Origin: Gammaproteobacteria bacterium
Lineage (GTDB): Bacteria; Pseudomonadota; Gammaproteobacteria; SZUA-229
Reading direction: 5' to 3'
Length of the DNA stretch: 64,000 bases
Assembly (NCBI GenBank): GCA_030148865.1
Contig: JASBSR010000027.1
Span: 1 to 64,000, forward strand
Part shown: in pieces, positions 1 through 64,000 of the stretch
Numbering within the stretch: the stretch's first letter is position 1
Layout of the letters: each line of letters starts with the position of its first letter
Translations under genes and position numbers: made by a program
Notes under the pieces: model-generated
Database searches by the model: none
What the model was told of the DNA's origin: nothing
Seen by the model: the letters and a program-made list of their open reading frames with translations, nothing else

Positions 1-696
1 TTCACTGGCAAGCGCAAACAAAGTATTACGCGTAATCCCGTTCAGCGCCGAGGTGAGATCGGGTGTGTAAATCACACCGTTTTTCACCAGAAAAATATTT
101 TCACCACTGCCTTCGGCGACATAACCTTCATTGTCGAGCAGCATGGCTTCATCATAACCATCGGTCAGCGCTTCGCGTAATGCCAGCATAGAATTTATGT
201 AATGACCATTCGCCTTCGCCTTGCACATACTGATGTTGACATGATGACGCGTGTACGATGAGGTTTTGATGCGAATGCCTTTTTCCAGATTCTCTTTACC
301 CAGATACGCACCCCATTCCCAGGCCGCGACAATCACGTGGGTTTTTAAATTATCTGCGCGCAAGCCCATGCCTTCGGCGCCATAGAACACCATCGGTCGG
401 ATATAGGCGGTTTCCAGATTGTTTTCGCGCACCGCAAGTTTGTGGGCATCGTTGATAGTGGCTTTATCAAACGGCATTTTCATTTGCATAATCTGTGCAG
501 AATCAAACAGACGATCGGTATGTGCCTGCAAACGAAAAATTGCCGTACCTTTGTCAGTTTTGTAGGCGCGCACGCCTTCGAACACACCCATGCCGTAATG
601 CAGGGTGTGCGTTAACACATGGACTTTGGCATCGCGCCAGGCGACCAGCTCACCGTCAAACCAGATAACGCCGTCACGATCAGCCATGGTTTGCAT
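1..696 (-). CDS. ilvE: Branched-chain amino acid aminotransferase, 3' end outside window
   Basis: This is a PLP enzyme of fold type IV that transfers the amino group between glutamate and the 2-oxo acids of valine, leucine and isoleucine, the last step of their synthesis in the cytoplasm. The visible 232 codons begin MQTMADRDGVIWFDGELVAW and continue with LHYGMGVFEGVRAY, the family's N-terminal signature. The C-terminal part, including the PLP-phosphate-binding region, lies beyond position 1. The ATG at 696 is preferred because GGGAG sits about 7 bases upstream; an in-frame ATG at 687 is the alternative. It lies just downstream of glnE on the same strand, with a 36-base gap. ilvD, another gene of this pathway, is at 14.7 kb. 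The family call is firm. Confidence 0.93.
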   Translation of the reverse strand, partial: MQTMADRDGVIWFDGELVAWRDAKVHVLTHTLHYGMGVFEGVRAYKTDKGTAIFRLQAHTDRLFDSAQIMQMKMPFDKATINDAHKLAVRENNLETAYIRPMVFYGAEGMGLRADNLKTHVIVAAWEWGAYLGKENLEKGIRIKTSSYTRHHVNISMCKAKANGHYINSMLALREALTDGYDEAMLLDNEGYVAEGSGENIFLVKNGVIYTPDLTSALNGITRNTLFALASE

Positions 697-732
697 AATG
701 TCACTCCCACTCAAAAAAATATAGATACATCT

Positions 733-3645
733 TCAGGCCGCTGGTTCGTGGCCGGCAAACACTCTTTGCCAGATAGCGATCACACGCGCGCGATGTTGTT
801 CAGTTTCTGTCTCTGCGTCCTGCGGCAGACGTATCTGCAATGCCCGATGGTTCAGTAGCTGGCGATAATGTTTATACGCCGCTACCAGCTCACTCACTTC
901 ATCTGTCTGCAACCAGCCGCAGGTCTGCAGATTTTGCAGCAATACCAGAGTCGAGGTGCTGGCCAGTAAATTCTGATCCTGATACGCATTCAGCAGCACG
1001 CCCGTTTGTGCGATGAACTCGATATCGACGATACCACCGGCATCCTGTTTCAGGTTGACCCTGCTGCCACCGCTGCTGGTGAGATGCTTACGCATTTTGG
1101 TGCGCATCTCGCTGACCGCTTTGAATAGCTCGGCCCGGTCTCTTTTTACTGCCAGTACAGAAAAGCGGATTCTATCAAATTCCTCGCGCACGTGGTGATC
1201 TCCTGCCACCACCCGGGCACGAATCAGGGCCTGATGCTCCCAGGTCCATGCCTGTTGCCGTTGATAGCCAGCGAAACCGGAGAGACTGCTCACCATCAGG
1301 CCAGCGCGGCCTTCGGGTCGTAGTCGGGTATCGGTTTCATAGAGCTGACCGGCGTAGGTGCGGGTACCCAGAATGTGCAGCGCGCGTTGCGCCACGCGGG
1401 CGAAGAAATCGCTATTGTCGATGCTGTTTTCACCGCAGGTCATCGCTTTTTCGCCATTGCTGCTGTGCAAAAACACAATATCCAGATCCGAGCTATAGCC
1501 GAGTTCATAGCCACCCAGTTTGCCATAGCCGACCACCGCCATGGCGGGGCGATGCTGCACCCCGTCGATCTCGCAGGTGGGCTCACCGTAGCGCTGCACC
1601 ATCTCATTCCAGGCCAGCCCGAGCGTGCGCTCCAGTATCACTTCGGCAAGCGCACTGAGCACGTCACCCACCCCCAACACATCGATCATTGCGGTGACGT
1701 CCTGCGCCGCAGTACGCAGCAAATGGGCATTGCGGAACTGACGCAGGCGATCCATGTGCTGTTCCAGATCTGCCGCCGACAGTACCCTCAGCACACTGTC
1801 GAGTTCGGCAGCCAGCTCAGTGCGCGTGATCACCCGATACAGCTCATTAGCATCCAGCAGTTCATCGAGCAACAAGGGCTGCGAAATCAGCTGGCGTGTG
1901 AACCAGTCGCTGGCTGCGCACAGCTTTATCAGGTGTTCACGCACCCCGGGATATTCCAGCAAGAGATTGATATACACCGTGCGCCCAACGATGGCACGCA
2001 ACAAATCCAGGATCCGCTCGAATACCTGCTGCGGTTCAGCCACCACCACAAGCTCGGTCAGCAAACTGGCCAGCAGACGTTGCAGGCGACCACTGGCGGC
2101 TTCGCCGAGCTGGCGAATCTGACTATGCGTGACAAAGCCGCGCAGACTGCCCACCATCGCCTCCGGCTCGGCGTAGCCGAGTTCGGCCAGCCAGGATTGC
2201 AGGTTTTCATGCGCCGCGTGATTGTGCCAGAACTGCTGCACGGCCAGCAGATGACCGGGCGCGGCGGCGACCTCAGAAACAATGCTGCGAAATACCGCAT
2301 TCACCTGATTACGACGCAGCCTGATTTCGGCCGCCAGACTCGACCAGTCGGCGGCAGCCATGGCGAAGGCGAGGCGCGCGCGGTCGAGCTCAGCAGCGGG
2401 CACCTCATGGGTCTGCTGATCACGCAACATCTGGATGCGGTTTTCCAGCCGGCGCAGAAAGTGATAATTGTCGGTCAGCTGTGCGGCCTCGTCAGCCACC
2501 AGACAGTGCTGCACCACCAGCTCTGGTAAAACCTGTAACAGACCCCGCTTTTGCAAACTCGGCTCGCGGCCGCCGCGAATCAGCTGGTAGGTCTGGGCGA
2601 TGAATTCGATCTCACGGATACCACCGCGCCCCAGCTTGATATTGTCAATAAAACCCTTGCGACTGACCTCGGCTTCGATCAGGGCTTTCATCTCGCGGAT
2701 CGCGGCGATGGCAGAAAAATCCAGGTAACGCCGGTAGACAAAAGGCCTGAGCAGGTTGCCGAGATACTCGATATCAGCCTGCCGTCCGGCCACTGCCCGC
2801 GCCTTGACCATGGCGTAACGCTCCCAGTCACGGCCCTGCGACTGATAATATTGTTCCAGCGCGGCAAAGCTCAATGCCAGCGGGCCGCTGTCGCCAAATG
2901 GCCGCAGGCGGGCGTCGACACGAAATACAAAACCCTCTGCGGTGACTTCATTGAGCACGCGGATCAGCTTTTGCGCGAGACGGACAAAAAATTCGTGAAT
3001 ACTGAGCCTGCGCGCCCCCTGAGTCTGACCATCCTCGGCGTAGGCAAAAATCAGGTCAATGTCAGAAGAGAAATTTAGCTCATGGCCACCGAGCTTGCCC
3101 ATGGCCAGCACCAGCAGCGTCTGCGGCTCACCGGCCTGATCCAGCGGCTGACCGAACTGAACACTGAGCTGAGACTGTAGATACTCCAGTGTTTGCGCGA
3201 CCATGGCTTCGGCGAGTTCGCTGAGTTCGTGCAGGATTTGCTCCAGCTCGGCCAGGCCACCAAGATCCCGGAGCACAATACGTAACATCTCGCGCTGGCG
3301 TAGCTCGCGCAGCGCCCTCATCAGGGCGGTTTCGGCAGCGACAGTATCAACATAAACTGAAGTGCTTTCGCGAATGCTTGCTGCAACCAGTCGTGAATAA
3401 TCGGCCAGAGTTCGCATACTCTCCAGCCCCTCATCGAGTAAATCATGCAGCGCCCCGGGTTTGCGTATGCATAATCGCGCAGCAAATTCGCTACCGGCCC
3501 AGGCTTTTGCTAATAGCTGCCGGTCTGGCGACATCGTTGTGTCAGCATTCTCATTCGCCACTTGCCACTGTTGCCAGTATCGGGTGATTATCGCCTGCAA
3601 AGCATCGGGCATTGCTGCCGGTAAAATCTCGGGTGCCGCACTCAT
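733..3645 (-). CDS. glnE: Bifunctional glutamine synthetase adenylyltransferase/adenylyl-removing enzyme
   Basis: GlnE adds AMP to and removes AMP from glutamine synthetase, adjusting nitrogen assimilation in response to PII and glutamine. The protein has 970 residues, close to the roughly 945 of the enterobacterial enzyme. It shows both nucleotidyltransferase halves: KLGGHELNFSSDIDLIF near residue 184 (removase half) and GYGKLGGYELGYSSDLDIVF near residue 710 (transferase half). Each has the paired SDxDL/SDLD aspartates that bind metal, so both activities look intact. A 143-base gap separates it from a divergent sugar-nucleotide gene. Long open frames on the opposite strand are shadows of this GC-rich gene. 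Confidence 0.96.
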   Translation of the reverse strand: MSAAPEILPAAMPDALQAIITRYWQQWQVANENADTTMSPDRQLLAKAWAGSEFAARLCIRKPGALHDLLDEGLESMRTLADYSRLVAASIRESTSVYVDTVAAETALMRALRELRQREMLRIVLRDLGGLAELEQILHELSELAEAMVAQTLEYLQSQLSVQFGQPLDQAGEPQTLLVLAMGKLGGHELNFSSDIDLIFAYAEDGQTQGARRLSIHEFFVRLAQKLIRVLNEVTAEGFVFRVDARLRPFGDSGPLALSFAALEQYYQSQGRDWERYAMVKARAVAGRQADIEYLGNLLRPFVYRRYLDFSAIAAIREMKALIEAEVSRKGFIDNIKLGRGGIREIEFIAQTYQLIRGGREPSLQKRGLLQVLPELVVQHCLVADEAAQLTDNYHFLRRLENRIQMLRDQQTHEVPAAELDRARLAFAMAAADWSSLAAEIRLRRNQVNAVFRSIVSEVAAAPGHLLAVQQFWHNHAAHENLQSWLAELGYAEPEAMVGSLRGFVTHSQIRQLGEAASGRLQRLLASLLTELVVVAEPQQVFERILDLLRAIVGRTVYINLLLEYPGVREHLIKLCAASDWFTRQLISQPLLLDELLDANELYRVITRTELAAELDSVLRVLSAADLEQHMDRLRQFRNAHLLRTAAQDVTAMIDVLGVGDVLSALAEVILERTLGLAWNEMVQRYGEPTCEIDGVQHRPAMAVVGYGKLGGYELGYSSDLDIVFLHSSNGEKAMTCGENSIDNSDFFARVAQRALHILGTRTYAGQLYETDTRLRPEGRAGLMVSSLSGFAGYQRQQAWTWEHQALIRARVVAGDHHVREEFDRIRFSVLAVKRDRAELFKAVSEMRTKMRKHLTSSGGSRVNLKQDAGGIVDIEFIAQTGVLLNAYQDQNLLASTSTLVLLQNLQTCGWLQTDEVSELVAAYKHYRQLLNHRALQIRLPQDAETETEQHRARVIAIWQRVFAGHEPAA

Positions 3646-3788
3646 AGGTATCGGAGATTATGGGTCACAGTAAGACATATTAAGCAGTTGTATAACATAT
3701 TCATGGTTATAGTATGCACCAGCTCGGCATGTCAGGTATGATTTACAAGAAAACACGCACTCAGCGTGATACTGCTGCGGAAATATAG

Positions 3789-4787
3789 ATGAATCTGAAC
3801 GGTAAAAAAATTCTGGTCACGGGTGCCGATGGTTTCATCGGCAGCCATCTGGTAGAAACTCTGCTCGCGCGTGGTCATGACGTCAGAGCTTTCGTATATT
3901 ACAACTCTTTCAATTCCTGGGGCTGGCTGGACAGTTTGCCGGCAGCTCAGCTCAAACAACTTGATGTATTCGCAGGCGATATTCGCGACCCTAATGGAGT
4001 TCTCACCGCGATGCAGGACTGCGATGTGGTGTTTCATCTAGCGGCTTTGATTGCTATACCCTTTTCCTATCATTCACCTGATTCGTACGTCGATACCAAT
4101 ATCAAAGGAACATTGAATGTACTGCAGGCAGCACGCCAGTGCAATGTGACACGCGTACTGGTGACCTCGACATCAGAAGTCTATGGCACCGCACAATATG
4201 TACCAATAGACGAAAATCACCCCTATCAGGGGCAATCGCCGTACAGCGCAACCAAGATCGGTGCTGATCGAATCGCTGAATCATTTTACCGCTCATTCGG
4301 CACACCCGTTACCATCGTGCGCCCATTCAACACTTACGGTCCGCGGCAGTCAGCTCGCGCAGTGATCCCCACAATCATCACTCAGCTCCTATCAGGAGAA
4401 AATGAAATTCAGCTGGGCAGCCTGGAACCCACGCGTGATTTCAACTATGTGATTGATACCGCCGAAGGTTTTATCGCGCTCGCTGAATCCGATCAAACCA
4501 TCGGCCAGGAAATTAACATCGCAACCGGTTCAGAGCACAGCATTGGCGACCTCGCGAAGCTCCTGATCAGGGAGCTGAAACCCGATGCCCATATCAAGGT
4601 CGACGAAAAACGCATCAGACCTGACAAGTCTGAAGTCGATCGCCTGCTCGGCGACAACACAAAAATCAGCCAGCTGACCAGATGGACACCGAAACACGAT
4701 CTCGAAGCTGGCCTGTTTGAAACAATTGCGTGGTTCAAACAGCCGGGCAATCTAAGCCGATACAAAGCATGGCTATACAATATCTAA
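3789..4787 (+). CDS. NAD-dependent sugar-nucleotide 4,6-dehydratase, LegB type
   Basis: An extended short-chain dehydrogenase/reductase of 332 residues. The Rossmann motif TGADGFIGSH is at residues 10-19, and the catalytic YSATK is preceded by a TSTSEVYG strand. Stretches such as YYNSFNSWGW, FSYHSPDSYVDTN and RPFNTYGPRQSARAVIPTII strongly recall LegB, which makes UDP-4-keto-6-deoxy-HexNAc for legionaminic-acid-type sugars. The assignment comes from remembered family sequence, so the exact sugar is uncertain. It is the first gene of a three-gene run followed 16 bases later by a nucleotidyltransferase. No other leg genes (legC, legI, legF) are visible here, so the product may feed a pathway encoded elsewhere. 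Confidence 0.82.
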   Translation: MNLNGKKILVTGADGFIGSHLVETLLARGHDVRAFVYYNSFNSWGWLDSLPAAQLKQLDVFAGDIRDPNGVLTAMQDCDVVFHLAALIAIPFSYHSPDSYVDTNIKGTLNVLQAARQCNVTRVLVTSTSEVYGTAQYVPIDENHPYQGQSPYSATKIGADRIAESFYRSFGTPVTIVRPFNTYGPRQSARAVIPTIITQLLSGENEIQLGSLEPTRDFNYVIDTAEGFIALAESDQTIGQEINIATGSEHSIGDLAKLLIRELKPDAHIKVDEKRIRPDKSEVDRLLGDNTKISQLTRWTPKHDLEAGLFETIAWFKQPGNLSRYKAWLYNI

Positions 4788-4803
4788 TCTGGAGACTCGG
4801 CAC

Positions 4804-5517
4804 ATGCGCGCAGTAATCCTCGCGGGAGGTAAAGGCACCCGCCTGAAACCCTACACCACACTAATACCTAAGCCACTGGTACCCATCGGTGGCAAATATT
4901 CGATTCTGGAGGTCGTGCTGATGCAACTCGCCGATGCTGGCTTCAACCATGTCACGCTAGCAGTCAATCATCTTGCCAATCTTATCCAGGCATACTTTGG
5001 TGACGGCGAAAAATGGGGCATCAAGATCGACTATTCGCTCGAAGATAAACCGCTGAACACTATTGGTCCACTAACGTTAATTAATGATCTGCCAGAAAAC
5101 TTTCTGGTAATGAATGGCGATATCCTGTGCGATCTTGATTACAAAAAATTTATTGACACACATATTTCGAACCATGCCGACGTCTCAGTCTCGTCATTCC
5201 GCCGCGAGGTAAAAGTTGACTTCGGCGTGCTTGAATACGATAACAGCAACAAGCTTACTGCATTTCGTGAAAAACCTGAGTATCAGTTTGATGTCAGCAT
5301 GGGCATATATTGTATTAACCGACGAATTATAGATAATCTCAGCAAAGGCTCCAGTTACGGCTTTGACCATCTCATGCTCGATGGTATCGCTCGCGGTGAC
5401 AACATCATCATCCAGCCATTCGATGGCTTCTGGCTGGACATCGGGCGACCCGATGACTACGCCGACGCCGACGAACACTTCGCAGAGTTTTCAGAACGTT
5501 TTAAATTTCTGCAGTGA
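4804..5517 (+). CDS. Sugar-1-phosphate nucleotidyltransferase
   Basis: An NTP_transferase-fold enzyme of 237 residues that couples a sugar-1-phosphate to an NTP, giving an activated sugar nucleotide. The N-terminal pyrophosphorylase loop is LAGGKGTRLKPYTTLIPKPL, followed by KPLVPIGGK. MNGDILCDLDY supplies the metal-binding aspartate, and FWLDIGRPDDYADAD is the usual C-terminal motif. There is no C-terminal hexapeptide domain. It overlaps the next gene by four bases (GTGA), which suggests translational coupling. Similar enzymes occur in mannose- and heptose-type nucleotide-sugar clusters; the nucleotide and sugar cannot be read from sequence. Confidence 0.85.
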   Translation: MRAVILAGGKGTRLKPYTTLIPKPLVPIGGKYSILEVVLMQLADAGFNHVTLAVNHLANLIQAYFGDGEKWGIKIDYSLEDKPLNTIGPLTLINDLPENFLVMNGDILCDLDYKKFIDTHISNHADVSVSSFRREVKVDFGVLEYDNSNKLTAFREKPEYQFDVSMGIYCINRRIIDNLSKGSSYGFDHLMLDGIARGDNIIIQPFDGFWLDIGRPDDYADADEHFAEFSERFKFLQ

Positions 5518-6368
5518 AAATACTTGTCACTGGCATGTCGGGGTTTGTCGGCAGACACCTGATAAACTTCCTTAACACAGAACTGGAAGCCACCTGCGTT
5601 GGCGTCACCAGAACCCCACTTGATACACCAAACACTATATGCTGCGAACTAACAGACTACGACCAGGTCGAAAAAACAATAAAAGAAACCCGACCATCGC
5701 ATATATTTCATGTTGCCGGTAGTTTCAGCAATAATTTTGAAACCGACTTCCGCAATAATGTTTTAACCTCTAAAAACATTCTCGATGCTACCGTCAAACA
5801 TAAATATAATACACGCATTATGTTAATGGGAAGCGCCGCCGAATACGGCGAGATCAGCGATTCTGACAATCCAGTGACAGAGCAACAACCTCTAAACCCA
5901 CTTAGCGTGTATGGTTGGTCTAAAGCCGCGCAATCACTGCTCGCGCCATTGTATGCCAATCAATACGGATTAGAGGTCATGATAGCGCGCACATTCAATT
6001 TATTCGGTAATGGTCTGTCAGAAAAACTCTTCGTCGGTCGCGTAGAGAAACAGATACTGGGCATGCAGGCAGGCACAAATAAGCAGATTAAGGTGGGCTC
6101 TTTAGATTCACAACGCGACTACATTGATATCGAACAAGCCTGTAAAATGTACCTGACTATTGCGACAAAAGGCGTTGCAGGCGAGGCCTATAATGTCGGC
6201 AGCGGTACTGCCACCAGTATGCGTCAAGTACTGCACAACATGCTGAGGAGACATAATCTGGACATTTCAGTCGTTGATGAAAGTCCACAGAATGGTACCA
6301 CGAATGAAGTCAGCACGATCTATGCCGATGTCAGAAAAATTACCGCACTGACGTTACCCACACTCTAG
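5514..6368 (+). CDS. NAD(P)-dependent sugar-nucleotide epimerase/reductase, short C-terminus
   Basis: An extended SDR of 284 residues resembling GDP-4-keto-6-deoxymannose reductases (Rmd type). It has VTGMSGFVGRHL at the N-terminus, a SAAEYGE strand, the catalytic pair in YGWSKAAQ, FNLFGNGLS and RDYIDIEQA. The start is a GTG overlapping the previous stop. It ends at IYADVRKITALTLPTL, where relatives usually continue for some 25-30 residues with a LGWxP...LEEGL segment. The gene may have lost its tail at the junction with the opposite-strand methyltransferase, whose stop is only 6 bases away. AT content is clearly higher than in the flanking housekeeping genes, consistent with transfer. Function may be intact or reduced. 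Confidence 0.75.
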   Translation: MKILVTGMSGFVGRHLINFLNTELEATCVGVTRTPLDTPNTICCELTDYDQVEKTIKETRPSHIFHVAGSFSNNFETDFRNNVLTSKNILDATVKHKYNTRIMLMGSAAEYGEISDSDNPVTEQQPLNPLSVYGWSKAAQSLLAPLYANQYGLEVMIARTFNLFGNGLSEKLFVGRVEKQILGMQAGTNKQIKVGSLDSQRDYIDIEQACKMYLTIATKGVAGEAYNVGSGTATSMRQVLHNMLRRHNLDISVVDESPQNGTTNEVSTIYADVRKITALTLPTL

Positions 6369-6374
6369 AATGAA

Positions 6375-7115
6375 CTATCTCTCGGCGTAGATCCAGTCAT
6401 CCGCCCAATTCACACCGTAGCTAAATGTTTTTATACGGTAACCATTTTCTTCAAGGATCGAGAGCACTGTTGCTTTGGTGCGATACCACTCACCTTCGTT
6501 ATTATTTGCCCTGAAATCATGGCATGAAATAATAAATCTTTTTATGATGCCAAAATCAGTAATTTGCTGAAGAATCTCTTTTTCTGCACCCTCGATGTTC
6601 ATCTTGAACAAGTCAATACGGTCAATGTTATAGCGTTGCAGGAATACATCCCATTGCAGCGTCGGCACCTCGATATAACCTTGTGGAATTTCACCCACAG
6701 ATGCGTATGAATACTGGCTGACAAATTTAACCAGGTCACGATCCGAGATTACGTAGGGTATTGCGGAAAAATTATCGCCTAAATATCTGTATGTGTTTGC
6801 CAGACACTCATAAACAACGGGCTGCGCCTCGACGCCAATATAATTGACCTTTGGCGAATACGTTGAGAGGTAGACCGCCTCTTCACCATAGCCAGCGCCC
6901 AGGTCAAGAACAATATCGTCGTTTGAGGGCCGGTAATGATGAAAAAAAAGGTTTTCACAGGTCCAGAGTAGATCTTTTTCTCGCAGAAAATGTCGGTGAC
7001 GTCTAATGTAAATAAATTTTTCGAACCGTTTGTAGCGATAGAAGCCTGTGGCCTTATCAAAAGACACATGCAAAGTCCAGTTTAACCTTTTCTCGATACT
7101 CTTATGTATACCCAT
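6375..7115 (-). CDS. FkbM-family methyltransferase
   Basis: A SAM-dependent methyltransferase of 246 residues. The SAM-binding motif is IVLDLGAGYGEEAVYLS, followed by NYIGVEAQPVVYECL and then the FkbM signature RIDLFKMNIEGAEKEIL. Members O-methylate sugars or polyketides. Here the neighbours suggest a surface-glycan substrate, which is inference. The gene is AT-rich compared with the adjoining pit gene and faces the sugar-nucleotide genes tail to tail. No signal peptide or membrane span is visible, so it should be cytoplasmic. Confidence 0.85.
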   Translation of the reverse strand: MGIHKSIEKRLNWTLHVSFDKATGFYRYKRFEKFIYIRRHRHFLREKDLLWTCENLFFHHYRPSNDDIVLDLGAGYGEEAVYLSTYSPKVNYIGVEAQPVVYECLANTYRYLGDNFSAIPYVISDRDLVKFVSQYSYASVGEIPQGYIEVPTLQWDVFLQRYNIDRIDLFKMNIEGAEKEILQQITDFGIIKRFIISCHDFRANNNEGEWYRTKATVLSILEENGYRIKTFSYGVNWADDWIYAER

Positions 7116-7176
7116 TCACTAATCTCTGCCAGCGTAGCTATCAATTACAATTGAGCTGGTAGCTTACATCCTGTAT

Positions 7177-8427
7177 TTAACCGAACATACCTTTAAATGT
7201 GAAGTAAAAGATAATCGCGAGTATACCACCTGCTGGCAGGGTAATAATCCAGGACATAAATATATTGCTTACCACGCGCAGGTCAATCGCACCGATACCA
7301 CGCGCGAAGCCGACACCCAGTACCGCACCTACCAGCGTATGCGTGGTTGAAATCGGAATCCCGGTAAATGAGGCCAGTACTACAGTAGAAGCGGCCGCAA
7401 TCTCTGCGGAAAACCCTCGACTGGGAGTGAGCTCGGTGATTTGTTTGCCAACCGTCGCTATGACTTTATAGCCAAAGGTCGCCAGACCAATCACAATACC
7501 GATACCACCAATCAGCAATACCCAGCTCGGCAAAACCGCTTTTTGCGCAATGATGCCGTTTTCTGCGACACTAATGACGGCTGCCATTGGCCCAACCGCA
7601 TTAGCCACATCATTCGAACCGTGGGCAAAGGCCATTGCCGAAGCGGTGAAAATCATCAACACACCAAAGATGCGTTCGACATTGGCAAAATTAAAATCGG
7701 TATCGGCATCCGGATCTGTTCTTACGCGACGAATCAGCGCCGAGCCAAGTAACGCTACCAGCACACCGATGCCCAAAGCCACCATCAGCGCCTGTGATGT
7801 GCTCAAGCTTAGCCCCACATGCTTCAGACCTTTCATGACTGTGACCAGTGACAGCATAAAACCGACCAGGAATAAATAAAATGGCCCGTACTTGATCGCA
7901 TTTTTAAGTGGCGTATCAGTATTGAGAATCAAGGACTGAATACTTCTAAACACCATGAAGGCAATCACCCCGGAAAGCACCGGTGACACCACCCAGCTCA
8001 TAACAATAGTGCCGACCTTGTTCCAGTGCACCGCATCCAGACTGACACCGACCGCAGCAAAACCAACCACCGCACCGACGATACTGTGCGTGGTCGATAC
8101 CGGCCAGCCTTTGCGCGATGCAATCAGTAACCAGGTGCCTGCGGCCAGCAAGGATGCCAGCATGCCCCAGATCAGCATATTCGGGTCTTCAACAAAATAC
8201 GAAGAATCTACAATACCTTTACGAATCGTCCTGGTGACTTCACCGCCCGCCAGCCAGGCACCGGTAAATTCAAATATCGCCGCCAGGATGACCGCCTGCC
8301 TCAGCGTCAATGCCCGTGAACCCACCGAAGTCGCCATGGCGTTAGCGACATCATTGGCACCAATCCCCCAGGCCATAAACAGGCCGAACACGGCTGCCAG
8401 GATTATATAGACAGTTGTGTAATCCAT
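7177..8427 (-). CDS. pit: Low-affinity inorganic phosphate transporter, PiT family
   Basis: An integral membrane symporter of 416 residues that takes up metal-phosphate complexes with protons or cations. It contains the two family signature repeats, GANDVANAMATSVGSRAL near residue 23 and AHGSNDVANAVGP near residue 269. It has about ten hydrophobic spans, and the inverted halves also carry the paired STTHSIVGA and STTHTLVGA motifs. It is preceded by a DUF47/TIGR00153 gene ending 9 bases upstream. That pair is a common two-gene unit in which the DUF47 protein supports or regulates Pit. Divergent from the pair is a phosphate-type porin, making a phosphate uptake locus. Confidence 0.94.
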   Translation of the reverse strand: MDYTTVYIILAAVFGLFMAWGIGANDVANAMATSVGSRALTLRQAVILAAIFEFTGAWLAGGEVTRTIRKGIVDSSYFVEDPNMLIWGMLASLLAAGTWLLIASRKGWPVSTTHSIVGAVVGFAAVGVSLDAVHWNKVGTIVMSWVVSPVLSGVIAFMVFRSIQSLILNTDTPLKNAIKYGPFYLFLVGFMLSLVTVMKGLKHVGLSLSTSQALMVALGIGVLVALLGSALIRRVRTDPDADTDFNFANVERIFGVLMIFTASAMAFAHGSNDVANAVGPMAAVISVAENGIIAQKAVLPSWVLLIGGIGIVIGLATFGYKVIATVGKQITELTPSRGFSAEIAAASTVVLASFTGIPISTTHTLVGAVLGVGFARGIGAIDLRVVSNIFMSWIITLPAGGILAIIFYFTFKGMFG

Positions 8428-8436
8428 GATAGCTCC

Positions 8437-9117
8437 TCAGCGTGCCAGCATTAATTGCAGACGACTACCCACACGTTGCGAGCGATCAGCGACCTCACCT
8501 GTCCATTCGATAATTTTATAGAGAAACATGGCATCGATCGGCGCCAGTGTTTTTTCAATGTCAAAAATCATGTGGCGAATTTCAGCTTCCAGAGTATCAG
8601 TATCACTTTCAATCATATCGAGTTTGTTAATCATGTCTGACACGATACGGACCTCGTTGCCACTAAATCCCGTCTCAACCAGCTCATCGAGCTGATTGAT
8701 CGCAGTCTGCGCCTGTTTACAGGCATCTACACAGCGTTGCACATAGCGAATGTAGTCTTCGTGAATCACTTCAGGCAAAACCATTTTACGACCCAGAATC
8801 ACACCCGCAATATCTTTCGCTTTATTGGCAATCTTGTCCTGCATGGTGAGCACTTCGAGCAAATCCTGACGCGATACCGGCATGAACAGGCCTTTGGGTA
8901 AATGCAGGCGCAGTTCTTTTTTTAATTTATCAGCATCTTTTTCAAGATCAGAAATTGTTTTTTGATATAGCTTGACCGATTCCCAGTCTTCATTGATCAC
9001 GGCATTGAATAACGGTACGAGCTCAGAAACACAGACATAGACTTTTGCCATGTGCTTTTGCATGGGAGCGACCGGTGAGCTACCGAATATCCCGGTCATA
9101 TAACCACCGACTGACAT
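8437..9117 (-). CDS. DUF47 / TIGR00153 PhoU-like Pit accessory protein
   Basis: A 226-residue, mostly helical protein of the PhoU-related DUF47 family found beside pit genes. It begins MSVGGYMTGIFGSSPVAPMQKHM and carries the DLEKDADKLKKELRLHLP and DIAGVILGRKMVLPE segments typical of TIGR00153. AGGAGG lies just upstream of the ATG at 9117, a strong ribosome site. Its proposed role is control of phosphate flux through the adjacent Pit protein; this rests on family knowledge and is not visible directly. It is cytoplasmic, with no signal peptide. Confidence 0.9.
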   Translation of the reverse strand: MSVGGYMTGIFGSSPVAPMQKHMAKVYVCVSELVPLFNAVINEDWESVKLYQKTISDLEKDADKLKKELRLHLPKGLFMPVSRQDLLEVLTMQDKIANKAKDIAGVILGRKMVLPEVIHEDYIRYVQRCVDACKQAQTAINQLDELVETGFSGNEVRIVSDMINKLDMIESDTDTLEAEIRHMIFDIEKTLAPIDAMFLYKIIEWTGEVADRSQRVGSRLQLMLAR

Positions 9118-9446
9118 TTCATTCCTCCTGCCGACGCCCGTGCGCGGATCTTATTTTAAACAACATGAGTTTTGGCGCATTGTAATATTTTCGTAACACA
9201 AACACAGCCCTTTTTTTCTCAAACCAGAAACCAGCACCACTCACATATAAATCACTGTTTACTATACCATTATATTTTTATACGTAATCTCTCGTGCCAA
9301 CACTCGTGAAAAATTCGTCGGCAATCGACACTTTTTTCAGGCGATTGTCATCGCAGCGTCACTTCAACGTCATAGCATCATCATCTTGATGTCACAACTC
9401 CGTCTTAAGCTTGCGCCTTCTTTAAATCGCAACACTGGATTCTATA
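9118..9446. other. Divergent regulatory region between pit operon and porin
   Basis: This 329-base AT-rich gap separates two divergent phosphate genes. It holds the strong ribosome site of the DUF47 gene at its left end and a five-unit Pho box array at 9345-9395. A candidate -10 (TCTTAA) lies at 9403-9408. I see no coding sequence and no strong PhoB-type repeat oriented toward pit. Confidence 0.7.
9345..9395 (+). promoter_or_regulatory. Tandem Pho box (five 7-mers, 11-bp period)
   Basis: Units are TTGTCAT (9345), GCGTCAC (9356), ACGTCAT (9367), TCATCAT (9378, weak) and ATGTCAC (9389), spaced exactly 11 bases start to start. This is the 7-plus-4 layout of PhoB binding sites (consensus CTGTCAT repeats). 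It lies 51 bases upstream of the phosphate-porin start, so PhoB activation under phosphate limitation is likely. Confidence 0.8.
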
Positions 9447-10604
9447 ATGAAGAAAGCACTATCAGCGGCTATCGCAGCCTGTATCACAAGCACAATCTCA
9501 CTCCCTGCGCTGAGCAGTGGCATAACCGTATACCAGGATGGCGAAAAATACGTAAAAATGGGCGGCCGTATTCAAATGCAATACTATCGCGCAACACCAA
9601 GCGGTGGCAGTAGCATAGACGAAATATTTTTCCGCCGTCTGCGCCCGTTCATCGAAGGCAGCGTGCACAAGGACTGGAAAGGAAAAATTCAGTTTGACCT
9701 GGGTAAAGCTGAAGGCAGTAACGAGATCGCTGTCAAAGATGCCTACATGCAGTACAAAGGCTTCAGCAATATGAAAGTCACCGTTGGTAACGCAAAATTT
9801 CCGTTCTCGCGTGAATTTCTGACCTCATCCAAAAAGCAACAGTTAGTAGAACGCACCTTCGTCGGCGACCATAACTACGGCGCACCGGATCGCAGCATGG
9901 GTATTCACCTGAATGGCCATTCTGAAGACAAGATCATTGGCTGGGCCGCATCAGCTGCACGCGCCTCAATTGACCCGGATGCTGCAAAACTCGATTTCGA
10001 TACTCCGGCAAACAAAAATAAAGACTTCAACGAAGGTTTTATTGCTGGTGGTCGTGTAGATTTCCATCCTTTCGGGATGCTCAAGTTTTCACAGGGCGAC
10101 TTCAAGGGTGATACTAAAGCGACTATTAGTCTGGCTGCATTCTCATGGAACAACGATAATGCTAACAACACCTACACCACCACTGGCACCAGCATTAATA
10201 CTAGCAAGGCAGACGTAGATAAAGTCACTGGTCTTGAAATCAGTGGCGCTTTCCGCAGCAATGGCATTTCCATCGACGTTGAAAGTAACAAGTTCAGTGC
10301 TGATACTGTTGATGCAGCATTCACCGGCGGTATTTTCAAAAATGGTTCGACTGCTCTGACAAATTCTGCGATCAAAGCCGGTTACATGATACCCGGCAAT
10401 GCCACCGAACTGGTTGTCGCGTATCAAACTCAAGATGCTGACAATTACGCGACCGCGTGGAACCGAAAATCAGTGGGTGTTAACTGGTTTTTACATGGGA
10501 ATGACGTCAAAGTGCAGCTGACTTTGCGCAAAGGTGAAAACCTCAAGGGTGTTCAAGGTAAGAACGAAAACGAAGTCTTCCTGCAGACACAGTACGTATT
10601 TTAA
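9447..10604 (+). CDS. Phosphate-selective porin, OprO/OprP family
   Basis: An outer-membrane beta-barrel of 385 residues. A signal peptide spans about residues 1-23 (MKKALSAAIAACITSTISLP). The mature start GITVYQDGEKYVKMGGRIQM is typical of OprO/OprP, with RRLRPFIEGSVHKDWKGKIQ following. It ends in a C-terminal phenylalanine (TQYVF), as expected for barrel insertion. The upstream Pho box array and the divergent pit genes support a phosphate or polyphosphate channel. Anion specificity cannot be proved from sequence. Transcription ends at a strong hairpin at 10668-10716. Confidence 0.88.
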   Translation: MKKALSAAIAACITSTISLPALSSGITVYQDGEKYVKMGGRIQMQYYRATPSGGSSIDEIFFRRLRPFIEGSVHKDWKGKIQFDLGKAEGSNEIAVKDAYMQYKGFSNMKVTVGNAKFPFSREFLTSSKKQQLVERTFVGDHNYGAPDRSMGIHLNGHSEDKIIGWAASAARASIDPDAAKLDFDTPANKNKDFNEGFIAGGRVDFHPFGMLKFSQGDFKGDTKATISLAAFSWNNDNANNTYTTTGTSINTSKADVDKVTGLEISGAFRSNGISIDVESNKFSADTVDAAFTGGIFKNGSTALTNSAIKAGYMIPGNATELVVAYQTQDADNYATAWNRKSVGVNWFLHGNDVKVQLTLRKGENLKGVQGKNENEVFLQTQYVF

Positions 10605-10667
10605 AGGGCACTCTTAGCTGTTACTGTCACAAGGACTCCTGCTGCCACGGATGGCCTTGATATGTTT

Positions 10668-10716
10668 AACCTTTGTCAGATGCGAAACGTTCGCACCAGT
10701 CTGACAAAGGTTTTTT
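10668..10716 (+). terminator. Rho-independent terminator of the porin gene
   Basis: Perfect 13-bp arms AACCTTTGTCAGA (10668-10680) and TCTGACAAAGGTT (10700-10712) enclose a second short stem TGCGAA/TTCGCA and run into six Ts. The arms overlap the last codons and stop of the opposite-strand transglutaminase gene. Confidence 0.85.
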
Positions 10717-12646
10717 CAGTGCCGCGATTTCGCGATTGCCCGTATATCAAATCCTGATATTGCTTCACTATGTTTGAGGCCTGCTCCGCCATATCCGGAA
10801 ATTTAATCTTAAGCCTGGTTAACATTTCCTGCGACGTATCCTGCTCGGTAATCTCCAGTCCCTGCCTGCTGAGTCGTTTTAGAAAATACCGGTAATAGTA
10901 ACGAACTCTGTCCCTAGGCTGGTAGTATCCCGAACGAATCACCCACCAGGCCACCAGCAGACCGACAAAACTCATCGCCACCACCAGGTAGAGCATTAAA
11001 TCACTTTTACTAACATCTCCCAGCCCTAGCATTTTGAATAGTTTTAACTGCTTTTGTTCATCAAAACCCACGACCCATTGATTCCAGCCGTTTTGAAAAC
11101 TATCCCAGACAAATCGAACCCGATTCAAGACATCTGAATTTACCTGTAGCAGACCTGGCAGGTATTGCTTTTCCAGTCCCGCGCTTTGAATGCCGCGTTC
11201 GATGCGCTGCGGTGCTACTGCTGCTGTCGGATCCACTCGCATCCAGCCCTGATCATCCAGCCAGACTTCGGTCCAGGCGTGTGCGTCCGACTGACGCACG
11301 ATCATATATTCATCGACTGGATTGATTTCGCCGCCCTGATAGCCCAGCACGATACGCGTCGGTACACCGGCAGCGCGCATCAATGTAGTAAACGCGCTGG
11401 CATAATGTTCACAAAAGCCACGGCGCGACTTAAATAAAAAGTCGTCCATTGCGTTGTTACCCAGCAAAGGCGGTGTTAGCGTGTAATAGAATTCCTGATT
11501 CGAAAAATACTGCAGCACTGCCTGCACAATCGCACGCGGATTTCCGGCCGCAGTTCGGCGCATGGCCTGCGCCAGCGCCAGTGTTTTAGGATTATAGCCC
11601 GCAGGCAATTCCAGATTTTTACGCCGCTCGGGTGGATACAGGCCATGGTTGCTTGCCTGCAAGGACGCCTGTGCACGATAACTGATAACACTACTCACTA
11701 AATTATTACTTAGCAGCTGCAGTTCACGCGTGAGCCTGTAGTTATCATCAAAGCCTGTGATTAATTCTAACGCGTATAACCAGTTATGCTGGTGCGGTTC
11801 CAGTGTCACACGATACCGAATATCATCGCCGGCCTGCTGATAAATCTCGACTTCCGGCCGCGTCCAGTCAGGTGCATTATCACGCCGCCAGGTTTTACCA
11901 TCGTAATCAGACAGCACCAGCCCGCGCCAGTAGAGATTACGATTATCCGGTGGCGGGGCATCAAACTTGACGCGAAAAGCAACATCGTATGATGCCACCA
12001 GTTTATTAATATCCCCCGGCGTCATTTCCTCAGACAGCCCGGTACTCGCAGACTGTGCGTCTTTGGGTAATTGCCAGAGTGGCCCCGGGATACGCGGAAA
12101 CAACACAAACATGATGAGCATCAAAGGCAATGACTGCAGCACCATGCGCAATGCAATCTTTAAACGCTGGAGCAAGCTGGTGCTAGCATTGCGATCCGCG
12201 ACCATCACTAGCAAGCTAGTAAAATAAATCGCCAGCACGATGACATACAGGGCGACCCAGACCGACTGGCTATGAAAAAACAGACTCGACGCCAGGAAGT
12301 AACCGAGAAAAATAATCACCGTGATATCACGACGGGTTTTGATCTCGAACAATTTGAGGTAAGCCAGCAGCAATACCATCGAAGTGCCCGGTATTAAACC
12401 GAATACTGCGCCGTAGGAAACATACAACGCACCAACAATCACCATCGCCAGCAACAGGCGTATCGAACCGCTCGGTATCGGCACTTTACCGATGATCGCC
12501 AGCGCACTCCAGACTGTCAGTGCGAACACATACCAGAGCACGATCGGTGAAAGATAGGCGTACAAAGGCAGACCCACTAATACCAGGCCAGCGAGCAAAG
12601 GCATGGGCACAACAATACTATCGAGCCTGGCAGACTTAGTGGCCAT
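10676..12646 (-). CDS. TgpA-type membrane transglutaminase (DUF3488/transglutaminase/DUF4129)
   Basis: A membrane protein of 656 residues. About six N-terminal hydrophobic spans are followed by a large transglutaminase-like domain with an intact triad: Cys in RRGFCEHYA, His in SDAHAWTEVW and Asp in RVDPTAAV. A late membrane span (LMLYLVVAMSFVGLLVAWWV) and a cytoplasmic tail come last. The longer frame to 12727 is rejected because its first 27 codons lie inside the upstream gene; the ATG at 12646 (MATKSARLDS) overlaps the DUF58 stop by 11 bases. It is the third gene of the MoxR-DUF58-transglutaminase set common in proteobacteria. The substrate is unknown; TgpA of Pseudomonas is required for viability. 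Confidence 0.88.
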   Translation of the reverse strand: MATKSARLDSIVVPMPLLAGLVLVGLPLYAYLSPIVLWYVFALTVWSALAIIGKVPIPSGSIRLLLAMVIVGALYVSYGAVFGLIPGTSMVLLLAYLKLFEIKTRRDITVIIFLGYFLASSLFFHSQSVWVALYVIVLAIYFTSLLVMVADRNASTSLLQRLKIALRMVLQSLPLMLIMFVLFPRIPGPLWQLPKDAQSASTGLSEEMTPGDINKLVASYDVAFRVKFDAPPPDNRNLYWRGLVLSDYDGKTWRRDNAPDWTRPEVEIYQQAGDDIRYRVTLEPHQHNWLYALELITGFDDNYRLTRELQLLSNNLVSSVISYRAQASLQASNHGLYPPERRKNLELPAGYNPKTLALAQAMRRTAAGNPRAIVQAVLQYFSNQEFYYTLTPPLLGNNAMDDFLFKSRRGFCEHYASAFTTLMRAAGVPTRIVLGYQGGEINPVDEYMIVRQSDAHAWTEVWLDDQGWMRVDPTAAVAPQRIERGIQSAGLEKQYLPGLLQVNSDVLNRVRFVWDSFQNGWNQWVVGFDEQKQLKLFKMLGLGDVSKSDLMLYLVVAMSFVGLLVAWWVIRSGYYQPRDRVRYYYRYFLKRLSRQGLEITEQDTSQEMLTRLKIKFPDMAEQASNIVKQYQDLIYGQSRNRGTEKTFVRLVRTFRI

Positions 12647-13619
12647 ACAAAGCCAACGCGCGTAAACACTGGTGCAAATGCGCACTGCCAGTGTCCGGCT
12701 GGATCTCCTGGTTAGGTAAGCGTACACCGTAGATCACAGCCGCAGCATCTGCGTTCAGTACCAGTCGTGCAAGAATTGATAAGCGCTGTTCAGTATCACT
12801 GACAGCGACCTGATTCCAGTCGATCCAGACGCGCTCGGGTTTGCCACCGACAAATTCTTTGGTATAGATAGTGTCAGTATGCGCCGAGCGTTTCCACGAA
12901 ACTCGGCGCCATGAATCACCGACCTGATACTTTCGCAAACCGGAAAATTCTTCGAGTCCAACACTGGCTAAATCTGTATCGCCATCCTCACCGGTGCCTG
13001 CCACCTGTAATTCAGCCTTATCTACAGGCGCAGGATAGATCAGTGTCGACATGTTCAACTCGATCGAAGTCCAGGCCACGAACAGACCCGTCGGAAATGT
13101 GGTCTCCAACCGAAAGCGCCCGGCGCTGAGCACACCACGCGAGTGGCTCGCCACTTCAAAATGCGCGCAACTTAACGCCTTTGCCGGCACATCAACCAGT
13201 TCATACTCATAACCATTAGCGCTGATGGCGATCGAATAGCGGCAACTGGCATCTGTGTTTTCCAGTTGCACAGAAAATCTTGCCGGTTGTCGCGCATACA
13301 CCGGCTTACTACCTCCGCTGCGCAAGTGCAAACCCACCAAATTTCGCCAGGTGACATACATCGCCACATTGCCAATCGCGGCCAGCATAAAGGTGAGCAT
13401 AAAACCCAGGCTTTTGCTGTAATTAATCGAACCGACGAGCAGCACGAGCACCAGCACTGCAAACATCAGTCCACTTTTTGTCGGCAGAATGTACACCCGG
13501 CGTCGATCCAGTGTGATGGCATCGAACGGCCCGCTACGTTTAGCGATAAAATTAAAGAAGGGTCGTCGCCCGGCATCTGCCACCGCAGACAAGGATGGCG
13601 GCGTTTTAGTTCGCGCCAT
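12636..13619 (-). CDS. DUF58 domain protein
   Basis: A protein of 327 residues with two hydrophobic segments near residues 48-90 and a C-terminal DUF58 region containing YQVGDSWRRVSWKRSAHTD, the family hallmark. DUF58 proteins are partners of MoxR ATPases and have a von Willebrand-A-like fold; their molecular role is not settled. Its start shares one base with the moxR stop (TGATG), and its end overlaps the transglutaminase start, so all three are probably co-translated. Confidence 0.88.
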   Translation of the reverse strand: MARTKTPPSLSAVADAGRRPFFNFIAKRSGPFDAITLDRRRVYILPTKSGLMFAVLVLVLLVGSINYSKSLGFMLTFMLAAIGNVAMYVTWRNLVGLHLRSGGSKPVYARQPARFSVQLENTDASCRYSIAISANGYEYELVDVPAKALSCAHFEVASHSRGVLSAGRFRLETTFPTGLFVAWTSIELNMSTLIYPAPVDKAELQVAGTGEDGDTDLASVGLEEFSGLRKYQVGDSWRRVSWKRSAHTDTIYTKEFVGGKPERVWIDWNQVAVSDTEQRLSILARLVLNADAAAVIYGVRLPNQEIQPDTGSAHLHQCLRALALYGH

Positions 13620-14572
13620 CAGGGCACAGGCACGGTTTCAGCAATATACGCCGCAGCTGTCATCGTCACTGAATCCGTTTCATTCGCGTGCATCTGCAGA
13701 CGATGATTCACCACCGCAGGTAGCACCTGTTTAATGTGTTCCGGTAATACATAGTCGCTGCCTTCGATGAGCGCCAGTGCCCGCGCCGCACTCAGCAATG
13801 CCAGCCCACCGCGTGGTGACAGACCCGATACAAACTTGTCTGAGTGCCGACTAAATTCAAGAATCGCCTGCACATAATCCAGCAGAGCATCCGAAGCGTG
13901 CAGACTGGCCGCCTGTTTTTGAATTGTGAGCAGCTTGCCGGCATCGAGCACGGGGTTAATGTATTCGATCATGTCGCGGCGTTGTTCGCCTTTGAGCAAC
14001 TCACGCTCGGCATCGCGATCTGGAAAGCCCAGATGCAGCCGCATCAGAAAACGGTCGAGCTGTGATTCGGGTAATGGATAGGTACCGATTTGATGCGCCG
14101 GATTCTGGGTCGCGATCACAAAAAACGGTTTCGGTAACTCACGGGTCTCGCCTTCAATCGTCACTTGCTGTTCTTCCATCGCCTCCAGCAATGCGCTCTG
14201 GGTTTTGGGTGTGGCGCGATTGACTTCATCCGCGAGAATAAAACGACTGAACACCGGCCCGGGGTGAAACTCAAACTTCGCCGTGTCCCGGTTGTATACC
14301 GACACACCGAGTACATCAGCAGGTAACAGATCGGAAGTAAACTGAATGCGTTGGTAGTCCAGCCCCATGACTTTCGCGATCGCGTGTGCCAGTGTGGTTT
14401 TACCCACACCGGGCAAATCTTCAATCAGTAAGTGGCCACGCGCTACCAGACAGGTGAGCGCTAATCGGACTTCGGTTTCTTTGCCCAGAATGATTTGTGA
14501 AATACTCTGCGCCGCTTTGGCTAACAGTGCTGTTGCCGCAGTGCGAATTTTTTGTTCCGGTACGCTAGACAC
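13619..14572 (-). CDS. MoxR-family AAA+ ATPase
   Basis: A 317-residue AAA+ ATPase. Walker A is DLPGVGKTTLAHAIAK, Walker B is FILADEVNRATPKTQSALLE, and the sensor region is FFVIATQNPAHQIGTYPLPE with the QLDRFLMRL arginine-finger segment. MoxR proteins act as chaperone-like ATPases in assembling or activating metal- or envelope-related complexes. The conserved order with DUF58 and transglutaminase genes points to an envelope role. It is the first gene of the operon, whose promoter should lie in 14573-14660. Confidence 0.93.
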   Translation of the reverse strand: MSSVPEQKIRTAATALLAKAAQSISQIILGKETEVRLALTCLVARGHLLIEDLPGVGKTTLAHAIAKVMGLDYQRIQFTSDLLPADVLGVSVYNRDTAKFEFHPGPVFSRFILADEVNRATPKTQSALLEAMEEQQVTIEGETRELPKPFFVIATQNPAHQIGTYPLPESQLDRFLMRLHLGFPDRDAERELLKGEQRRDMIEYINPVLDAGKLLTIQKQAASLHASDALLDYVQAILEFSRHSDKFVSGLSPRGGLALLSAARALALIEGSDYVLPEHIKQVLPAVVNHRLQMHANETDSVTMTAAAYIAETVPVP

Positions 14573-14658
14573 AGATAGTGGCCTCTAAAAAATGTCGTGA
14601 ATACTGTATTTAGACTATTGCAGGCTTATGTGTTTATCACAGTATTAAATCGGTCCAT

Positions 14659-14687
14659 AAAAAAGCCCTGACTAATCAGGGCTTTTT
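14659..14687 (-). terminator. Rho-independent terminator downstream of ilvD
   Basis: An 8-bp stem AGCCCTGA/TCAGGGCT with a CTAA loop (14664-14683) is flanked by A-runs and T-runs on both sides, so it can work in either direction. It follows the ilvD stop by about 40 bases. Confidence 0.85.
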
Positions 14688-14723
14688 CTGCATGACTACA
14701 AATATGTATCCGTAGCATGTATA

Positions 14724-16415
14724 TCAGACGTCTTTATCAGTCACCGCCCCTTCGGAGGCCGAGCTCACCAGGCGCGCGTACTTGGCCAGTACCCCGCGTG
14801 TTTCTTTTATCGCCGGCGGCGTCCATTTCGCCAGCCGGGCATCGATTTCTGCCTGTGAAATATCCAGCCTCAGTTCGCGTTTTTCGGCGTCGATGGTAAT
14901 TGCATCACCGGTCTGGATAATCGCGATCGGACCGCCGACTGCCGCTTCCGGGGTGACATGACCAACCACAAAACCGTGACTGCCGCCGGAAAAGCGACCG
15001 TCAGTGATCAGCGCCACATCCTTGCCCATGCCCTTGCCCATGATGGCACCGGTGGGGCTGAGCATTTCGCGCATGCCGGGACCACCGACTGGGCCTTCGT
15101 GGCGAATGACAATGACATCGCCTTTCACCACCGTGCCATCGAGAATCGCTGTTAAGGACGCTTCTTCTGATTCAAATACGCGGGCGCTGCCGGAAAAGCG
15201 CAGGCCTTCCTTGCCAGAAATTTTCGCCACCGAGCCAGCAGGCGCGAGATTGCCGTAAAGCACCACCAGATGGCTGTCTTTTTTAATCGGATGGTCCAGC
15301 GCGCGGACAATATCCTGATCCGCCGGATAGGGTTTTACCCCGGCCAGGTTTTCGGCCATGGTTTTGCCGGTGACGGTCATGCAGTCACCGTGCAGCAGGC
15401 CAGCTTCCAGCAAAGTTTTCATCAACGGCTGGATACCACCGATGGCGATCAGTTCGGACATAAGGTATTTACCGCTGGGCTTGACATCGGCCAGCACCGG
15501 CACGCGCGCACCGATGCGGGTAAAATCATTGAGTTCGAGTTTGACCTCAGCGGTGTGCGCCATCGCCAGCAAATGCAGCACCGCATTGGTGGAACCGCCG
15601 AGCGCAATCACCACGGTAATGGCATTTTCAAACGCCTCGCGGGTCATGATGTCGCGCGGCTTGATGTCATTTTCGATCAGCAGCATCACCGCTTCACCGG
15701 CGCGCTGACAGTCGATTTTTTTCGCGTTCGAAACCGCTTCCTGCGCCGAACTATTGGGCAGACTCATGCCCAGCGCTTCAATTGCCGAGGCCATGGTATT
15801 GGCGGTATACATGCCACCACAGGAGCCGGGGCCGGGAATCGCGGTGTGCTCAACTTCACTGAGTTCGGCGTCGGAGACCTTGCCGCTGGCGTAACCACCG
15901 ACTGCTTCGAATACTGAAACGATATCGCGACGCTGCGCTCCCGGCTTGATGGTGCCGCCATAAACAAACACCCCAGGGCGATTCAGTCGCGCCAGCGCCA
16001 TCATGCAGCCCGGCATATTTTTATCGCAGCCGCCGATGGCGACCACACCATCAAACCCCTGAGCCCCGGTCACGGTTTCGATCGAATCGGCAATAACCTC
16101 ACGCGACACCAGTGAATAGCGCATCCCCGGCGTGCCCATGGAAATGCCATCAGACACCGTGATGGTATTAAAAATAATGCTCTTGCCGCCGACACCGTCG
16201 ACCCCCGCTGCGGCTTCTTCCGCCAGCCTGTTGATATGCATATTACAGGGGGTGACCATGCTCCAGGTCGAAGCAATACCGATCTGCGGTTTTTTGAAAT
16301 CCGCATCAGAAAAGCCCACCGCGTGCAGCATGGCGCGGCTGGGTGCCTGCTTCATACCATCAACAATGATTGAGGAAAATTTGCGTTTGCTGTCTTTTTT
16401 GTCGTCTTGAGCCAT
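14724..16415 (-). CDS. ilvD: Dihydroxy-acid dehydratase
   Basis: An Fe-S enzyme of 563 residues that dehydrates 2,3-dihydroxy-3-methyl acids to 2-oxo acids in branched-chain amino acid synthesis. Cluster cysteines are seen in [12 protein letters not shown] and [36 protein letters not shown] is the conserved C-terminal active-site motif. Length and motifs match the shorter IlvD group. It is a single-gene unit ended by the hairpin at 14659-14687 and divergent from argA. Long opposite-strand frames within it are shadows. Confidence 0.96.
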
Positions 16416-16546
16416 TATTAAACCTGTGGATTCATATATTATGTGTGTCGCGCACCAAAGACGGCTATATTACAATCTTCTGCCGCGCCTGACGAAGGCT
16501 TTCAGCAGAATTTTGGATAACGTGCCAAGTACAGGAATGAGGTACC

Positions 16547-17887
16547 TTGAATAAAACACCCACAGATTCGGGTCGCCTACAGGTCGACTGGTTCCGCCAG
16601 TCTGCGCCCTATATTCGCGCGCATCGCGGCAGCACCTGCGTGATTCTGTTCGGCGGCGAAGCCCTGGAAGATGCTGGCTTTGCCCATCTGATTCACGACA
16701 TCGCCCTGCTCAGCAGCCTTGGCATGCGGCTGGTGCTGGTGCACGGCGCGCGCCCACAAATCGAAACCCAGCTCCAGACACTCGGTAAACAATCAAATTT
16801 TGCCGCCGATTTACGCATCACCAGCGTCGATGACATCAGCGCGGTGGAACAGGCAGTGGGTCAGGTGAGAATGCGCATCGAAGCCCAGCTTTCCATGGGT
16901 CTGCCCAACACACCGATGTCAGGCGCCGCGATACGCGTGGTCTCCGGCAATTTTGTCACCGCACAGCCCTACGGCGTGCGCGACGGCGTCGATTATGGCC
17001 AGACCGGCAATGTGCGTAAAATTGATGCTGGCGCGATCAGCGAACAGCTGGCGCATACTAATGTTGTGCTGATTTCTCCCATAGGCTATTCCACCACCGG
17101 TGAAATTTTTAATCTGCGCGCCGAAGATGTCGCCACCGAGGCGGCGATTGCACTCAAAGCCGATAAACTGATTTTCGTTATGGAAAATAACGGCGTGTAC
17201 AATGCCGACGGTGAATTACTGCAACAACTAAAACTGCCGGAAGCCGAGCACTGGCGCGAACATCACGGCGGCAAGACGCCGGACACGCTCGACACGCAAT
17301 CGCATCTCAACAACGCCGCGCACGCCTGTCGCGGGGGTGTGCGGCGCGTGCATTTGATCAGCCGTAACATCGACGGCGCCTTATTACTGGAACTATTCAC
17401 TCGTGATGGCACCGGCACGCTAATCACTGCCGACAACTACGAAGGCCTGCGCACTGCGACGATTGACGACATCGGTGGCATCATGGAACTGATCGCCCCG
17501 CTGGAAGAAAAAGGCGCACTGGTAAAACGCGCGCGCGAGCAACTCGAACTGGACATTCACAACTTCACCGTGATCGAACGCGATGGCATGATCATCGCCT
17601 GCGCCGCACTGTTTCCTTTCGCCGAAGAAAAAATCGCCGAACTCGCCTGCCTTGCTGTGCACAAAGACTATCAGCAGAATGGTCGTGGCAATGAGCTCAT
17701 GCAACACATCGAATGGCAGGCGCGCAAACAGCACATGGAAACCATGGTCACACTCACGACACAAACCATGCACTGGTTTATCGAGCGCGGCTTTATCGAG
17801 GTTAGTGTTGAGTCTCTACCAGTACAGAAAAAAAACCTGTACAACTATCAGCGCAAATCAAAAGTGCTGAGCAAAACTCTCGCTTAA
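16547..17887 (+). CDS. argA: N-acetylglutamate synthase (kinase-like domain plus GNAT)
   Basis: ArgA makes N-acetylglutamate from glutamate and acetyl-CoA, the first step of arginine synthesis. The 446-residue protein has an N-terminal amino-acid-kinase fold (VILFGGEALED, VLVHGARPQIE) and a C-terminal GNAT domain from about residue 295 (CLAVHKDYQQNGRGNELMQH). This is the classic gammaproteobacterial architecture. The start is a TTG at 16547 with GAGG about 5 bases upstream. Feedback inhibition by arginine is expected from the family. It is followed 14 bases later by nadC. Confidence 0.94.
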   Translation: MNKTPTDSGRLQVDWFRQSAPYIRAHRGSTCVILFGGEALEDAGFAHLIHDIALLSSLGMRLVLVHGARPQIETQLQTLGKQSNFAADLRITSVDDISAVEQAVGQVRMRIEAQLSMGLPNTPMSGAAIRVVSGNFVTAQPYGVRDGVDYGQTGNVRKIDAGAISEQLAHTNVVLISPIGYSTTGEIFNLRAEDVATEAAIALKADKLIFVMENNGVYNADGELLQQLKLPEAEHWREHHGGKTPDTLDTQSHLNNAAHACRGGVRRVHLISRNIDGALLLELFTRDGTGTLITADNYEGLRTATIDDIGGIMELIAPLEEKGALVKRAREQLELDIHNFTVIERDGMIIACAALFPFAEEKIAELACLAVHKDYQQNGRGNELMQHIEWQARKQHMETMVTLTTQTMHWFIERGFIEVSVESLPVQKKNLYNYQRKSKVLSKTLA

Positions 17888-17901
17888 TTCCGCTCCATAA
17901 T

Positions 17902-18735
17902 ATGTTGAATGTTCCACAAAGTGAAATCGAAGAGAACGTTGCCGTTGCGCTACGCGAAGACATCGGCAGCGGCGACCTCACCGCAGACTTAATACCAGAG
18001 ACTGCCATCGCGCTCGCCAGTGTGATTACTCGCGAAGACTGCACGTTCTGCGGCATGGACTGGTTCGAAGAAGTCTTTCGCCAGATCGACGAAGAAATTT
18101 TTATCGAATGGAATGTTGACGACGGTGAACAGGTCGAAACCAACGACACACTGTGCAGTCTCAGCGGGCCAGCGCGCTCGATTCTCAGTGGTGAACGCAC
18201 GGCATTGAATTTTATCCAGACGCTCTCCGCCACCGCGACCCGTGCCGCGCAATACGCAGTGGCTGTTGCTGGCACCAGTGCCACGGTACTCGATACCCGC
18301 AAGACTATCCCAGGACTGCGTCTCGCGCAAAAATATGCAGTCTCCTGCGGTGGCTGCCAGAATCATCGTATCGGACTGTATGACGCTATCCTGATTAAAG
18401 AAAACCACATTGCAGCTCTTGGTTCGATACCGGGTGCAGTCGATGAAGCGCGTTTTTTGCATCCTGACACCAGGATCGAAGTCGAAGTCGAAACTCTTGC
18501 CGAATTTGAACAGGCGCTGGCCACCAACGTTAACCGGATACTGCTGGATAATTTTTCGCTGGACGATTTAACAACCGCAGTACAGCGCAACAATGGCAAA
18601 ATCGAACTCGAAGCCTCGGGTGGCGTGACCCTGGAAAGCATTCGCTCGATCGCCAATACCGGAGTACATTTTATTTCAACCGGGGCGCTGACCAAAGACA
18701 TCCGCGCCATCGACCTGTCTATGCGCTTTATGTAA
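17902..18735 (+). CDS. nadC: Nicotinate-nucleotide pyrophosphorylase (quinolinate phosphoribosyltransferase)
   Basis: NadC converts quinolinate and PRPP to nicotinate mononucleotide in NAD synthesis. The 277-residue protein shows EDIGSGDLTADLIP, SGERTALNFIQTLSATAT, DTRKTIPGLRLAQKYAVSCG and GGCQNHRIGLYDAILIKENH, which are PRPP/quinolinate-site motifs. The C-terminal barrel segment ELEASGGVTLESIRSIA follows. Its stop overlaps the start of the acyltransferase gene (TAATG), so the two are coupled. Confidence 0.96.
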   Translation: MLNVPQSEIEENVAVALREDIGSGDLTADLIPETAIALASVITREDCTFCGMDWFEEVFRQIDEEIFIEWNVDDGEQVETNDTLCSLSGPARSILSGERTALNFIQTLSATATRAAQYAVAVAGTSATVLDTRKTIPGLRLAQKYAVSCGGCQNHRIGLYDAILIKENHIAALGSIPGAVDEARFLHPDTRIEVEVETLAEFEQALATNVNRILLDNFSLDDLTTAVQRNNGKIELEASGGVTLESIRSIANTGVHFISTGALTKDIRAIDLSMRFM

Positions 18736-19496
18736 TGCGCCGGGCACGAATTTTTTATCGCAGCATTCATCTTCTGTTCATCATCCTCGCTGGCTGCCTG
18801 CTCACTGTTTTTTTGCAACGCGGCACTATGCTGCGCCACGGCATGTCGAGCAGAATCACCTGCTGGTGGCATCGCCGGGTACTGGCTGCGCTGGGAATTC
18901 GTCTCAGAGTCACAGGGCAGGCGCTCGACACCCACTGTCTGTATCTCGCCAATCATTTATCCTGGCTGGATATTCACGTTATCGGCAGCCAGCTCCCGGT
19001 GCGCTTTCTTTCCAAAGCCGAGGTTAGACAATGGCCGATCTTTGGCTGGCTGGCATCGCGCGCGGGAACATTATACATACCGCGCGGCAGCAAACACGCG
19101 GCGGCGCGCGCCAGTCACATTATGCAACAGGCGCTGACTACCGGTCAGTCTGTGGTGCTGTTCCCGGAAAGCACAACGAGCGACGGCAATATCAAACGCT
19201 TTCACAGTCGTCTGATGCAAAGCGCGATCGACGCAAACTGCCCGGTGCAGGCGCTGGCACTGCGCTACCCCAATACCGATGGCGGACCGGTGCATGATGC
19301 AGTGTTATACATCGGCGACATACACTTTATGCAATCGGTGAACAACATACTGCGCGCCGATGCCATTGTCGCTGAGCTCAATTTTCTGGACAGTGTGCCA
19401 TCACAAAATAACAACCGCGACCAGCTCGCGCGCTGGGCCGAAACCAGCATCAGGGCTGTACTCGAACCCAACACCACAGGCAGCCGCACTGACTGA
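18735..19496 (+). CDS. 1-acyl-sn-glycerol-3-phosphate acyltransferase, PlsC family
   Basis: A membrane-associated acyltransferase of 253 residues. An N-terminal hydrophobic span (IHLLFIILAGCLLTVFL) is followed by the catalytic NHLSWLDIHV (HX4D) and the glycerol-phosphate motif VLFPESTTSDG. It probably acylates lysophosphatidic acid or a related lipid such as an ornithine lipid; the exact acceptor is not visible. It is the last gene of the argA-nadC-plsC run and faces the metal operon, with only 6 bases between the stop codons and no terminator hairpin evident. Confidence 0.85.
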   Translation: MRRARIFYRSIHLLFIILAGCLLTVFLQRGTMLRHGMSSRITCWWHRRVLAALGIRLRVTGQALDTHCLYLANHLSWLDIHVIGSQLPVRFLSKAEVRQWPIFGWLASRAGTLYIPRGSKHAAARASHIMQQALTTGQSVVLFPESTTSDGNIKRFHSRLMQSAIDANCPVQALALRYPNTDGGPVHDAVLYIGDIHFMQSVNNILRADAIVAELNFLDSVPSQNNNRDQLARWAETSIRAVLEPNTTGSRTD

Positions 19497-19502
19497 GCCG
19501 AT

Positions 19503-20084
19503 TTACAAAGCAATAAAAAGTTTAAAGCTAACGGCTGTCGAAGTCACTGGCACAAACTCCAGGTGAATCACCTGCTGCCGTCCCATCAACAGAGGTTTGA
19601 GAATTGCAGCCTGCTGATCAGCAGGCGCCTCAATACGCAAACGCGATGGCGTGCTCGCCGCGAGATTACCCAGGGTTTCAAGCAGCGGCGAGAGCGGTGC
19701 TAACTGTGACAGCTCTATGCTCGCTTCGAACGCCGGCTGTTGCTGATATTGACGTTGCGGTATCGGTGTCGCCGACTGCTGCAGGCTGACGAGGCTAAAC
19801 CCCGAATCAGTAAACACCGACGCCAGCTGCTGCTGCGCTATCGGCCGTGTCGAACTGAATACTGCGCGCCCTGATTTTAAATCTACATCGACCGACGCTG
19901 CGTCCACGCCGGGCAGGCTACCGATGTTTTTCGATACGCTGTAGGCACAAAACGCACAGACCATGCCTTTGACTTCGGCCTGATAATAATAGCGACCGGT
20001 CGCCTCTGCCGGCAGCGCAAGGACAAACAACAACCACAACAAACCTGCTGCACGCCAGTATTTCATCTGCATTTTCACATTCAT
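19503..20084 (-). CDS. Exported HMA-domain protein with extra C-terminal domain
   Basis: A 193-residue protein with a signal peptide (AAGLLWLLFVLALPAEA, about residues 12-28). An HMA fold around residues 33-95 has metal-binding cysteines 43 and 46 in KGMVCAFCAYSV. About 100 further residues (SIELSQLAPLSPLLETLGNL, then RLRIEAPADQQAAI) match nothing I recognise. The ATG at 20084 is preferred over an upstream one at 20189 because AGGGTG lies before it and the upstream frame falls within the MerT-like gene. It is last in a four-gene metal operon. The variant CxxCAY motif is shared with its HMA sister at 20529. Confidence 0.75.
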   Translation of the reverse strand: MNVKMQMKYWRAAGLLWLLFVLALPAEATGRYYYQAEVKGMVCAFCAYSVSKNIGSLPGVDAASVDVDLKSGRAVFSSTRPIAQQQLASVFTDSGFSLVSLQQSATPIPQRQYQQQPAFEASIELSQLAPLSPLLETLGNLAASTPSRLRIEAPADQQAAILKPLLMGRQQVIHLEFVPVTSTAVSFKLFIAL

Positions 20085-20133
20085 CACCCTTTTGTTTTTG
20101 GAAACTTGTTTTTTGGTATTTGTGATTAGCTTG

Positions 20134-20532
20134 TTACAAACCCAGTACTCGACGCAGCGGCAAGGCAAGAAAGGCCGCGAAAAAACCAACGCCCCAGATT
20201 GATACTGAGAACCAGTAAATACGTTTATTCCAGATTCTCGCCTGGATACAGACGCGCGCCTGTTCTGGATCTGCCGGACAGGTCTGACCAGAGCGATAAA
20301 TGAACCAGGCAGAAAACAAAAGCATCAAGCCCGAAGCTATGAACACCCAGAGCTTGTGCTGACTGAGGACAATTAAAAACGGTAACGCGCTGGTAAGCGC
20401 GGCCACGGTGGCTCCCATGCCGAGCGACACTAGAATGATTGGCAGAGCACAACACACCAGGGTTCCACTGCTGGCAAACAATGTCAGCCAGCTGAAGCCA
20501 GAACCTGTAGCACGTTCTTTATCGGTATTCAT
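20134..20532 (-). CDS. MerT-like metal transport membrane protein
   Basis: A 132-residue membrane protein with about four spans. The first span carries the vicinal cysteine pair TLVCCALPIILVSLGMG, as in mercuric transporter MerT. A loop after span three has another spaced pair (TCPADPEQARVC), reminiscent of the MerT loop cysteines. MerT accepts Hg(II) from periplasmic MerP; here an HMA protein is encoded immediately upstream with a 4-base overlap (ATGA). The metal is unknown. It may be mercury, since merC and merA are nearby, but the shared operators suggest a ZntR-type metal. Confidence 0.72.
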   Translation of the reverse strand: MNTDKERATGSGFSWLTLFASSGTLVCCALPIILVSLGMGATVAALTSALPFLIVLSQHKLWVFIASGLMLLFSAWFIYRSGQTCPADPEQARVCIQARIWNKRIYWFSVSIWGVGFFAAFLALPLRRVLGL

Positions 20533-20861
20533 TGCACCACTGCTTGTTTGCTACGATAAGTAAATCCAGCATCTTCAAACAGCTTTTGCAGTTGCTCGTC
20601 ACTCAGTTTTACATCATGGGCTTCGGCAGTGACCACGCCCTTTTCCAGATCCATATCGATGAATTTGATACCGTCAATAGCATCCAGCTTTTTTTCTATA
20701 CCGTAGGCGCAATACGGACAGGCCAGTCCGTCCACCCGAATGGAATATACTGTGGTTTCGGCGACTGCTATCTGAGCAAGCATCATCAGCACACTCACGG
20801 CAAATGCTTTCTTTACACCGGACTTTACTAAAACCGGCTTCAATAAATTTGTTGTGTTCAT
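20529..20861 (-). CDS. Periplasmic MerP-like HMA protein
   Basis: A 110-residue exported protein. A hydrophobic signal (AFAVSVLMMLAQIAVAE) ends near residue 35. One HMA domain follows, with cysteines 48 and 51 in DGLACPYCAYGIEKKL; the usual GMTCxxC is replaced by GLACPYC. It is expected to bind a soft or borderline metal in the periplasm and hand it to the MerT-like protein, whose start overlaps this stop. It lies between an outer-membrane protein gene and the MerT-like gene. Confidence 0.8.
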   Translation of the reverse strand: MNTTNLLKPVLVKSGVKKAFAVSVLMMLAQIAVAETTVYSIRVDGLACPYCAYGIEKKLDAIDGIKFIDMDLEKGVVTAEAHDVKLSDEQLQKLFEDAGFTYRSKQAVVQ

Positions 20862-20885
20862 AATATTAACTCCAGTTCGTTGTCT

Positions 20886-21707
20886 TTATAAATGCCATTC
20901 CAGGGTTAGTTTTGCGCGATAATCCGTTTTTTGCTGATTACCGTTTAAATCACTCGCCAGCGGAATTTGCACACCGGCTTTCACTGCAAAATTTCGTTTC
21001 GTCCAGAAGATGCCCGGCGAAACAAACCATTCTCTGCCACCAGTATTACCCAGACTGACACCGTCGAATTCAGCGTTCTGCGCAATTTCTCCATTGAGTT
21101 CCATCAACCAGACCGTATCAGGTTCGAGATAACCGGTTTGCACTGGACGGATACCGCCGACCAGATCGACTAACAGCTTATTACCGCGACGCAGGCCATT
21201 ATCGTTGGCACCGTTCATGCGATAGCGTGCTGCAGCCCAGTGATACCACTTGCGCCCTTCCGATCCATAAGTCAGACCGAGAATTTTATCGGTACTGCCC
21301 GAGCCTATAGTGCTGCTCGCCGTGTCAGTTTTAATTTTGGCAAATACACTCATCGACTGTTGCAACCCGGGGCTGTCTTTACGCCAGAAGCGATATTTGC
21401 TGAACACCGAAACATCGTCAGCGCCGCGTTCGCTACCAGTGCTATTTTTTAAATCCACATAAGGCAGCTCCACTCCTGCCGCCCAGTCGCCGGTAAGACC
21501 GTAGGTGAGATGCAGGTTCAGCGCGCGTTGCTGTGCACTGCCGGCCTCGGTGGATTCGAATTCGGGCGATATTTCAACGCCATCCTTGAACAGTACGTGC
21601 GGACCCAGACCGAAGACCGGGTCGTGGGCCAACGCAGTCTGACTCGTGAGCAGGACAAATACACCATAGACAGCGGGGCTGCGCACCAGAATTTTCAGTC
21701 GTGACAT
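20886..21707 (-). CDS. Outer-membrane beta-barrel protein of the metal operon
   Basis: A 273-residue protein with a signal peptide (LLTSQTALA, cleavage near residue 27). The mature start HDPVFGLGPHVLFKDGVEIS and alternating strands (LNLHLTYGLTGDWAAGVELP) run to a final LEWHL, as in outer-membrane barrels of the phenol-degradation MetA/transporter type. GAGGAGAG lies 5 bases before the ATG. It opens the four-gene operon and is preceded by two ZntR-type dyads. It may let metal cross the outer membrane, but no function is proved. Confidence 0.65.
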   Translation of the reverse strand: MSRLKILVRSPAVYGVFVLLTSQTALAHDPVFGLGPHVLFKDGVEISPEFESTEAGSAQQRALNLHLTYGLTGDWAAGVELPYVDLKNSTGSERGADDVSVFSKYRFWRKDSPGLQQSMSVFAKIKTDTASSTIGSGSTDKILGLTYGSEGRKWYHWAAARYRMNGANDNGLRRGNKLLVDLVGGIRPVQTGYLEPDTVWLMELNGEIAQNAEFDGVSLGNTGGREWFVSPGIFWTKRNFAVKAGVQIPLASDLNGNQQKTDYRAKLTLEWHL

Positions 21708-21745
21708 CAGAACTCTCCTCTACGGGTACCCTTAGATACGACTAT

Positions 21746-21761
21746 CTGGAGTCGGCTCCAG
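21746..21761 (-). promoter_or_regulatory. Proximal ZntR-type operator dyad
   Basis: The perfect-arm dyad CTGGAGTCGGCTCCAG lies about 40 bases upstream of the outer-membrane protein start. It matches the core of the E. coli zntA operator (CTGGAGTCGACTCCAG, from memory). No good -35/-10 pair flanks this copy. An equivalent proximal copy exists at 34094-34109. Confidence 0.7.
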
Positions 21762-21794
21762 GTTCCATCAATTTCAACTATTATTGCAGAACCC

Positions 21795-21825
21795 AGCCTA
21801 TATTCTGGAGTCAACTCCAGATCAA
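21795..21825 (-). promoter_or_regulatory. MerR-family promoter with ZntR-type operator
   Basis: Reading the minus strand, TTGATC (21820-21825) and TAGGCT (21795-21800) are 19 bases apart. The spacer carries the dyad CTGGAGTTGACTCCAG (21805-21820). An over-long 19-bp spacer holding the dyad is the hallmark of MerR-activated promoters. It should drive the metal operon 21707-19503. Confidence 0.75.
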
Positions 21826-21866
21826 GCGGTTTGCGTATTTAAATTCAAGCCCGATATTACATATGC

Positions 21867-21895
21867 TTGACCATATATATGTTTTAACGTATATT
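21867..21895 (+). promoter_or_regulatory. arsR promoter with overlapping AT-rich dyad
   Basis: TTGACC (21867-21872) and TATATT (21890-21895) are 17 bases apart, a strong sigma-70 promoter. The -10 ends only 7 bases before the arsR ATG, so the mRNA may be leaderless. The region ATATATATG...CGTATATTT forms an imperfect dyad over the promoter, a plausible ArsR operator. Confidence 0.7.
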
Positions 21896-21902
21896 TGGCG
21901 CC

Positions 21903-22256
21903 ATGCTCAATGACACCGATACTTTTTTCAAAATGCTCGCCGACCGCACCCGGCTACGCTGCCTGCTGCTGATGCAGGCCGAGGGCGAACTCTGCGTCTG
22001 CGAGCTCACCCACGCACTGAATCTGTCGCAGCCGAAAATCTCCCGCCATCTCGCGCACCTGCGCGAAGCCGGTGTGCTGGTGGCAAGACGCAATGCCACC
22101 TGGATGTACTACCGCATCAATCCCGAGCTCGAGGACTGGATGCTGCAGACCCTGCAAACCACGCTCGATGCCGTTCGCCAGAGCGAACCATTTGTTTGCG
22201 ACCGCCAGTTGCTGGACAACATGGCGAATCGCCCCGGCCTCGAGTGCTGCGCATGA
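21903..22256 (+). CDS. arsR: ArsR-family arsenic-responsive repressor
   Basis: A 117-residue winged-helix repressor. The As(III)-sensing cysteines are 31 and 33 in ELCVCELTHALN, followed by the recognition region LSQPKISRHLAHLREAGVL. It is expected to repress this operon until arsenite binds. It is the first gene of arsR-arsC-acr3 and overlaps arsC by 4 bases (ATGA). A consensus promoter ends 7 bases before its start. The C-terminal CC near the end (LECCA) is a possible additional thiol site. Confidence 0.93.
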   Translation: MLNDTDTFFKMLADRTRLRCLLLMQAEGELCVCELTHALNLSQPKISRHLAHLREAGVLVARRNATWMYYRINPELEDWMLQTLQTTLDAVRQSEPFVCDRQLLDNMANRPGLECCA

Positions 22257-22684
22257 GCCAGGCTTTCAATATTCTGTTTTTATGCACCGGCAACTCCTGT
22301 CGCTCACAAATGGCCGAAGGCTGGGCGCGTTGGCTGGGCAGCCCGTTGTTTAGTATTCAATCTGCCGGCATCGAGGCACACGGCAAAAACCCGCGCGCGA
22401 TCGCGGTGATGCGTGAAGCCGGGCTGGATATTTCAAACCAGGAATCGACCCGCGTCACCGCCGCCATGCTCGAACAGGCCGATCTGGTGGTGACCGTGTG
22501 CGGTCATGCCGACGAACATTGCCCGGTGTTGCCTGCCGGCACAAATAAAGAACACTGGCCGCTGGATGATCCCGCCAAAGCCACCGGCAGCGAAGATGAA
22601 ATTATGAATGTGTTCCGTACCAGTCGCGACAACATCAAACAACGCGTGCAGGATTTATTGGCACGCTATCACAACAGCGAGTAA
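22253..22684 (+). CDS. arsC: Arsenate reductase, low-molecular-weight phosphatase type
   Basis: This enzyme reduces arsenate to arsenite for export. It is 143 residues and of the thioredoxin-coupled phosphatase-fold class. The P-loop is LFLCTGNSCRSQMAEG with nucleophile Cys11. The shuttle cysteines are 83 and 90 in VTVCGHADEHCP. The ATG at 22253 overlaps the arsR stop, so the longer upstream frame is rejected. It pairs with the Acr3 pump 5 bases downstream. Confidence 0.94.
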   Translation: MSQAFNILFLCTGNSCRSQMAEGWARWLGSPLFSIQSAGIEAHGKNPRAIAVMREAGLDISNQESTRVTAAMLEQADLVVTVCGHADEHCPVLPAGTNKEHWPLDDPAKATGSEDEIMNVFRTSRDNIKQRVQDLLARYHNSE

Positions 22685-22689
22685 TTCCC

Positions 22690-23811
22690 ATGTCGATACC
22701 ATGCAAAACCAGCCTGAATACAAATAATCGCGCGCGCATGGGTGTATTCGAACGCTATCTGACACTCTGGGTAGCCTTGTGCATCGTGGTCGGCATCACA
22801 CTCGGCTTTGCCATACCTGCCGCGTTTCATACCCTCGCTGCCATAGAAATCGCTCAGATTAATTTACCGGTCGCGCTGCTGGTCTGGTTGATGATCATCC
22901 CCATGCTGCTCAAGATTGACCTGCACGCGCTAAAAAATGTTGGCGAACACTGGCGCGGTATCGGCGTGACTCTGTTTGTGAACTGGGCGATCAAACCGTT
23001 TTCCATGGCCTTACTGGGCTGGTTTTTTATTGCCTATCTGTTTCGCGACTGGCTGCCCGCCGAACAAATTGATAGCTATATCGCGGGTCTGATTATTCTT
23101 GCGGCAGCACCGTGCACGGCGATGGTCTTTGTCTGGAGTGGCCTCACCCGTGGTGAGCCGCACTTCACTCTGTCACAGGTGGCGCTCAATGACGTCATCA
23201 TGATATTTGCGTTTGCGCCCATCGTCGCTCTGTTACTCGGTATTTCTGCGATTACCGTGCCCTGGGATACCTTGCTGTTATCAGTGCTGATCTATATTGT
23301 GATTCCGCTGTTGGTTGCATCACTCTGGCGAAAACATTTACTCGCGAATGCTGACAAACCACAACGCTTGCAGGCGACGTTAACAATTCTGCAGCCCTGG
23401 TCGTTGATGGCACTACTGGCAACACTGGTTCTGCTGTTTGGTTTTCAGGGCGAACAGATCCTTGAGCAACCATTAATTATCGCCCTGCTCGCAATACCGA
23501 TTTTAATTCAGGTGATCTTCAATTCCGGGCTCGCTTATTTACTCAACCGCGCAGTGAAATCACCGCACTGCGTAGCGGGCCCCTCAGCATTGATCGGTGC
23601 AAGCAATTTTTTTGAGCTGGCGGTGGCGACTGCGATTGCTTTGTTCGGTTTTAACTCCGGCGCTGCCCTCGCTACTGTGGTTGGTGTGTTGATCGAAGTC
23701 CCGGTGATGCTACTTGCAGTGGCTGTGGTGAATCGCAGCGTCGACTGGTACGAAAGCAACGACGGCATCCAGAGCTATGCCGAATGCTGCCCAGAAAGCA
23801 TACACTGGTAA
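22690..23811 (+). CDS. Arsenite efflux transporter, Acr3 family
   Basis: A 373-residue permease with about ten membrane spans. FERYLTLWVALCIVVGITLG opens the transporter, and the essential cysteine is in ILAAAPCTAMVFVWSGLTRG. NFFELAVATAIALFG is the late conserved span. It extrudes As(OH)3 using the proton gradient. The N-terminal 15 residues before the core are variable, and an internal ATG at residue 17 is possible. It ends the arsRC operon, and no terminator is clear after it. Confidence 0.93.
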   Translation: MSIPCKTSLNTNNRARMGVFERYLTLWVALCIVVGITLGFAIPAAFHTLAAIEIAQINLPVALLVWLMIIPMLLKIDLHALKNVGEHWRGIGVTLFVNWAIKPFSMALLGWFFIAYLFRDWLPAEQIDSYIAGLIILAAAPCTAMVFVWSGLTRGEPHFTLSQVALNDVIMIFAFAPIVALLLGISAITVPWDTLLLSVLIYIVIPLLVASLWRKHLLANADKPQRLQATLTILQPWSLMALLATLVLLFGFQGEQILEQPLIIALLAIPILIQVIFNSGLAYLLNRAVKSPHCVAGPSALIGASNFFELAVATAIALFGFNSGAALATVVGVLIEVPVMLLAVAVVNRSVDWYESNDGIQSYAECCPESIHW

Positions 23812-24513
23812 AATTTTCTCAGAAAACCGAGTAAGCGCCCTTGTCATTCCCCTGCATCGGCGAGCACAACACGGTGCCATACGTGCAGAACACATCAATC
23901 ATTCAGCTTCTTGAGCACGACACCTCATTTTTACTGACTTTCGTAAAACCACTGACAGGCATCGGTCGGCATGGTCTCGTTTTCCTCATGGTCCCACTCC
24001 GGACAAGTGATTTTAGAGGCCGGAAGAATTTCCTGTGTTCGTGCTACGTTATGTGTCACCTCCCGAGTACATATCTCAGCTATCCATTTATCCCACCAGT
24101 TTCGCACTATTATTGTGCAACACTTACACTATAGTCATTCACATATAGTCTTAGGAGTAGACACTATTAGTGTTAATTGCTCGATATACCCATATTGCAC
24201 ACAAATATATAGCAGGCACGCATATTGCACTGCTCAAGATATCATCGCGGACACGTTTGCAGAAATCTTTAAGGAAACTCTGATTAATTCAGCGTTTTCG
24301 TAGCACATAAATATGCTGGCATTGTCAATGACTGATAAGCTATTGAAAATGAAGAAAAAGGTAAAATCGAATTTGACCTTTTTCGTGCTCTGATAATTCA
24401 TGGTTAAATTATTCAGAGGTTCCTTATAGATAGCTAAGTAACCTGTTTTATAAACCACACAGATTCAGGGAGCAAAAAATCTTAATCAATCCAACACCCG
24501 ATACAGGAATTGA
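23812..24513. other. AT-rich intergenic region
   Basis: A 702-base stretch with no convincing gene lies between acr3 and the ectoine-degradation operon. Short frames in it have no recognisable motifs. A 9-bp inverted repeat (GAAAAAGGT at 24354-24362, ACCTTTTTC at 24376-24384) is present. The operon's promoter and ribosome site (CAGGA before 24514) must lie at its right end. It could be the remnant of an insertion. Confidence 0.6.
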
Positions 24514-25689
24514 ATGCGCATGAACTGGACTGAAGTCGTCAAGCGCGCAGTCGAGTTTCGTCACTGGTGCCACCAGCACCCGGAGCTGACCTGGGAGGAG
24601 CAAAACACAGCCGCCCAGATTCGCCAGACCCTGACAGAGCTGCAGATTCCGTGGCGTGCCTGCGCTGAACACGGCACTGTCGCCAGCCTTGCGCCACAGG
24701 CTGCGGGCGAGCATATTGCCCTGCGCGCAGATATGGATGCATTGCCGATCACTGAACGGGTCGATGTAGAATTTTGCTCGCAGACACCCGGCAAGATGCA
24801 CGCCTGCGGTCATGATGGCCATATGGCGGCACTGATAGGTGCCGCTGCCTGGTTAAAGCAACACCAAGCATCGCTGGAGGGGCCCGTGTCCCTGATTTTT
24901 CAGCCCGCCGAGGAAGGTGGTCATGGCGCGAAAAAAATGATCGAGGACGGCGCGCTCCAGGGCGTGGATCGTATCTTCGGCTGGCACAACTGGCCTGCTT
25001 TGCCGGCGGGTGTCGCGCTCTGCCCCGACGGTGCCGTCATGTCCGGTAACGGCAGTTTTCACATGAACATCCAGGGACGCGGCGGGCATGCATCTCAGCC
25101 GGAAGCTGCGCGCGATCCGGTACTGGCCGCAGCTGCCATCATCCTCAATCTACAGCAGATCATCAGTCGTCGACTCCCGCCGCAGGCGGCTGCGGTGGTC
25201 AGTGTCACCTCTGTTGTGGCTGACAGTAATGTCACCGTGATTCCGGACTGCGTTCGACTTGAAGGCAGTATCAGAATGTCCTCCCCGCGCTACCGGCAAC
25301 CGATCAACAATCTCATCGTACAGATCTCGGAAAACACCGCTGCAAGCTATGGCGTCAGCGCGGACGTGGAAATTCGTTCGCGCTATGAAGCCACCATCAA
25401 TCACCCCGAATCCGCAGAGCACTATCGCCAGGCCTTGCAGGCGGAGCTCGGCGCCAACTGTCACGATTCAGATTTGTTATTGCCGATTATGGCCTCGGAA
25501 GATTTCAGCTACTACCTCAATGAAATTCCGGGTGCATTTGCACTCATTGGCATATCTGAAAAACAGTCAGCGGGCATGTCTTTCGCAGCCCCCTGTCACA
25601 GTCCTGAATATCAGTTTAACGATCGTATCATCGATTCGGTGATGCGGGTTTTTTGTCGGCTCGTCGATCTTCCGGTCCCCCACCGGTAA
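24514..25689 (+). CDS. doeB2: M20 amidohydrolase, probable N-acetyl-diaminobutyrate deacetylase
   Basis: A 391-residue metallopeptidase of the M20 aminoacylase/hippurate-hydrolase group. Metal ligands are visible in MHACGHDGHMAAL and FQPAEEGGHGAKKM, with ASEDFSYYL and the C-terminal CHSPEYQFND. In ectoine degradation DoeB removes the acetyl group from N-acetyl-2,4-diaminobutyrate. The role is inferred because the next three genes are an aminotransferase, an ectoine-hydrolase-type M24 protein and a semialdehyde dehydrogenase. On its own the gene could be any N-acyl-amino-acid amidohydrolase. The ATG at 24514 has CAGGA upstream. Confidence 0.8.
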   Translation: MRMNWTEVVKRAVEFRHWCHQHPELTWEEQNTAAQIRQTLTELQIPWRACAEHGTVASLAPQAAGEHIALRADMDALPITERVDVEFCSQTPGKMHACGHDGHMAALIGAAAWLKQHQASLEGPVSLIFQPAEEGGHGAKKMIEDGALQGVDRIFGWHNWPALPAGVALCPDGAVMSGNGSFHMNIQGRGGHASQPEAARDPVLAAAAIILNLQQIISRRLPPQAAAVVSVTSVVADSNVTVIPDCVRLEGSIRMSSPRYRQPINNLIVQISENTAASYGVSADVEIRSRYEATINHPESAEHYRQALQAELGANCHDSDLLLPIMASEDFSYYLNEIPGAFALIGISEKQSAGMSFAAPCHSPEYQFNDRIIDSVMRVFCRLVDLPVPHR

Positions 25690-25746
25690 AACACTGCCGC
25701 CACTTCCGATGTGTAAGTGCATCGGCAACGCAATGAGGAGTAAAGA

Positions 25747-27000
25747 ATGAACTGGTTTGAAAGCTATGAGTCAGAAATACGAGCCTACAGCCGCGCTTAT
25801 CCCGCCGTTTTTGTCAAAGGTGACAATGCTCGCCAGACAGATGAAGAAGGTAAAGAATATATCGACTTCTATGCCGGCGCAGGTGTGTTGAACTTCGGCC
25901 ACAACAACCCGAAGTTGATACAGGCGGTGATCGAGTATCTGCAATCCGGTGGTGTACTGCATACTCTGGATATGATGACACCGCCCAAACGCGCTTTTAT
26001 CCAGGCCTTCGTCGAAACCATACTCCAGCCACGCAACATGGATTACAAACTTCAGTTCATGGGGCCTACCGGAACAAATGCCGTCGAAGCTGCACTAAAA
26101 CTGGCGCGCCGTGTGACCGGCAGAGGCGAGATCGTGGCTTTCACTCAGGGCTTTCACGGCATGACGCTGGGCTCACTGGCCTGCACCGCTAACGAATATT
26201 TTCGTAATGCCTCGGGTGTGCCGTTGAATCATGTTGCCCACTGGCCTTTCGAAACCCATAAAGGTGGTGGCATGGAAAGTCTCAAAACCTTACGCGCGAT
26301 GTACGAGAACAGCTCAAGCGGCCTCGAAAAACCGGCGGCATTCATTATCGAAACTTTGCAGGCCGAAGGCGGTGTCAATCTCGCCAGCAAGGAATGGATG
26401 CAGGCACTGCAAGCATTAGCACGTGACCTTGGCGCGCTGTTAATCGTTGATGATATCCAGTCAGGTTGCGGTCGCACCGGTAGTTATTTCAGTTTTGAAG
26501 ACTGCGACATCGACCCTGATATTATTACGCTGGCCAAAGGCATCGGCGGCATCGGCACACCGATGGCGATGAATCTGGTCAAAACCGAACACGATGCACA
26601 CTGGCAACCCGGCGAACATACCGGCACTTTCCGTGGCCAGAATATTTCTTTTGTCGCCGGTCGTGAAGCGCTGCATTATTTCGAAGACGATGAGCTGCTG
26701 TCAGAAACCCGGCGCAAGGGTGAGATCATGGCGGAGCAGCTATCAAGTATTGCAGAAAAATACACCGCTAAACACTTCAGTGTGCGCGGTAAAGGCATGA
26801 TGCAGGCACTGGATATTGGTGACGGCGCACTCGCCAAAAAAATCGCGCGCGACTGCTTCGACCACGGCATGTTATTTGGCCCCTGCGGCGTTGGTGGTAC
26901 GGTGCTCAAGCTGATTCCACCACTGACCATTCCCGATTCAGACTTGCTCGAAGGTTTGAATATATTCGGCCAGGCCATCGACCGGCAAATGGGAGCTTAA
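25747..27000 (+). CDS. doeD: Diaminobutyrate--2-oxoglutarate aminotransferase, ectoine catabolic
   Basis: A class III PLP aminotransferase of 417 residues, similar to EctB. It has YIDFYAGAGVLNFGHNNP, MGPTGTNAVEAALKLAR, LIVDDIQSGCGRTG, and the PLP lysine in ITLAKGIGGIGTPMAMNL. It would interconvert 2,4-diaminobutyrate and aspartate semialdehyde. No ectA or ectC is adjacent, and the gene sits between a deacetylase and an ectoine hydrolase homologue. The degradative assignment is therefore preferred over ectB. It has a strong GAGGAG ribosome site. Confidence 0.82.
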   Translation: MNWFESYESEIRAYSRAYPAVFVKGDNARQTDEEGKEYIDFYAGAGVLNFGHNNPKLIQAVIEYLQSGGVLHTLDMMTPPKRAFIQAFVETILQPRNMDYKLQFMGPTGTNAVEAALKLARRVTGRGEIVAFTQGFHGMTLGSLACTANEYFRNASGVPLNHVAHWPFETHKGGGMESLKTLRAMYENSSSGLEKPAAFIIETLQAEGGVNLASKEWMQALQALARDLGALLIVDDIQSGCGRTGSYFSFEDCDIDPDIITLAKGIGGIGTPMAMNLVKTEHDAHWQPGEHTGTFRGQNISFVAGREALHYFEDDELLSETRRKGEIMAEQLSSIAEKYTAKHFSVRGKGMMQALDIGDGALAKKIARDCFDHGMLFGPCGVGGTVLKLIPPLTIPDSDLLEGLNIFGQAIDRQMGA

Positions 27001-27002
27001 TC

Positions 27003-28238
27003 ATGCGCGAAAGAGACGATATGACTTTCCCGTTTTCCGAATACCAGCGACGCCTGGGTGAACTGCGCGCGCGCATGGCTGATCGTTTGCTGGATGCAGT
27101 GATCATCTCCGATGCGGAAAACATCATGTATCTGACCGATTACCAGACCACCGGTTATTCTTTTTTTCAGGCCCTGGTGGTGCCGCTGGAAGGCGAGCCC
27201 TGGATGGTGACGCGTAAACTCGAAGAATCCAATGTTATCGCCCGCACCTGGGTAGAAGTATCGCGACCCTACCCCGATACCGGTGATGCGATACAAATGC
27301 TGGTCGCATCACTGGTCGAGTTCGGTCTCGCCGGACAAACCATCGGCTATGAACGTAACTCGTATTATTTCACGGCGTATCATCAGGATTATTTTCATAC
27401 CTCATTCACTCGCAGTCGCATCATGGATTGTTTCGGCATTGTCGAGGAAGGTCGTGTCATTAAATCCGAAGTTGAAATGGACGTCATGCAAAAAGCCGCC
27501 AATGCGACCAAGGCCGGCATGAAAGCCGGTATCGAAGCCGCACGCGCAGGTGTGACCGAAAACGAAATCGGCGCAGCGATCAGCTACGGCATGTTTGCCG
27601 CTGGTGGCGAAACCCCTGCCGTCATGCCCTACGTTACATCAGGCCCACGCAGCATGATCGGTCACGCCACCTGGGAAGGCCGCACTGTGCAACCGGGCGA
27701 ACATGTATTTCTCGAAATCGCCGGCTGCTATCGTCGCTACCACACCGCGATGATGCGCACCGTGATCTGTGGCGAGATGAGTGACAGTATGTACAAAGCA
27801 CAGGAGCTGATGAAACAGGCGCTGGCAACAGTACACAAAGAATTCAGACCGGGTTTGACGGTTTCCGATGCAGACAAAATGCTGCGCAACATCATTCGCG
27901 AAAACGATGTCGGTGCCCGACTGATCACACGCTCGGGGTATTCCATTGGCATTGCTTTCCCGCCCAGCTGGGACGAAGGTTATATCATGAGTTTGTTCCA
28001 GGGACGTTCGGACGCGCTGCGCCCGGGCATGACCTTCCATGTCATTCCCTGGATGTGGGGTATCGATGGCGACAAGTCCTGCGGTATTTCAGACACCTTC
28101 TATATCACCGAAGATGGCTGCGGTTCGTTTTTCTCTGATGTTGAACAGAACTTCACCGTCAAAACTGATTCAGCAACAGATTCATCCACGAACAGCCATA
28201 ACGAAAGCGATGACGTCGCAAACGAAAACAACGCTTAA
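27003..28238 (+). CDS. doeA: Ectoine hydrolase, M24 (creatinase-like) family
   Basis: A 411-residue pita-bread protein related to Xaa-Pro peptidase and creatinase. DoeA/EutD opens the ectoine ring to N-acetyl-diaminobutyrate. Where metal-dependent M24 peptidases have aspartate ligands, this protein reads FLEIAGCYRRYHTAMMRT, so ligands appear lost, as reported for metal-independent ectoine hydrolases. HVIPWMWGIDGDKSCGISDTF is the late motif. About 25 Ser/Asn/Asp-rich residues at the C-terminus look like an unstructured tail. GGAG precedes the ATG at 27003; MTFPFSEY at 27021 is an alternative start. Confidence 0.83.
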   Translation: MRERDDMTFPFSEYQRRLGELRARMADRLLDAVIISDAENIMYLTDYQTTGYSFFQALVVPLEGEPWMVTRKLEESNVIARTWVEVSRPYPDTGDAIQMLVASLVEFGLAGQTIGYERNSYYFTAYHQDYFHTSFTRSRIMDCFGIVEEGRVIKSEVEMDVMQKAANATKAGMKAGIEAARAGVTENEIGAAISYGMFAAGGETPAVMPYVTSGPRSMIGHATWEGRTVQPGEHVFLEIAGCYRRYHTAMMRTVICGEMSDSMYKAQELMKQALATVHKEFRPGLTVSDADKMLRNIIRENDVGARLITRSGYSIGIAFPPSWDEGYIMSLFQGRSDALRPGMTFHVIPWMWGIDGDKSCGISDTFYITEDGCGSFFSDVEQNFTVKTDSATDSSTNSHNESDDVANENNA

Positions 28239-28247
28239 GGAACCTTC

Positions 28248-29618
28248 ATGTATATAGCCACCAACCCCACCACCGGCGAAGAGCTGCACCGTTACCCGCT
28301 ACACAGCAATGAAGCACTGGATCAGTGCATGACTCAGGCAGCAACAACATTTGCCGGCTGGCGCAAAACCACATTTGCCGAACGCGCAGATCTGCTGAAA
28401 AAAGTGGCCCGGTTCATGCGCGATGATATGGAACGCCTCGCCAGACTCATGACCATCGAAATGGGTAAGCCCATCGTCGAGGCGCGCGCCGAAGTACAAA
28501 AATCAGCCCTCTGTGCTGAATACTATGCGGACCATGGCGCCGAGTACCTGGCCGCAAAAGACCTGCCGTCGGACGCCACTCACAGTTATGTGCAGCATTT
28601 ACCTCTGGGCCCGATATTCGGCGTCCTGCCCTGGAATGCACCGTTCTGGCTGGCGTTTCGTTTCTGCGCACCCGCGATCATGGCGGGCAACACCTGCCTG
28701 ATGAAACATGACCCGCACGTACCGGCCTGTGCCGAAGCGATTGCAGATGTTTTCGTTCAGGTCGGCGCGCCTGCCGGTCTGATGCAAAACATTCGGGTTG
28801 ATAATGAACAGGCAGCACGCGTGATCAGCAACGATGCAATACAGGCTGTGTCTTTGACCGGCTCCAGCGCAGCCGGCAGCAAGGTGGCCTCGCTCGCGGC
28901 CAGCCAGATCAAACCGGCGGTGCTGGAATTAGGCGGTTCCGACCCCAGCCTGGTGCTGGCCGATGCCGATCTGGATACTGCCGCCAAAGTACTTACCGTC
29001 TCGCGCATTATCAATGCCGGGCAGTCGTGCATCGCAGCCAAGCGCATCATTGTCGAAGCACCGGTCTACGATGCCTTCATAGAAAAATATCAGGCACACC
29101 TGGCAGCCCTGAAAATGGGTGATCCGGCGGAAGAAACCACCCAGATCGGCCCCATTGCCCGGCCCGATTTGCGTGACGGCCTGCATCGCCAGGTCAGCAT
29201 GAGCATCGAACAGGGCGGCCGCTGTCTACTCGGCGGAGAACTGCCGGCAGGCCCCGGGTATTTCTACCCCGTGACTCTGTTAGTCGATGTCAGCCCCGAG
29301 ATGCCGGTGAGTTGCGAAGAAACTTTCGGCCCGATTGCCGTCGTGATGAAAGCCGAATCAGCAGAACATGCGCTCGCCATCGCCAATGACACCAGCTACG
29401 GACTGGCCGCGTCTATCTGGACCACCGATGTCGCCATGGCTGAAAAAATGAGTCGTGATATCGAAGCCGGCCAGGTTGTCATCAATGGTATTGTCAAAAC
29501 CGATCCGCGCTTACCCAGTGGCGGCATCAAACGTTCAGGGTACGGTAGAGAGCTTGGGCCTCACGGCATTCTGGAATTTGTCAACGTTCAGCAGGTCTGG
29601 ATAGGCCCAACGCGTTAA
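28248..29618 (+). CDS. doeC: NAD(P)-dependent semialdehyde dehydrogenase, DoeC candidate
   Basis: An aldehyde dehydrogenase of 456 residues. The catalytic Glu is in LELGGSDPSLVLADADLD, the catalytic Cys in INAGQSCIAAKR, and the C-terminal FGPIAVVMKA and SGYGRELGPHGILEFVN follow. It resembles succinate-semialdehyde dehydrogenases. The context, with deacetylase, aminotransferase and ectoine hydrolase upstream, points to oxidation of aspartate semialdehyde to aspartate. AAGGAA lies before its ATG, 9 bases after doeA. A run of ten Gs follows the stop at 29628-29637. Confidence 0.82.
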   Translation: MYIATNPTTGEELHRYPLHSNEALDQCMTQAATTFAGWRKTTFAERADLLKKVARFMRDDMERLARLMTIEMGKPIVEARAEVQKSALCAEYYADHGAEYLAAKDLPSDATHSYVQHLPLGPIFGVLPWNAPFWLAFRFCAPAIMAGNTCLMKHDPHVPACAEAIADVFVQVGAPAGLMQNIRVDNEQAARVISNDAIQAVSLTGSSAAGSKVASLAASQIKPAVLELGGSDPSLVLADADLDTAAKVLTVSRIINAGQSCIAAKRIIVEAPVYDAFIEKYQAHLAALKMGDPAEETTQIGPIARPDLRDGLHRQVSMSIEQGGRCLLGGELPAGPGYFYPVTLLVDVSPEMPVSCEETFGPIAVVMKAESAEHALAIANDTSYGLAASIWTTDVAMAEKMSRDIEAGQVVINGIVKTDPRLPSGGIKRSGYGRELGPHGILEFVNVQQVWIGPTR

Positions 29619-29707
29619 TCGTGGCGCGGGGGGGGGGTTGAGGCTTGTCGGATGCGACTTAGCCCGCGGCGACGATTTTCAAAGTCATGCTGCCTCGATA
29701 GCAGCCG

Positions 29708-31123
29708 CTAGCCAGCACAGCAGGACAGCTGCTTCACGTCTTTAGTAAACGTCTGGGCACATAATTTCAATCCTTCGACCATGGTCAGATACGGAAACAG
29801 CATATCAGCCAGATCAGTAATGGTCATCTGGTTGCGGATCGCCAGTGCCGCACTCTGAATGATCTCACCTGCTTCGTGCGCCAGCACCTGACAACCCAGA
29901 ATACGGCCGCTGTCTTTGTCTGCTACCAGTTTTATGAAACCGTGGGTGTCCATATTGGCGATTGCACGCGGCACATTATCCAGCGTCAGGCGACGACTTT
30001 CCGCTGCGATACCCCGCGACTGTGCAGTCGCCATATCAATGCCCACAGTCGCCACCTGAGGGTCGGTGAATATCACCGCCGGCATGGTGCTCAAATCCAG
30101 GGCAATCGACTCACCCATCATATTACGCGCTGCGCGTGTCCCCGCAGCGGCAGCGACATAGACATACTGCGGTTGCGTGGTACAGTCGCCGGCGGCAAAA
30201 ATGTGCGCGCTGCTGCTACGCATCAAGTCATCGACTTCGATTCGACCACTGGCTGTGGTGTTCACACCGGCATTCTCCAGCGCAAGACTGTCCGCATTCG
30301 ATTGTCGGCCGGTGGCCACCAGTAATTGATCCGCCACTATCTCACCTGCTGGCGTGTTCACATGAAAATTGTTTCCATCGTGCTGCACCTGAGTCGGTAC
30401 AGTATTCAGATGAATCCGCACAGCTTCATCCTCAAGCGCGATTTTTAGCTCATCACCAAGCTCTGGATCTTCACTCGACAGCAAGCGACTGCGCGCCAGT
30501 ATCGTAACGTCAGCACCCAGGCGGCGGAATGCCTGCGCCAGCTCCAGGGCAACCACGGAACCACCGAGCACGACCAGATGTTGCGGAATCTGAGTTGCCA
30601 CCAGGGCTTGGGTCGAGGTCCAGTACGGCGTCCCGCCAAGACCGTCAATCGCCGGGATATTGGCACGCGCGCCAACTGCCAGTAAAAACTGATCGGCTTC
30701 AACTTCTATACGACTGCCGTCGTGTTTATCAATAATGAGGGTATGGCTATTCTTAAAACGTGCCGCGCCTTTGATCAGGTTCACCGCGGGGGTTGATTGC
30801 AAAATGTTTTCATATTTGGCGTGGCGTAATGCTTCCACGATGGACTGTTGCTGCTGCACCATGCATTCACGGTTGATCACCGGGGTACAGGCCTGCAGGC
30901 CTTTGATATGCGTCAACGTCTGCTGGTGAGCAATCTGTGCACTGCGAATCATGATTTTGGATGGCACACAACCGATATTGACACAGGTGCCGCCAATCAC
31001 AGTTGCAGCTTCAATCATGGTGACGCGCGCACCCAGTTCGGCCAGTTTCGAGGCAGCCGCGAATGCGGCCGAACCAGAACCCACAATCGTTATGTGTTTT
31101 ACTTTCTGCTGCGCCGCACTCAT
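29708..31123 (-). CDS. merA: Mercuric reductase
   Basis: A flavoprotein disulfide reductase of 471 residues that reduces Hg(II) to volatile Hg(0) with NADPH. The redox pair is Cys47/Cys52 in GGTCVNIGCVPSK, the FAD-binding segment is IFAAGDCTTQPQYVY, and the C-terminal vicinal pair CC is at 468-469. This C-terminal pair separates MerA from lipoamide dehydrogenase. It lacks the N-terminal HMA domain (NmerA) that many MerA proteins have. It overlaps merC by 4 bases and shares its MerR-type promoter. Confidence 0.95.
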   Translation of the reverse strand: MSAAQQKVKHITIVGSGSAAFAAASKLAELGARVTMIEAATVIGGTCVNIGCVPSKIMIRSAQIAHQQTLTHIKGLQACTPVINRECMVQQQQSIVEALRHAKYENILQSTPAVNLIKGAARFKNSHTLIIDKHDGSRIEVEADQFLLAVGARANIPAIDGLGGTPYWTSTQALVATQIPQHLVVLGGSVVALELAQAFRRLGADVTILARSRLLSSEDPELGDELKIALEDEAVRIHLNTVPTQVQHDGNNFHVNTPAGEIVADQLLVATGRQSNADSLALENAGVNTTASGRIEVDDLMRSSSAHIFAAGDCTTQPQYVYVAAAAGTRAARNMMGESIALDLSTMPAVIFTDPQVATVGIDMATAQSRGIAAESRRLTLDNVPRAIANMDTHGFIKLVADKDSGRILGCQVLAHEAGEIIQSAALAIRNQMTITDLADMLFPYLTMVEGLKLCAQTFTKDVKQLSCCAG

Positions 31124-31542
31124 TGTGCTGACTCTGCCTTGTCGGCGTTCGCGCGGCTACTGCAAACCCGGCTCGGCGGTGACACCATATCCCAGATCGA
31201 AACGGCCAGCATCATGGCAATGCCGGCGTATAACAAATAAGTACTCCAGCCGTATTGCCACAATGGATACATGGTGAGCAGCACCATCACCGGGCCAAGA
31301 CAGGCCAGCAGCGTTCGGTACCAGATACGGTGCGACACATACGCCAGCAGATTCGCAACCAGAGCCAGCGCAGCAAAGGCCGGCAATAAGGTATTCAAAA
31401 ACACGCCTTCGTATTGCGAAAGAAAGCCCAGCCCCAGCGCGGCCCCGAGCGACCCCAGCGCTGGAAAACAGGAGGCACAGCCCATCGCCGCGGTCAGACT
31501 GCCGAGGGCACCCGTTTTATCAAGCCAGGACATGATATTCAT
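31120..31542 (-). CDS. merC: Mercuric ion transport protein MerC
   Basis: A 140-residue inner-membrane protein with four predicted spans that brings Hg(II) into the cytoplasm for MerA. The key cysteines are in MGCASCFPALGSLGAALGLG, followed by FLSQYEGVF and the late SIWDMVSPPSRVC, all matching MerC. Its leader GAGAGTTCTGATG is identical over 13 bases to that of the outer-membrane protein gene at 21707. The start is 34 bases from the -10 element of the MerR-type promoter. Confidence 0.92.
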   Translation of the reverse strand: MNIMSWLDKTGALGSLTAAMGCASCFPALGSLGAALGLGFLSQYEGVFLNTLLPAFAALALVANLLAYVSHRIWYRTLLACLGPVMVLLTMYPLWQYGWSTYLLYAGIAMMLAVSIWDMVSPPSRVCSSRANADKAESAQ

Positions 31543-31575
31543 CAGAACTCTCTCGTTTTACTGAAGGAGTCTGGA

Positions 31576-31606
31576 GTCTAAACCCCGTACTGGGGTACAG
31601 AGTCAA
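31576..31606 (-). promoter_or_regulatory. MerR-activated promoter of merC-merA
   Basis: On the minus strand TTGACT (31601-31606) and TTAGAC (31576-31581) are separated by exactly 19 bases. The spacer contains the dyad GTACCCCAGTAC, flanked like the Tn21/Tn501 merT operator (TTGACTC-CGTAC...GTACGG, from memory). It lies directly after merR. Confidence 0.88.
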
Positions 31607-31612
31607 GCATTG

Positions 31613-32023
31613 CTAGGATGAACTTTTATCCTGGCTCAGAGATGCGATCAATGGGCACGGCTGATTACCGCTGCTGATTTTGCATTCACGAACGTGGCTT
31701 TGTAAAACATCGGCCATGGTCTGGAGATGCTGGATTTTATCCTCGATGAGACTCAGCTTTTGTTCGGCGATAACTCGCGTTTCAGCGCAGTTACCATCTT
31801 CCAGTTGCAGTAAATGCGCGATTTCTGCCAGGGTAAAACCCAGCTGTTGTGCGCGCTGAATAAACCGGATTCGCGCAATCGCCGCATGAGGATACTGACG
31901 GTAACCCGAGCGCGGCTTCTCGGGTTCCAGAATCAAACCAATCCGCTGGTAATAACGTATGGTCTCAACATTGACTCCGGCCTGTTTCGCCAGTGCACCA
32001 ATAGTAAAGCTGCTAGCGGGCAT
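31613..32023 (-). CDS. merR: Mercury-responsive regulator MerR
   Basis: A 136-residue MerR protein. The winged-helix begins FTIGALAKQAGVNVETIRYYQ. The three Hg(II)-binding cysteines are at 79 (EDGNCAETR), 114 (RECKISSGN) and 123 (QPCPLIASL), each offset by three from Tn501 MerR. The ATG at 32023 is preferred over 32050 because the extra residues lie inside the previous gene. It overlaps the second MerR-family gene by 11 bases and lies upstream of and in the same direction as merC-merA, not divergent as in classic mer operons. Confidence 0.9.
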   Translation of the reverse strand: MPASSFTIGALAKQAGVNVETIRYYQRIGLILEPEKPRSGYRQYPHAAIARIRFIQRAQQLGFTLAEIAHLLQLEDGNCAETRVIAEQKLSLIEDKIQHLQTMADVLQSHVRECKISSGNQPCPLIASLSQDKSSS

Positions 32024-32441
32024 TTTTTTTGCTCTGGTCGATCTCGTCAATTATCGGACAACCCTCTTTGGCACCGGTACACATATTCACCAGCAAGGTC
32101 AGTTCATTGCGTAGCGTGATCAACGTTTGCAAGTGGGTCTCCACCTGATCGAGTTTATGCTGCGTGAGCTCGCGCACGCTACGACGCACTTTTGCCGGGT
32201 TCTCACGCATCTGTAACAATTGCGCAATTTCATCCAGCGAAAAGTTCATGGTTTTGGCGCGCTGAATAAAGCGCAGCCGCGACAGATCTTTGTCGCTGTA
32301 AAGCCGCACGCCAGAGGCCGCACGCGCGACTTTTTTCAGCAGCCCGGCTTTTTCATAGTAACGCAGCGTATCAGTACTAAAACCGGTCTTTGCGGTGACC
32401 TCACCAATTTTGTACTGCAAGGCTTGTGTATTAGCAGACAT
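32013..32441 (-). CDS. MerR-family heavy-metal regulator, ZntR/CadR-like
   Basis: A 142-residue regulator starting MSANTQALQYKIGEVTAKTG. The DNA-binding half resembles ZntR/PbrR (TLRYYEKAGLL, RLYSDKDLSRLRFIQRAK). The metal loop has Cys121 and Cys128 in NMCTGAKEGCPIIDEI. The cysteine expected at the start of the dimer helix (ZntR C79) is missing; that region reads NPAKVRRSVREL. It lies in the operon whose promoter carries paired ZntR-type dyads, so it is the likely activator of both that operon and the one at 19.5-21.7 kb. The metal is unknown. Confidence 0.82.
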   Translation of the reverse strand: MSANTQALQYKIGEVTAKTGFSTDTLRYYEKAGLLKKVARAASGVRLYSDKDLSRLRFIQRAKTMNFSLDEIAQLLQMRENPAKVRRSVRELTQHKLDQVETHLQTLITLRNELTLLVNMCTGAKEGCPIIDEIDQSKKNAR

Positions 32442-32478
32442 AAACTCGACTGTGGTTAATTCGTGGCTGTGTTCAACA

Positions 32479-33780
32479 CTATATGATAAACAGATACTCA
32501 TTCAACATATAAAGCCCCGACAGTATCAACACCCCACCACCGATGACCTCAAATGCACGCTGGTGCCTGCCGACTACCTGTAGAGATTCCAGCCAGCCCA
32601 TGCTCCAGGCACCCAGCAGGATAGGGATACTGCGACCCAGTGCAAAGGCCAGCAACAGCGCAGCACCAAAGGCCACAGAACCCACGCCCGCACTGGTAGT
32701 GAGCATAACCAGCAGCGCGGGGGCACAAAACGGGCAAATCGCCACTGTGAAAGGTATCGACAATAAAACTGCGCCCCAGTGCCCGGTCACTTTCCGCCCG
32801 CGCATGGCGATCCACGGCAGCCTCAACTTTAACCAGCCGGCCCAGACCAGACCCAGTATGATCAACACCGGGCCCAGTAATAAACCCCACTCACGACCCA
32901 TGATGTTTTTTACCCAGTGACCACCCGATGCTGCAATCACACCCAGTACGACATGGGTTAACACCAGTCCGGCGATGAAGGCACCCCCCAGACTCAGGGC
33001 CTGTCGTTTTTCATGGGCACGCGTGAGGTAGGCGAGGACGACAGGTATCGAGGCAAAAGACACCGGATTAAAACTAAAAACAAAACCCGCGATAAAACTG
33101 ATGCTGAACGCCGCCAGACCGGCTTCCTGCAAACTCAGCTGTAGTGCTTTTTCACTCAAATCAACATCCGGAAACACCAGATAGGCAGCCGCTGAAAATA
33201 ATAGCAGTGCCGTCAGATAAGGTGCGCCACTGGCGGCCTTGCTGAAAAAATCGCGACCCGCCTCATTAATACCGGTCATCGCTGATACCGCCATCGGCAG
33301 GCTGAATAAAGTCGCAAACAATATCGCTGCGAGCAACGCCAGCACAACTGAATTCATCGTCGCCACTAAGATCATCAGCACCAGCAGCAGCGGCAGGGTA
33401 CAGGCAGGCGCGGTCAATCCCAGCCTGATCGCGCTCGACAGGTTCTCGTGTTTCGGCAGACAGCGGTAGAACTCAAGATGCGGCACCGGCAGATACACTT
33501 TGCGAGAGATTAGATACACCAAAGCCATCCCGCCCAGGACGATGCTCGCGGTTCGAGCCTGGATCTGGATATCACCCATGACGAGTGTGGCCGTGATAAA
33601 TATAACTGCCAGTAACATGCTGCGCACCCACCAGATCGTCAACAAATCCCGCCACCGTGCCGGAGCAGATTTGGTATGCGCACGCGCCGCGAACAGCGTA
33701 TGCGTGGCAATGGTGCAGGGTTCAAAAAAAGCCAGCGCACCCAGACTGGCGGCAATCAGTAACAACATGAACCCGCTCAT
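32479..33780 (-). CDS. Double CcdA/DsbD-like thiol-disulfide membrane protein
   Basis: A 433-residue protein of about twelve spans made of two CcdA-like halves. The first half keeps both redox positions, Cys22 (FFEPCTIATH) and Cys127 (APACTLPL). In the second half the first position is valine (SFNPVSFASIP, V240), while the other region reads ICPFCAPAL (C349, C352). CcdA/DsbD proteins pass electrons from cytoplasmic thioredoxin to the periplasm. It overlaps the thioredoxin-like gene by 4 bases and precedes two metal regulators, so a metal-thiol role is likely. Confidence 0.75.
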   Translation of the reverse strand: MSGFMLLLIAASLGALAFFEPCTIATHTLFAARAHTKSAPARWRDLLTIWWVRSMLLAVIFITATLVMGDIQIQARTASIVLGGMALVYLISRKVYLPVPHLEFYRCLPKHENLSSAIRLGLTAPACTLPLLLVLMILVATMNSVVLALLAAILFATLFSLPMAVSAMTGINEAGRDFFSKAASGAPYLTALLLFSAAAYLVFPDVDLSEKALQLSLQEAGLAAFSISFIAGFVFSFNPVSFASIPVVLAYLTRAHEKRQALSLGGAFIAGLVLTHVVLGVIAASGGHWVKNIMGREWGLLLGPVLIILGLVWAGWLKLRLPWIAMRGRKVTGHWGAVLLSIPFTVAICPFCAPALLVMLTTSAGVGSVAFGAALLLAFALGRSIPILLGAWSMGWLESLQVVGRHQRAFEVIGGGVLILSGLYMLNEYLFII

Positions 33781-34046
33781 GACCTCGCTCCCTGCCGAGT
33801 CGCCAGCAGCGCAGACTGCAATTGCTTACTCGATGGCAATGCCGCAAACACCAGCTCACCGTTGATCGCGATCGCCGGTGTCGAGAGCACACCCAGTTCA
33901 ATCGCATAATCCATTTCTTTGAGAATATTCACTTCTCGCCATTCGTACAGATCGGCACCCATCTGCTCGACCAGCTCAGCCAGCACATCTTTCGCGCGAC
34001 CGCACTTGCCGCAGCCCGGCGCAGTAAACACTTCGACTTTTACCAT
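33777..34046 (-). CDS. Small thioredoxin-like protein
   Basis: An 89-residue thioredoxin-fold protein with the redox motif APGCGKCGRAK at residues 7-17 and the cis-proline loop GVLSTPAIAINGEL. There is no signal peptide, so it is probably cytoplasmic and may feed electrons to the adjacent CcdA-like protein. The ATG at 34046 (MVKVEVF) has GAGGTG upstream; an earlier ATG at 34070 lacks a better site. It is the first gene after the paired ZntR-type operators. Confidence 0.8.
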   Translation of the reverse strand: MVKVEVFTAPGCGKCGRAKDVLAELVEQMGADLYEWREVNILKEMDYAIELGVLSTPAIAINGELVFAALPSSKQLQSALLATRQGARS

Positions 34047-34093
34047 AATATTCACCTCGACCTGAATCATCTGGCCATGATCTCATCGACAAT

Positions 34094-34109
34094 CTGGAGC
34101 TGACTCCAG
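34094..34109 (-). promoter_or_regulatory. Proximal ZntR-type operator dyad
   Basis: CTGGAGCTGACTCCAG lies 48 bases upstream of the thioredoxin-like start. It is the proximal partner of the promoter dyad at 34156-34171, with 62 bases between their starts. The same arrangement occurs at 21746/21805 (59 bases). Confidence 0.72.
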
Positions 34110-34145
34110 GTTCCCGGAAATAAAGAGCTCTTGTATTGTAGACAA

Positions 34146-34176
34146 TGCATACAACCTGGGGCTGACTCCAGGTCAA
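34146..34176 (-). promoter_or_regulatory. MerR-family promoter with ZntR-type operator
   Basis: On the minus strand TTGACC (34171-34176) and TATGCA (34146-34151) are separated by 19 bases. The spacer is filled by the dyad CTGGAGTCAGCCCCAG. It should drive the thioredoxin-like, CcdA-like and two regulator genes, giving autoregulation of the ZntR-like protein. Confidence 0.82.
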
Positions 34177-34267
34177 GACAAATACGATCAGAGATAAAAA
34201 GTAGCACACCCGCAGTGGGTGCCACGGCACTCACCACGAGTCGTTACACAGAGAATAAGTCTATGGC

Positions 34268-37200
34268 CTATTCTGCGCGGCCGCGTAAGCGCTCGTAAAC
34301 CAGATACACCAGTGGAATCACAAACAAAGTGAGCACCGTGGATGCAAAAGTGCCATAGATTAATGAGACCGCAAGACCGCCAAAAACCGGATCAAACACA
34401 ATCACAAAAGTGCCCAGCATAATGGCAAATGCGGTCAGCAATATCGGCCGCAAACGTGTGATGCCAGCTGCCAGCACTGCTTCGGACACGGTTTTTCCGC
34501 TGCGCCTGTGCTCCAGAATAAAGTCGATCAGCAATAGTGAATTACGCACCACAATCCCGGCAAGGGCGATCACGCCAATCATTGAAGTCGCAGTGAAATA
34601 CTGGTGCATGATCGCGTGTCCGGGAATGACACCAATAATGGTCAGTGGAATTGCACCCATAACAATGAACGGAATCGCAAATGAGCGATAATAGCCAACC
34701 AGTACCAGATAAATTAGCACCACCGCAACTGCAAATGCTGAACCCAGATCACGGAATACATCCAGAGTTAAACGCATTTCACCATCCCAGCGAATGGCAT
34801 AATCCGAAGTATTTGGATCTGACATGAAATATTGCGTTAACTTAACGCCATTCGGCAATTCATTATTGTTCAGATAGTCCCACATGCGATACACCGCATA
34901 TACCTGACTGGTGCTACCGAGCTCACCAGTGACGTAGACAACTGGATACTGATCTTTATGCAGAATCGGTTTCGAGGTTTCAGTTTTCTCGATAGTTGCA
35001 ATTTCGGATAACGCCACCTGGCTACCACGCGGCGTGGTGAAATACACTTTTGACAGATCTTTGGGTCCAGTGCGATCTGTTACCGGCACACGAAAACGAA
35101 TCGACACAGGCTCTTTCTCGTACTCCAGATGCACAGTACCGACATCGACTCCGGCAACATAAGCGCGCAAAGTTTCAGCAATGCTCGCGGGTGCAATACC
35201 GGTGAGCATGGCTTTCTCACGATTCACTACAATGTCATACTGAGTGAAACTGCTGGTGACTGAGTCATCGATATCGACAACATCATCTGTTGTCGCAAAT
35301 ACCTTGTCACGTAAGTCTGCGGCGACTGTACGTAACTTTTCATAGTCCGGCCCGTACAACTCAGCAAGAATGGTGGCACGTACGGGTGGCCCCGGGGGAT
35401 CTTCCACTACTTTGATATTAGCGCCGGTAGCCTTTGCTAATTCAGCGAGTGCTGGGCGCATTGCGTATGCAATATCGATTGATGACTCATCACGTTGATG
35501 TTTATCAAGCAGGTTAACCCGCACTTCGGCAATATTCGGGCTGTGTTTTAAACTGGCACCACGCAATAAACCATTAAAATCAATCACGCCTGACTGGCCG
35601 ACGCTGGTTTCCCAGGTTTGCACCAGGGGTTCCTGTCTGACAACATCACCAACACGGCGTGCGACGAAATCCGTATGTTCCAGCGAAGTGCCTTCCGGCA
35701 TGTCTACCGTGATGACAAAAGTGTTGGTGTTGTTTTTCGGCAGCATCTTGAACTGCACCAGCTGGTACACCGGCATTGCAATCACCAGCGCCATAATGAT
35801 AACAATTGCGAGAAAAAACAGATTGCGCGAGGTTCGGCTCTGAATAAGCTGCTGCATCATGCGCGCATAGCCACGCTCCAGAATTCCATTATGACCTTCG
35901 TGCACCGCACCTTCATGCTCATGACCTTTGACTTTCAAAAACCGGCAAGCCGCCCATGGCGCAACAGTATAAGCAATAAATAAAGATGCAATCATCGCCA
36001 CCGGCACATTAAACGGAATCGGTGCCATATAAGGCCCCATCATGCCCGTCACCCAGAACATAGGCAAAAAGGCGAGTATTACCGCAACAGTTGCAAGATT
36101 GGTCGGCCGACCAATTTCATTGACGGCGCGAATCGCCGCCTGCATTCGATCGACACCTTTTTTCGAGTAATGCCTGAAAATATTTTCAATCACCACAATC
36201 GAGTCATCCACCAGCAAGCCCAAAGACAAAATTAATGCGAACAGGGTAATCCGATTGATACTCTGGCCGGCGACATAACCCACTGCCAGTGTAATAAACA
36301 GAATTAGCGGAATAGTAATTGTCACCACTGAAGCTGCGCGCCAGCCAAGAAACACTACCAGCAGGGCGACTACGGTGATAATAGCAATCGCCATATGTTC
36401 GATCAGAGTATTGACTGCATCATCAGCACGAGCACCATCGTTACGCGTGACATCAACTTTCACCCCAGCGGGGATATGGCTATCACGTATGCGGTCAAGT
36501 TCCGCGAGTACATTTTTCGCTACAGTCACAGCATTTGTGCCGCTACGTTTTGCAATCGCAACACTCACCGCCGACACTTCATAATCTGGCGGCACTTCAC
36601 CTGCGTAAGCAGTACCATAACCGATGCGTGATACCTGGCTGATCTCTTCCGGGCCATCAGTGATATCTGCCACCTGCTTAAGATATACTGGTCGATGTTG
36701 TGACAGCGTCACTACCAGATTTGCAACATCTTCAGCATTTTTCAGCATGCCGCCGGTCTGCACTGATGCCAGCGTATTGCCGCCGATGAAAGTCCCCGAA
36801 GGCATATCCAGATTTGTTGCTTCCACCACCGCACGAATATCAGCGAGCGTGACGTTATAGGTATGCATGCGTTTAAGATCAAGATTAATCTGTATCGTGC
36901 GCTTACGCCCACCGTGCACATAGGCAACTGAAGTTCCCTGGATGCGACGCAGTTGTTCGAGCACATCATTGGCGACACGGCGCAGGTGACATTCTGCACT
37001 ACCATCGCAGGCGAGTGATACCACGACAACAGGCACATCATCAATATCAACCGGCTTAATCAGAGGCTGCAGCGTACCTGCTGGCATATGATCAAGATTG
37101 CTCATAATGCGGTCATACAGTCTAACTAAGGAAGTTTCCTTGTCCTCACCCACTTTAAACTGGATACTGACTACGCCCATAGAATTCATTGCGATACCGT

Positions 37201-37507
37201 AGGTGTGATCAACGCCTAACAGGCCCTGCAAAATACTTTCCAGTGGTTTAATAATAAGCTGCTGGATTTCTTCCGGTGATGCACCAGGTTTTTGCACGAT
37301 CACATTCGCTGCCGGCACTACAATTCTTGGATTCTCTTCGCGCGGCGTCACCAGAAAAGCATACAGTCCCGCCAGAAACGCGAACAGGATAATCAACAAA
37401 GTGAGCTTACTATTGATAAAGTAAGTAGCAACACTGCCAGCGAAATTCAGCTCAGTATCTGAATTGCTATCTGGTTTGTTCTGGGGGAGCCTGTTCTGGT
37501 CTGTCAT
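34268..37507 (-). CDS. RND efflux permease, AcrB/CzcA superfamily
   Basis: A 1079-residue inner-membrane pump with the usual twelve spans and two large periplasmic loops. It has LLIILFAFLAGLYAF as span 1, REENPRIVVPAANVIVQKPG after it, and the proton-relay aspartates in LGLLVDDSIVVIENIF in span 4. The late spans end FASTVLTLFVIPLVYLVYER. It pairs with the TolC protein and a very short adaptor upstream on the same strand. Neighbouring metal genes suggest metal export, but the motifs do not settle metal versus drug. Its promoter is shared with the tolC-like gene. Confidence 0.9.
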   Translation of the reverse strand: MTDQNRLPQNKPDSNSDTELNFAGSVATYFINSKLTLLIILFAFLAGLYAFLVTPREENPRIVVPAANVIVQKPGASPEEIQQLIIKPLESILQGLLGVDHTYGIAMNSMGVVSIQFKVGEDKETSLVRLYDRIMSNLDHMPAGTLQPLIKPVDIDDVPVVVVSLACDGSAECHLRRVANDVLEQLRRIQGTSVAYVHGGRKRTIQINLDLKRMHTYNVTLADIRAVVEATNLDMPSGTFIGGNTLASVQTGGMLKNAEDVANLVVTLSQHRPVYLKQVADITDGPEEISQVSRIGYGTAYAGEVPPDYEVSAVSVAIAKRSGTNAVTVAKNVLAELDRIRDSHIPAGVKVDVTRNDGARADDAVNTLIEHMAIAIITVVALLVVFLGWRAASVVTITIPLILFITLAVGYVAGQSINRITLFALILSLGLLVDDSIVVIENIFRHYSKKGVDRMQAAIRAVNEIGRPTNLATVAVILAFLPMFWVTGMMGPYMAPIPFNVPVAMIASLFIAYTVAPWAACRFLKVKGHEHEGAVHEGHNGILERGYARMMQQLIQSRTSRNLFFLAIVIIMALVIAMPVYQLVQFKMLPKNNTNTFVITVDMPEGTSLEHTDFVARRVGDVVRQEPLVQTWETSVGQSGVIDFNGLLRGASLKHSPNIAEVRVNLLDKHQRDESSIDIAYAMRPALAELAKATGANIKVVEDPPGPPVRATILAELYGPDYEKLRTVAADLRDKVFATTDDVVDIDDSVTSSFTQYDIVVNREKAMLTGIAPASIAETLRAYVAGVDVGTVHLEYEKEPVSIRFRVPVTDRTGPKDLSKVYFTTPRGSQVALSEIATIEKTETSKPILHKDQYPVVYVTGELGSTSQVYAVYRMWDYLNNNELPNGVKLTQYFMSDPNTSDYAIRWDGEMRLTLDVFRDLGSAFAVAVVLIYLVLVGYYRSFAIPFIVMGAIPLTIIGVIPGHAIMHQYFTATSMIGVIALAGIVVRNSLLLIDFILEHRRSGKTVSEAVLAAGITRLRPILLTAFAIMLGTFVIVFDPVFGGLAVSLIYGTFASTVLTLFVIPLVYLVYERLRGRAE

Positions 37508-37522
37508 TATTTACCCGACGTG

Positions 37523-37891
37523 TTATTTATTCGTTATCGTTATTGGGCTGCCATCGTGCACAGCATCGAGGCGATTCGCTATCAGCACTTCATGACCGAA
37601 AAGCCCACTCAGGATGTCAACTCTGCGCGCACCCGATTTACCCGGGCGCACCATACGAAAACGCGCTCTGCCATTATTCACAACAAAAACACCCGGTACC
37701 GCATTGCGACTTGTCAGCGCTGTTTTGGGTATCGATACCGACAGGTCACCGGTGGAACGCACCGCCACTGTTAACACTTTTCGTTCCAGCCTGGGTAGCT
37801 GCCTTTGATTAGATGCTTCGTTTGCCATCACGGCACCAGTCACGCTCAAACACGCAGTCAGCAGCACTACATATCTCAATCCGATACTCAT
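37523..37891 (-). CDS. Miniature RND periplasmic adaptor (C-terminal domain only)
   Basis: A 122-residue exported protein with a signal peptide (VVLLTACLSVTGAVMANE). The rest matches only the C-terminal membrane-proximal part of RND adaptors: SVSIPKTALTSRNAVPGVFV, then NGRARFRMVRPGKS and RVDILSGLFGHEVLIA. Normal adaptors have 350-400 residues with hairpin, lipoyl and barrel domains, all absent here. The start overlaps the tolC stop (ATGA) and the signal peptide is intact, so this looks like a designed small gene and not debris. It sits 15 bases before the permease. Confidence 0.75.
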   Translation of the reverse strand: MSIGLRYVVLLTACLSVTGAVMANEASNQRQLPRLERKVLTVAVRSTGDLSVSIPKTALTSRNAVPGVFVVNNGRARFRMVRPGKSGARRVDILSGLFGHEVLIANRLDAVHDGSPITITNK

Positions 37892-39234
37892 GGCGCCTCC
37901 ACGGCAGGTAATGCCAGCTCACCGATAGCTAGAGGTAAAGCGCTACGCGCGACATCAAGGTTCAGGACTGCGGTTAATTTTTCAATACGCGCATCGGTGT
38001 AAAGACGTTCTGCCTGCAATAGATCCAGCAAAATAGTCCTGGCCTGACCATAACGTTGTTTAACTAATTCAACCGTACGTTTCGCAGTAGCAACATTGCT
38101 TTCTGCGATTTCCAGTCGCGACCTGGATTCCTGCAGACTGTTATATGCATCACGCACCTGCTTGCGCACAGTTTGTTCCAATGCCTGTAAATGCCACTTC
38201 ACTTCACGCTGCTGAGCAATAGCGGCATCAACTTTTGGGTCGCGCTGGCCATTATAAATATCCATACTAAGCACTCCCATAATACTGGACGAATTATTTT
38301 TCAGGTTCGGCCTGTCGTCATACCAGTTAGTACTTGCCACAATATCGATATTTGGCATACCAGTCGAACGCGCGGCGTCAACCCGCGCACTTACAGCTTC
38401 AAGTTGTGCCCGCACTGCAGCAATGTCTTTACGCGAAGCCATCGACTGTTTTTCATAATCGCTCAATCTCATCTCGATCGGAGCACTGATTGTGGCATCT
38501 GATAATATAAGCTCTGTATCCAGGGCCATCCCCATCTCCAGTTTGAGCGCGTTCAGCGCTGATTTGTATCGCGTCTTCGCCTGCTCGCGCTGAGATTTCA
38601 CTGCGGCCAGACTGACCTGTGCGGCGAGTTTGTCGGATTCTACGATGCGACCCTCATGTGCCAGCCTCGCCGTGGTATCCGCATGGTGTTGCAACGCTGC
38701 CACGGCATCCTCAGCTATCACCAGCCCTTGCCTGGCCGCAAGTGCCATTAAATATGCCCGCGTAGTTTCAAAAGCGGTATATTCGCGTTCGCGTTGATAG
38801 TGCAACTTGCGATTCAACTCAGTGGCAGCCGCATCTTCTTCCTGGGCACTCTGACGACCCCCGGTATATACCGGCCAACGCATGGCTATTTGCGTAAAAT
38901 ATAAATCTGATGAGCCCGGCTGATTGAGCGCTGCAGGATCAAAATCCTGTGTTCTCACCTGACGCGTGTTGAGTTTGTCTGCAAAAGCATCCAGCGGATT
39001 GTCACTCAGACGCGCAGTGTGCGAAAACATTACTCTGGGCAAGTCACCTGCACGACTGGCGCGCAATTGTGCACTGGAGACATTGAGCTGCTGTTCAACT
39101 CCTTTCAGATTTGGGTTATGTTCAAGCGCATGTACAATAGCGGCATCAAGATTAAACGTCTGCGCCTGCAAATAACCACTACCCGTTAGCAGCGCGCATC
39201 CAAGTGTAATATTAAATAGCCATCGAAAAATCAT
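37888..39234 (-). CDS. TolC-family outer-membrane efflux protein
   Basis: A 448-residue outer-membrane factor. A signal peptide (WLFNITLGCALLTGSGYLQA) is followed by FNLDAAIVHALEHNPNLKGV, and the two coiled-coil repeats end with VELVKQRYGQARTILLDLLQ. The ATG at 39234 gives a proper signal peptide; the open frame upstream to 39489 is extra. It is the first gene of the efflux operon (outer-membrane factor, mini-adaptor, permease). It forms the trimeric exit channel. Confidence 0.88.
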   Translation of the reverse strand: MIFRWLFNITLGCALLTGSGYLQAQTFNLDAAIVHALEHNPNLKGVEQQLNVSSAQLRASRAGDLPRVMFSHTARLSDNPLDAFADKLNTRQVRTQDFDPAALNQPGSSDLYFTQIAMRWPVYTGGRQSAQEEDAAATELNRKLHYQREREYTAFETTRAYLMALAARQGLVIAEDAVAALQHHADTTARLAHEGRIVESDKLAAQVSLAAVKSQREQAKTRYKSALNALKLEMGMALDTELILSDATISAPIEMRLSDYEKQSMASRKDIAAVRAQLEAVSARVDAARSTGMPNIDIVASTNWYDDRPNLKNNSSSIMGVLSMDIYNGQRDPKVDAAIAQQREVKWHLQALEQTVRKQVRDAYNSLQESRSRLEIAESNVATAKRTVELVKQRYGQARTILLDLLQAERLYTDARIEKLTAVLNLDVARSALPLAIGELALPAVEAP

Positions 39235-39364
39235 ATCTAAACTCACGTACCTTTGTTTATTGATGCCAGTCACGTTATAAAAGCCTGTGCACTGGGACTT
39301 CTTTGTGATAATTTCCGGATAAACATCATCATGACGATGGTCACCAAGCTCCCTTACTGCTAGC

Positions 39365-42037
39365 CTACTCAAGATAATGTATTTTATTTCGCCCGTCATT
39401 CTTTGCCGCGTAGAGCGCCGCATCTGCTTTTTTGATAATCGTATACAACGAAGTATCTCTATCGGGCACCAATGTTGTAACACCAACACTCATAGTAACC
39501 ATACTGGCTGCTATTGATGTCTCATGCTTATACCCAAGCTTTAGCTTCTCTATATTTTTACGCATTCTCTCAGCCATGATCAACGCTATTGATTTATCAA
39601 CATTTGGCAGAATCACAGCGAATTCCTCACCCCCATAGCGAGCAACCAGATCACTCGATCTTAAAAAGCTCGAACGAATAGCCTCGGCAACTTTCTGCAA
39701 ACATATATCTCCTGCCTGATGACCAAGGCTGTCATTGTATTGTTTAAAATGGTCGATATCACAGAGCATGAGCGTCAGTGGACTCTGTTCGCGACCTAGT
39801 CGACTAATTTCCGCTTCAAGGGTTTCATCAAACTGACGCCGATTAGCGATCCCGGTGAGTGCGTCAGTACGACTCAACAGCCTAAGCTGGGCATTAACCT
39901 CAGCCAGCTTCTGATAAGCCTGATTGACTTCTTCTGTCTGACGTTTTTTTTCGGTCACATCAATTCTCACCGATATATAACGTTCGATTTCTCCAGTATC
40001 ATTTATCACCGGCACGATGGTACTGTCCACCCAGTACAGCTCACCAGATTTACTCAGATTGCATACCTCACCGTGCCAGATCTGGCCACCAGAGATGGTC
40101 TTCCACATCTCGCTGAAAAACACCCGAGAGTGCTTTCCAGAATTAATAATGCGGTGATTCTGGCCAAGCAGCTCTTCCCGTCTATAGCCACTGATTTTAC
40201 AAAACCTGTCGTTAACCTGGGTAATATTACCGGCAGGATCGGTAGTAGACACCAGCGCATGCTGATCAATAGCTCTCAAATAACTGGTAAGCTCGGCCGC
40301 CAGCTTTATTTTTTCTTTGTTCCTGAACTCGGCTTCTCTGGCTAGCCTTAAATCTTCCTCATATTTTTTATGCATTGTAATATCGCGAAAATATACCACA
40401 AGCCCTTCCTGTGTCGGACAGGCGCGGGCCACAAGATATTTCATCGTGGGTCCGTATAGCGCAGTAGTTTCCTGCGCCCTGTATGTAGTGAAGGTTGCGC
40501 GCAACATTTTATAAAACATACTGGTGACATCCGGTAGTGTATCTCTTAAATCATGACCAATCACTTCCTCCGGTTTAATATCCAGCAACGAACCTGAAAT
40601 TCGATTTACATAGGTAACAATCCAGTTCCAGTCAAGCATCAGATAGGCATCATTTGTATTATCCAGAATAATGCTTAATTGCTCCTTTTGTAACTTGAGC
40701 TGTTGTCGTCCGTGCACACGCTCACTGACATCACGCACTACCGCGGTAATTATTCGCTTATCTCCTGCAAAGCTATCACTAAGCGCTATATCTGCCGGAA
40801 AGTGCGAACCATCCTTGCGTCGACCTTCAACTTCTCGACCAATTCCGATTACATGTGGGTCACCTGTTTCCACATACTGCGCTATATAGGCGTCATGTTT
40901 AACCGCATCGGCTTCGGGCATCAGAATAGCAACATTTTTACCAATCACCTCCGCAGCCTTATAACCAAAGATTTTCTCTGCTGCCGAGTTAAATGATTTA
41001 ACAACGCCTCTCTGATCAGAAGTTATAAATCCATCAACCATGTTTTCAATGATCATACTCTGATAGGCTTTGTTTTCGGTCAGGCGTTCAACCACATCGT
41101 TAAGCTCACGATTTTTATGTTCCGCCACTTCCTTCGCCTGTTTTAAATATCGAGTTTGCTCTTTAACTAGCCGTTTAACGCCAGCCAGTTCGTCTGCGTT
41201 TTTTGTATCACGGTAATTAATAGCATAACCTTTGACACCCGTGACAAACGGCATCGTTATTAGCCCTTTAAACCCTTGCCAACGGGGTTCACGAAACTGA
41301 TCCAGACCAATTGTCATAGCCAGCTGACCTGCTTGCGGCTCGGCTTTGTAGGTTCCAAAAATTCGATCCCATAAAGATATATTAAAGCTGAAATTACTGT
41401 TGGTTTCATTCTCCTGGATTGAATGGTGTATACGATGCATTTCCGGAGTCACGAACAACCAGCGCACCATCCGCTCTAGTCCCAGATGAAGGCGAATATT
41501 CGAATGGGTAAACATGGACATCAGATTAAGCACAACCTCAAATACAATCACAACCGCTACTGGCGCACCCAGACCGATAATTAGCGCGCTCTTAATCAAG
41601 ACAGAAATCAGTATTTCCACCGGATGGAAGCGCAAACCAGTACTGACATCACAATCCATATCTGAGTGATGTACTCGGTGAAAACGCCATAATAAGGGAA
41701 TCACATGAAACATGACATGCTGCACATAAATAGCCATATCCAGCAAGATGAATGTGATGAGTCCTTTTATCCACGACGGCAGATCAATATGATTGGCGAA
41801 CCCCCATTGATTCTCTGCCGTTATATAAGCAACACCAATCACAGTACCGGGCACGATGATACGTACAAACACCGCACCAACTACCATCAGCACAACATTA
41901 TTCAACCAGCGCTTGAATTTATTATTTGTCAGTTTGCGCCTGGGAGTCGCCCATTCCCACAACGCAAGCAAACTGAAACCACTGAGAAGCGCACTCAGAC
42001 GCATAGCGGCTTCATATCCATAAGTTGTATCTAGCAC
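39365..42037 (-). CDS. Fatty-acid-hydroxylase-like membrane domain fused to three PAS and a GGDEF domain
   Basis: An 890-residue fusion. Residues 1-235 form a membrane domain with the histidine motifs of the fatty acid hydroxylase/sterol desaturase family: H107-x3-H111, H120-x2-HH124 and H201-x2-HH205. A coiled linker is followed by PAS domains at about 325-440, 445-560 and 580-695. A GGDEF domain at 715-888 has an intact VARYGGEEFAVILP and an RSSD inhibitory site five residues before it, so it should make cyclic-di-GMP. The GTG start at 42037 shares a base with the znuB stop and has GGGAG upstream. The link to zinc uptake is unexpected. Confidence 0.88.
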   Translation of the reverse strand: MLDTTYGYEAAMRLSALLSGFSLLALWEWATPRRKLTNNKFKRWLNNVVLMVVGAVFVRIIVPGTVIGVAYITAENQWGFANHIDLPSWIKGLITFILLDMAIYVQHVMFHVIPLLWRFHRVHHSDMDCDVSTGLRFHPVEILISVLIKSALIIGLGAPVAVVIVFEVVLNLMSMFTHSNIRLHLGLERMVRWLFVTPEMHRIHHSIQENETNSNFSFNISLWDRIFGTYKAEPQAGQLAMTIGLDQFREPRWQGFKGLITMPFVTGVKGYAINYRDTKNADELAGVKRLVKEQTRYLKQAKEVAEHKNRELNDVVERLTENKAYQSMIIENMVDGFITSDQRGVVKSFNSAAEKIFGYKAAEVIGKNVAILMPEADAVKHDAYIAQYVETGDPHVIGIGREVEGRRKDGSHFPADIALSDSFAGDKRIITAVVRDVSERVHGRQQLKLQKEQLSIILDNTNDAYLMLDWNWIVTYVNRISGSLLDIKPEEVIGHDLRDTLPDVTSMFYKMLRATFTTYRAQETTALYGPTMKYLVARACPTQEGLVVYFRDITMHKKYEEDLRLAREAEFRNKEKIKLAAELTSYLRAIDQHALVSTTDPAGNITQVNDRFCKISGYRREELLGQNHRIINSGKHSRVFFSEMWKTISGGQIWHGEVCNLSKSGELYWVDSTIVPVINDTGEIERYISVRIDVTEKKRQTEEVNQAYQKLAEVNAQLRLLSRTDALTGIANRRQFDETLEAEISRLGREQSPLTLMLCDIDHFKQYNDSLGHQAGDICLQKVAEAIRSSFLRSSDLVARYGGEEFAVILPNVDKSIALIMAERMRKNIEKLKLGYKHETSIAASMVTMSVGVTTLVPDRDTSLYTIIKKADAALYAAKNDGRNKIHYLE

Positions 42038-42837
42038 TATTCTCTCCCGGGAAGGCCGCGTAGAACGTGCACCATAAAAAACAGCAAGGCAGCCGCCACC
42101 ACTATCGAAGGCCCGGTCGGCGTATCCCAGCGCATGGAAGACCCCAGACCGGTAACCACTGACAACAGCGCAAACACCACTGCCAGTAAAATCATCTGCA
42201 CAGGCGTGCGCGAAAATAGACGCGCACTCGCCGCAGGGATAATGAGTAGCGCAGTAATTAACAATATACCAACCACATTGATCATCACCGCTATCATCAG
42301 TGCCAGTAGTAACATAAACGCGAAGCGTAATCCTGACACTGAAATACCATCAGTTCGGGCAAGTTCTTCATGCACTGATATTGACAGCAAGCCTGGCCAT
42401 ATACGCCACATCGCAATACTGATCAGAATGACGCCAGCATACATCCAGTACAGCTGGCTGCGACTAATCGCCAGAATATCGCCGAACAGATACATCATCA
42501 TATCAATACCCGGCGTCTGGCGCTGCACCAGAGAAAGCACGATCAAACCCGCTGCCAACGCCGTGTGCGACAGAATTCCCAGCAGAGCATCACTGGAAAG
42601 CTCGCTCTGCTTTTCCAGCCAGAACAGTATCACGGCGAGCACGGCACCGATTAGCGCTACGCCAATCAGCGGCAAAAAGTTCGCGGACAGCGCCAGCGCC
42701 ACACCGAGCAAGGCCGCATGCGCCAGGGTATCACCAAAATATGCCATTCTGCGCCAGACCACGACACAGCCCAGCGGGCCTGCCACCAGTGCCAGCGCAA
42801 TACCGCCGAACAGCGCATTAATAATAAATTCATCCAT
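42037..42837 (-). CDS. znuB: Zinc ABC transporter permease ZnuB
   Basis: A 266-residue ABC-3 family permease with about eight spans. Recognisable parts are ALVAGPLGCVVVWRRMAYFGDTLAHAALLGV near the start (the family signature) and NVVGILLITALLIIPAASAR. It forms the membrane channel for zinc import with ZnuC and ZnuA. It ends in a TAG that overlaps the GTG of the fused hydroxylase/GGDEF gene. Zur control is expected through the box at 44174. Confidence 0.93.
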   Translation of the reverse strand: MDEFIINALFGGIALALVAGPLGCVVVWRRMAYFGDTLAHAALLGVALALSANFLPLIGVALIGAVLAVILFWLEKQSELSSDALLGILSHTALAAGLIVLSLVQRQTPGIDMMMYLFGDILAISRSQLYWMYAGVILISIAMWRIWPGLLSISVHEELARTDGISVSGLRFAFMLLLALMIAVMINVVGILLITALLIIPAASARLFSRTPVQMILLAVVFALLSVVTGLGSSMRWDTPTGPSIVVAAALLFFMVHVLRGLPGRE

Positions 42838-42852
42838 AGATCAACTCCCTGT

Positions 42853-43644
42853 TCATTGCGGGTGCGGATGTTCGTGATGACAACAGTCAGCCGCTGCTCC
42901 CTCCACCACATCACCGCGGATATCATGAGCGTGGTCATGGCGATGCGAATACACTGCCAGCCCGTCCAGCGCACTGCCAAAAATCCGTAGATATTCTGGG
43001 TGCTCACTGACATCTTCGGGGTGACCGGTACAACAAACATGGGTATTCAGACAAACGACCGTATCTGTCGCTGCCATCACCAGATGCAGATCGTGCGACA
43101 CCATGAGTACCGAACAGGCGTGTTTTTCACGCAGCGTCCTGATCAGATGATAGAGGGCCTGCTGACCAATGGCATCGACTCCCTGCGCGGGTTCATCCAG
43201 CACCAGCAGCTCGGGTTTTTTCAGCAGGGCACGCGCCAGCAGAACACGTTGCAATTCCCCGCCAGAAATCGACTGAATCGGTGCTTCGAACACGGCTGGG
43301 GCCTCGACCTCGTCCAGTACCTGCTGCATTTCCGTCACCGAATAATGCCCGCCAAGACCCAAAAAATCGCGCACCCGCAAAGGCAAGGTATCTGCCACCA
43401 TTACCCGCTGCGGAACATAGCCCAGGCGCAAGCCCGGTTTGCGCCTGACCTTGCCTGACTGTAGCGGCGACAGTCCAAGTAATAAGCGAATCAGTGTCGT
43501 CTTGCCAGCACCATTCGGCCCGATCAGAGTCATAATTTTATTCGGCAGCACTTCGAGCGCAATCTCGCTGAGTATCTGGCGACCCCCGATTTGATAACTG
43601 ATACCGCTGCCACTAAGCAGAGCCATCGCGGCGGCGTTATTCAT
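42853..43644 (-). CDS. znuC: Zinc ABC transporter ATPase ZnuC
   Basis: A 263-residue ABC ATPase. Walker A is GPNGAGKT (residues 42-49), the signature is ISGGELQRVLLARAL, and Walker B is LLVLDEPAQGVD. The C-terminal tail is rich in histidine and cysteine (YSHRHDHAHD, then CCHHEHPHPQ), as in other ZnuC proteins, and may bind zinc. The long upstream frame to 43983 runs through zur in another frame. The ATG at 43644 overlaps the zur stop by 8 bases and is preferred; 43626 is an alternative. Confidence 0.92.
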   Translation of the reverse strand: MNNAAAMALLSGSGISYQIGGRQILSEIALEVLPNKIMTLIGPNGAGKTTLIRLLLGLSPLQSGKVRRKPGLRLGYVPQRVMVADTLPLRVRDFLGLGGHYSVTEMQQVLDEVEAPAVFEAPIQSISGGELQRVLLARALLKKPELLVLDEPAQGVDAIGQQALYHLIRTLREKHACSVLMVSHDLHLVMAATDTVVCLNTHVCCTGHPEDVSEHPEYLRIFGSALDGLAVYSHRHDHAHDIRGDVVEGAAADCCHHEHPHPQ

Positions 43645-44131
43645 GCGCAGACTCACAATGCTGACACAAACCCGATATTTCCACCGCCGCGTGCTCCACC
43701 CTGAATCTGAATTCGCCGGCACAGCCCTGCAATGTTTCGAGTACGTCGTGGCTGTGAATTTCCTGCGTGCAGCCGCAACCATTGCAGACCAGAAACACAC
43801 CTTCGTGACTGCGTTGCGGGTGCGCGCAGGCGATATAGGTATTGTTGGTTGCCAACCGGTGCACCAGCCCCTGCTGCTGCAAGAAATCCAGCGCTCGATA
43901 CACCGTCGGTGGCGCTGCAGAACGCCCCTGCTTGCGTAATTCGTCGAGCAGAGCGTAAGCGCCCAGCGGTCGCTGGCCACCACAGATCAGCCCGAGCACG
44001 CTACGCCGCAGTTCGGTAAAACGCTGTTTGCGCTGCGAACATAAGCGCTCAGCCTGGCGAAGCAAATCGCGTACCTGCTGTGACGACGGGCGGGTGCAGC
44101 TCACCTCACCCTGATGCGTGCATTCGGTCAT
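43637..44131 (-). CDS. zur: Zinc uptake regulator Zur (Fur family)
   Basis: A 164-residue Fur-family repressor. The winged helix has GAYALLDELRKQGRSAAPPT and VYRALDFLQQQGLVHRL. Structural zinc cysteines are seen in LVCNGCGCTQEIHSH and near the end in GLCQHCESAHE. It should repress zinc uptake when zinc is plentiful. It heads the zur-znuC-znuB unit and is divergent from znuA across the Zur box. The N-terminus has two extra cysteines (ECTHQGEVSC). Confidence 0.92.
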   Translation of the reverse strand: MTECTHQGEVSCTRPSSQQVRDLLRQAERLCSQRKQRFTELRRSVLGLICGGQRPLGAYALLDELRKQGRSAAPPTVYRALDFLQQQGLVHRLATNNTYIACAHPQRSHEGVFLVCNGCGCTQEIHSHDVLETLQGCAGEFRFRVEHAAVEISGLCQHCESAHE

Positions 44132-44173
44132 GGCTTACCTGTCTGGAATATCCGGAAGATGATACGAAAAATG

Positions 44174-44188
44174 TGTTACATTATAACA
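44174..44188. promoter_or_regulatory. Zur box between zur and znuA
   Basis: TGTTACATTATAACA is a near-perfect dyad within a longer one (AATGTGTTACATTATAACAT and onward), close to the proteobacterial Zur consensus TGTTATANTATAACA. It lies 43 bases from the zur start and 22 from znuA, so it can control both. Confidence 0.85.
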
Positions 44189-44209
44189 TAACATTTCAGG
44201 ATTTTAACC

Positions 44210-45172
44210 ATGACCGCCCGTATCATCGCTTGCACCCGCCTGTGCCTGCTCCAGCTCTGCCTGTGTTTGACCACCTTATATAGCAGTACCACACTCGCCG
44301 GCCAGGAGGCCGAGACCAGCCCGGATATTCTGGTCAGTATTCTGCCGCTGCAGGCATTGGTCGCCGGCGTTATGCAGGGTGTGGCCCAACCCGGATTATT
44401 GCTGGACAGCGGCCAGTCACCCCACCACGCCAGTCTGCGGCCTTCACAAATGCGCGCCATCAGGCAAGCAGATGTATTATTCTGGATCGGCCCGCAGCTG
44501 GAAACATTTTTACCGCGGGTACTCGGTGGCTCAGGCGCGAACGTGAACGCCATCGCCCTGCTCGCAAACCCGCAACTACGCACCCTGGCGTTGCGCAGCG
44601 CAGACCACGAACACACTGCCGGCACTGGCAGTGGGGCATCGACCATCGACCCCCATATTTGGCTGAGCAGCCACAATGTTGCCATCATGATCGACCAAAT
44701 CGCACAACAGCTGATCGCTCTGGATCCAGCACACGCCGCCCGTTACCGCCGCAATCAGGCCACCATGCGCGACAAAATTAAAGCCCTGCAGCAGCAGCTC
44801 AGCCAGCAATTCAAAGCCGGCACACGCTATATCAGCTATCACGACGGGTACCAGTATCTGGAGCAGGAATTTGGCCTGCAGCTGGCCGGCAGCATTAGCC
44901 AGAATGATGAGATGCAGCCCGGCATACGACACCTACATGAACTGAGACGGGTATTACAGCAGCAGGCCGTCCATTGCGTGGTCTACGACGCACCTGTGCG
45001 ACCCGCGCTGGTCGACAGCCTGCTGCAAGGCAGCTCGGCGCACGCCGTCGAACTTGATGCGCTAGGACTGCGTCTGCCCACGCAACAGCGTGACTGGTTC
45101 ACACTGATGCAGCGTCTGGCCAGTAATTTTAGTGAGTGCCTGAAGCCCGCAAAGCCGACAGAAATAAACTAG
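44210..45172 (+). CDS. znuA: Zinc ABC transporter substrate-binding protein ZnuA
   Basis: A 320-residue periplasmic zinc-binding protein. A signal peptide (LCLLQLCLCLTTLYSSTTLA) ends near residue 30. The ligand histidines are in SGQSPHHASLRPSQ, TIDPHIWLSS and ISYHDGYQYLEQEFG. The charged histidine-rich loop is short (SADHEHTAG). It is divergent from zur-znuCB across a Zur box, so it should be made under zinc limitation. Confidence 0.92.
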   Translation: MTARIIACTRLCLLQLCLCLTTLYSSTTLAGQEAETSPDILVSILPLQALVAGVMQGVAQPGLLLDSGQSPHHASLRPSQMRAIRQADVLFWIGPQLETFLPRVLGGSGANVNAIALLANPQLRTLALRSADHEHTAGTGSGASTIDPHIWLSSHNVAIMIDQIAQQLIALDPAHAARYRRNQATMRDKIKALQQQLSQQFKAGTRYISYHDGYQYLEQEFGLQLAGSISQNDEMQPGIRHLHELRRVLQQQAVHCVVYDAPVRPALVDSLLQGSSAHAVELDALGLRLPTQQRDWFTLMQRLASNFSECLKPAKPTEIN

Positions 45173-45209
45173 ACTCTTCTGGTTCGTGTTTTTCTACCGG
45201 AACCCAAAT

Positions 45210-45626
45210 ATGGTATTTCAGACCCAGCTCAAGTTTTCAACCACAGGTCGCGGCACTTACGATATCAGCCAGCAGATAAATGATGCCATCGCAAAATCGG
45301 GAATTAAAACCGGCATCGCCCAGATTTTTTTGCAGCATACCAGCGCTTCGCTAATCATCTGCGAAAATGCCGACAAAACTGTGCGCACAGATCTGGAAGC
45401 GTTTATGGCAAGACTGGTCACCGACGGTGACCCGATTTTCAAGCACCAGGACGAAGGCCCCGACGACATGCCCGCGCACGTACGCTCGATTCTGACCGGC
45501 TCCTCGCTTTCCATCCCGGTACGCAAGGGCAAGAGCGATCTCGGCCTCTGGCAGGGTGTGTTTTTATGGGAGCACCGCACCTCACCCTATAAGCGCGTCG
45601 TCAGTCTGACCGTGCTCGGCGAATAG
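45210..45626 (+). CDS. yjbQ: YjbQ / UPF0047 family protein
   Basis: A 138-residue protein of the UPF0047 family, annotated in some databases as a secondary thiamine-phosphate synthase. LQHTSASLIICENAD and the late GLWQGVFLWEHRTSP hold its conserved histidine and glutamate. Thiamine genes (thiD, thiE) occur 1.3 kb away, which is suggestive but not proof. The ATG at 45210 (MVFQTQLKF) is preferred over 45186 because GGAA lies upstream and relatives start there. Confidence 0.88.
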   Translation: MVFQTQLKFSTTGRGTYDISQQINDAIAKSGIKTGIAQIFLQHTSASLIICENADKTVRTDLEAFMARLVTDGDPIFKHQDEGPDDMPAHVRSILTGSSLSIPVRKGKSDLGLWQGVFLWEHRTSPYKRVVSLTVLGE

Positions 45627-45644
45627 CACGTTCGCGCACTTAGA

Positions 45645-46607
45645 TCAGAGCACCTGATTGCGCGGCGCACCACGCCTGCAGGCTGCAATATTGAGCGCCA
45701 CTTCCCGCAATACGCGCTGGCGCGCATCGCGACTCGCCCACGCTGTGTGCGGGGTAACCAACAGATTCGGTAACCGTTGTTGCAGTAATGGATAATCCAG
45801 CGGCGGGGGCTCGCACGCGATGACATCGATCCCCGCCGCACCCAGACGGCCCTGCTGCAAAGCCTCGACTAGCGCAACTTCATCGACCAGACCACCGCGC
45901 GCGGTATTGATTAACACCGCATCGGGTTTCATCAAAGCCAGTTCATCCGCACCGATCAGGCCGTGCGTGTCGGCGTTTAGCGGGCAGTGCAAAGACAGCA
46001 CATCGACCTGCGGCAATAAAGCTTGCAGCTCGATTCGGCCTTCGCGGTCATCGTGGTTGTCGCGTTGCGCGACCAGGACATGCATCCCGAATGCCTGCGC
46101 CACACTGGCGACAGCCTGCCCCAGCTCACCGTAACCGACGATACCCATGGTCAGGCCGCGCAGCTCACGCACCGGATGACCGAGCAAGCAGAAAAACGCA
46201 CTGCGCGACCAGTCACCGGAATACACTGCACGCTGATACTGTTCGAGCCGGGTGGTGAGCGAGAGCAACATCGCAAACACGTGTTGGACCACCGAAGGTG
46301 TGGCATAACCGCGCGCATTGCATACCACAATGCCGTATTTTTGTGCCGCCACCAGATCGATATTATTGACCCCGGTGGCCGCGACGCAAATCAGCTTAAG
46401 CTGTCGGGCCCGCGCCAGAATACCGGCATTGAGTACGACTTTATTACTGACCACAACGTCGGCATCGGCCAGTGCCGCAGCGACTTCGGCAGGTGGAGTA
46501 TTATCGCGCAATCGCCACTCCGGTAGCACCTCGTGCAACACCGAAACATCCAGATCACGCGGATGGATCGAAGCGAAATCGAGAAATACTGCCCGGGTCA
46601 GCTGCAT
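45645..46607 (-). CDS. D-2-hydroxyacid dehydrogenase, glycerate-dehydrogenase-like
   Basis: A 320-residue NAD-dependent enzyme. The Rossmann motif is GIVGYGELGQAVASVAQAFG, the catalytic arginine is in LINTARGGLVDE, a Glu is in DVIACEPPPLD, and the histidine is in LLVTPHTAWAS. It is close to hydroxypyruvate/glycerate reductases (HprA). It lies 21 bases after a rubredoxin gene on the same strand. The exact substrate is not decided by sequence. Confidence 0.87.
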   Translation of the reverse strand: MQLTRAVFLDFASIHPRDLDVSVLHEVLPEWRLRDNTPPAEVAAALADADVVVSNKVVLNAGILARARQLKLICVAATGVNNIDLVAAQKYGIVVCNARGYATPSVVQHVFAMLLSLTTRLEQYQRAVYSGDWSRSAFFCLLGHPVRELRGLTMGIVGYGELGQAVASVAQAFGMHVLVAQRDNHDDREGRIELQALLPQVDVLSLHCPLNADTHGLIGADELALMKPDAVLINTARGGLVDEVALVEALQQGRLGAAGIDVIACEPPPLDYPLLQQRLPNLLVTPHTAWASRDARQRVLREVALNIAACRRGAPRNQVL

Positions 46608-46628
46608 ATTATGACTGCACCCAAGCCA

Positions 46629-46799
46629 TCAGACCTCGACCATCTCAAAATCAGACTTGCCCGCACCACACTCAGGACACTCCCAGTCTTCAGGCACATC
46701 GGCCCAGCGTGTGCCTGGCGCGAGGCCGTGTGCTTCGTCGCCAGCGGCTTCATCGTATTCATAGCCACAGACTATGCAGACCCAGACTTTATATTCCAC
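46629..46799 (-). CDS. Rubredoxin
   Basis: A 56-residue iron protein that carries single electrons. The iron ligands are the CxxC pairs in [14 protein letters not shown] and [18 protein letters not shown]. An in-frame TAG two codons upstream forces a GTG start at 46799, which has GAGG 6 bases before it. It is divergent from thiD and precedes the hydroxyacid dehydrogenase by 21 bases. The partner (alkane hydroxylase, superoxide reductase or other) is not in view. Confidence 0.93.
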
Positions 46800-46910
46800 C
46801 TTCTACCTCATACATGCGTTCATCAAAAAAACCTCATTCTACACAGGACTGTGTGGTGAATAAGCACAATCATTACTTGCTAACAGAGCCGACAACCTTA
46901 AACTGTGCGC

Positions 46911-47699
46911 ATGAACTCAAGCTCCACTCCTGTCGTGCTGTGTTTTTCCGGTGCCGACCCCACTGGTGGTGCCGGCATTCAGGCCGACATCGAAGCCACC
47001 GCCAGCAATGGTGCGCACTGCGCGCCGGTAATCACCTGTGTCACGGCACAGGACACCTCGAACGTGTTCGAGTTCGTGCCGATGCCACCCGAGTTATTAG
47101 TCTCACAGGCGCGCGCCGTGCTCCAGGATATGCCAGTACGCGCCATCAAAATCGGCATGATCGGTACCGCAGAAAACGCCGAAGCTATCCACAGTATTTT
47201 GCGTGATTACCCAAAACTGCCTGTGGTGTATGACCCGGTGTTCAGTTCGGAAAGCGACGGTCAGCTGAGCCAGCCCGATCTGATTCCCACTGTGCTGTCA
47301 CAGATCCTGCCGCTGACCACGGTTCTAACCCCGAATATCCACGAGGTGCACCGACTTTCCCCGGGGGCAGATACCGCTGCTGCAGCGGCACTCGGCCTGC
47401 TCGAAGCGAACTGCGATTATATTTTGCTGACCGGCACCCACGGCAAAACCAGCGATGTGGTGCACGCGCTCTACGCCGACCACCGCGAGCTGAAAAATTT
47501 TCATTATCCGCGCCTGCCCGGCAAATACCACGGCTGCGGCTGCACCCTGGCGGCGAGTCTGTCGGCCCTGCTGGCACAGGACATGCCCATGGTCAACGCC
47601 GCGCACCAGGCGCTGGATTACACCTATAAAACTCTGCAACATGGACGCCAGCTGGGCATGGGGCAACAGCATCCGAACCGTCTATTCTGGCAGGATTAG
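46911..47699 (+). CDS. thiD: Hydroxymethylpyrimidine/phosphomethylpyrimidine kinase
   Basis: ThiD phosphorylates HMP and HMP-phosphate for thiamine synthesis. The protein has about 262 residues with FSGADPTGGAGIQADIEATA at the N-terminus, TVLTPNIHEVHRL in the middle and KYHGCGCTLAASLSALLA at the anion-hole region. The start is uncertain: ATG at 46911 or GTG at 46905, neither with a clear ribosome site. No TPP riboswitch is apparent in the short upstream region. It is followed by thiE 10 bases later. Confidence 0.92.
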   Translation: MNSSSTPVVLCFSGADPTGGAGIQADIEATASNGAHCAPVITCVTAQDTSNVFEFVPMPPELLVSQARAVLQDMPVRAIKIGMIGTAENAEAIHSILRDYPKLPVVYDPVFSSESDGQLSQPDLIPTVLSQILPLTTVLTPNIHEVHRLSPGADTAAAAALGLLEANCDYILLTGTHGKTSDVVHALYADHRELKNFHYPRLPGKYHGCGCTLAASLSALLAQDMPMVNAAHQALDYTYKTLQHGRQLGMGQQHPNRLFWQD

Positions 47700-47709
47700 T
47701 CACTTCATT

Positions 47710-48372
47710 TTGAATTCATCTTCACTCCACGGACTGTATGCGATTACCGATGAGGCACTGCTGGGGTCGCGCAATTTTATCGCCAGTGTCGAACAGGCCT
47801 TACTCGGTGATGCCCGCATCATTCAATATCGCGATAAAAATCTGTCACCGGCAAAACATCTGCAACAGGCGCAGGCCCTGGCCGCGCTCTGTAAACAGCA
47901 CAAGGCGCTACTGATTATCAATGACAATGTGGCGCTGGCGAAACAGATCCACGCCGATGGCGTGCACCTGGGCATGGATGATGGCAGCGTTGCTGATGCT
48001 CGCGCTGAACTGGGTGCTGATGCCATCATTGGCGTGTCCTGCTACAACCGTTTTGAACTGGCACAAGTTGCCACAAAACAGGGGGCGGATTATCTCGCTT
48101 TCGGGGCGTTTTATGCGTCACCCACCAAACCCGCAGCCGCCAAGGCCAACCGCGAATTATTACAGCGCGCGCAACAGGAACTGCATCTGCCGCTGTGCGC
48201 CATTGGTGGCATCACAGCTGATAATGCCGCAGCCCTGATCACCTCCGGGGCCGATATGCTGGCGGTGATCAGCGCGGTCTTCGCCGCGGATGATATTCGC
48301 CGTGCGGCGCAGGCGTTCGCTACAGCCTGGCCGCTGACCACGAGACCTGAAATCTCGCGCCGGGTCAGGTAA
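47710..48372 (+). CDS. thiE: Thiamine-phosphate synthase
   Basis: ThiE joins HMP-pyrophosphate and the thiazole phosphate to make thiamine phosphate. The 220-residue barrel shows GLYAITDEALLGS, IIQYRDKNLSPAKHL, GVHLGMDDGSVADAR and CAIGGITADNAAALI. Translation probably begins at the TTG at 47710; the open frame further upstream lies inside thiD. It is coupled to thiD. Confidence 0.92.
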   Translation: MNSSSLHGLYAITDEALLGSRNFIASVEQALLGDARIIQYRDKNLSPAKHLQQAQALAALCKQHKALLIINDNVALAKQIHADGVHLGMDDGSVADARAELGADAIIGVSCYNRFELAQVATKQGADYLAFGAFYASPTKPAAAKANRELLQRAQQELHLPLCAIGGITADNAAALITSGADMLAVISAVFAADDIRRAAQAFATAWPLTTRPEISRRVR

Positions 48373-48417
48373 ACTGCGGCGCTCCAGAATTTCGTAATCA
48401 GAAGCCGAACTCCAGCT

Positions 48418-49698
48418 ATGAGCACAATGACAGATCAGTTTAAGGCCGCACAACAGCACATTCCCGGTGGCGTCAATTCTCCCGTGCGCGCATTTCGCGG
48501 CGTTGGCGGTGACCCGATATTCATCGCCAGAGCCCACAGTGCATTCATTACCGATAGCGTCGGCAAGGACTACATCGACTATGTCGGTTCATGGGGCCCG
48601 ATGATTCTCGGCCACGCTCACCCGGACGTGATCACGGCGGTGAAAACTGCGGCCGATAACGGCCTCAGCTTCGGCGCACCCACCGAGCTCGAAACCCGGA
48701 TGGCCGATAAAGTCTGCGAACTGGTGCCTTCAATCGAAATGGTACGCATGGTGAGTTCGGGTACCGAGGCAACCATGAGTGCGATTCGACTCGCACGCGG
48801 TTTCACTGGCCGTGACAAACTGATCAAGTTCGAAGGCTGTTACCATGGCCACGCGGACTCGCTGCTGGTCAAAGCCGGTTCCGGAGCACTTACGCTCGGT
48901 GTACCGAACTCGCCCGGCGTGCCCGCGAGTCTCGCCGAACACACGCTCACCCTGCCCTATAATGATTTGCAGTCGGTAGCAGATACGCTGGCGCAGATGG
49001 GTAATAAAATCGCCTGCCTGATCATCGAACCCGTGGCTGGCAATATGAACTGTATTCCGCCGCTGCCGGGTTTTCTCGAGGGCATTCGCGAACTGTGTAC
49101 ACAACACGGCGTAGTATTGATTTTTGACGAAGTCATGACCGGATTTCGTGTTGCCCTCGGTGGCGCCCAGGCGTACTACGGTGTCACTCCGGATCTCACC
49201 ACCCTCGGCAAAGTCATCGGCGGCGGGATGCCAGTCGGTGCTTTCGGCGGCAGGCGCGAAATCATGCAACAGATTTCTCCGCTGGGCCCGGTGTATCAGG
49301 CCGGCACCCTGTCGGGCAACCCGATCGCGATGAGCGCCGGCCTGAAAACCCTGGAACTGATTTCTGCACCCGGGTTTTATCAAGCACTGAGCGAAAAAGT
49401 GCTGTATTTAACCGATGGCATCCTCGCTGCGGCCAAAAACGCCGACATCGCCATGACCTGCAATCGCGTCGGTGGTATGTTCGGGCTGTTTTTCAGTTCG
49501 CAACAGGTCAGCAGCTTCACTCAGGCCACCGAATGCAATCTCGAATTATTCAAAGCTTTTTTCCACGGCATGCTGAACCAGGGCATCTATCTTGCACCCT
49601 CTGCATACGAAGCCGGTTTTGTTTCCGGCGCACACAACCACGATCACCTCGATGCCACCATCAATGCCGCGAAAAAAGTGTTCGCGGGTATCGCTTAA
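48418..49698 (+). CDS. hemL: Glutamate-1-semialdehyde 2,1-aminomutase
   Basis: HemL makes 5-aminolevulinate for tetrapyrrole synthesis. The 426-residue PLP enzyme has [69 protein letters not shown] and the PLP lysine in [18 protein letters not shown]. Length and motifs are standard. It follows thiE by 45 bases, an order seen in other gammaproteobacteria. Confidence 0.97.
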
Positions 49699-49702
49699 GA
49701 CC

Positions 49703-49984
49703 ATGCAGACATTCATCTACCGCTGTTCGCGCAAGCCCGATATGTATATTTATCTCGCTGAGCGCGATGATTTTTCAAAAGTGCCCACCACGATCATGAC
49801 CAGCCTGGGTAATGTCGAGTTTGCCATGGAGCTTGAGCTCGGCCCCGAGCGCAAACTGGCACGGGATAATCCGGAAAAAGTCCTGCACAATCTCAGACAA
49901 AACGGTTTTCACCTGCAATTGCCGCCACCAATAGCAGTCGAACGCCAGTTGCAGGCGCTGGCTGCCGAGCAGGCAGGCCAGTAA
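49703..49984 (+). CDS. YcgL domain protein
   Basis: A 93-residue protein of the small YcgL family ([20 protein letters not shown], then [17 protein letters not shown] and a final coiled region). Its function is not established; family members occur across gammaproteobacteria, often near rnd-type genes. The ATG at 49703 is 4 bases after the hemL stop, so it is probably co-transcribed. The longer frame from 49592 overlaps hemL and is rejected. Confidence 0.88.
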
Positions 49985-50030
49985 CAACATACCCACACTG
50001 CAAGCACCTGTATCTCGCTGGCCTGACATG

Positions 50031-50160
50031 TATAATCCGCGCTGGTCTGCCAGCAGGACGCCAGCCTCTTTGCTATGCGCTTTATTGTGAGGCCAACCCA
50101 GGCCGGAAGCCTGGATCCAGATCGTTCGTCACTACATTTGATTTAATACCTGGGGTATAC
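50031..50160 (+). promoter_or_regulatory. Promoter and long leader of the cold-shock gene
   Basis: A consensus -10 TATAAT lies at 50031-50036 with a weak -35. This gives a leader of about 118 bases containing a short hairpin (CCAGGC/GCCTGG around 50099-50115). Long structured leaders are typical of cspA-type mRNAs. The TSS is inferred. Confidence 0.45.
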
Positions 50161-50610
50161 ATGATTCAATTCAAACAGTTCTCAAAATTAGTGCTGATTA
50201 GCGCGGTGGTTTCGATTTTTGCCAGCCTTATCAGCCTGCAACTACACAACAACTCGGGCAACAGCCTGAATCAGAACCTGGCACAGCTTTTCAGCCAGAG
50301 CAATGCAGCGATGTTACTGACCTCGTTCATCAGTATTTTTATCGCCTGTTATCTCAGCAGCCTGTTTGGCACATCAGGAAGCAGACCATCATTAGTGGCA
50401 GGTGATGGCCGCGAAGTCGGTACCGTTAAATGGTTCAATGCAGCCAAGGGTTTCGGGTTTATTACTCGTGGCAATGGCGAAGATATTTTTGTCCACTTTC
50501 GCTCAATTCAGGGCAAGGGACATCGCTCGCTCGGCGAAGGTCAGAAAGTGGTTTTTGCTGTTGCCGAAGGTGATAAAGGTCTGCAGGCTGTTGAAGTCAG
50601 TAGCAACTAG
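50161..50610 (+). CDS. Membrane-anchored cold-shock-domain protein
   Basis: A 149-residue protein with two hydrophobic spans (about residues 9-27 and 48-69) followed by a full cold-shock domain at 84-149. The RNA-binding motifs KGFGFI (RNP1) and DIFVHF (RNP2) are intact in [14 protein letters not shown] and following. Ordinary Csp proteins are about 70 residues and soluble; here the domain should face the cytoplasm at the membrane. TGGGG lies before the ATG. A perfect palindromic terminator follows. Confidence 0.85.
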
Positions 50611-50624
50611 GCGCCTGGATACCT

Positions 50625-50662
50625 GCATAAAAAAGCCCCTGCATGCAGGGGCTTTTTTATGC
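50625..50662. terminator. 38-base perfect palindrome, bidirectional terminator
   Basis: The two 19-base arms are exact complements. GCCCCTGCATGCAGGGGC forms the GC core, flanked by six As and six Ts. It serves the cold-shock gene and the convergent small gene, whose TAA stop at 50657-50659 lies within the right arm. Confidence 0.92.
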
Positions 50663-50932
50663 AATCTTGACCCTCACCACATTCATTACTTCCAGCTCCA
50701 TGCCAGCAACGACTTCTCTGGCTGGATAATAGGTCAGGTTCACCCTTTGTCCGGTGACATCCTTATAGGTCTGTTTGCGTTTGAACCTGAATGGCACCTC
50801 ACAACCTTCAATCATAATGGTATTGATAATCCAGTCTTGACTATCTCGCTGCACGTGTGAAACCACCTTCTGCGCAACGGAATGCGTTAACTGCTGGTGC
50901 TTCCTGATTAATTTTTCAGCTTCACTGGCCAT
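50657..50932 (-). CDS. Conserved-looking small hypothetical protein
   Basis: A 91-residue soluble protein that I do not recognise. It is rich in basic residues (FRFKRKQTYKDVTGQRVNL) with a likely beta-rich C-terminal half ending MELEVMNVVRVKIA. There is no signal peptide. It follows another small gene on the same strand by 30 bases and may be an operon with it. Its stop lies in the terminator palindrome. Confidence 0.55.
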   Translation of the reverse strand: MASEAEKLIRKHQQLTHSVAQKVVSHVQRDSQDWIINTIMIEGCEVPFRFKRKQTYKDVTGQRVNLTYYPAREVVAGMELEVMNVVRVKIA

Positions 50933-50962
50933 CTTTGCGTACTGCGATTAAACGCACACTCC

Positions 50963-51151
50963 TCAACTATCAACTAATGCATCGATACTTTCTGAGATCA
51001 GAGCTGCCGAATCAAACATGTTCGATGCCATCACGATTTGCACAGCAAGCTTATTGATTTCGTAAGCTGTCATTTCCTTGACACCGTCACCCTCTTTTTT
51101 AACCATCTTAATTGCAGCTGTGAGTTCACCTGCTTCGATTTTTAAGCTCAT
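50963..51151 (-). CDS. Small hypothetical protein
   Basis: A 62-residue acidic, probably helical protein (MSLKIEAGELTAAIKMVKKE, then DSAALISESIDALVDS). I do not recognise it. The ATG at 51151 has GGTGATCC upstream, a fair ribosome site. It lies 30 bases before the 91-residue gene on the same strand. It is too short for a confident call. Confidence 0.45.
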   Translation of the reverse strand: MSLKIEAGELTAAIKMVKKEGDGVKEMTAYEINKLAVQIVMASNMFDSAALISESIDALVDS

Positions 51152-51326
51152 GGATCACCTTATTGTTATCATTCAATTAAAATATCACGCCAGTTTAACT
51201 GAAGGTTCGCATAATATCAGCCCGAAACAGGCCGGCTATTGACTCCATTAGTCAAGAACTGTGCACCCAGTAGCTGTTTATGCAGTAAGGTTCACACTCC
51301 AGCCACCACCAGATCTCTTTAATCAC

Positions 51327-52196
51327 ATGCCCGTGAAATTGCAACTCTATTTTGTCCTGGTTATTGATCTCGTGACAATAACCCCCGGCGTTGTACATGC
51401 CAGCGATAGTAGCTCGACCAGAAAAGGCGTTGCCCACGCTTCTCCGGCCTCAGCTTCCCCTGATATAAACATTGAGCCGCTACACCCAGTGGAGGCCGGT
51501 GCTGGCGGCGAAATCAAACCCGAGCGCTCTTACCGGACAGTTGCAGAGCGGCTGTTCGAATGGCACGGGCATCTGCTCTGGGAAAGTCGCTATGTCACCG
51601 AAGGTCGCGACAATTTATCAGGTGATGCCATGACCTCGGTATCATCAGAATTTACCCTCAATGGCCTCAGTATCGTACCCTGGTTTGCCAGCAGCCCGGT
51701 CGCCAACTACAAAGAAATTGATCTCAATATTGTGTACAGCCACACCTTATCCGAGACTCTGGAAATGTATCTCGGCTATACCGGCATTATCACTGATGAC
51801 AAAACCAGTCATGCCAGAGACAATGAACTCAGCTTTGATCTTGCCTATGACTGGAACAAGCGCCTCAGCACCCTGGCCAGCATGTATTATTCGTTTGACG
51901 CCGCCGGCTCTTTTCTGACGCTCGTGACCAAATATATCCACCCCGTTGACGGCTCCATGCACTTCAACGCGCAGGCCATCATCGGAGCCAACGCAGGCTA
52001 CATCAGCGATGGCCATTCAGGCGTGAATTATATTCAGGCTCTGCTCAGTTTCGCCAACGAATTTTCTGATCGCCTGGAGATATACACTTACGCAGCTTAC
52101 AACCGTGCAATTAATCGCAACGCCGTAGCTTACGCGGGAGACGTACTGCTAGATAATTTCGTCTGGGGCGGGCTCGGTGCAACTTATCGGTTCTGA
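51327..52196 (+). CDS. Putative exported outer-membrane protein
   Basis: A 289-residue protein with a signal-like N-terminus (LQLYFVLVIDLVTITPGVVHA), a Ser/Pro/Ala linker, and then a series of amphipathic strands (LLWESRYVTEGRDNL, EIDLNIVYSHTLSETLEMYL). It ends in GGLGATYRF, with the terminal Phe typical of barrel proteins. The family is not recognised. The ATG at 51327 is chosen because it gives the signal peptide directly; the GTG at 51261 adds 22 unlikely residues. Confidence 0.6.
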   Translation: MPVKLQLYFVLVIDLVTITPGVVHASDSSSTRKGVAHASPASASPDINIEPLHPVEAGAGGEIKPERSYRTVAERLFEWHGHLLWESRYVTEGRDNLSGDAMTSVSSEFTLNGLSIVPWFASSPVANYKEIDLNIVYSHTLSETLEMYLGYTGIITDDKTSHARDNELSFDLAYDWNKRLSTLASMYYSFDAAGSFLTLVTKYIHPVDGSMHFNAQAIIGANAGYISDGHSGVNYIQALLSFANEFSDRLEIYTYAAYNRAINRNAVAYAGDVLLDNFVWGGLGATYRF

Positions 52197-52223
52197 ATCA
52201 ATAACACAGAATGGAAAAACTGT

Positions 52224-52838
52224 TCAGCTACCCCATCTTGGCTGCAGCTCATTGACGACACCCAGCTGATCTAAAATTTTCCCGACAACAAAATCGATCA
52301 GATCAGCCACCGTTGCTGCCTGGTTATAAAATCCCGGATTGGCATCGACGATCACTGCACCCATGCGCGAAAGCTTGAGCATGTTTTCCAGATGGATATC
52401 GGAAAACGGGGATTCGCGCGGCACAAGGACAAGCGGTTTACGCTCTTTCAGGATAACATCAGCGCCACGTTCGATCAGGTTATTACTGGCACCGGTGGCA
52501 ATTGCAGAAAGCGCACCCATTGAGCAGGGACAGACCACCATGGCGTCGATCAAGCTGCTACCACTGGCAACCGGTGCGGTCCATTCATCTTCACCAAAAA
52601 CGCGCAATTGTTTTTCATTGCACTGATGTTTTTCAATCAGAAATTTTTGCATATCGCTGGCTCGGCTCGGTAATTTGATATCGGTTTCCATACCAATTAC
52701 CACCTGCGCGGCCTTGCTGACCATTAAATAAACTGCGTGATTTTCTTTGAGCAGGCATTCGAGCAAACGAAACCCGTACTGCACACCGGAGGCACCAGTC
52801 ATCGCCAGAGAAATGATTTTATCGTTTTCGTTTTTCAT
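52224..52838 (-). CDS. ubiX: Flavin prenyltransferase UbiX
   Basis: A 204-residue flavoprotein that prenylates FMN for UbiD-type decarboxylases used in ubiquinone synthesis. The N-terminal MTGASGVQYGFRLLECL, VVCPCSMGALSAIATGASNNL, ERKPLVLVPRESPFSDIHLENML and NPGFYNQAATVADLIDFVVG motifs are all present. It lies downstream of mpl by 44 bases on the same strand. No ubiD is in the window. Confidence 0.94.
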   Translation of the reverse strand: MKNENDKIISLAMTGASGVQYGFRLLECLLKENHAVYLMVSKAAQVVIGMETDIKLPSRASDMQKFLIEKHQCNEKQLRVFGEDEWTAPVASGSSLIDAMVVCPCSMGALSAIATGASNNLIERGADVILKERKPLVLVPRESPFSDIHLENMLKLSRMGAVIVDANPGFYNQAATVADLIDFVVGKILDQLGVVNELQPRWGS

Positions 52839-52882
52839 AGTTTAATTTCCATACCCGACATAAGCATTCGGGCGCATGCTTT

Positions 52883-54244
52883 TCATTGCGATGCAAGGGC
52901 ATTGACTAACCGCGCCTGAATCGCTTCGAAGCCACCATTACTCATTACTAGAACATGATCGCCTGATTTAGCCTGCTGGCAGACATGCTCAATAATGGTA
53001 TCAATCGATCGAAACACTATCGCAGGCGTTGGCGAAGCCGCTGCCGCTTCAGTTAAATCCCAGCCCAGATCCTCCGGCTGATACAACAAAATTTCATCGG
53101 CTGCCTGTAACGAATCGATTATCGTATTTTTGTGCACACCCATGCGCATGGTGTTTGAGCGCGGTTCCAGCACAGCGATGATACGCTGATTTTTTTGTTT
53201 AACTTCGGCGATGCCAGACAACGTTTCCGCGATGGCCGTCGGGTGATGCGCGAAATCATCGTAAACCGTAACCCCATTCACCACTCCACGAATTTCCTGG
53301 CGACGCTTGATACCCTTGAATTCTGCCAGTGCAGCGCAGGCGGCTTTCACCGGGACACCGGCGTGGCGCGCCGCAGCAATCGCCGCCAGCGCATTGAGTC
53401 GATTATAATTGCCGTGCATCGACCAGTTTACCTGCGCGGCAATCTTGCCGTCGACACAAACTGAAAAATTCTCGCCGCTGGCATCGCAGTCACCAATCGA
53501 CCAGGTCTGGTTATCGATGGCAAATTTTTCCAGTTGTGACCAGCAACCCATATCGAGCACATCCTGCAAATTATCGTCCGCGCCGTTGACAATCAATTTG
53601 CCTTCACTCGGCACGGTGCGTACCAGATGGTGAAATTGTTTTTTAATAGCATCGAGATTTTCAAAAATATCCGCATGATCGAATTCCAGATTATTTAATA
53701 TGCAGGTGCGCGGCTGATAATGAACAAACTTGGAACGTTTGTCGAAAAATGCAGTGTCGTATTCATCTGCCTCGACAACAAAGAATGGATAATCACCAAA
53801 GCGCGCTGATAAACCAAAATTACCCGGCACACCGCCGATTAGAAACCCGGGACTCATCCCCGCGTATTCGAGAATCCATGCCAGCATGCTCGCGGTAGTC
53901 GTTTTACCATGAGTGCCCGCCACTGCCAGCACCCAACGCTGACTGAGCACATTCTCCGCCAGCCACTGTGGCCCTGAAGTGTAAGGAATATCAGTATTGA
54001 GCACATGCTCAACCATCGGATTACCACGCGACATAGCGTTACCAATCACCACCTGATCAACTTCGTCGGTGATATCTTTTGCGCGATAGCCTTCGCACAA
54101 AGTAATACCGTGCTCCTGCAACTGTGTGCTCATCGGGGGATACACATTCGCATCCGAGCCGCTGACCTGATGCCCGGCCTGTCTGGCGAGCAGCGCAATA
54201 CCGCCCATAAAAGTACCGCAAATACCCAGAATATGAATTCTCAT
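52883..54244 (-). CDS. mpl: UDP-N-acetylmuramate--tripeptide ligase Mpl
   Basis: Mpl recycles murein tripeptide by joining it to UDP-MurNAc. The 453-residue Mur ligase has ILGICGTFMGGIALLARQAG at the N-terminus, the ATP loop VAGTHGKTTTASMLAWILE, EADEYDTAFFDKRSKFVHY and DDFAHHPTAIAETL. It is slightly shorter than the E. coli protein but complete. Its start overlaps the stop of a membrane-protein gene by 4 bases. Confidence 0.95.
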   Translation of the reverse strand: MRIHILGICGTFMGGIALLARQAGHQVSGSDANVYPPMSTQLQEHGITLCEGYRAKDITDEVDQVVIGNAMSRGNPMVEHVLNTDIPYTSGPQWLAENVLSQRWVLAVAGTHGKTTTASMLAWILEYAGMSPGFLIGGVPGNFGLSARFGDYPFFVVEADEYDTAFFDKRSKFVHYQPRTCILNNLEFDHADIFENLDAIKKQFHHLVRTVPSEGKLIVNGADDNLQDVLDMGCWSQLEKFAIDNQTWSIGDCDASGENFSVCVDGKIAAQVNWSMHGNYNRLNALAAIAAARHAGVPVKAACAALAEFKGIKRRQEIRGVVNGVTVYDDFAHHPTAIAETLSGIAEVKQKNQRIIAVLEPRSNTMRMGVHKNTIIDSLQAADEILLYQPEDLGWDLTEAAAASPTPAIVFRSIDTIIEHVCQQAKSGDHVLVMSNGGFEAIQARLVNALASQ

Positions 54245-54753
54245 GACGTGCCCGGAAAAATAATTTGTGAAACTGTAATCGATAACATGAACAGGGCAAA
54301 TGATAATGCAATTGCGCTGGTCATGCTGCTCTCGATCGCACGCCGAAAAATATGTGCTGTCACCAGCAATTCCCAGCTAATCAATGACAACATGATTAAT
54401 GCCATCAGTGTGCGCGCGATACCACCAGCATCTGACAATTCCTGTTGCAGCAATAAAGGCCAGGTAAATAAATGAAAAAATATGCCTATGCCACAGATCG
54501 CGGCAGTGGTTTGCACAAAACGTGCTCGCCGGTTTAGCGCGGCCAGCACCAGATAACTGAACAGTAATGTCAGCACCAGATCCAGTGCCACATTCGCCAG
54601 CGCCAGCGCAGTATCAAGCTGCGAACTCAGCACCAGCATACCGCTGAACGCGTTAATCAATATAATTTTCTGCAATACTGGTATCGAGCCCGGTAAATCT
54701 TCGGGACCGAGCTTGAGCAATATCACAGAGAAAAGAATTCGGAGCACAGACAC
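54241..54753 (-). CDS. Small membrane protein upstream of mpl
   Basis: A roughly 170-residue protein with four or five hydrophobic spans ([64 protein letters not shown]). No family is recognised. The start is uncertain: GTG at 54753 or 54747 avoid the divergent pyrC start, while ATG at 54804 would overlap it. The stop overlaps the mpl start (ATGA), so it is likely co-expressed with mpl. Confidence 0.65.
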
Positions 54754-54787
54754 AGCGACATTAGTGCATAATACGCCGCTAAAGACA

Positions 54788-55825
54788 ATGACTACAGCAC
54801 ACATCACAATCACTCGCCCTGACGACTGGCACCTGCACCTGCGCGATGGCCAGGCCCTGGCCGCGGTCGCACCGTTCAGCGCGCGACAGTTCGCGCGCGC
54901 CATCGTCATGCCCAATCTGAAACCGGCCATCACCACGGTGAAGCAGGCAGTGGCCTATGTGGACAGAATAGTGGCGGCAGTCGGTGACAGTGAATTCGAA
55001 CCCCTGATGACCCTGTATCTCAGCGACGAGACCAGCGCCAACGAAATCGAGCGCGCGCATAAAAGCTGCTTTATCAAGGCAGTGAAACTCTACCCAGCCG
55101 GCGCAACCACGAATTCTGCCCAGGGCGTGACTGATATTCGCCGCTGCGATCAGGCGCTGGCCGCGATGCAGGACTGCGGCATGCCGCTGCTGGTGCACGG
55201 TGAAGTCACCGATCCCGAGATCGACGTATTCGATCGTGAAAAAGTCTTTATCGACCGCGTACTGCTGCCGCTGAGCAACCGTTTTCCCAGACTGAAAATC
55301 GTGTTCGAGCACATCACCACCGGCGATGCGGTAAATTTTGTGTTGGAATCGGATGCCAACATCGCCGCCACCATTACCGCGCATCACCTGCTCTATAATC
55401 GTAACAGCATGTTCCAGCAGGGCATACGCCCGCACATGTACTGCCTGCCAGTGCTCAAACGCGAACGTCATCGCCAGGCACTGGCCTGTGCTGCCATTAG
55501 CGGCAATCGAAAATTTTTCCTCGGTACGGATAGCGCACCGCATGCCCAGCACAGCAAGGAAACCAGTTGCGGCTGCGCCGGCATTTTTAGCGCCCATGCC
55601 GCGATTGAGTTTTACACCAGCTTTTTTGACAGCATGAACGCGCTCGACAAACTGGAAGCTTTCGCCAGCTTTCACGGCCCGGATTTTTATGGCCTGCCGC
55701 GTAACCAGAGCCAGATCACGCTGGACAAAACCGACTGGACTGTGCCGGACAGCTACCCGCTGGGGAACGGCGAAACCCTGATTCCGCTGCTCGCTGGCGA
55801 AACTCTGAACTGGAAACTACGCTGA
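54788..55825 (+). CDS. pyrC: Dihydroorotase
   Basis: PyrC closes carbamoyl-aspartate to dihydroorotate in pyrimidine synthesis. The 345-residue amidohydrolase has the zinc ligands in [13 protein letters not shown], the carboxylated lysine region [50 protein letters not shown] and [13 protein letters not shown]. The ATG at 54788 matches the usual N-terminus; the frame from 54713 is extra. Its stop shares a base with the rnt start. Confidence 0.96.
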
Positions 55826-56454
55826 TGCCAAATCAGGAAAAATCTCCCATGGCGCAACGCTTCCGAGGCTTTTTCCCGGTGGTCATCGATGTCGAAACCG
55901 GTGGCTTCGATGAACGCAAAGACGCCCTGCTGGAAATCGGCGCTCTCACCCTGAGCATGGACGAGACCGGCCAAATGTCGATTGCCAACCAGTACGCCTG
56001 CCATGTCGAGCCTTTCGAAGGCGCAAATATGGATCCGAAGTCCATGGAAATTAACGGCATTGATCCCTGGCACCCGTTCCGTATCGCCAAACCCGAAGAC
56101 ATCGCCGTGCGCGAGCTGTTCCGCTTTGTTGGTAAGGAAATGAAACAACACGGCTGCAGCCGCGCGATCATGGTCGGCCACAACACCCCACTGGATCTGG
56201 ACTTTATTAATGCTGCGGCCATACGTAATAAGCTCGCGCGCAATCCATTTCACCCCTTCAGCACCTTCGACACGGTCAGTCTTTGTGGTCTCGCCTACGG
56301 CCAGACCGTGCTCTCCCGTGCGGCCCAGGCCGCCGGCCTGGAGTGGGATAATGCGCAGGCGCATTCAGCGCTCTACGATGCCACCAAAACCGCTGAACTA
56401 TTCTGTGCCATCGTCAATCGCTGGCGCGACGGTATCGGCCCGGTCTGGAGCTGA
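55825..56454 (+). CDS. rnt: Ribonuclease T
   Basis: A 209-residue 3'-5' exonuclease of the DEDD family that trims tRNA and other stable RNAs. Catalytic motifs are FFPVVIDVETGGFD, MVGHNTPLDLDFI and AHSALYDATKTAELFCAIVN, with NPFHPFSTFDTVSLCGLAYG typical of RNase T. It overlaps the pyrC stop by one base (TGATG). An in-frame ATG at codon 9 is an alternative start. Confidence 0.95.
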   Translation: MPNQEKSPMAQRFRGFFPVVIDVETGGFDERKDALLEIGALTLSMDETGQMSIANQYACHVEPFEGANMDPKSMEINGIDPWHPFRIAKPEDIAVRELFRFVGKEMKQHGCSRAIMVGHNTPLDLDFINAAAIRNKLARNPFHPFSTFDTVSLCGLAYGQTVLSRAAQAAGLEWDNAQAHSALYDATKTAELFCAIVNRWRDGIGPVWS

Positions 56455-56495
56455 TAGCATGGGCAATCTGTTCAAAAATTGTCTATATTAGACGA

Positions 56496-57494
56496 ATGAC
56501 ACGCTCGGCCTTCGCCGACGTCAAGCAGGAACCAGCAACACCCATGAGCAGCTCAGACCTATCTATTATCATCGTCGATGATCTGCAATTCAGTCGAATT
56601 GTGGTCAAAACCGCCCTCAAAAAAGCCGGTTATAACGATGTGCGTATGGCCGATAGCGCCATCGAGGCGCTGCGCATGCTGGACGAAAAACCCGCTGATG
56701 TGGTGCTCGCCGACTGGATGATGCCAGAAATGGATGGCCTCGAACTTGCCGACCAGATCCGCCTGCGCGACGAAGAAAACGGTGCTTACACGGCGATTAT
56801 TCTATTCACTGCCAATGAAGGCACTGAATATCTGGTAAAAGCTTTCGATCACGGTGTTGACGACTACCTGCGCAAGCCACCGATTCCAGATGAACTCGCC
56901 GCCCGGGTTAACGCTGCTGCCCGCATCGCCGCGATGCAGAACGATTTACTGGAAACCTCGCGGCAGATGGAATCCAAAATTCGCCGCCTTGAAGAAGTCG
57001 CACTCATTGACCCGGTGAGCGGTGCCGGCAACCAGCGCCTGCTCAGCCAGGAACTGCGCGCACACCTGCTGGAAGCCTCGTCGCGCAAAGGCGGTGTCTG
57101 CCTCGCCATGCTCGAACTGGATCAGCTAAAGAACATTAGCCAGGAGCACGGCGCTGAGATCGAACACGAAATTCTGCTCAGCCTGCATCGCAGATTGCGT
57201 CGCACTGTGCGCCCCACCGACACTATCACCCGACTCGATGACAATATTTTTGCCATCATCATGCACCACACCAATCCCGAGTATTACCGGGAAGATTCTT
57301 TACAACGTATCGTGACCGGCATTAGTCAGCGCCCGCTGAAAACCAGTATTGGCAATCTCGAGGTGACTGCGTCCATGGGCGTGCAGTACTACAATGGCGA
57401 AGACAGTATGATTTCAGCGCGCGAAATGGTGGCGCTGGCGCAGGACAAACTCAGCATGGCCAGTGCCAGCGCTGATGGCAGTATCGAATTCTAA
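56496..57494 (+). CDS. Response regulator with degenerate GGDEF domain
   Basis: A 332-residue protein. The receiver domain (about 22-140) has acidic pocket D28-D29, phosphoacceptor D73 in VVLADWMMPEMDG and lysine in DDYLRKPPIP. A coiled linker leads to a GGDEF-like domain whose signature reads RLDDNIFAIIMHH where RxGGDEF is expected, so cyclase activity is doubtful; it may bind nucleotide or partner proteins. The start could also be the ATG at 56544 (MSSSDLSI), directly before the receiver. No histidine kinase is adjacent. Confidence 0.83.
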   Translation: MTRSAFADVKQEPATPMSSSDLSIIIVDDLQFSRIVVKTALKKAGYNDVRMADSAIEALRMLDEKPADVVLADWMMPEMDGLELADQIRLRDEENGAYTAIILFTANEGTEYLVKAFDHGVDDYLRKPPIPDELAARVNAAARIAAMQNDLLETSRQMESKIRRLEEVALIDPVSGAGNQRLLSQELRAHLLEASSRKGGVCLAMLELDQLKNISQEHGAEIEHEILLSLHRRLRRTVRPTDTITRLDDNIFAIIMHHTNPEYYREDSLQRIVTGISQRPLKTSIGNLEVTASMGVQYYNGEDSMISAREMVALAQDKLSMASASADGSIEF

Positions 57495-57813
57495 GCCTGA
57501 TTAATCACGCCAAAAAACGATTGCACCCTTAAGCGAACGCGTGGTAAGGAATATTGGCAACGCATGTACAAAGCACACAGAATTTAGCGGCCAATCAATT
57601 TTAGCCAGGCTTACGGACACTTCATTAAGTGTGATAATGCCCGAAATCAGGAGCCTGCTCAATTTGTGACACGAACGCCCGCAGGTGAAAAATGAATACA
57701 GAACGCCTCTATAGTTGGTATTTCTGCCAGTAAACAATATTTACACTGAATATTTAAAATATCTGAGATTATTTACCCCAATTTTCTCAGGATACCAGGC
57801 AAAGGTGAGCATA
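57495..57813. other. Intergenic region before the GAF-EAL gene
   Basis: A 319-base AT-rich stretch. A 78-residue minus-strand frame (57501-57737) has no recognisable motif or good ribosome site, and I do not call it. The right end carries AGGTGAG before the ATG at 57814. No repeat or clear promoter was found. Confidence 0.55.
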
Positions 57814-59046
57814 ATGAAAAACGCCATATTGACAGAATTGGTCCTGGCGAATGCCAGGAATGATAATGCTTCAATCACTGAAAATTTACAGCCTATTTTA
57901 AATGTTATTCGTTCACACCTCGGTATGGACATTGCTTTTATTTCAGAGTTTTATCAAGGTGAGCGTGTTCTGAAGTATGTGGATTCAAAAGATACATCAA
58001 CCGCTATTCAGGTTGGTGATTCTTGCCCTCTTGAAGAAACGTACTGTCAAAAAATCGTCGCAGGAGAATTGCCTGAGCTCATTGCTGATACTGCGCTTAA
58101 CCCTGTCGCCAGTGGGCTTGCAATTACAGATGAGTTGTCGATAGGAAATTATCTAGGCGTACCCATTCGAGTTTCAGACGGGAGCGTCTATGGAACATTT
58201 TGCTGTTACAGCCACAAACCTGACCGCACCCTGGGAGAACGCGACCTGGCCTTATTGCGAGCATTTGCAGATTTAGCGGGTAAACAAATCGACAGCACAC
58301 TTAAAACCCAGCATGAACAGGCTGAGATAACAGAACGAATTATCTCGGTTCTTGAACCATCAAAGATTAACATTGTTTACCAACCAATTTATAATCTAGC
58401 GGAAGAAAGAATCTCCGGGTTTGAATCACTCGCCCGCTTTGCTACAACGCCCTACCGTACACCAGATATATGGTTTAATGAGGCAGCCCAGGCAGGACTC
58501 GGTGAGGAACTCGAAATGATGGCTATCAACAAAGCCATTGAAGGCCTTGATCAGTTCCCGAACGACATCTACATCTCGCTAAACATCTCACCAGAATACA
58601 TTATAAACGGGGCGGCAACTCGCATTCTTGAAAATCTTCCCGCGGAACGAATTGTATTGGAAATTACTGAACATGCGCGCGTTGCTGATTATTCTGACTT
58701 TCGAGCAGCGCTTGAGCCACTTCGTAGCAATGGAATACGGCTTGCGGTTGACGATGCAGGAGCGGGTTATGCCAGCTTTCAGCATATCCTTGAGCTGGGC
58801 GCGGATATCATCAAACTCGACATCAGCCTCATACGGAACATTCATGCCGACCCAGCGCGGCGAGCACTCGCAGCATCACTAATTGCGTTCGCAACAGAAA
58901 CAGGAAGTGAGGTCATCGCTGAGGGTGTCGAGACCAGGCTCGAACTTAAGGAACTGCGATGCCTTGGCGTAAATAAAGTGCAGGGATACTTTATTGGTCA
59001 TCCTGCGCCAATTACCGAGGCCTTAGCATTGATGTCTGACTCATAA
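57814..59046 (+). CDS. GAF-EAL cyclic-di-GMP phosphodiesterase
   Basis: A 410-residue cytoplasmic protein. A GAF domain (about 5-165, GDSCPLEETYCQKIVAGELP and NYLGVPIRVSDGSVYGTFCC) is joined to an EAL domain (about 180-408). EAL appears as FESLARF. NISPEYI, LEITEHA, VDDAGAGYASF, IKLDISLI, IAEGVETRLE and QGYFIGHPAP keep the metal-binding and catalytic residues, so it is probably active. AGGTGAG precedes the ATG. The GAF ligand is unknown. Codon use is more AT-rich than in the upstream genes. Confidence 0.87.
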   Translation: MKNAILTELVLANARNDNASITENLQPILNVIRSHLGMDIAFISEFYQGERVLKYVDSKDTSTAIQVGDSCPLEETYCQKIVAGELPELIADTALNPVASGLAITDELSIGNYLGVPIRVSDGSVYGTFCCYSHKPDRTLGERDLALLRAFADLAGKQIDSTLKTQHEQAEITERIISVLEPSKINIVYQPIYNLAEERISGFESLARFATTPYRTPDIWFNEAAQAGLGEELEMMAINKAIEGLDQFPNDIYISLNISPEYIINGAATRILENLPAERIVLEITEHARVADYSDFRAALEPLRSNGIRLAVDDAGAGYASFQHILELGADIIKLDISLIRNIHADPARRALAASLIAFATETGSEVIAEGVETRLELKELRCLGVNKVQGYFIGHPAPITEALALMSDS

Positions 59047-59216
59047 AGTTCTGACGGCAACTTTTTAAAACACCCATATTGCTTGATTAAATCGATTCTG
59101 CAACTGAAAAATGGCACTAAATCGTGTCAAGAATGAGTTCTCCCGAGCATCTACTGGGGACATATAATCAAATAGCTAAACACTGTCAATTAAAGGCTCA
59201 GTAGAGGAATCCTGTC

Positions 59217-60089
59217 ATGAATAACACAAGATCCAGTCTGACAACAGGACGCTTGATGTTGGCCACTGTACTCTTTGCAGGCGCAGCATGGTTCACTCCC
59301 CTGCGCCTGGCCCAGGCGAGCGAAGCGCCCATCCAGATTAATTTTGGCGTCGTGCCGCAACAATCGGCCAGCAAATTGGCGCGTCTGTGGACACCCGTTC
59401 TCAATTATCTGGGTGAGCAGACCGGTTACCATTTTCTGTTCAGGACAGCGGCAGATATTCCCACCTTCGAGCACCGCCTGGCACTTGGGGAATATGGCAT
59501 GGCCTACATGAATCCGTATCATTATACGGTGTTTCACCGCGCACCGGGGTATCGGGCGTTTGCCAGGGAAAAGGACCAGCGGATTAAGGGCATTGTCGTA
59601 GTGCGCAAGGACAGCCCCTATCATTCACTTCGTGAATTAAAAGGACAAACCCTGGCCTTCCCGGCACCGGCAGCATTTGCCGCTAGTATCCTGATTCGTG
59701 CCCATTTAAAAAACGCAGGAATCCCCATCACAGCCCAATACGTCTCATCACATGACTCGGTCTATCTCTCTGTGGCGAAGGGATTGTATCCCGCTGGGGG
59801 AGGAGTCGCCCGCACCTTCAAAAACATGAGCCCGGCAACCTCCGACCAGTTACGTATTCTTTGGGTCACCCAATCCTATACACCCCATGCCATTGCCGCA
59901 CACCCGAGCGTTTCTAATGATGTTGTGGCACACGTGCAACAGGCCATGCTGGCCATGCACACGGATCCCCGCGGCAAGGCCTTGCTAAAAGCAATTAATT
60001 TCAAGGGCATTGTGGCCGCAGAGGATGCCGATTGGAATGACGTGCGCGCACTCGGCATCGAGTTGCTGGATGGTCCCGGTAAAAAATAA
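59217..60089 (+). CDS. PhnD-like periplasmic binding protein
   Basis: A 290-residue exported solute-binding protein of the phosphate/phosphite/phosphonate (PhnD) superfamily. A signal peptide covers about residues 1-35. The fold motifs [34 protein letters not shown] and [20 protein letters not shown] are visible. No ABC permease or ATPase is nearby. Instead it is 1 base from a membrane PAS-GGDEF-EAL gene, so it is likely a sensor that signals through that partner, as NspS does with MbaA (analogy). The ligand is unknown. Confidence 0.83.
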
Positions 60090-60090
60090 T

Positions 60091-62862
60091 ATGTCATTTC
60101 GTTTAAAAACCATCCTGGGTGTTGCAAGTATTGAAGCGGTCCTGCTGATCATTCTGGTTGGGACCAGCCATAAATTCATGTATGACTCCAACGAAGAAGA
60201 GTTGATCAAGCGTGCTTCAACAACAGCCACTCTGTTCGCGACAACCAGCAAAAATGCAGTTTTGGCCACCGACCTGGCTTCGCTTGATGAATTTGTTCGC
60301 GAAGTATTGAAAAACCCGGGACTCGTGTACGCTCGGGTCACCGATGCGGATAACAATGTGCTGGTACAAGGCGGCAACTCACAAGCCCTGGCACGCCCCT
60401 TTGTCAGTGACCATAATCTTGAAAATCTTGAAGATGGTATCTTCGATGCCTATGCCAAAATCACAGAGGCCGATACAGTCTATGGTCGCGTAGAACTGGG
60501 GCTTTCTGTCACAAAAACGCTTCAAGTCCTTGCCGAGGCCCGTCAACGGACATCCTATATTGCTATTCTGGAAATGGTAATGGTTGCGGTGTTCTCATAC
60601 CTGCTCGGAACCTATCTCACACGTCAATTGAAAGATTTAAAAACTGCCTCAGAGCGGATTGCCAGTGGCCATATGGGGTATCAAATTCAGGTCAGTGGCA
60701 ATGATGAACTGGCCCAGGCCGCACGTGCATTCAACCAGATGTCATGCCACCTTCAGCAATTTAATACCGAGCTTGATAATCAGGTAGCGCAACGCACCGT
60801 GGAATTATCAAGAGCCCAGCAACGTCTGGAAACTATTCTGAACAACACCGCAGAAGGCATTATCACGTTTGACACAAAGGGCACAATCGAATCCTGTAAC
60901 CAGGCCGCTGAAAGACTGTTTGGTTACCCTGCCAATGAGCTGCTTAGTAAAAACATTCACCTCCTGATCGGCGCAGGTAAAGACCAACAACCACAAAGTA
61001 ATTACCTCAGATACTTTCTTAAAAATGAATTTCACCGGCTGGCCGGTCATCAAGGTGAAGTCACGGGACAGCACAAGGATGGTACGAATTTTCCCGTGGA
61101 ATTAAAGATTAGCAGCATGCTCCTGGAAGATCGCCAGATGTATACCTGTCTGATGTCTGATATCAGTCAGCGCAAGCAGAATGAGGAAAAGCTGCATCAA
61201 TCAGCCATCGTATTCGAAAGCACCAAAGAAGGCGTGATCATCACCGATCCCACTGGCGCTATGGTCGATGTCAACCGGGCCTTTAGTGAAATCACCGGCT
61301 ATAGCCGTGATGAAGTCATCGGCAGAAACCCCCGGCTGCTTGCCTCGGGCAGACACGATGACATGTTTTATACATCGATGTGGGCGACTATTTCCAGTAT
61401 CGGTTACTGGCAGGGGGAGCTCTGGAATCGGCGCAAGAATGGTGACATCTTCCCGGAGTGGCTGAACATCAGCGCCGTCCAGGATGCAAGCGGTGCAATC
61501 AGCCACTATGTGGGTGTGTTTTCAGACATCAGTGCCATCAAGGAAGCAGAACAGAAGCTGCATCATCTCGCCCATCACGACCCGCTCACAGACCTGCCAA
61601 ACCGCCTGCTTTTCGAGGCTCGGCTGGAGCATGCCCTGAAACGGGCAATGCGAAATAATACCAAAGTCGGGGTTTTGTTTCTCGACCTGGATCGATTCAA
61701 GAATATCAACGACTCCCTCGGCCACCCCATTGGCGATCAGATCCTGGGCATGGTGGCCCAACGCCTAACTCGCTGCCTACGCGGCGGAGACACTCTGGCG
61801 CGGTTAGGCGGTGATGAATTTACCATCGTCGTTGAAGATATTAATGAAGACCAGGATGCCGCCGTGGTCGCAGAGAAACTGCTGGGTTCATTCAGGACAT
61901 CTTTTCTGCTGGAAGATAATGAAATCTTCGTTACAGTCAGCATTGGCATAGCCCTCTACCCTGCTGACGGTCTTGATGTAACCAGCCTCGTAAAACACGC
62001 CGATACCGCCATGTATCGAGCCAAGGAACAGGGACGTAATAACTATGAATACTATACTGCAGAACTCACCCTGTCTGCATTCGAACGCCTAACGCTGGAA
62101 ACCGCATTGCGCCATGCGCTGGATAATAATGAGTTTCTACTTTATTACCAGCCACAGGTCTGTCTGACCACCAGTAACGTTGTGGGGGTCGAGGCATTGA
62201 TCCGCTGGAAGCACCCTGAAATGGGTCTGGTTTCTCCGGCCACGTTCATCCCCCTGGCGGAAGAATCGGGGCTTATCCACGCAATTGGAGAATGGGTTCT
62301 ACGTACGGCCTGTTTCCAGGCCAAGGCATGGCAAACGGCTGGTCAACCGTTGCGTGTTTCGGTAAACCTGTCGGGCCAGCAAATTACCCACAGCCCTATT
62401 CTGGAAACAGTAAGCAGGGTACTTGAAGAAACCCAGCTGGAAGCCAGTTTTCTCGATCTGGAGATCACCGAAAGTTTCTTTCTTGGCCACACTGAACATG
62501 AAATAGCTATATTGGTTGCACTCAAGACATTGGGTGTAACCTTGTCTATCGATGATTTCGGGACAGGCTATTCATCACTGAGTTATTTAAAAAATCTGCC
62601 AATCGACACGCTGAAGATTGACCAGTCATTCGTACGCGATATCACGCAAGACAACAATGATCCCGCTATTGTCAGGGCAGTCATCGCCCTCGGGCATAGT
62701 ATGCAGTTGAATGTCATCGCGGAAGGTGTTGAAACAGTGAAACAGCGGGAATTTCTACGAGCCGAAGGTTGTGATGAATATCAGGGCTACCTCTATAGTC
62801 CACCGCTACCTGCTGAGGAATTGGAGGCTCTGCTACAAAAAGCCATCAGCGGCAGCGACTGA
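60091..62862 (+). CDS. Membrane sensor: periplasmic region, HAMP, two PAS, GGDEF and EAL
   Basis: A 923-residue bifunctional cyclic-di-GMP protein. Spans at about 8-26 and 155-177 enclose a periplasmic domain. HAMP (178-235), PAS at about 245-365 and 370-490, GGDEF (495-660) with an intact LARLGGDEF and an RGGD inhibitory site, and EAL (670-920) with [22 protein letters not shown] and [10 protein letters not shown] follow. Both enzymatic signatures look intact. It begins 1 base after the PhnD-like gene, so the binding protein probably governs its periplasmic domain. Confidence 0.9.
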
Positions 62863-62979
62863 TGATCACCATGCCTGCGCCGTGGCTAAACTTGACTTCC
62901 TGATGTCGGCCTTTGGACCGAATGGCCAGGATTTGATTGTAAGCCTGCGCCAAATCAAGCAGATTGGTTAAGCACCGTC

Positions 62980-63016
62980 GCCAAAAAAACGCCCACAAGC
63001 AGGGCATTTTTTTGGC
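62980..63016. terminator. Hairpin terminator after the GGDEF-EAL gene
   Basis: GCCAAAAAAACGCCC pairs with GGGCATTTTTTTGGC around a short ACAAGCA loop, with one mismatch. The A/T runs lie within the stem. It lies 117 bases after the stop and before the convergent glutaredoxin gene, so it may serve both. Confidence 0.7.
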
Positions 63017-63032
63017 GGCTACGCACTCAGCC

Positions 63033-63353
63033 TTAGCCAGGCACGGCCTCATCAATCATTTTCTTCAGATCACCGTTCTGAAACATTTCCAGCGTGATAT
63101 CACAGCCACCCACTAATTCGCCCTTGATATACACCTGCGGAAATGTCGGCCAGTCCGCGTAACGCGGCAGATTCTGAAAAATTTCCTGGTCGGCCAGCAC
63201 ATTGCAATAACCGAACTCCTTGCCGCACTGCTTGAGCGCATCGACTGTGCGCCCGGAAAAACCACACTGCGGAAACTGCGGCGTGCCTTTCATAAAAATC
63301 ATTACTGCGTTGTTTTTGACCTGCTCGTCAATTCTTTGCAAAACATCAGCCAT
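63033..63353 (-). CDS. grxD: Monothiol glutaredoxin, Grx4 family
   Basis: A 106-residue CGFS glutaredoxin that carries or delivers [2Fe-2S] clusters. The active site is MKGTPQFPQCGFSGRTVDAL (Cys30), with WPTFPQVYIKGELVGGCDIT as the GSH-binding region. The ATG at 63353 (MADVLQRI) matches relatives; the upstream frame to 63419 is extra. It is convergent with the GGDEF-EAL gene across the hairpin at 62980. Confidence 0.95.
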   Translation of the reverse strand: MADVLQRIDEQVKNNAVMIFMKGTPQFPQCGFSGRTVDALKQCGKEFGYCNVLADQEIFQNLPRYADWPTFPQVYIKGELVGGCDITLEMFQNGDLKKMIDEAVPG

Positions 63354-63482
63354 AGTTATCACCTGTACGTATCGAATGGATGGAGCATATGCCTCTCGCA
63401 GGCAATAATAAACCACCAAAAATCATGGATTAGCTTCTATTTGGGGGTATACCCCGGGTTTTCAAGCATAAAAACAACATTT

Positions 63483-63640
63483 GCCACAGAGCACACTGAA
63501 GATAAGCACTAAAACTAAATTCGTCCACAGATGAACGCAGATAGAACGTGTGTTAATAAGCGCCAGAAGCAACACCTGACATTTGTGCTCATCTGCGTCC
63601 ATCTGCGGATACAGTTTTTGATTTAAATAGCCTCTGTGGC
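63483..63640. repeat. Nested palindromic intergenic repeat
   Basis: Outer arms GCCACAGAG (63483-63491) and CTCTGTGGC (63632-63640) are perfect complements. Inner arms TCCACAGATGAACGCAGAT (63524-63542) and ATCTGCGTCCATCTGCGGA (63591-63609) pair in 17 of 19 positions. It lies between asnO and grxD. Similar CTCTGTGGC/ATCTGCGT-type intergenic sequences are widespread in bacteria (from memory). Confidence 0.75.
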
Positions 63641-63648
63641 GTAAGCTT

Positions 63649-64000
63649 TTAATCAATATTTTGCTGCAACCACAGCTCCAGTGCCGCCAGTTGCCAGAGC
63701 TTACTGCCTTGCAGCCGGGTATGATACTGCTCGGGGTTTTTGAGCAGTTTTTCCACATAAGCTGGATGATACAGCCCGCGTTCCCGGGCTTTGGGCGCGA
63801 GCAAAATATCGCGCATAAACTGCAAAAACTCGCCGCGCACGTACTTTAGCGCCGGCATCGGAAAATACGCCTTGGGTCGGTCGATCACGCTATCGGGCAC
63901 CAGACCACGGGCGATTTTTTTCAGCGCATATTTGCCCGCACCCTGAAGTTTGTATCGTGGCGGCATCTGTGCCGCCAGTTCGATCAGATTCTGGTCGAGA
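63649..64000 (-). CDS. asnO: N-acetylglutaminylglutamine amidotransferase, C-terminal end
   Basis: The last 116 codons of an asparagine-synthase-like gene whose start lies beyond the window. The segment runs LDQNLIELAAQMPPRYKLQG, GKYALKKIARGLVPDSVIDR, PKAYFPMPALKYVRGEF and GSKLWQLAALELWLQQNID. It closely resembles the C-terminus of the enzyme that makes the osmolyte N-acetylglutaminylglutamine amide (family match from memory). A general asparagine synthetase is the alternative. It fits a halotolerant host with ectoine catabolism genes. Confidence 0.75.
   Translation of the reverse strand, partial: LDQNLIELAAQMPPRYKLQGAGKYALKKIARGLVPDSVIDRPKAYFPMPALKYVRGEFLQFMRDILLAPKARERGLYHPAYVEKLLKNPEQYHTRLQGSKLWQLAALELWLQQNID

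Follow-up and report, generated by a model that had tools for sequence, protein, structure and literature searches.

A fatty acid hydroxylase-type membrane domain fused to PAS and GGDEF domains behind znuB: a candidate signalling input at a lineage-specific gene address

INTRODUCTION

In a 64,000-nucleotide stretch of gammaproteobacterial DNA (hereafter the window, meaning the whole stretch that was analysed), a single gene joins a fatty acid hydroxylase-type (FAH) membrane domain to PAS domains and a GGDEF domain, and it lies directly behind the zinc uptake gene znuB. Is zinc what this protein is about, or does zinc describe only the place where the gene now stands? An initial annotation had favoured zinc, proposing a lipid-modifying or lipid-sensing domain that feeds cyclic di-GMP (c-di-GMP) under zinc control. 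We examined the domains of the protein, its relatives and the neighbourhoods of their genes.

RESULTS

Architecture of the fusion protein

The fusion gene (39365..42037, minus strand) is one open reading frame of 890 aa, with a GTG start codon at 42035-42037 and a TAG stop codon at 39365-39367, both on the minus strand. The GTG shares one base with the TAG of znuB (42037-42039), and GGGAGAG stands just 5' of it; thus, the start overlapping the znuB stop with a ribosome site of its own, as annotated initially, is upheld. The annotated domain composition was also recovered: all Pfam domains of the protein (FA_hydroxylase, three PAS and GGDEF) exceeded their cut-offs and were far beyond chance, including FA_hydroxylase (PF04116) at residues 93-229 (99.1 bits, cut-off 31) and GGDEF at residues 724-885 (175.7 bits, cut-off 23.8).

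The membrane FA_hydroxylase-type domain (residues 1-285, with the Pfam core at 93-229; 41183..42037, minus strand) contains hydrophobic segments, ten conserved histidines and a clade-specific His83. A linker that is probably helical (residues 286-328; 41054..41182, minus strand) leads to the FixL-type PAS1 (residues 329-440; 40718..41053, minus strand), which is followed by PAS2 (residues 455-570; 40328..40675, minus strand; Pfam PAS), the FAD-type, MmoS/Aer-like PAS3 (residues 595-700; 39938..40255, minus strand) and the GGDEF domain (residues 720-886; 39380..39880, minus strand). The cyclase signature reads GGEEF (residues 802-806) and the I-site RSSD (R793xxD796, residues 793-796), in agreement with the earlier description of an active-looking GGDEF domain with an I-site. 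Single-sequence AlphaFold prediction gave unusable models for the FAH and PAS-GGDEF portions (pLDDT 45 and 35, respectively).

Occurrence of the fusion in sampled genomes

The family sample comprised 54 genomes, this being the sole family sampled in its order. An FA_hydroxylase domain was found at E up to 0.001 in 45 of them, mostly in standalone proteins of approximately 290 aa, and FAH-GGDEF fusions were found in seven: the window genome, four genomes of the genus coded g10 (about 610 aa, with one PAS domain) and two of the genus coded g9 (about 890 aa, with three PAS domains). The class sample (369 genomes) added one fusion, in G136 (L042:6659-8365), in which the FAH domain is joined directly to HisKA-HATPase without a PAS domain and is 62% identical to that of the window protein; it is possible that this is an orphan lipid- or oxygen-responsive histidine kinase. 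In the phylum sample (399 genomes), 142 genomes had an FAH domain and no fusion was seen, one search having scored the best two candidates per genome and long open frames having been checked separately. Two smaller genome samples yielded no additional fusions. An additional contig scan returned a single locus, a weak partial match with 27% identity over 144 residues. Long frames in G362, G208, G115, G120, G137, G592, G612 and G663 were rejected as fusions, being standalone FAH proteins with spurious upstream extensions, and G102 and G756 likewise proved to be standalone FAH proteins. Altogether, the search of roughly 800 genomes yielded eight with the fusion, a count drawn from genome samples and not from a census, and the fused set consists of eight sequences, seven of them from one family. 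The GG[DE]EF signature and the RxxD I-site are kept in all seven GGDEF fusions.

The window genome also codes for a standalone FA_hydroxylase protein elsewhere (G000:C34:116037-116870), which is 46% identical. This gene (L035:8035-8904), like those of L036-L040, adjoins a gene for a VTT (DedA-like) protein, and an ArsR-rhodanese regulator stands beside the standalone FAH gene in several relatives (checked with Pfam in L036); the three form a conserved operon-like group.

PAS domains resembling oxygen and redox sensors

The best solved match of PAS3 was MmoS (3ewk, E = 1.5e-48), followed by Aer and NifL. Its residues His628, Trp645, Asn660 and Arg691 constitute the FAD-type set, in which Trp, His and Asn have been named for FAD binding and Arg has been described for Aer and MmoS (PMC10468136, PMC9668731). 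Every one of the seven GGDEF fusions retains a PAS3-type domain; all seven have the Trp, His and Arg, and six have the Asn. PAS3 has the residues of the MmoS/Aer/NifL sensors and is predicted to bind FAD; the output and the membrane domain differ from those of these sensors.

PAS1 matched FixL best among solved structures (4e-30). As in the heme-PAS sensors FixL and DosP, it aligns a heme His and a distal Arg: His381 corresponds to heme His200 of FixL, and Arg401 to the distal Arg220. However, FixL Arg206 is replaced by Gln, and PAS1 is absent or has lost its His in most fused relatives. The domain is missing in the four g10 fusions; the proximal heme His occurs in the window protein and its G035 counterpart, and is lost in G037. 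Since PAS1 is missing in four fusions and its heme His is lost in a fifth, it is dispensable, and would represent an optional oxygen input.

The fusion gene in the zinc uptake unit of the window

The fusion gene had been assigned to the zinc operon, and its place at the end of a compact zur-znuC-znuB unit is borne out by spacings that range from an 8-base overlap to a 15-base gap. The unit consists of a zur-like FUR family regulator gene (43637..44131, minus strand; Pfam), znuC (42853..43644, minus strand; Pfam ABC_tran; the likely ATG is at 43642-43644 and the listed frame begins further upstream), znuB (42037..42837, minus strand; Pfam ABC-3) and the fusion gene, with zur and znuC overlapping by 8 bases, znuC and znuB separated by 15 bases, and znuB and the fusion gene overlapping by 1 base. 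On the other side of the fusion gene lies a TolC-type outer membrane protein gene (37888..39234, minus strand), with a probable start at 39234. The znuA gene (44210..45172, plus strand; Pfam) is divergent from zur, and the 78-base gap between them contains a Zur-box-like palindrome (TGTTACATTATAACATAACA, 44174-44193, without assigned strand). Over 44175-44197 it agrees at 18 of 23 positions with the Zur-box consensus used here, and it is the best such site in the whole window; its score was reached in 2 of 10,000 Markov simulations of the intergenic region. Six relatives were checked for a Zur-box-like site of the same consensus, and none had one.

Because the gene lies behind znuB and is translationally coupled to it, its expression would probably rise in zinc shortage, through Zur. 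The local role of the protein might then be to change c-di-GMP at zinc scarcity via the zur promoter, with sensing secondary. The 1-base overlap, the tight packing of the four genes and the palindrome upstream of zur are consistent with this reading, and Vibrio cholerae offers a precedent in ZpdA, a Zur-repressed phosphodiesterase that is also inhibited by Zn2+ (PMC12607878). However, the relatives checked lack a site of that consensus, and the gene is at znuB in the window lineage only, so the position may be neutral. We regard this role as a serious prospect that falls somewhat short of probable; it is compatible with the explanation that we prefer (see Discussion).

The window contains two further gene groups of note. 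A run of c-di-GMP genes on the plus strand encodes a response regulator-GGDEF protein (56496-57494), a GAF-EAL protein (57715-59046) and a HAMP-PAS-PAS-GGDEF-EAL protein (60010-62862). Genes of the nadC type (quinolinate phosphoribosyltransferase) and for an acyltransferase lie at 17902-19496 (plus strand), about 23 kb from znu, whereas in many members of the family relatives of this pair stand convergent to znuB; the distance in the window indicates that the znu region has been rearranged.

Constraint and clade-specific residues in the hydroxylase-type domain

The histidine motifs had been described as complete, and the window protein indeed has all ten family histidines (H107xxxH111, H120xxH123H124, H138, H178 and H201xxH204H205). 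They are invariant in all eight fused and all 25 standalone sequences. Identities of the fused FAH domains to that of the window protein are 42-66%, and 76 of 285 columns are invariant among the fused domains; were these columns spread at random, the chance that all ten histidines would be invariant is approximately 1e-6. With identities down to 42% and only 76 invariant columns, the invariance of the histidines reflects constraint and not recent common origin. The dN/dS of the FAH domain was approximately 0.08-0.11, rough ratios given the high dS, and in g10 pairs dN was lower in the FAH domain than in the GGDEF domain. The FAH domains of the fusions are under purifying selection. Such conservation shows, at the level of sequence, that the domain is needed, a need that sensing and catalysis would impose alike.

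A tree built from 33 domains separates the eight fused FAH domains from the 25 standalone ones by a branch with support of 100/97; the two g9 sequences are long branches whose exact place is uncertain. The fused clade covers two orders and two outputs, GGDEF in seven proteins and HisKA-HATPase in G136. His83 is present in 8/8 fused versus 1/25 standalone sequences; Lys42, Glu188, Ser/Thr125 and Thr/Ser177 are further residues characteristic of the fused clade, the last two standing beside conserved histidines. These clade-specific residues suggest that the site has been altered or has gained a ligand, and together with the constraint they speak against an inert anchor. Standalone proteins of the FA_hydroxylase/sterol desaturase family (about 290 aa) share the Pfam domain and the ten histidines, at 42-51% identity; in contrast to the fusions, they lack signalling domains, occupy a separate branch, nearly all lack His83, and their genes have the conserved ArsR-rhodanese/VTT neighbourhood.

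By profile, the named enzyme closest to the domain was OlsE (NF052566), which hydroxylates ornithine lipid; its score of 94.8 bits across residues 69-241 falls far short of the NCBIfam equivalog cut-off of 475. The yeast fatty acid 2-hydroxylase Scs7/FA2H belongs to the same broad superfamily and has a similar style of histidine cluster, and the initial annotation had carried its dizinc site over to the window protein. We found no related solved structure with the FAH domain sequence or with a 17-sequence profile, so this inference cannot be transferred; moreover, OlsE is the nearest enzyme, and standalone proteins with the same histidines lie in non-zinc neighbourhoods.

We considered whether the FAH domain is a working lipid hydroxylase, with PAS-GGDEF as a tethered separate output or local regulator, such that one protein would yield both the signal and the lipid change. 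In favour of this, fused and standalone proteins do not differ in the ten histidines or in the motif residues around them, and purifying selection is strong. However, the window genome already has its 46% identical standalone homologue, the clade-specific changes (His83, Ser125, Thr177, Glu188) include some beside the histidine cluster, and an input role accounts better for the histidine-kinase fusion within this clade. In addition, no OlsB-type acyltransferase (PF13444) was found in the genome, which is 93% complete; ornithine lipid hence does not suggest itself as the substrate. A bifunctional enzyme is therefore unlikely in our judgement. It is very improbable that the domain is a mere membrane anchor left from a chance fusion: rarity would fit (8 of roughly 800 genomes), but all ten histidines are invariant at 42-66% identity, dN/dS is close to 0.1, and the clade is monophyletic across two orders.

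Zinc linkage is confined to the window lineage

Among the 30 znuB loci of the family that we fetched, the fusion gene lay behind znuB in the window only (0/29 others). The other FAH-GGDEF fusion genes lie behind msrB (four, g10) or yaaA (two, g9), and the FAH-histidine kinase gene behind what we read from the sequence as a parC-like gene; none of these seven is linked to znu. Zinc as an explanation of the protein thus finds no support in the six other FAH-GGDEF fusions, in the FAH-histidine-kinase fusion or at the 29 other znuB loci, and synteny rules it out as a conserved theme. The initial annotation had named, as evidence that would tell against it, homologues without zinc linkage and with loss of the histidine motifs; homologues without the linkage were found, whereas their motifs are invariant.

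Three g10 genomes (G044, G040 and G042) have, immediately behind znuB, the TolC-type gene that neighbours the fusion gene in the window; the contigs of G044 and G040 extend further and show the RND gene as well. The wider neighbourhood shared by the window and g10 includes znuC, znuA, a YjbQ-like gene and more. The znuB-TolC adjacency in three relatives indicates that the fusion gene is an insertion between two old neighbours, and that it arrived at znuB in the window lineage. In G043 (L088:7013-8223), unrelated genes lie between znuB and the TolC gene, so the same spot took up other genes too; one of them reads like an FTR1-type iron permease gene.

The g10 fusion gene lies between msrB and an arsenite-methyltransferase-like gene. 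The window genome has the same msrB neighbourhood, but with the gene for a REP-associated tyrosine transposase in the slot (scoring 79.2 bits where the cut-off is 80). The transposase gene (L084:6737-7582; G000:C5) is exactly at the slot of the g10 fusion. No REP palindromes were found near the insertion or the transposase.

The start codon of the fusion gene overlaps the upstream gene by 1 base at znuB in the window, and as ATGA at msrB in G044, G043 and G042; the gene thus recurs in translational coupling with unrelated genes. Its location at znuB, msrB, yaaA or parC varies by lineage. Both msrB and yaaA are oxidative-damage genes, and their common relation to oxidative stress may be a coincidence.

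From these comparisons, zinc is best read as a feature of the gene's address and not of the protein: a local accident, or no more than a rewiring of expression at this site. It is thus highly improbable that the FAH domain binds zinc at a dizinc site as in Scs7 and gates the cyclase, as a znu-operon switch devoted to relaying zinc to c-di-GMP, since the place as last gene of zur-znuC-znuB with its Zur-box-like site, and the zinc-controlled c-di-GMP enzymes known elsewhere (PMC12607878; DgcZ, PMC8262984), are outweighed by the lack of linkage in every other fused homologue and at 29 other znuB loci, by the insertion between genes that are direct neighbours in relatives, by the same histidine set in standalone proteins outside zinc loci and by the absence of sequence similarity to solved FA2H structures.

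DISCUSSION

We observed the architecture, the motifs, the clade, the selection on the domain and the relocation of the gene. The explanation that we prefer, and that we hold to be moderately probable, sees in the protein a multi-input diguanylate cyclase bound to the membrane, in which an FAH-type di-metal domain has been recruited as a signalling input beside redox/oxygen PAS domains, the zinc link being positional. The N-terminal domain would bind two metals and sense O2, a lipid or its own turnover; the signal would pass through the linker and the oxygen- or redox-type PAS domains (a heme-like PAS1 and an FAD-like PAS3) to the GGDEF domain, which would make c-di-GMP with product inhibition at the I-site. 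Oxygen or redox state is the likely theme of the signal. The protein belongs to a monophyletic lineage of putatively signalling hydroxylase domains feeding GGDEF or a histidine kinase, and its gene landed behind znuB.

The novelty attached to zinc control in the initial annotation stands in part. We found no description of an FAH-GGDEF fusion, whereas zinc-linked control of c-di-GMP is known from ZpdA, from the CZB-domain cyclase DgcZ of Escherichia coli (PMC8262984) and from znuABC of Erwinia (PMC7705223). ZpdA and DgcZ are c-di-GMP enzymes tied to zinc, as the fusion gene is by position, and both lack an FAH domain. In the literature searched, drawn largely from outside subscription journals, we found no description of an FAH-type hydroxylase as an input to a cyclase or kinase; the matching passages of three papers in which both terms occur (PMC12078273, PMC4465626, PMC8406957) contain nothing on such a fusion. 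The known relatives (OlsE and the standalone family, MmoS, FixL and WspR-type GGDEF proteins) each match one part. The nearest precedent in principle is the ammonium-transporter fusions to a histidine kinase or GGDEF (PMC5764959; PDB 8qj3), in which a membrane protein with another job serves as input; there it is a transporter, in contrast to the oxygenase-type domain of the FAH fusions.

It is by their input domains that diguanylate cyclases and histidine kinases are known; in the literature searched, an oxygenase-type lipid hydroxylase is undescribed among these. We propose tentatively, as a broader idea that may prove wrong, that FAH-type domains founded a class of intramembrane sensor, in which a di-metal oxygenase site with a clade-specific histidine would report oxygen, lipid state or its own turnover to a cyclase or a histidine kinase. 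A monophyletic group with two outputs offers defined residues, the ten histidines and His83, for asking if an enzyme fold has turned into a membrane sensor. If the proposal is true, the state of membrane lipid or of oxygen would be tied directly to c-di-GMP.
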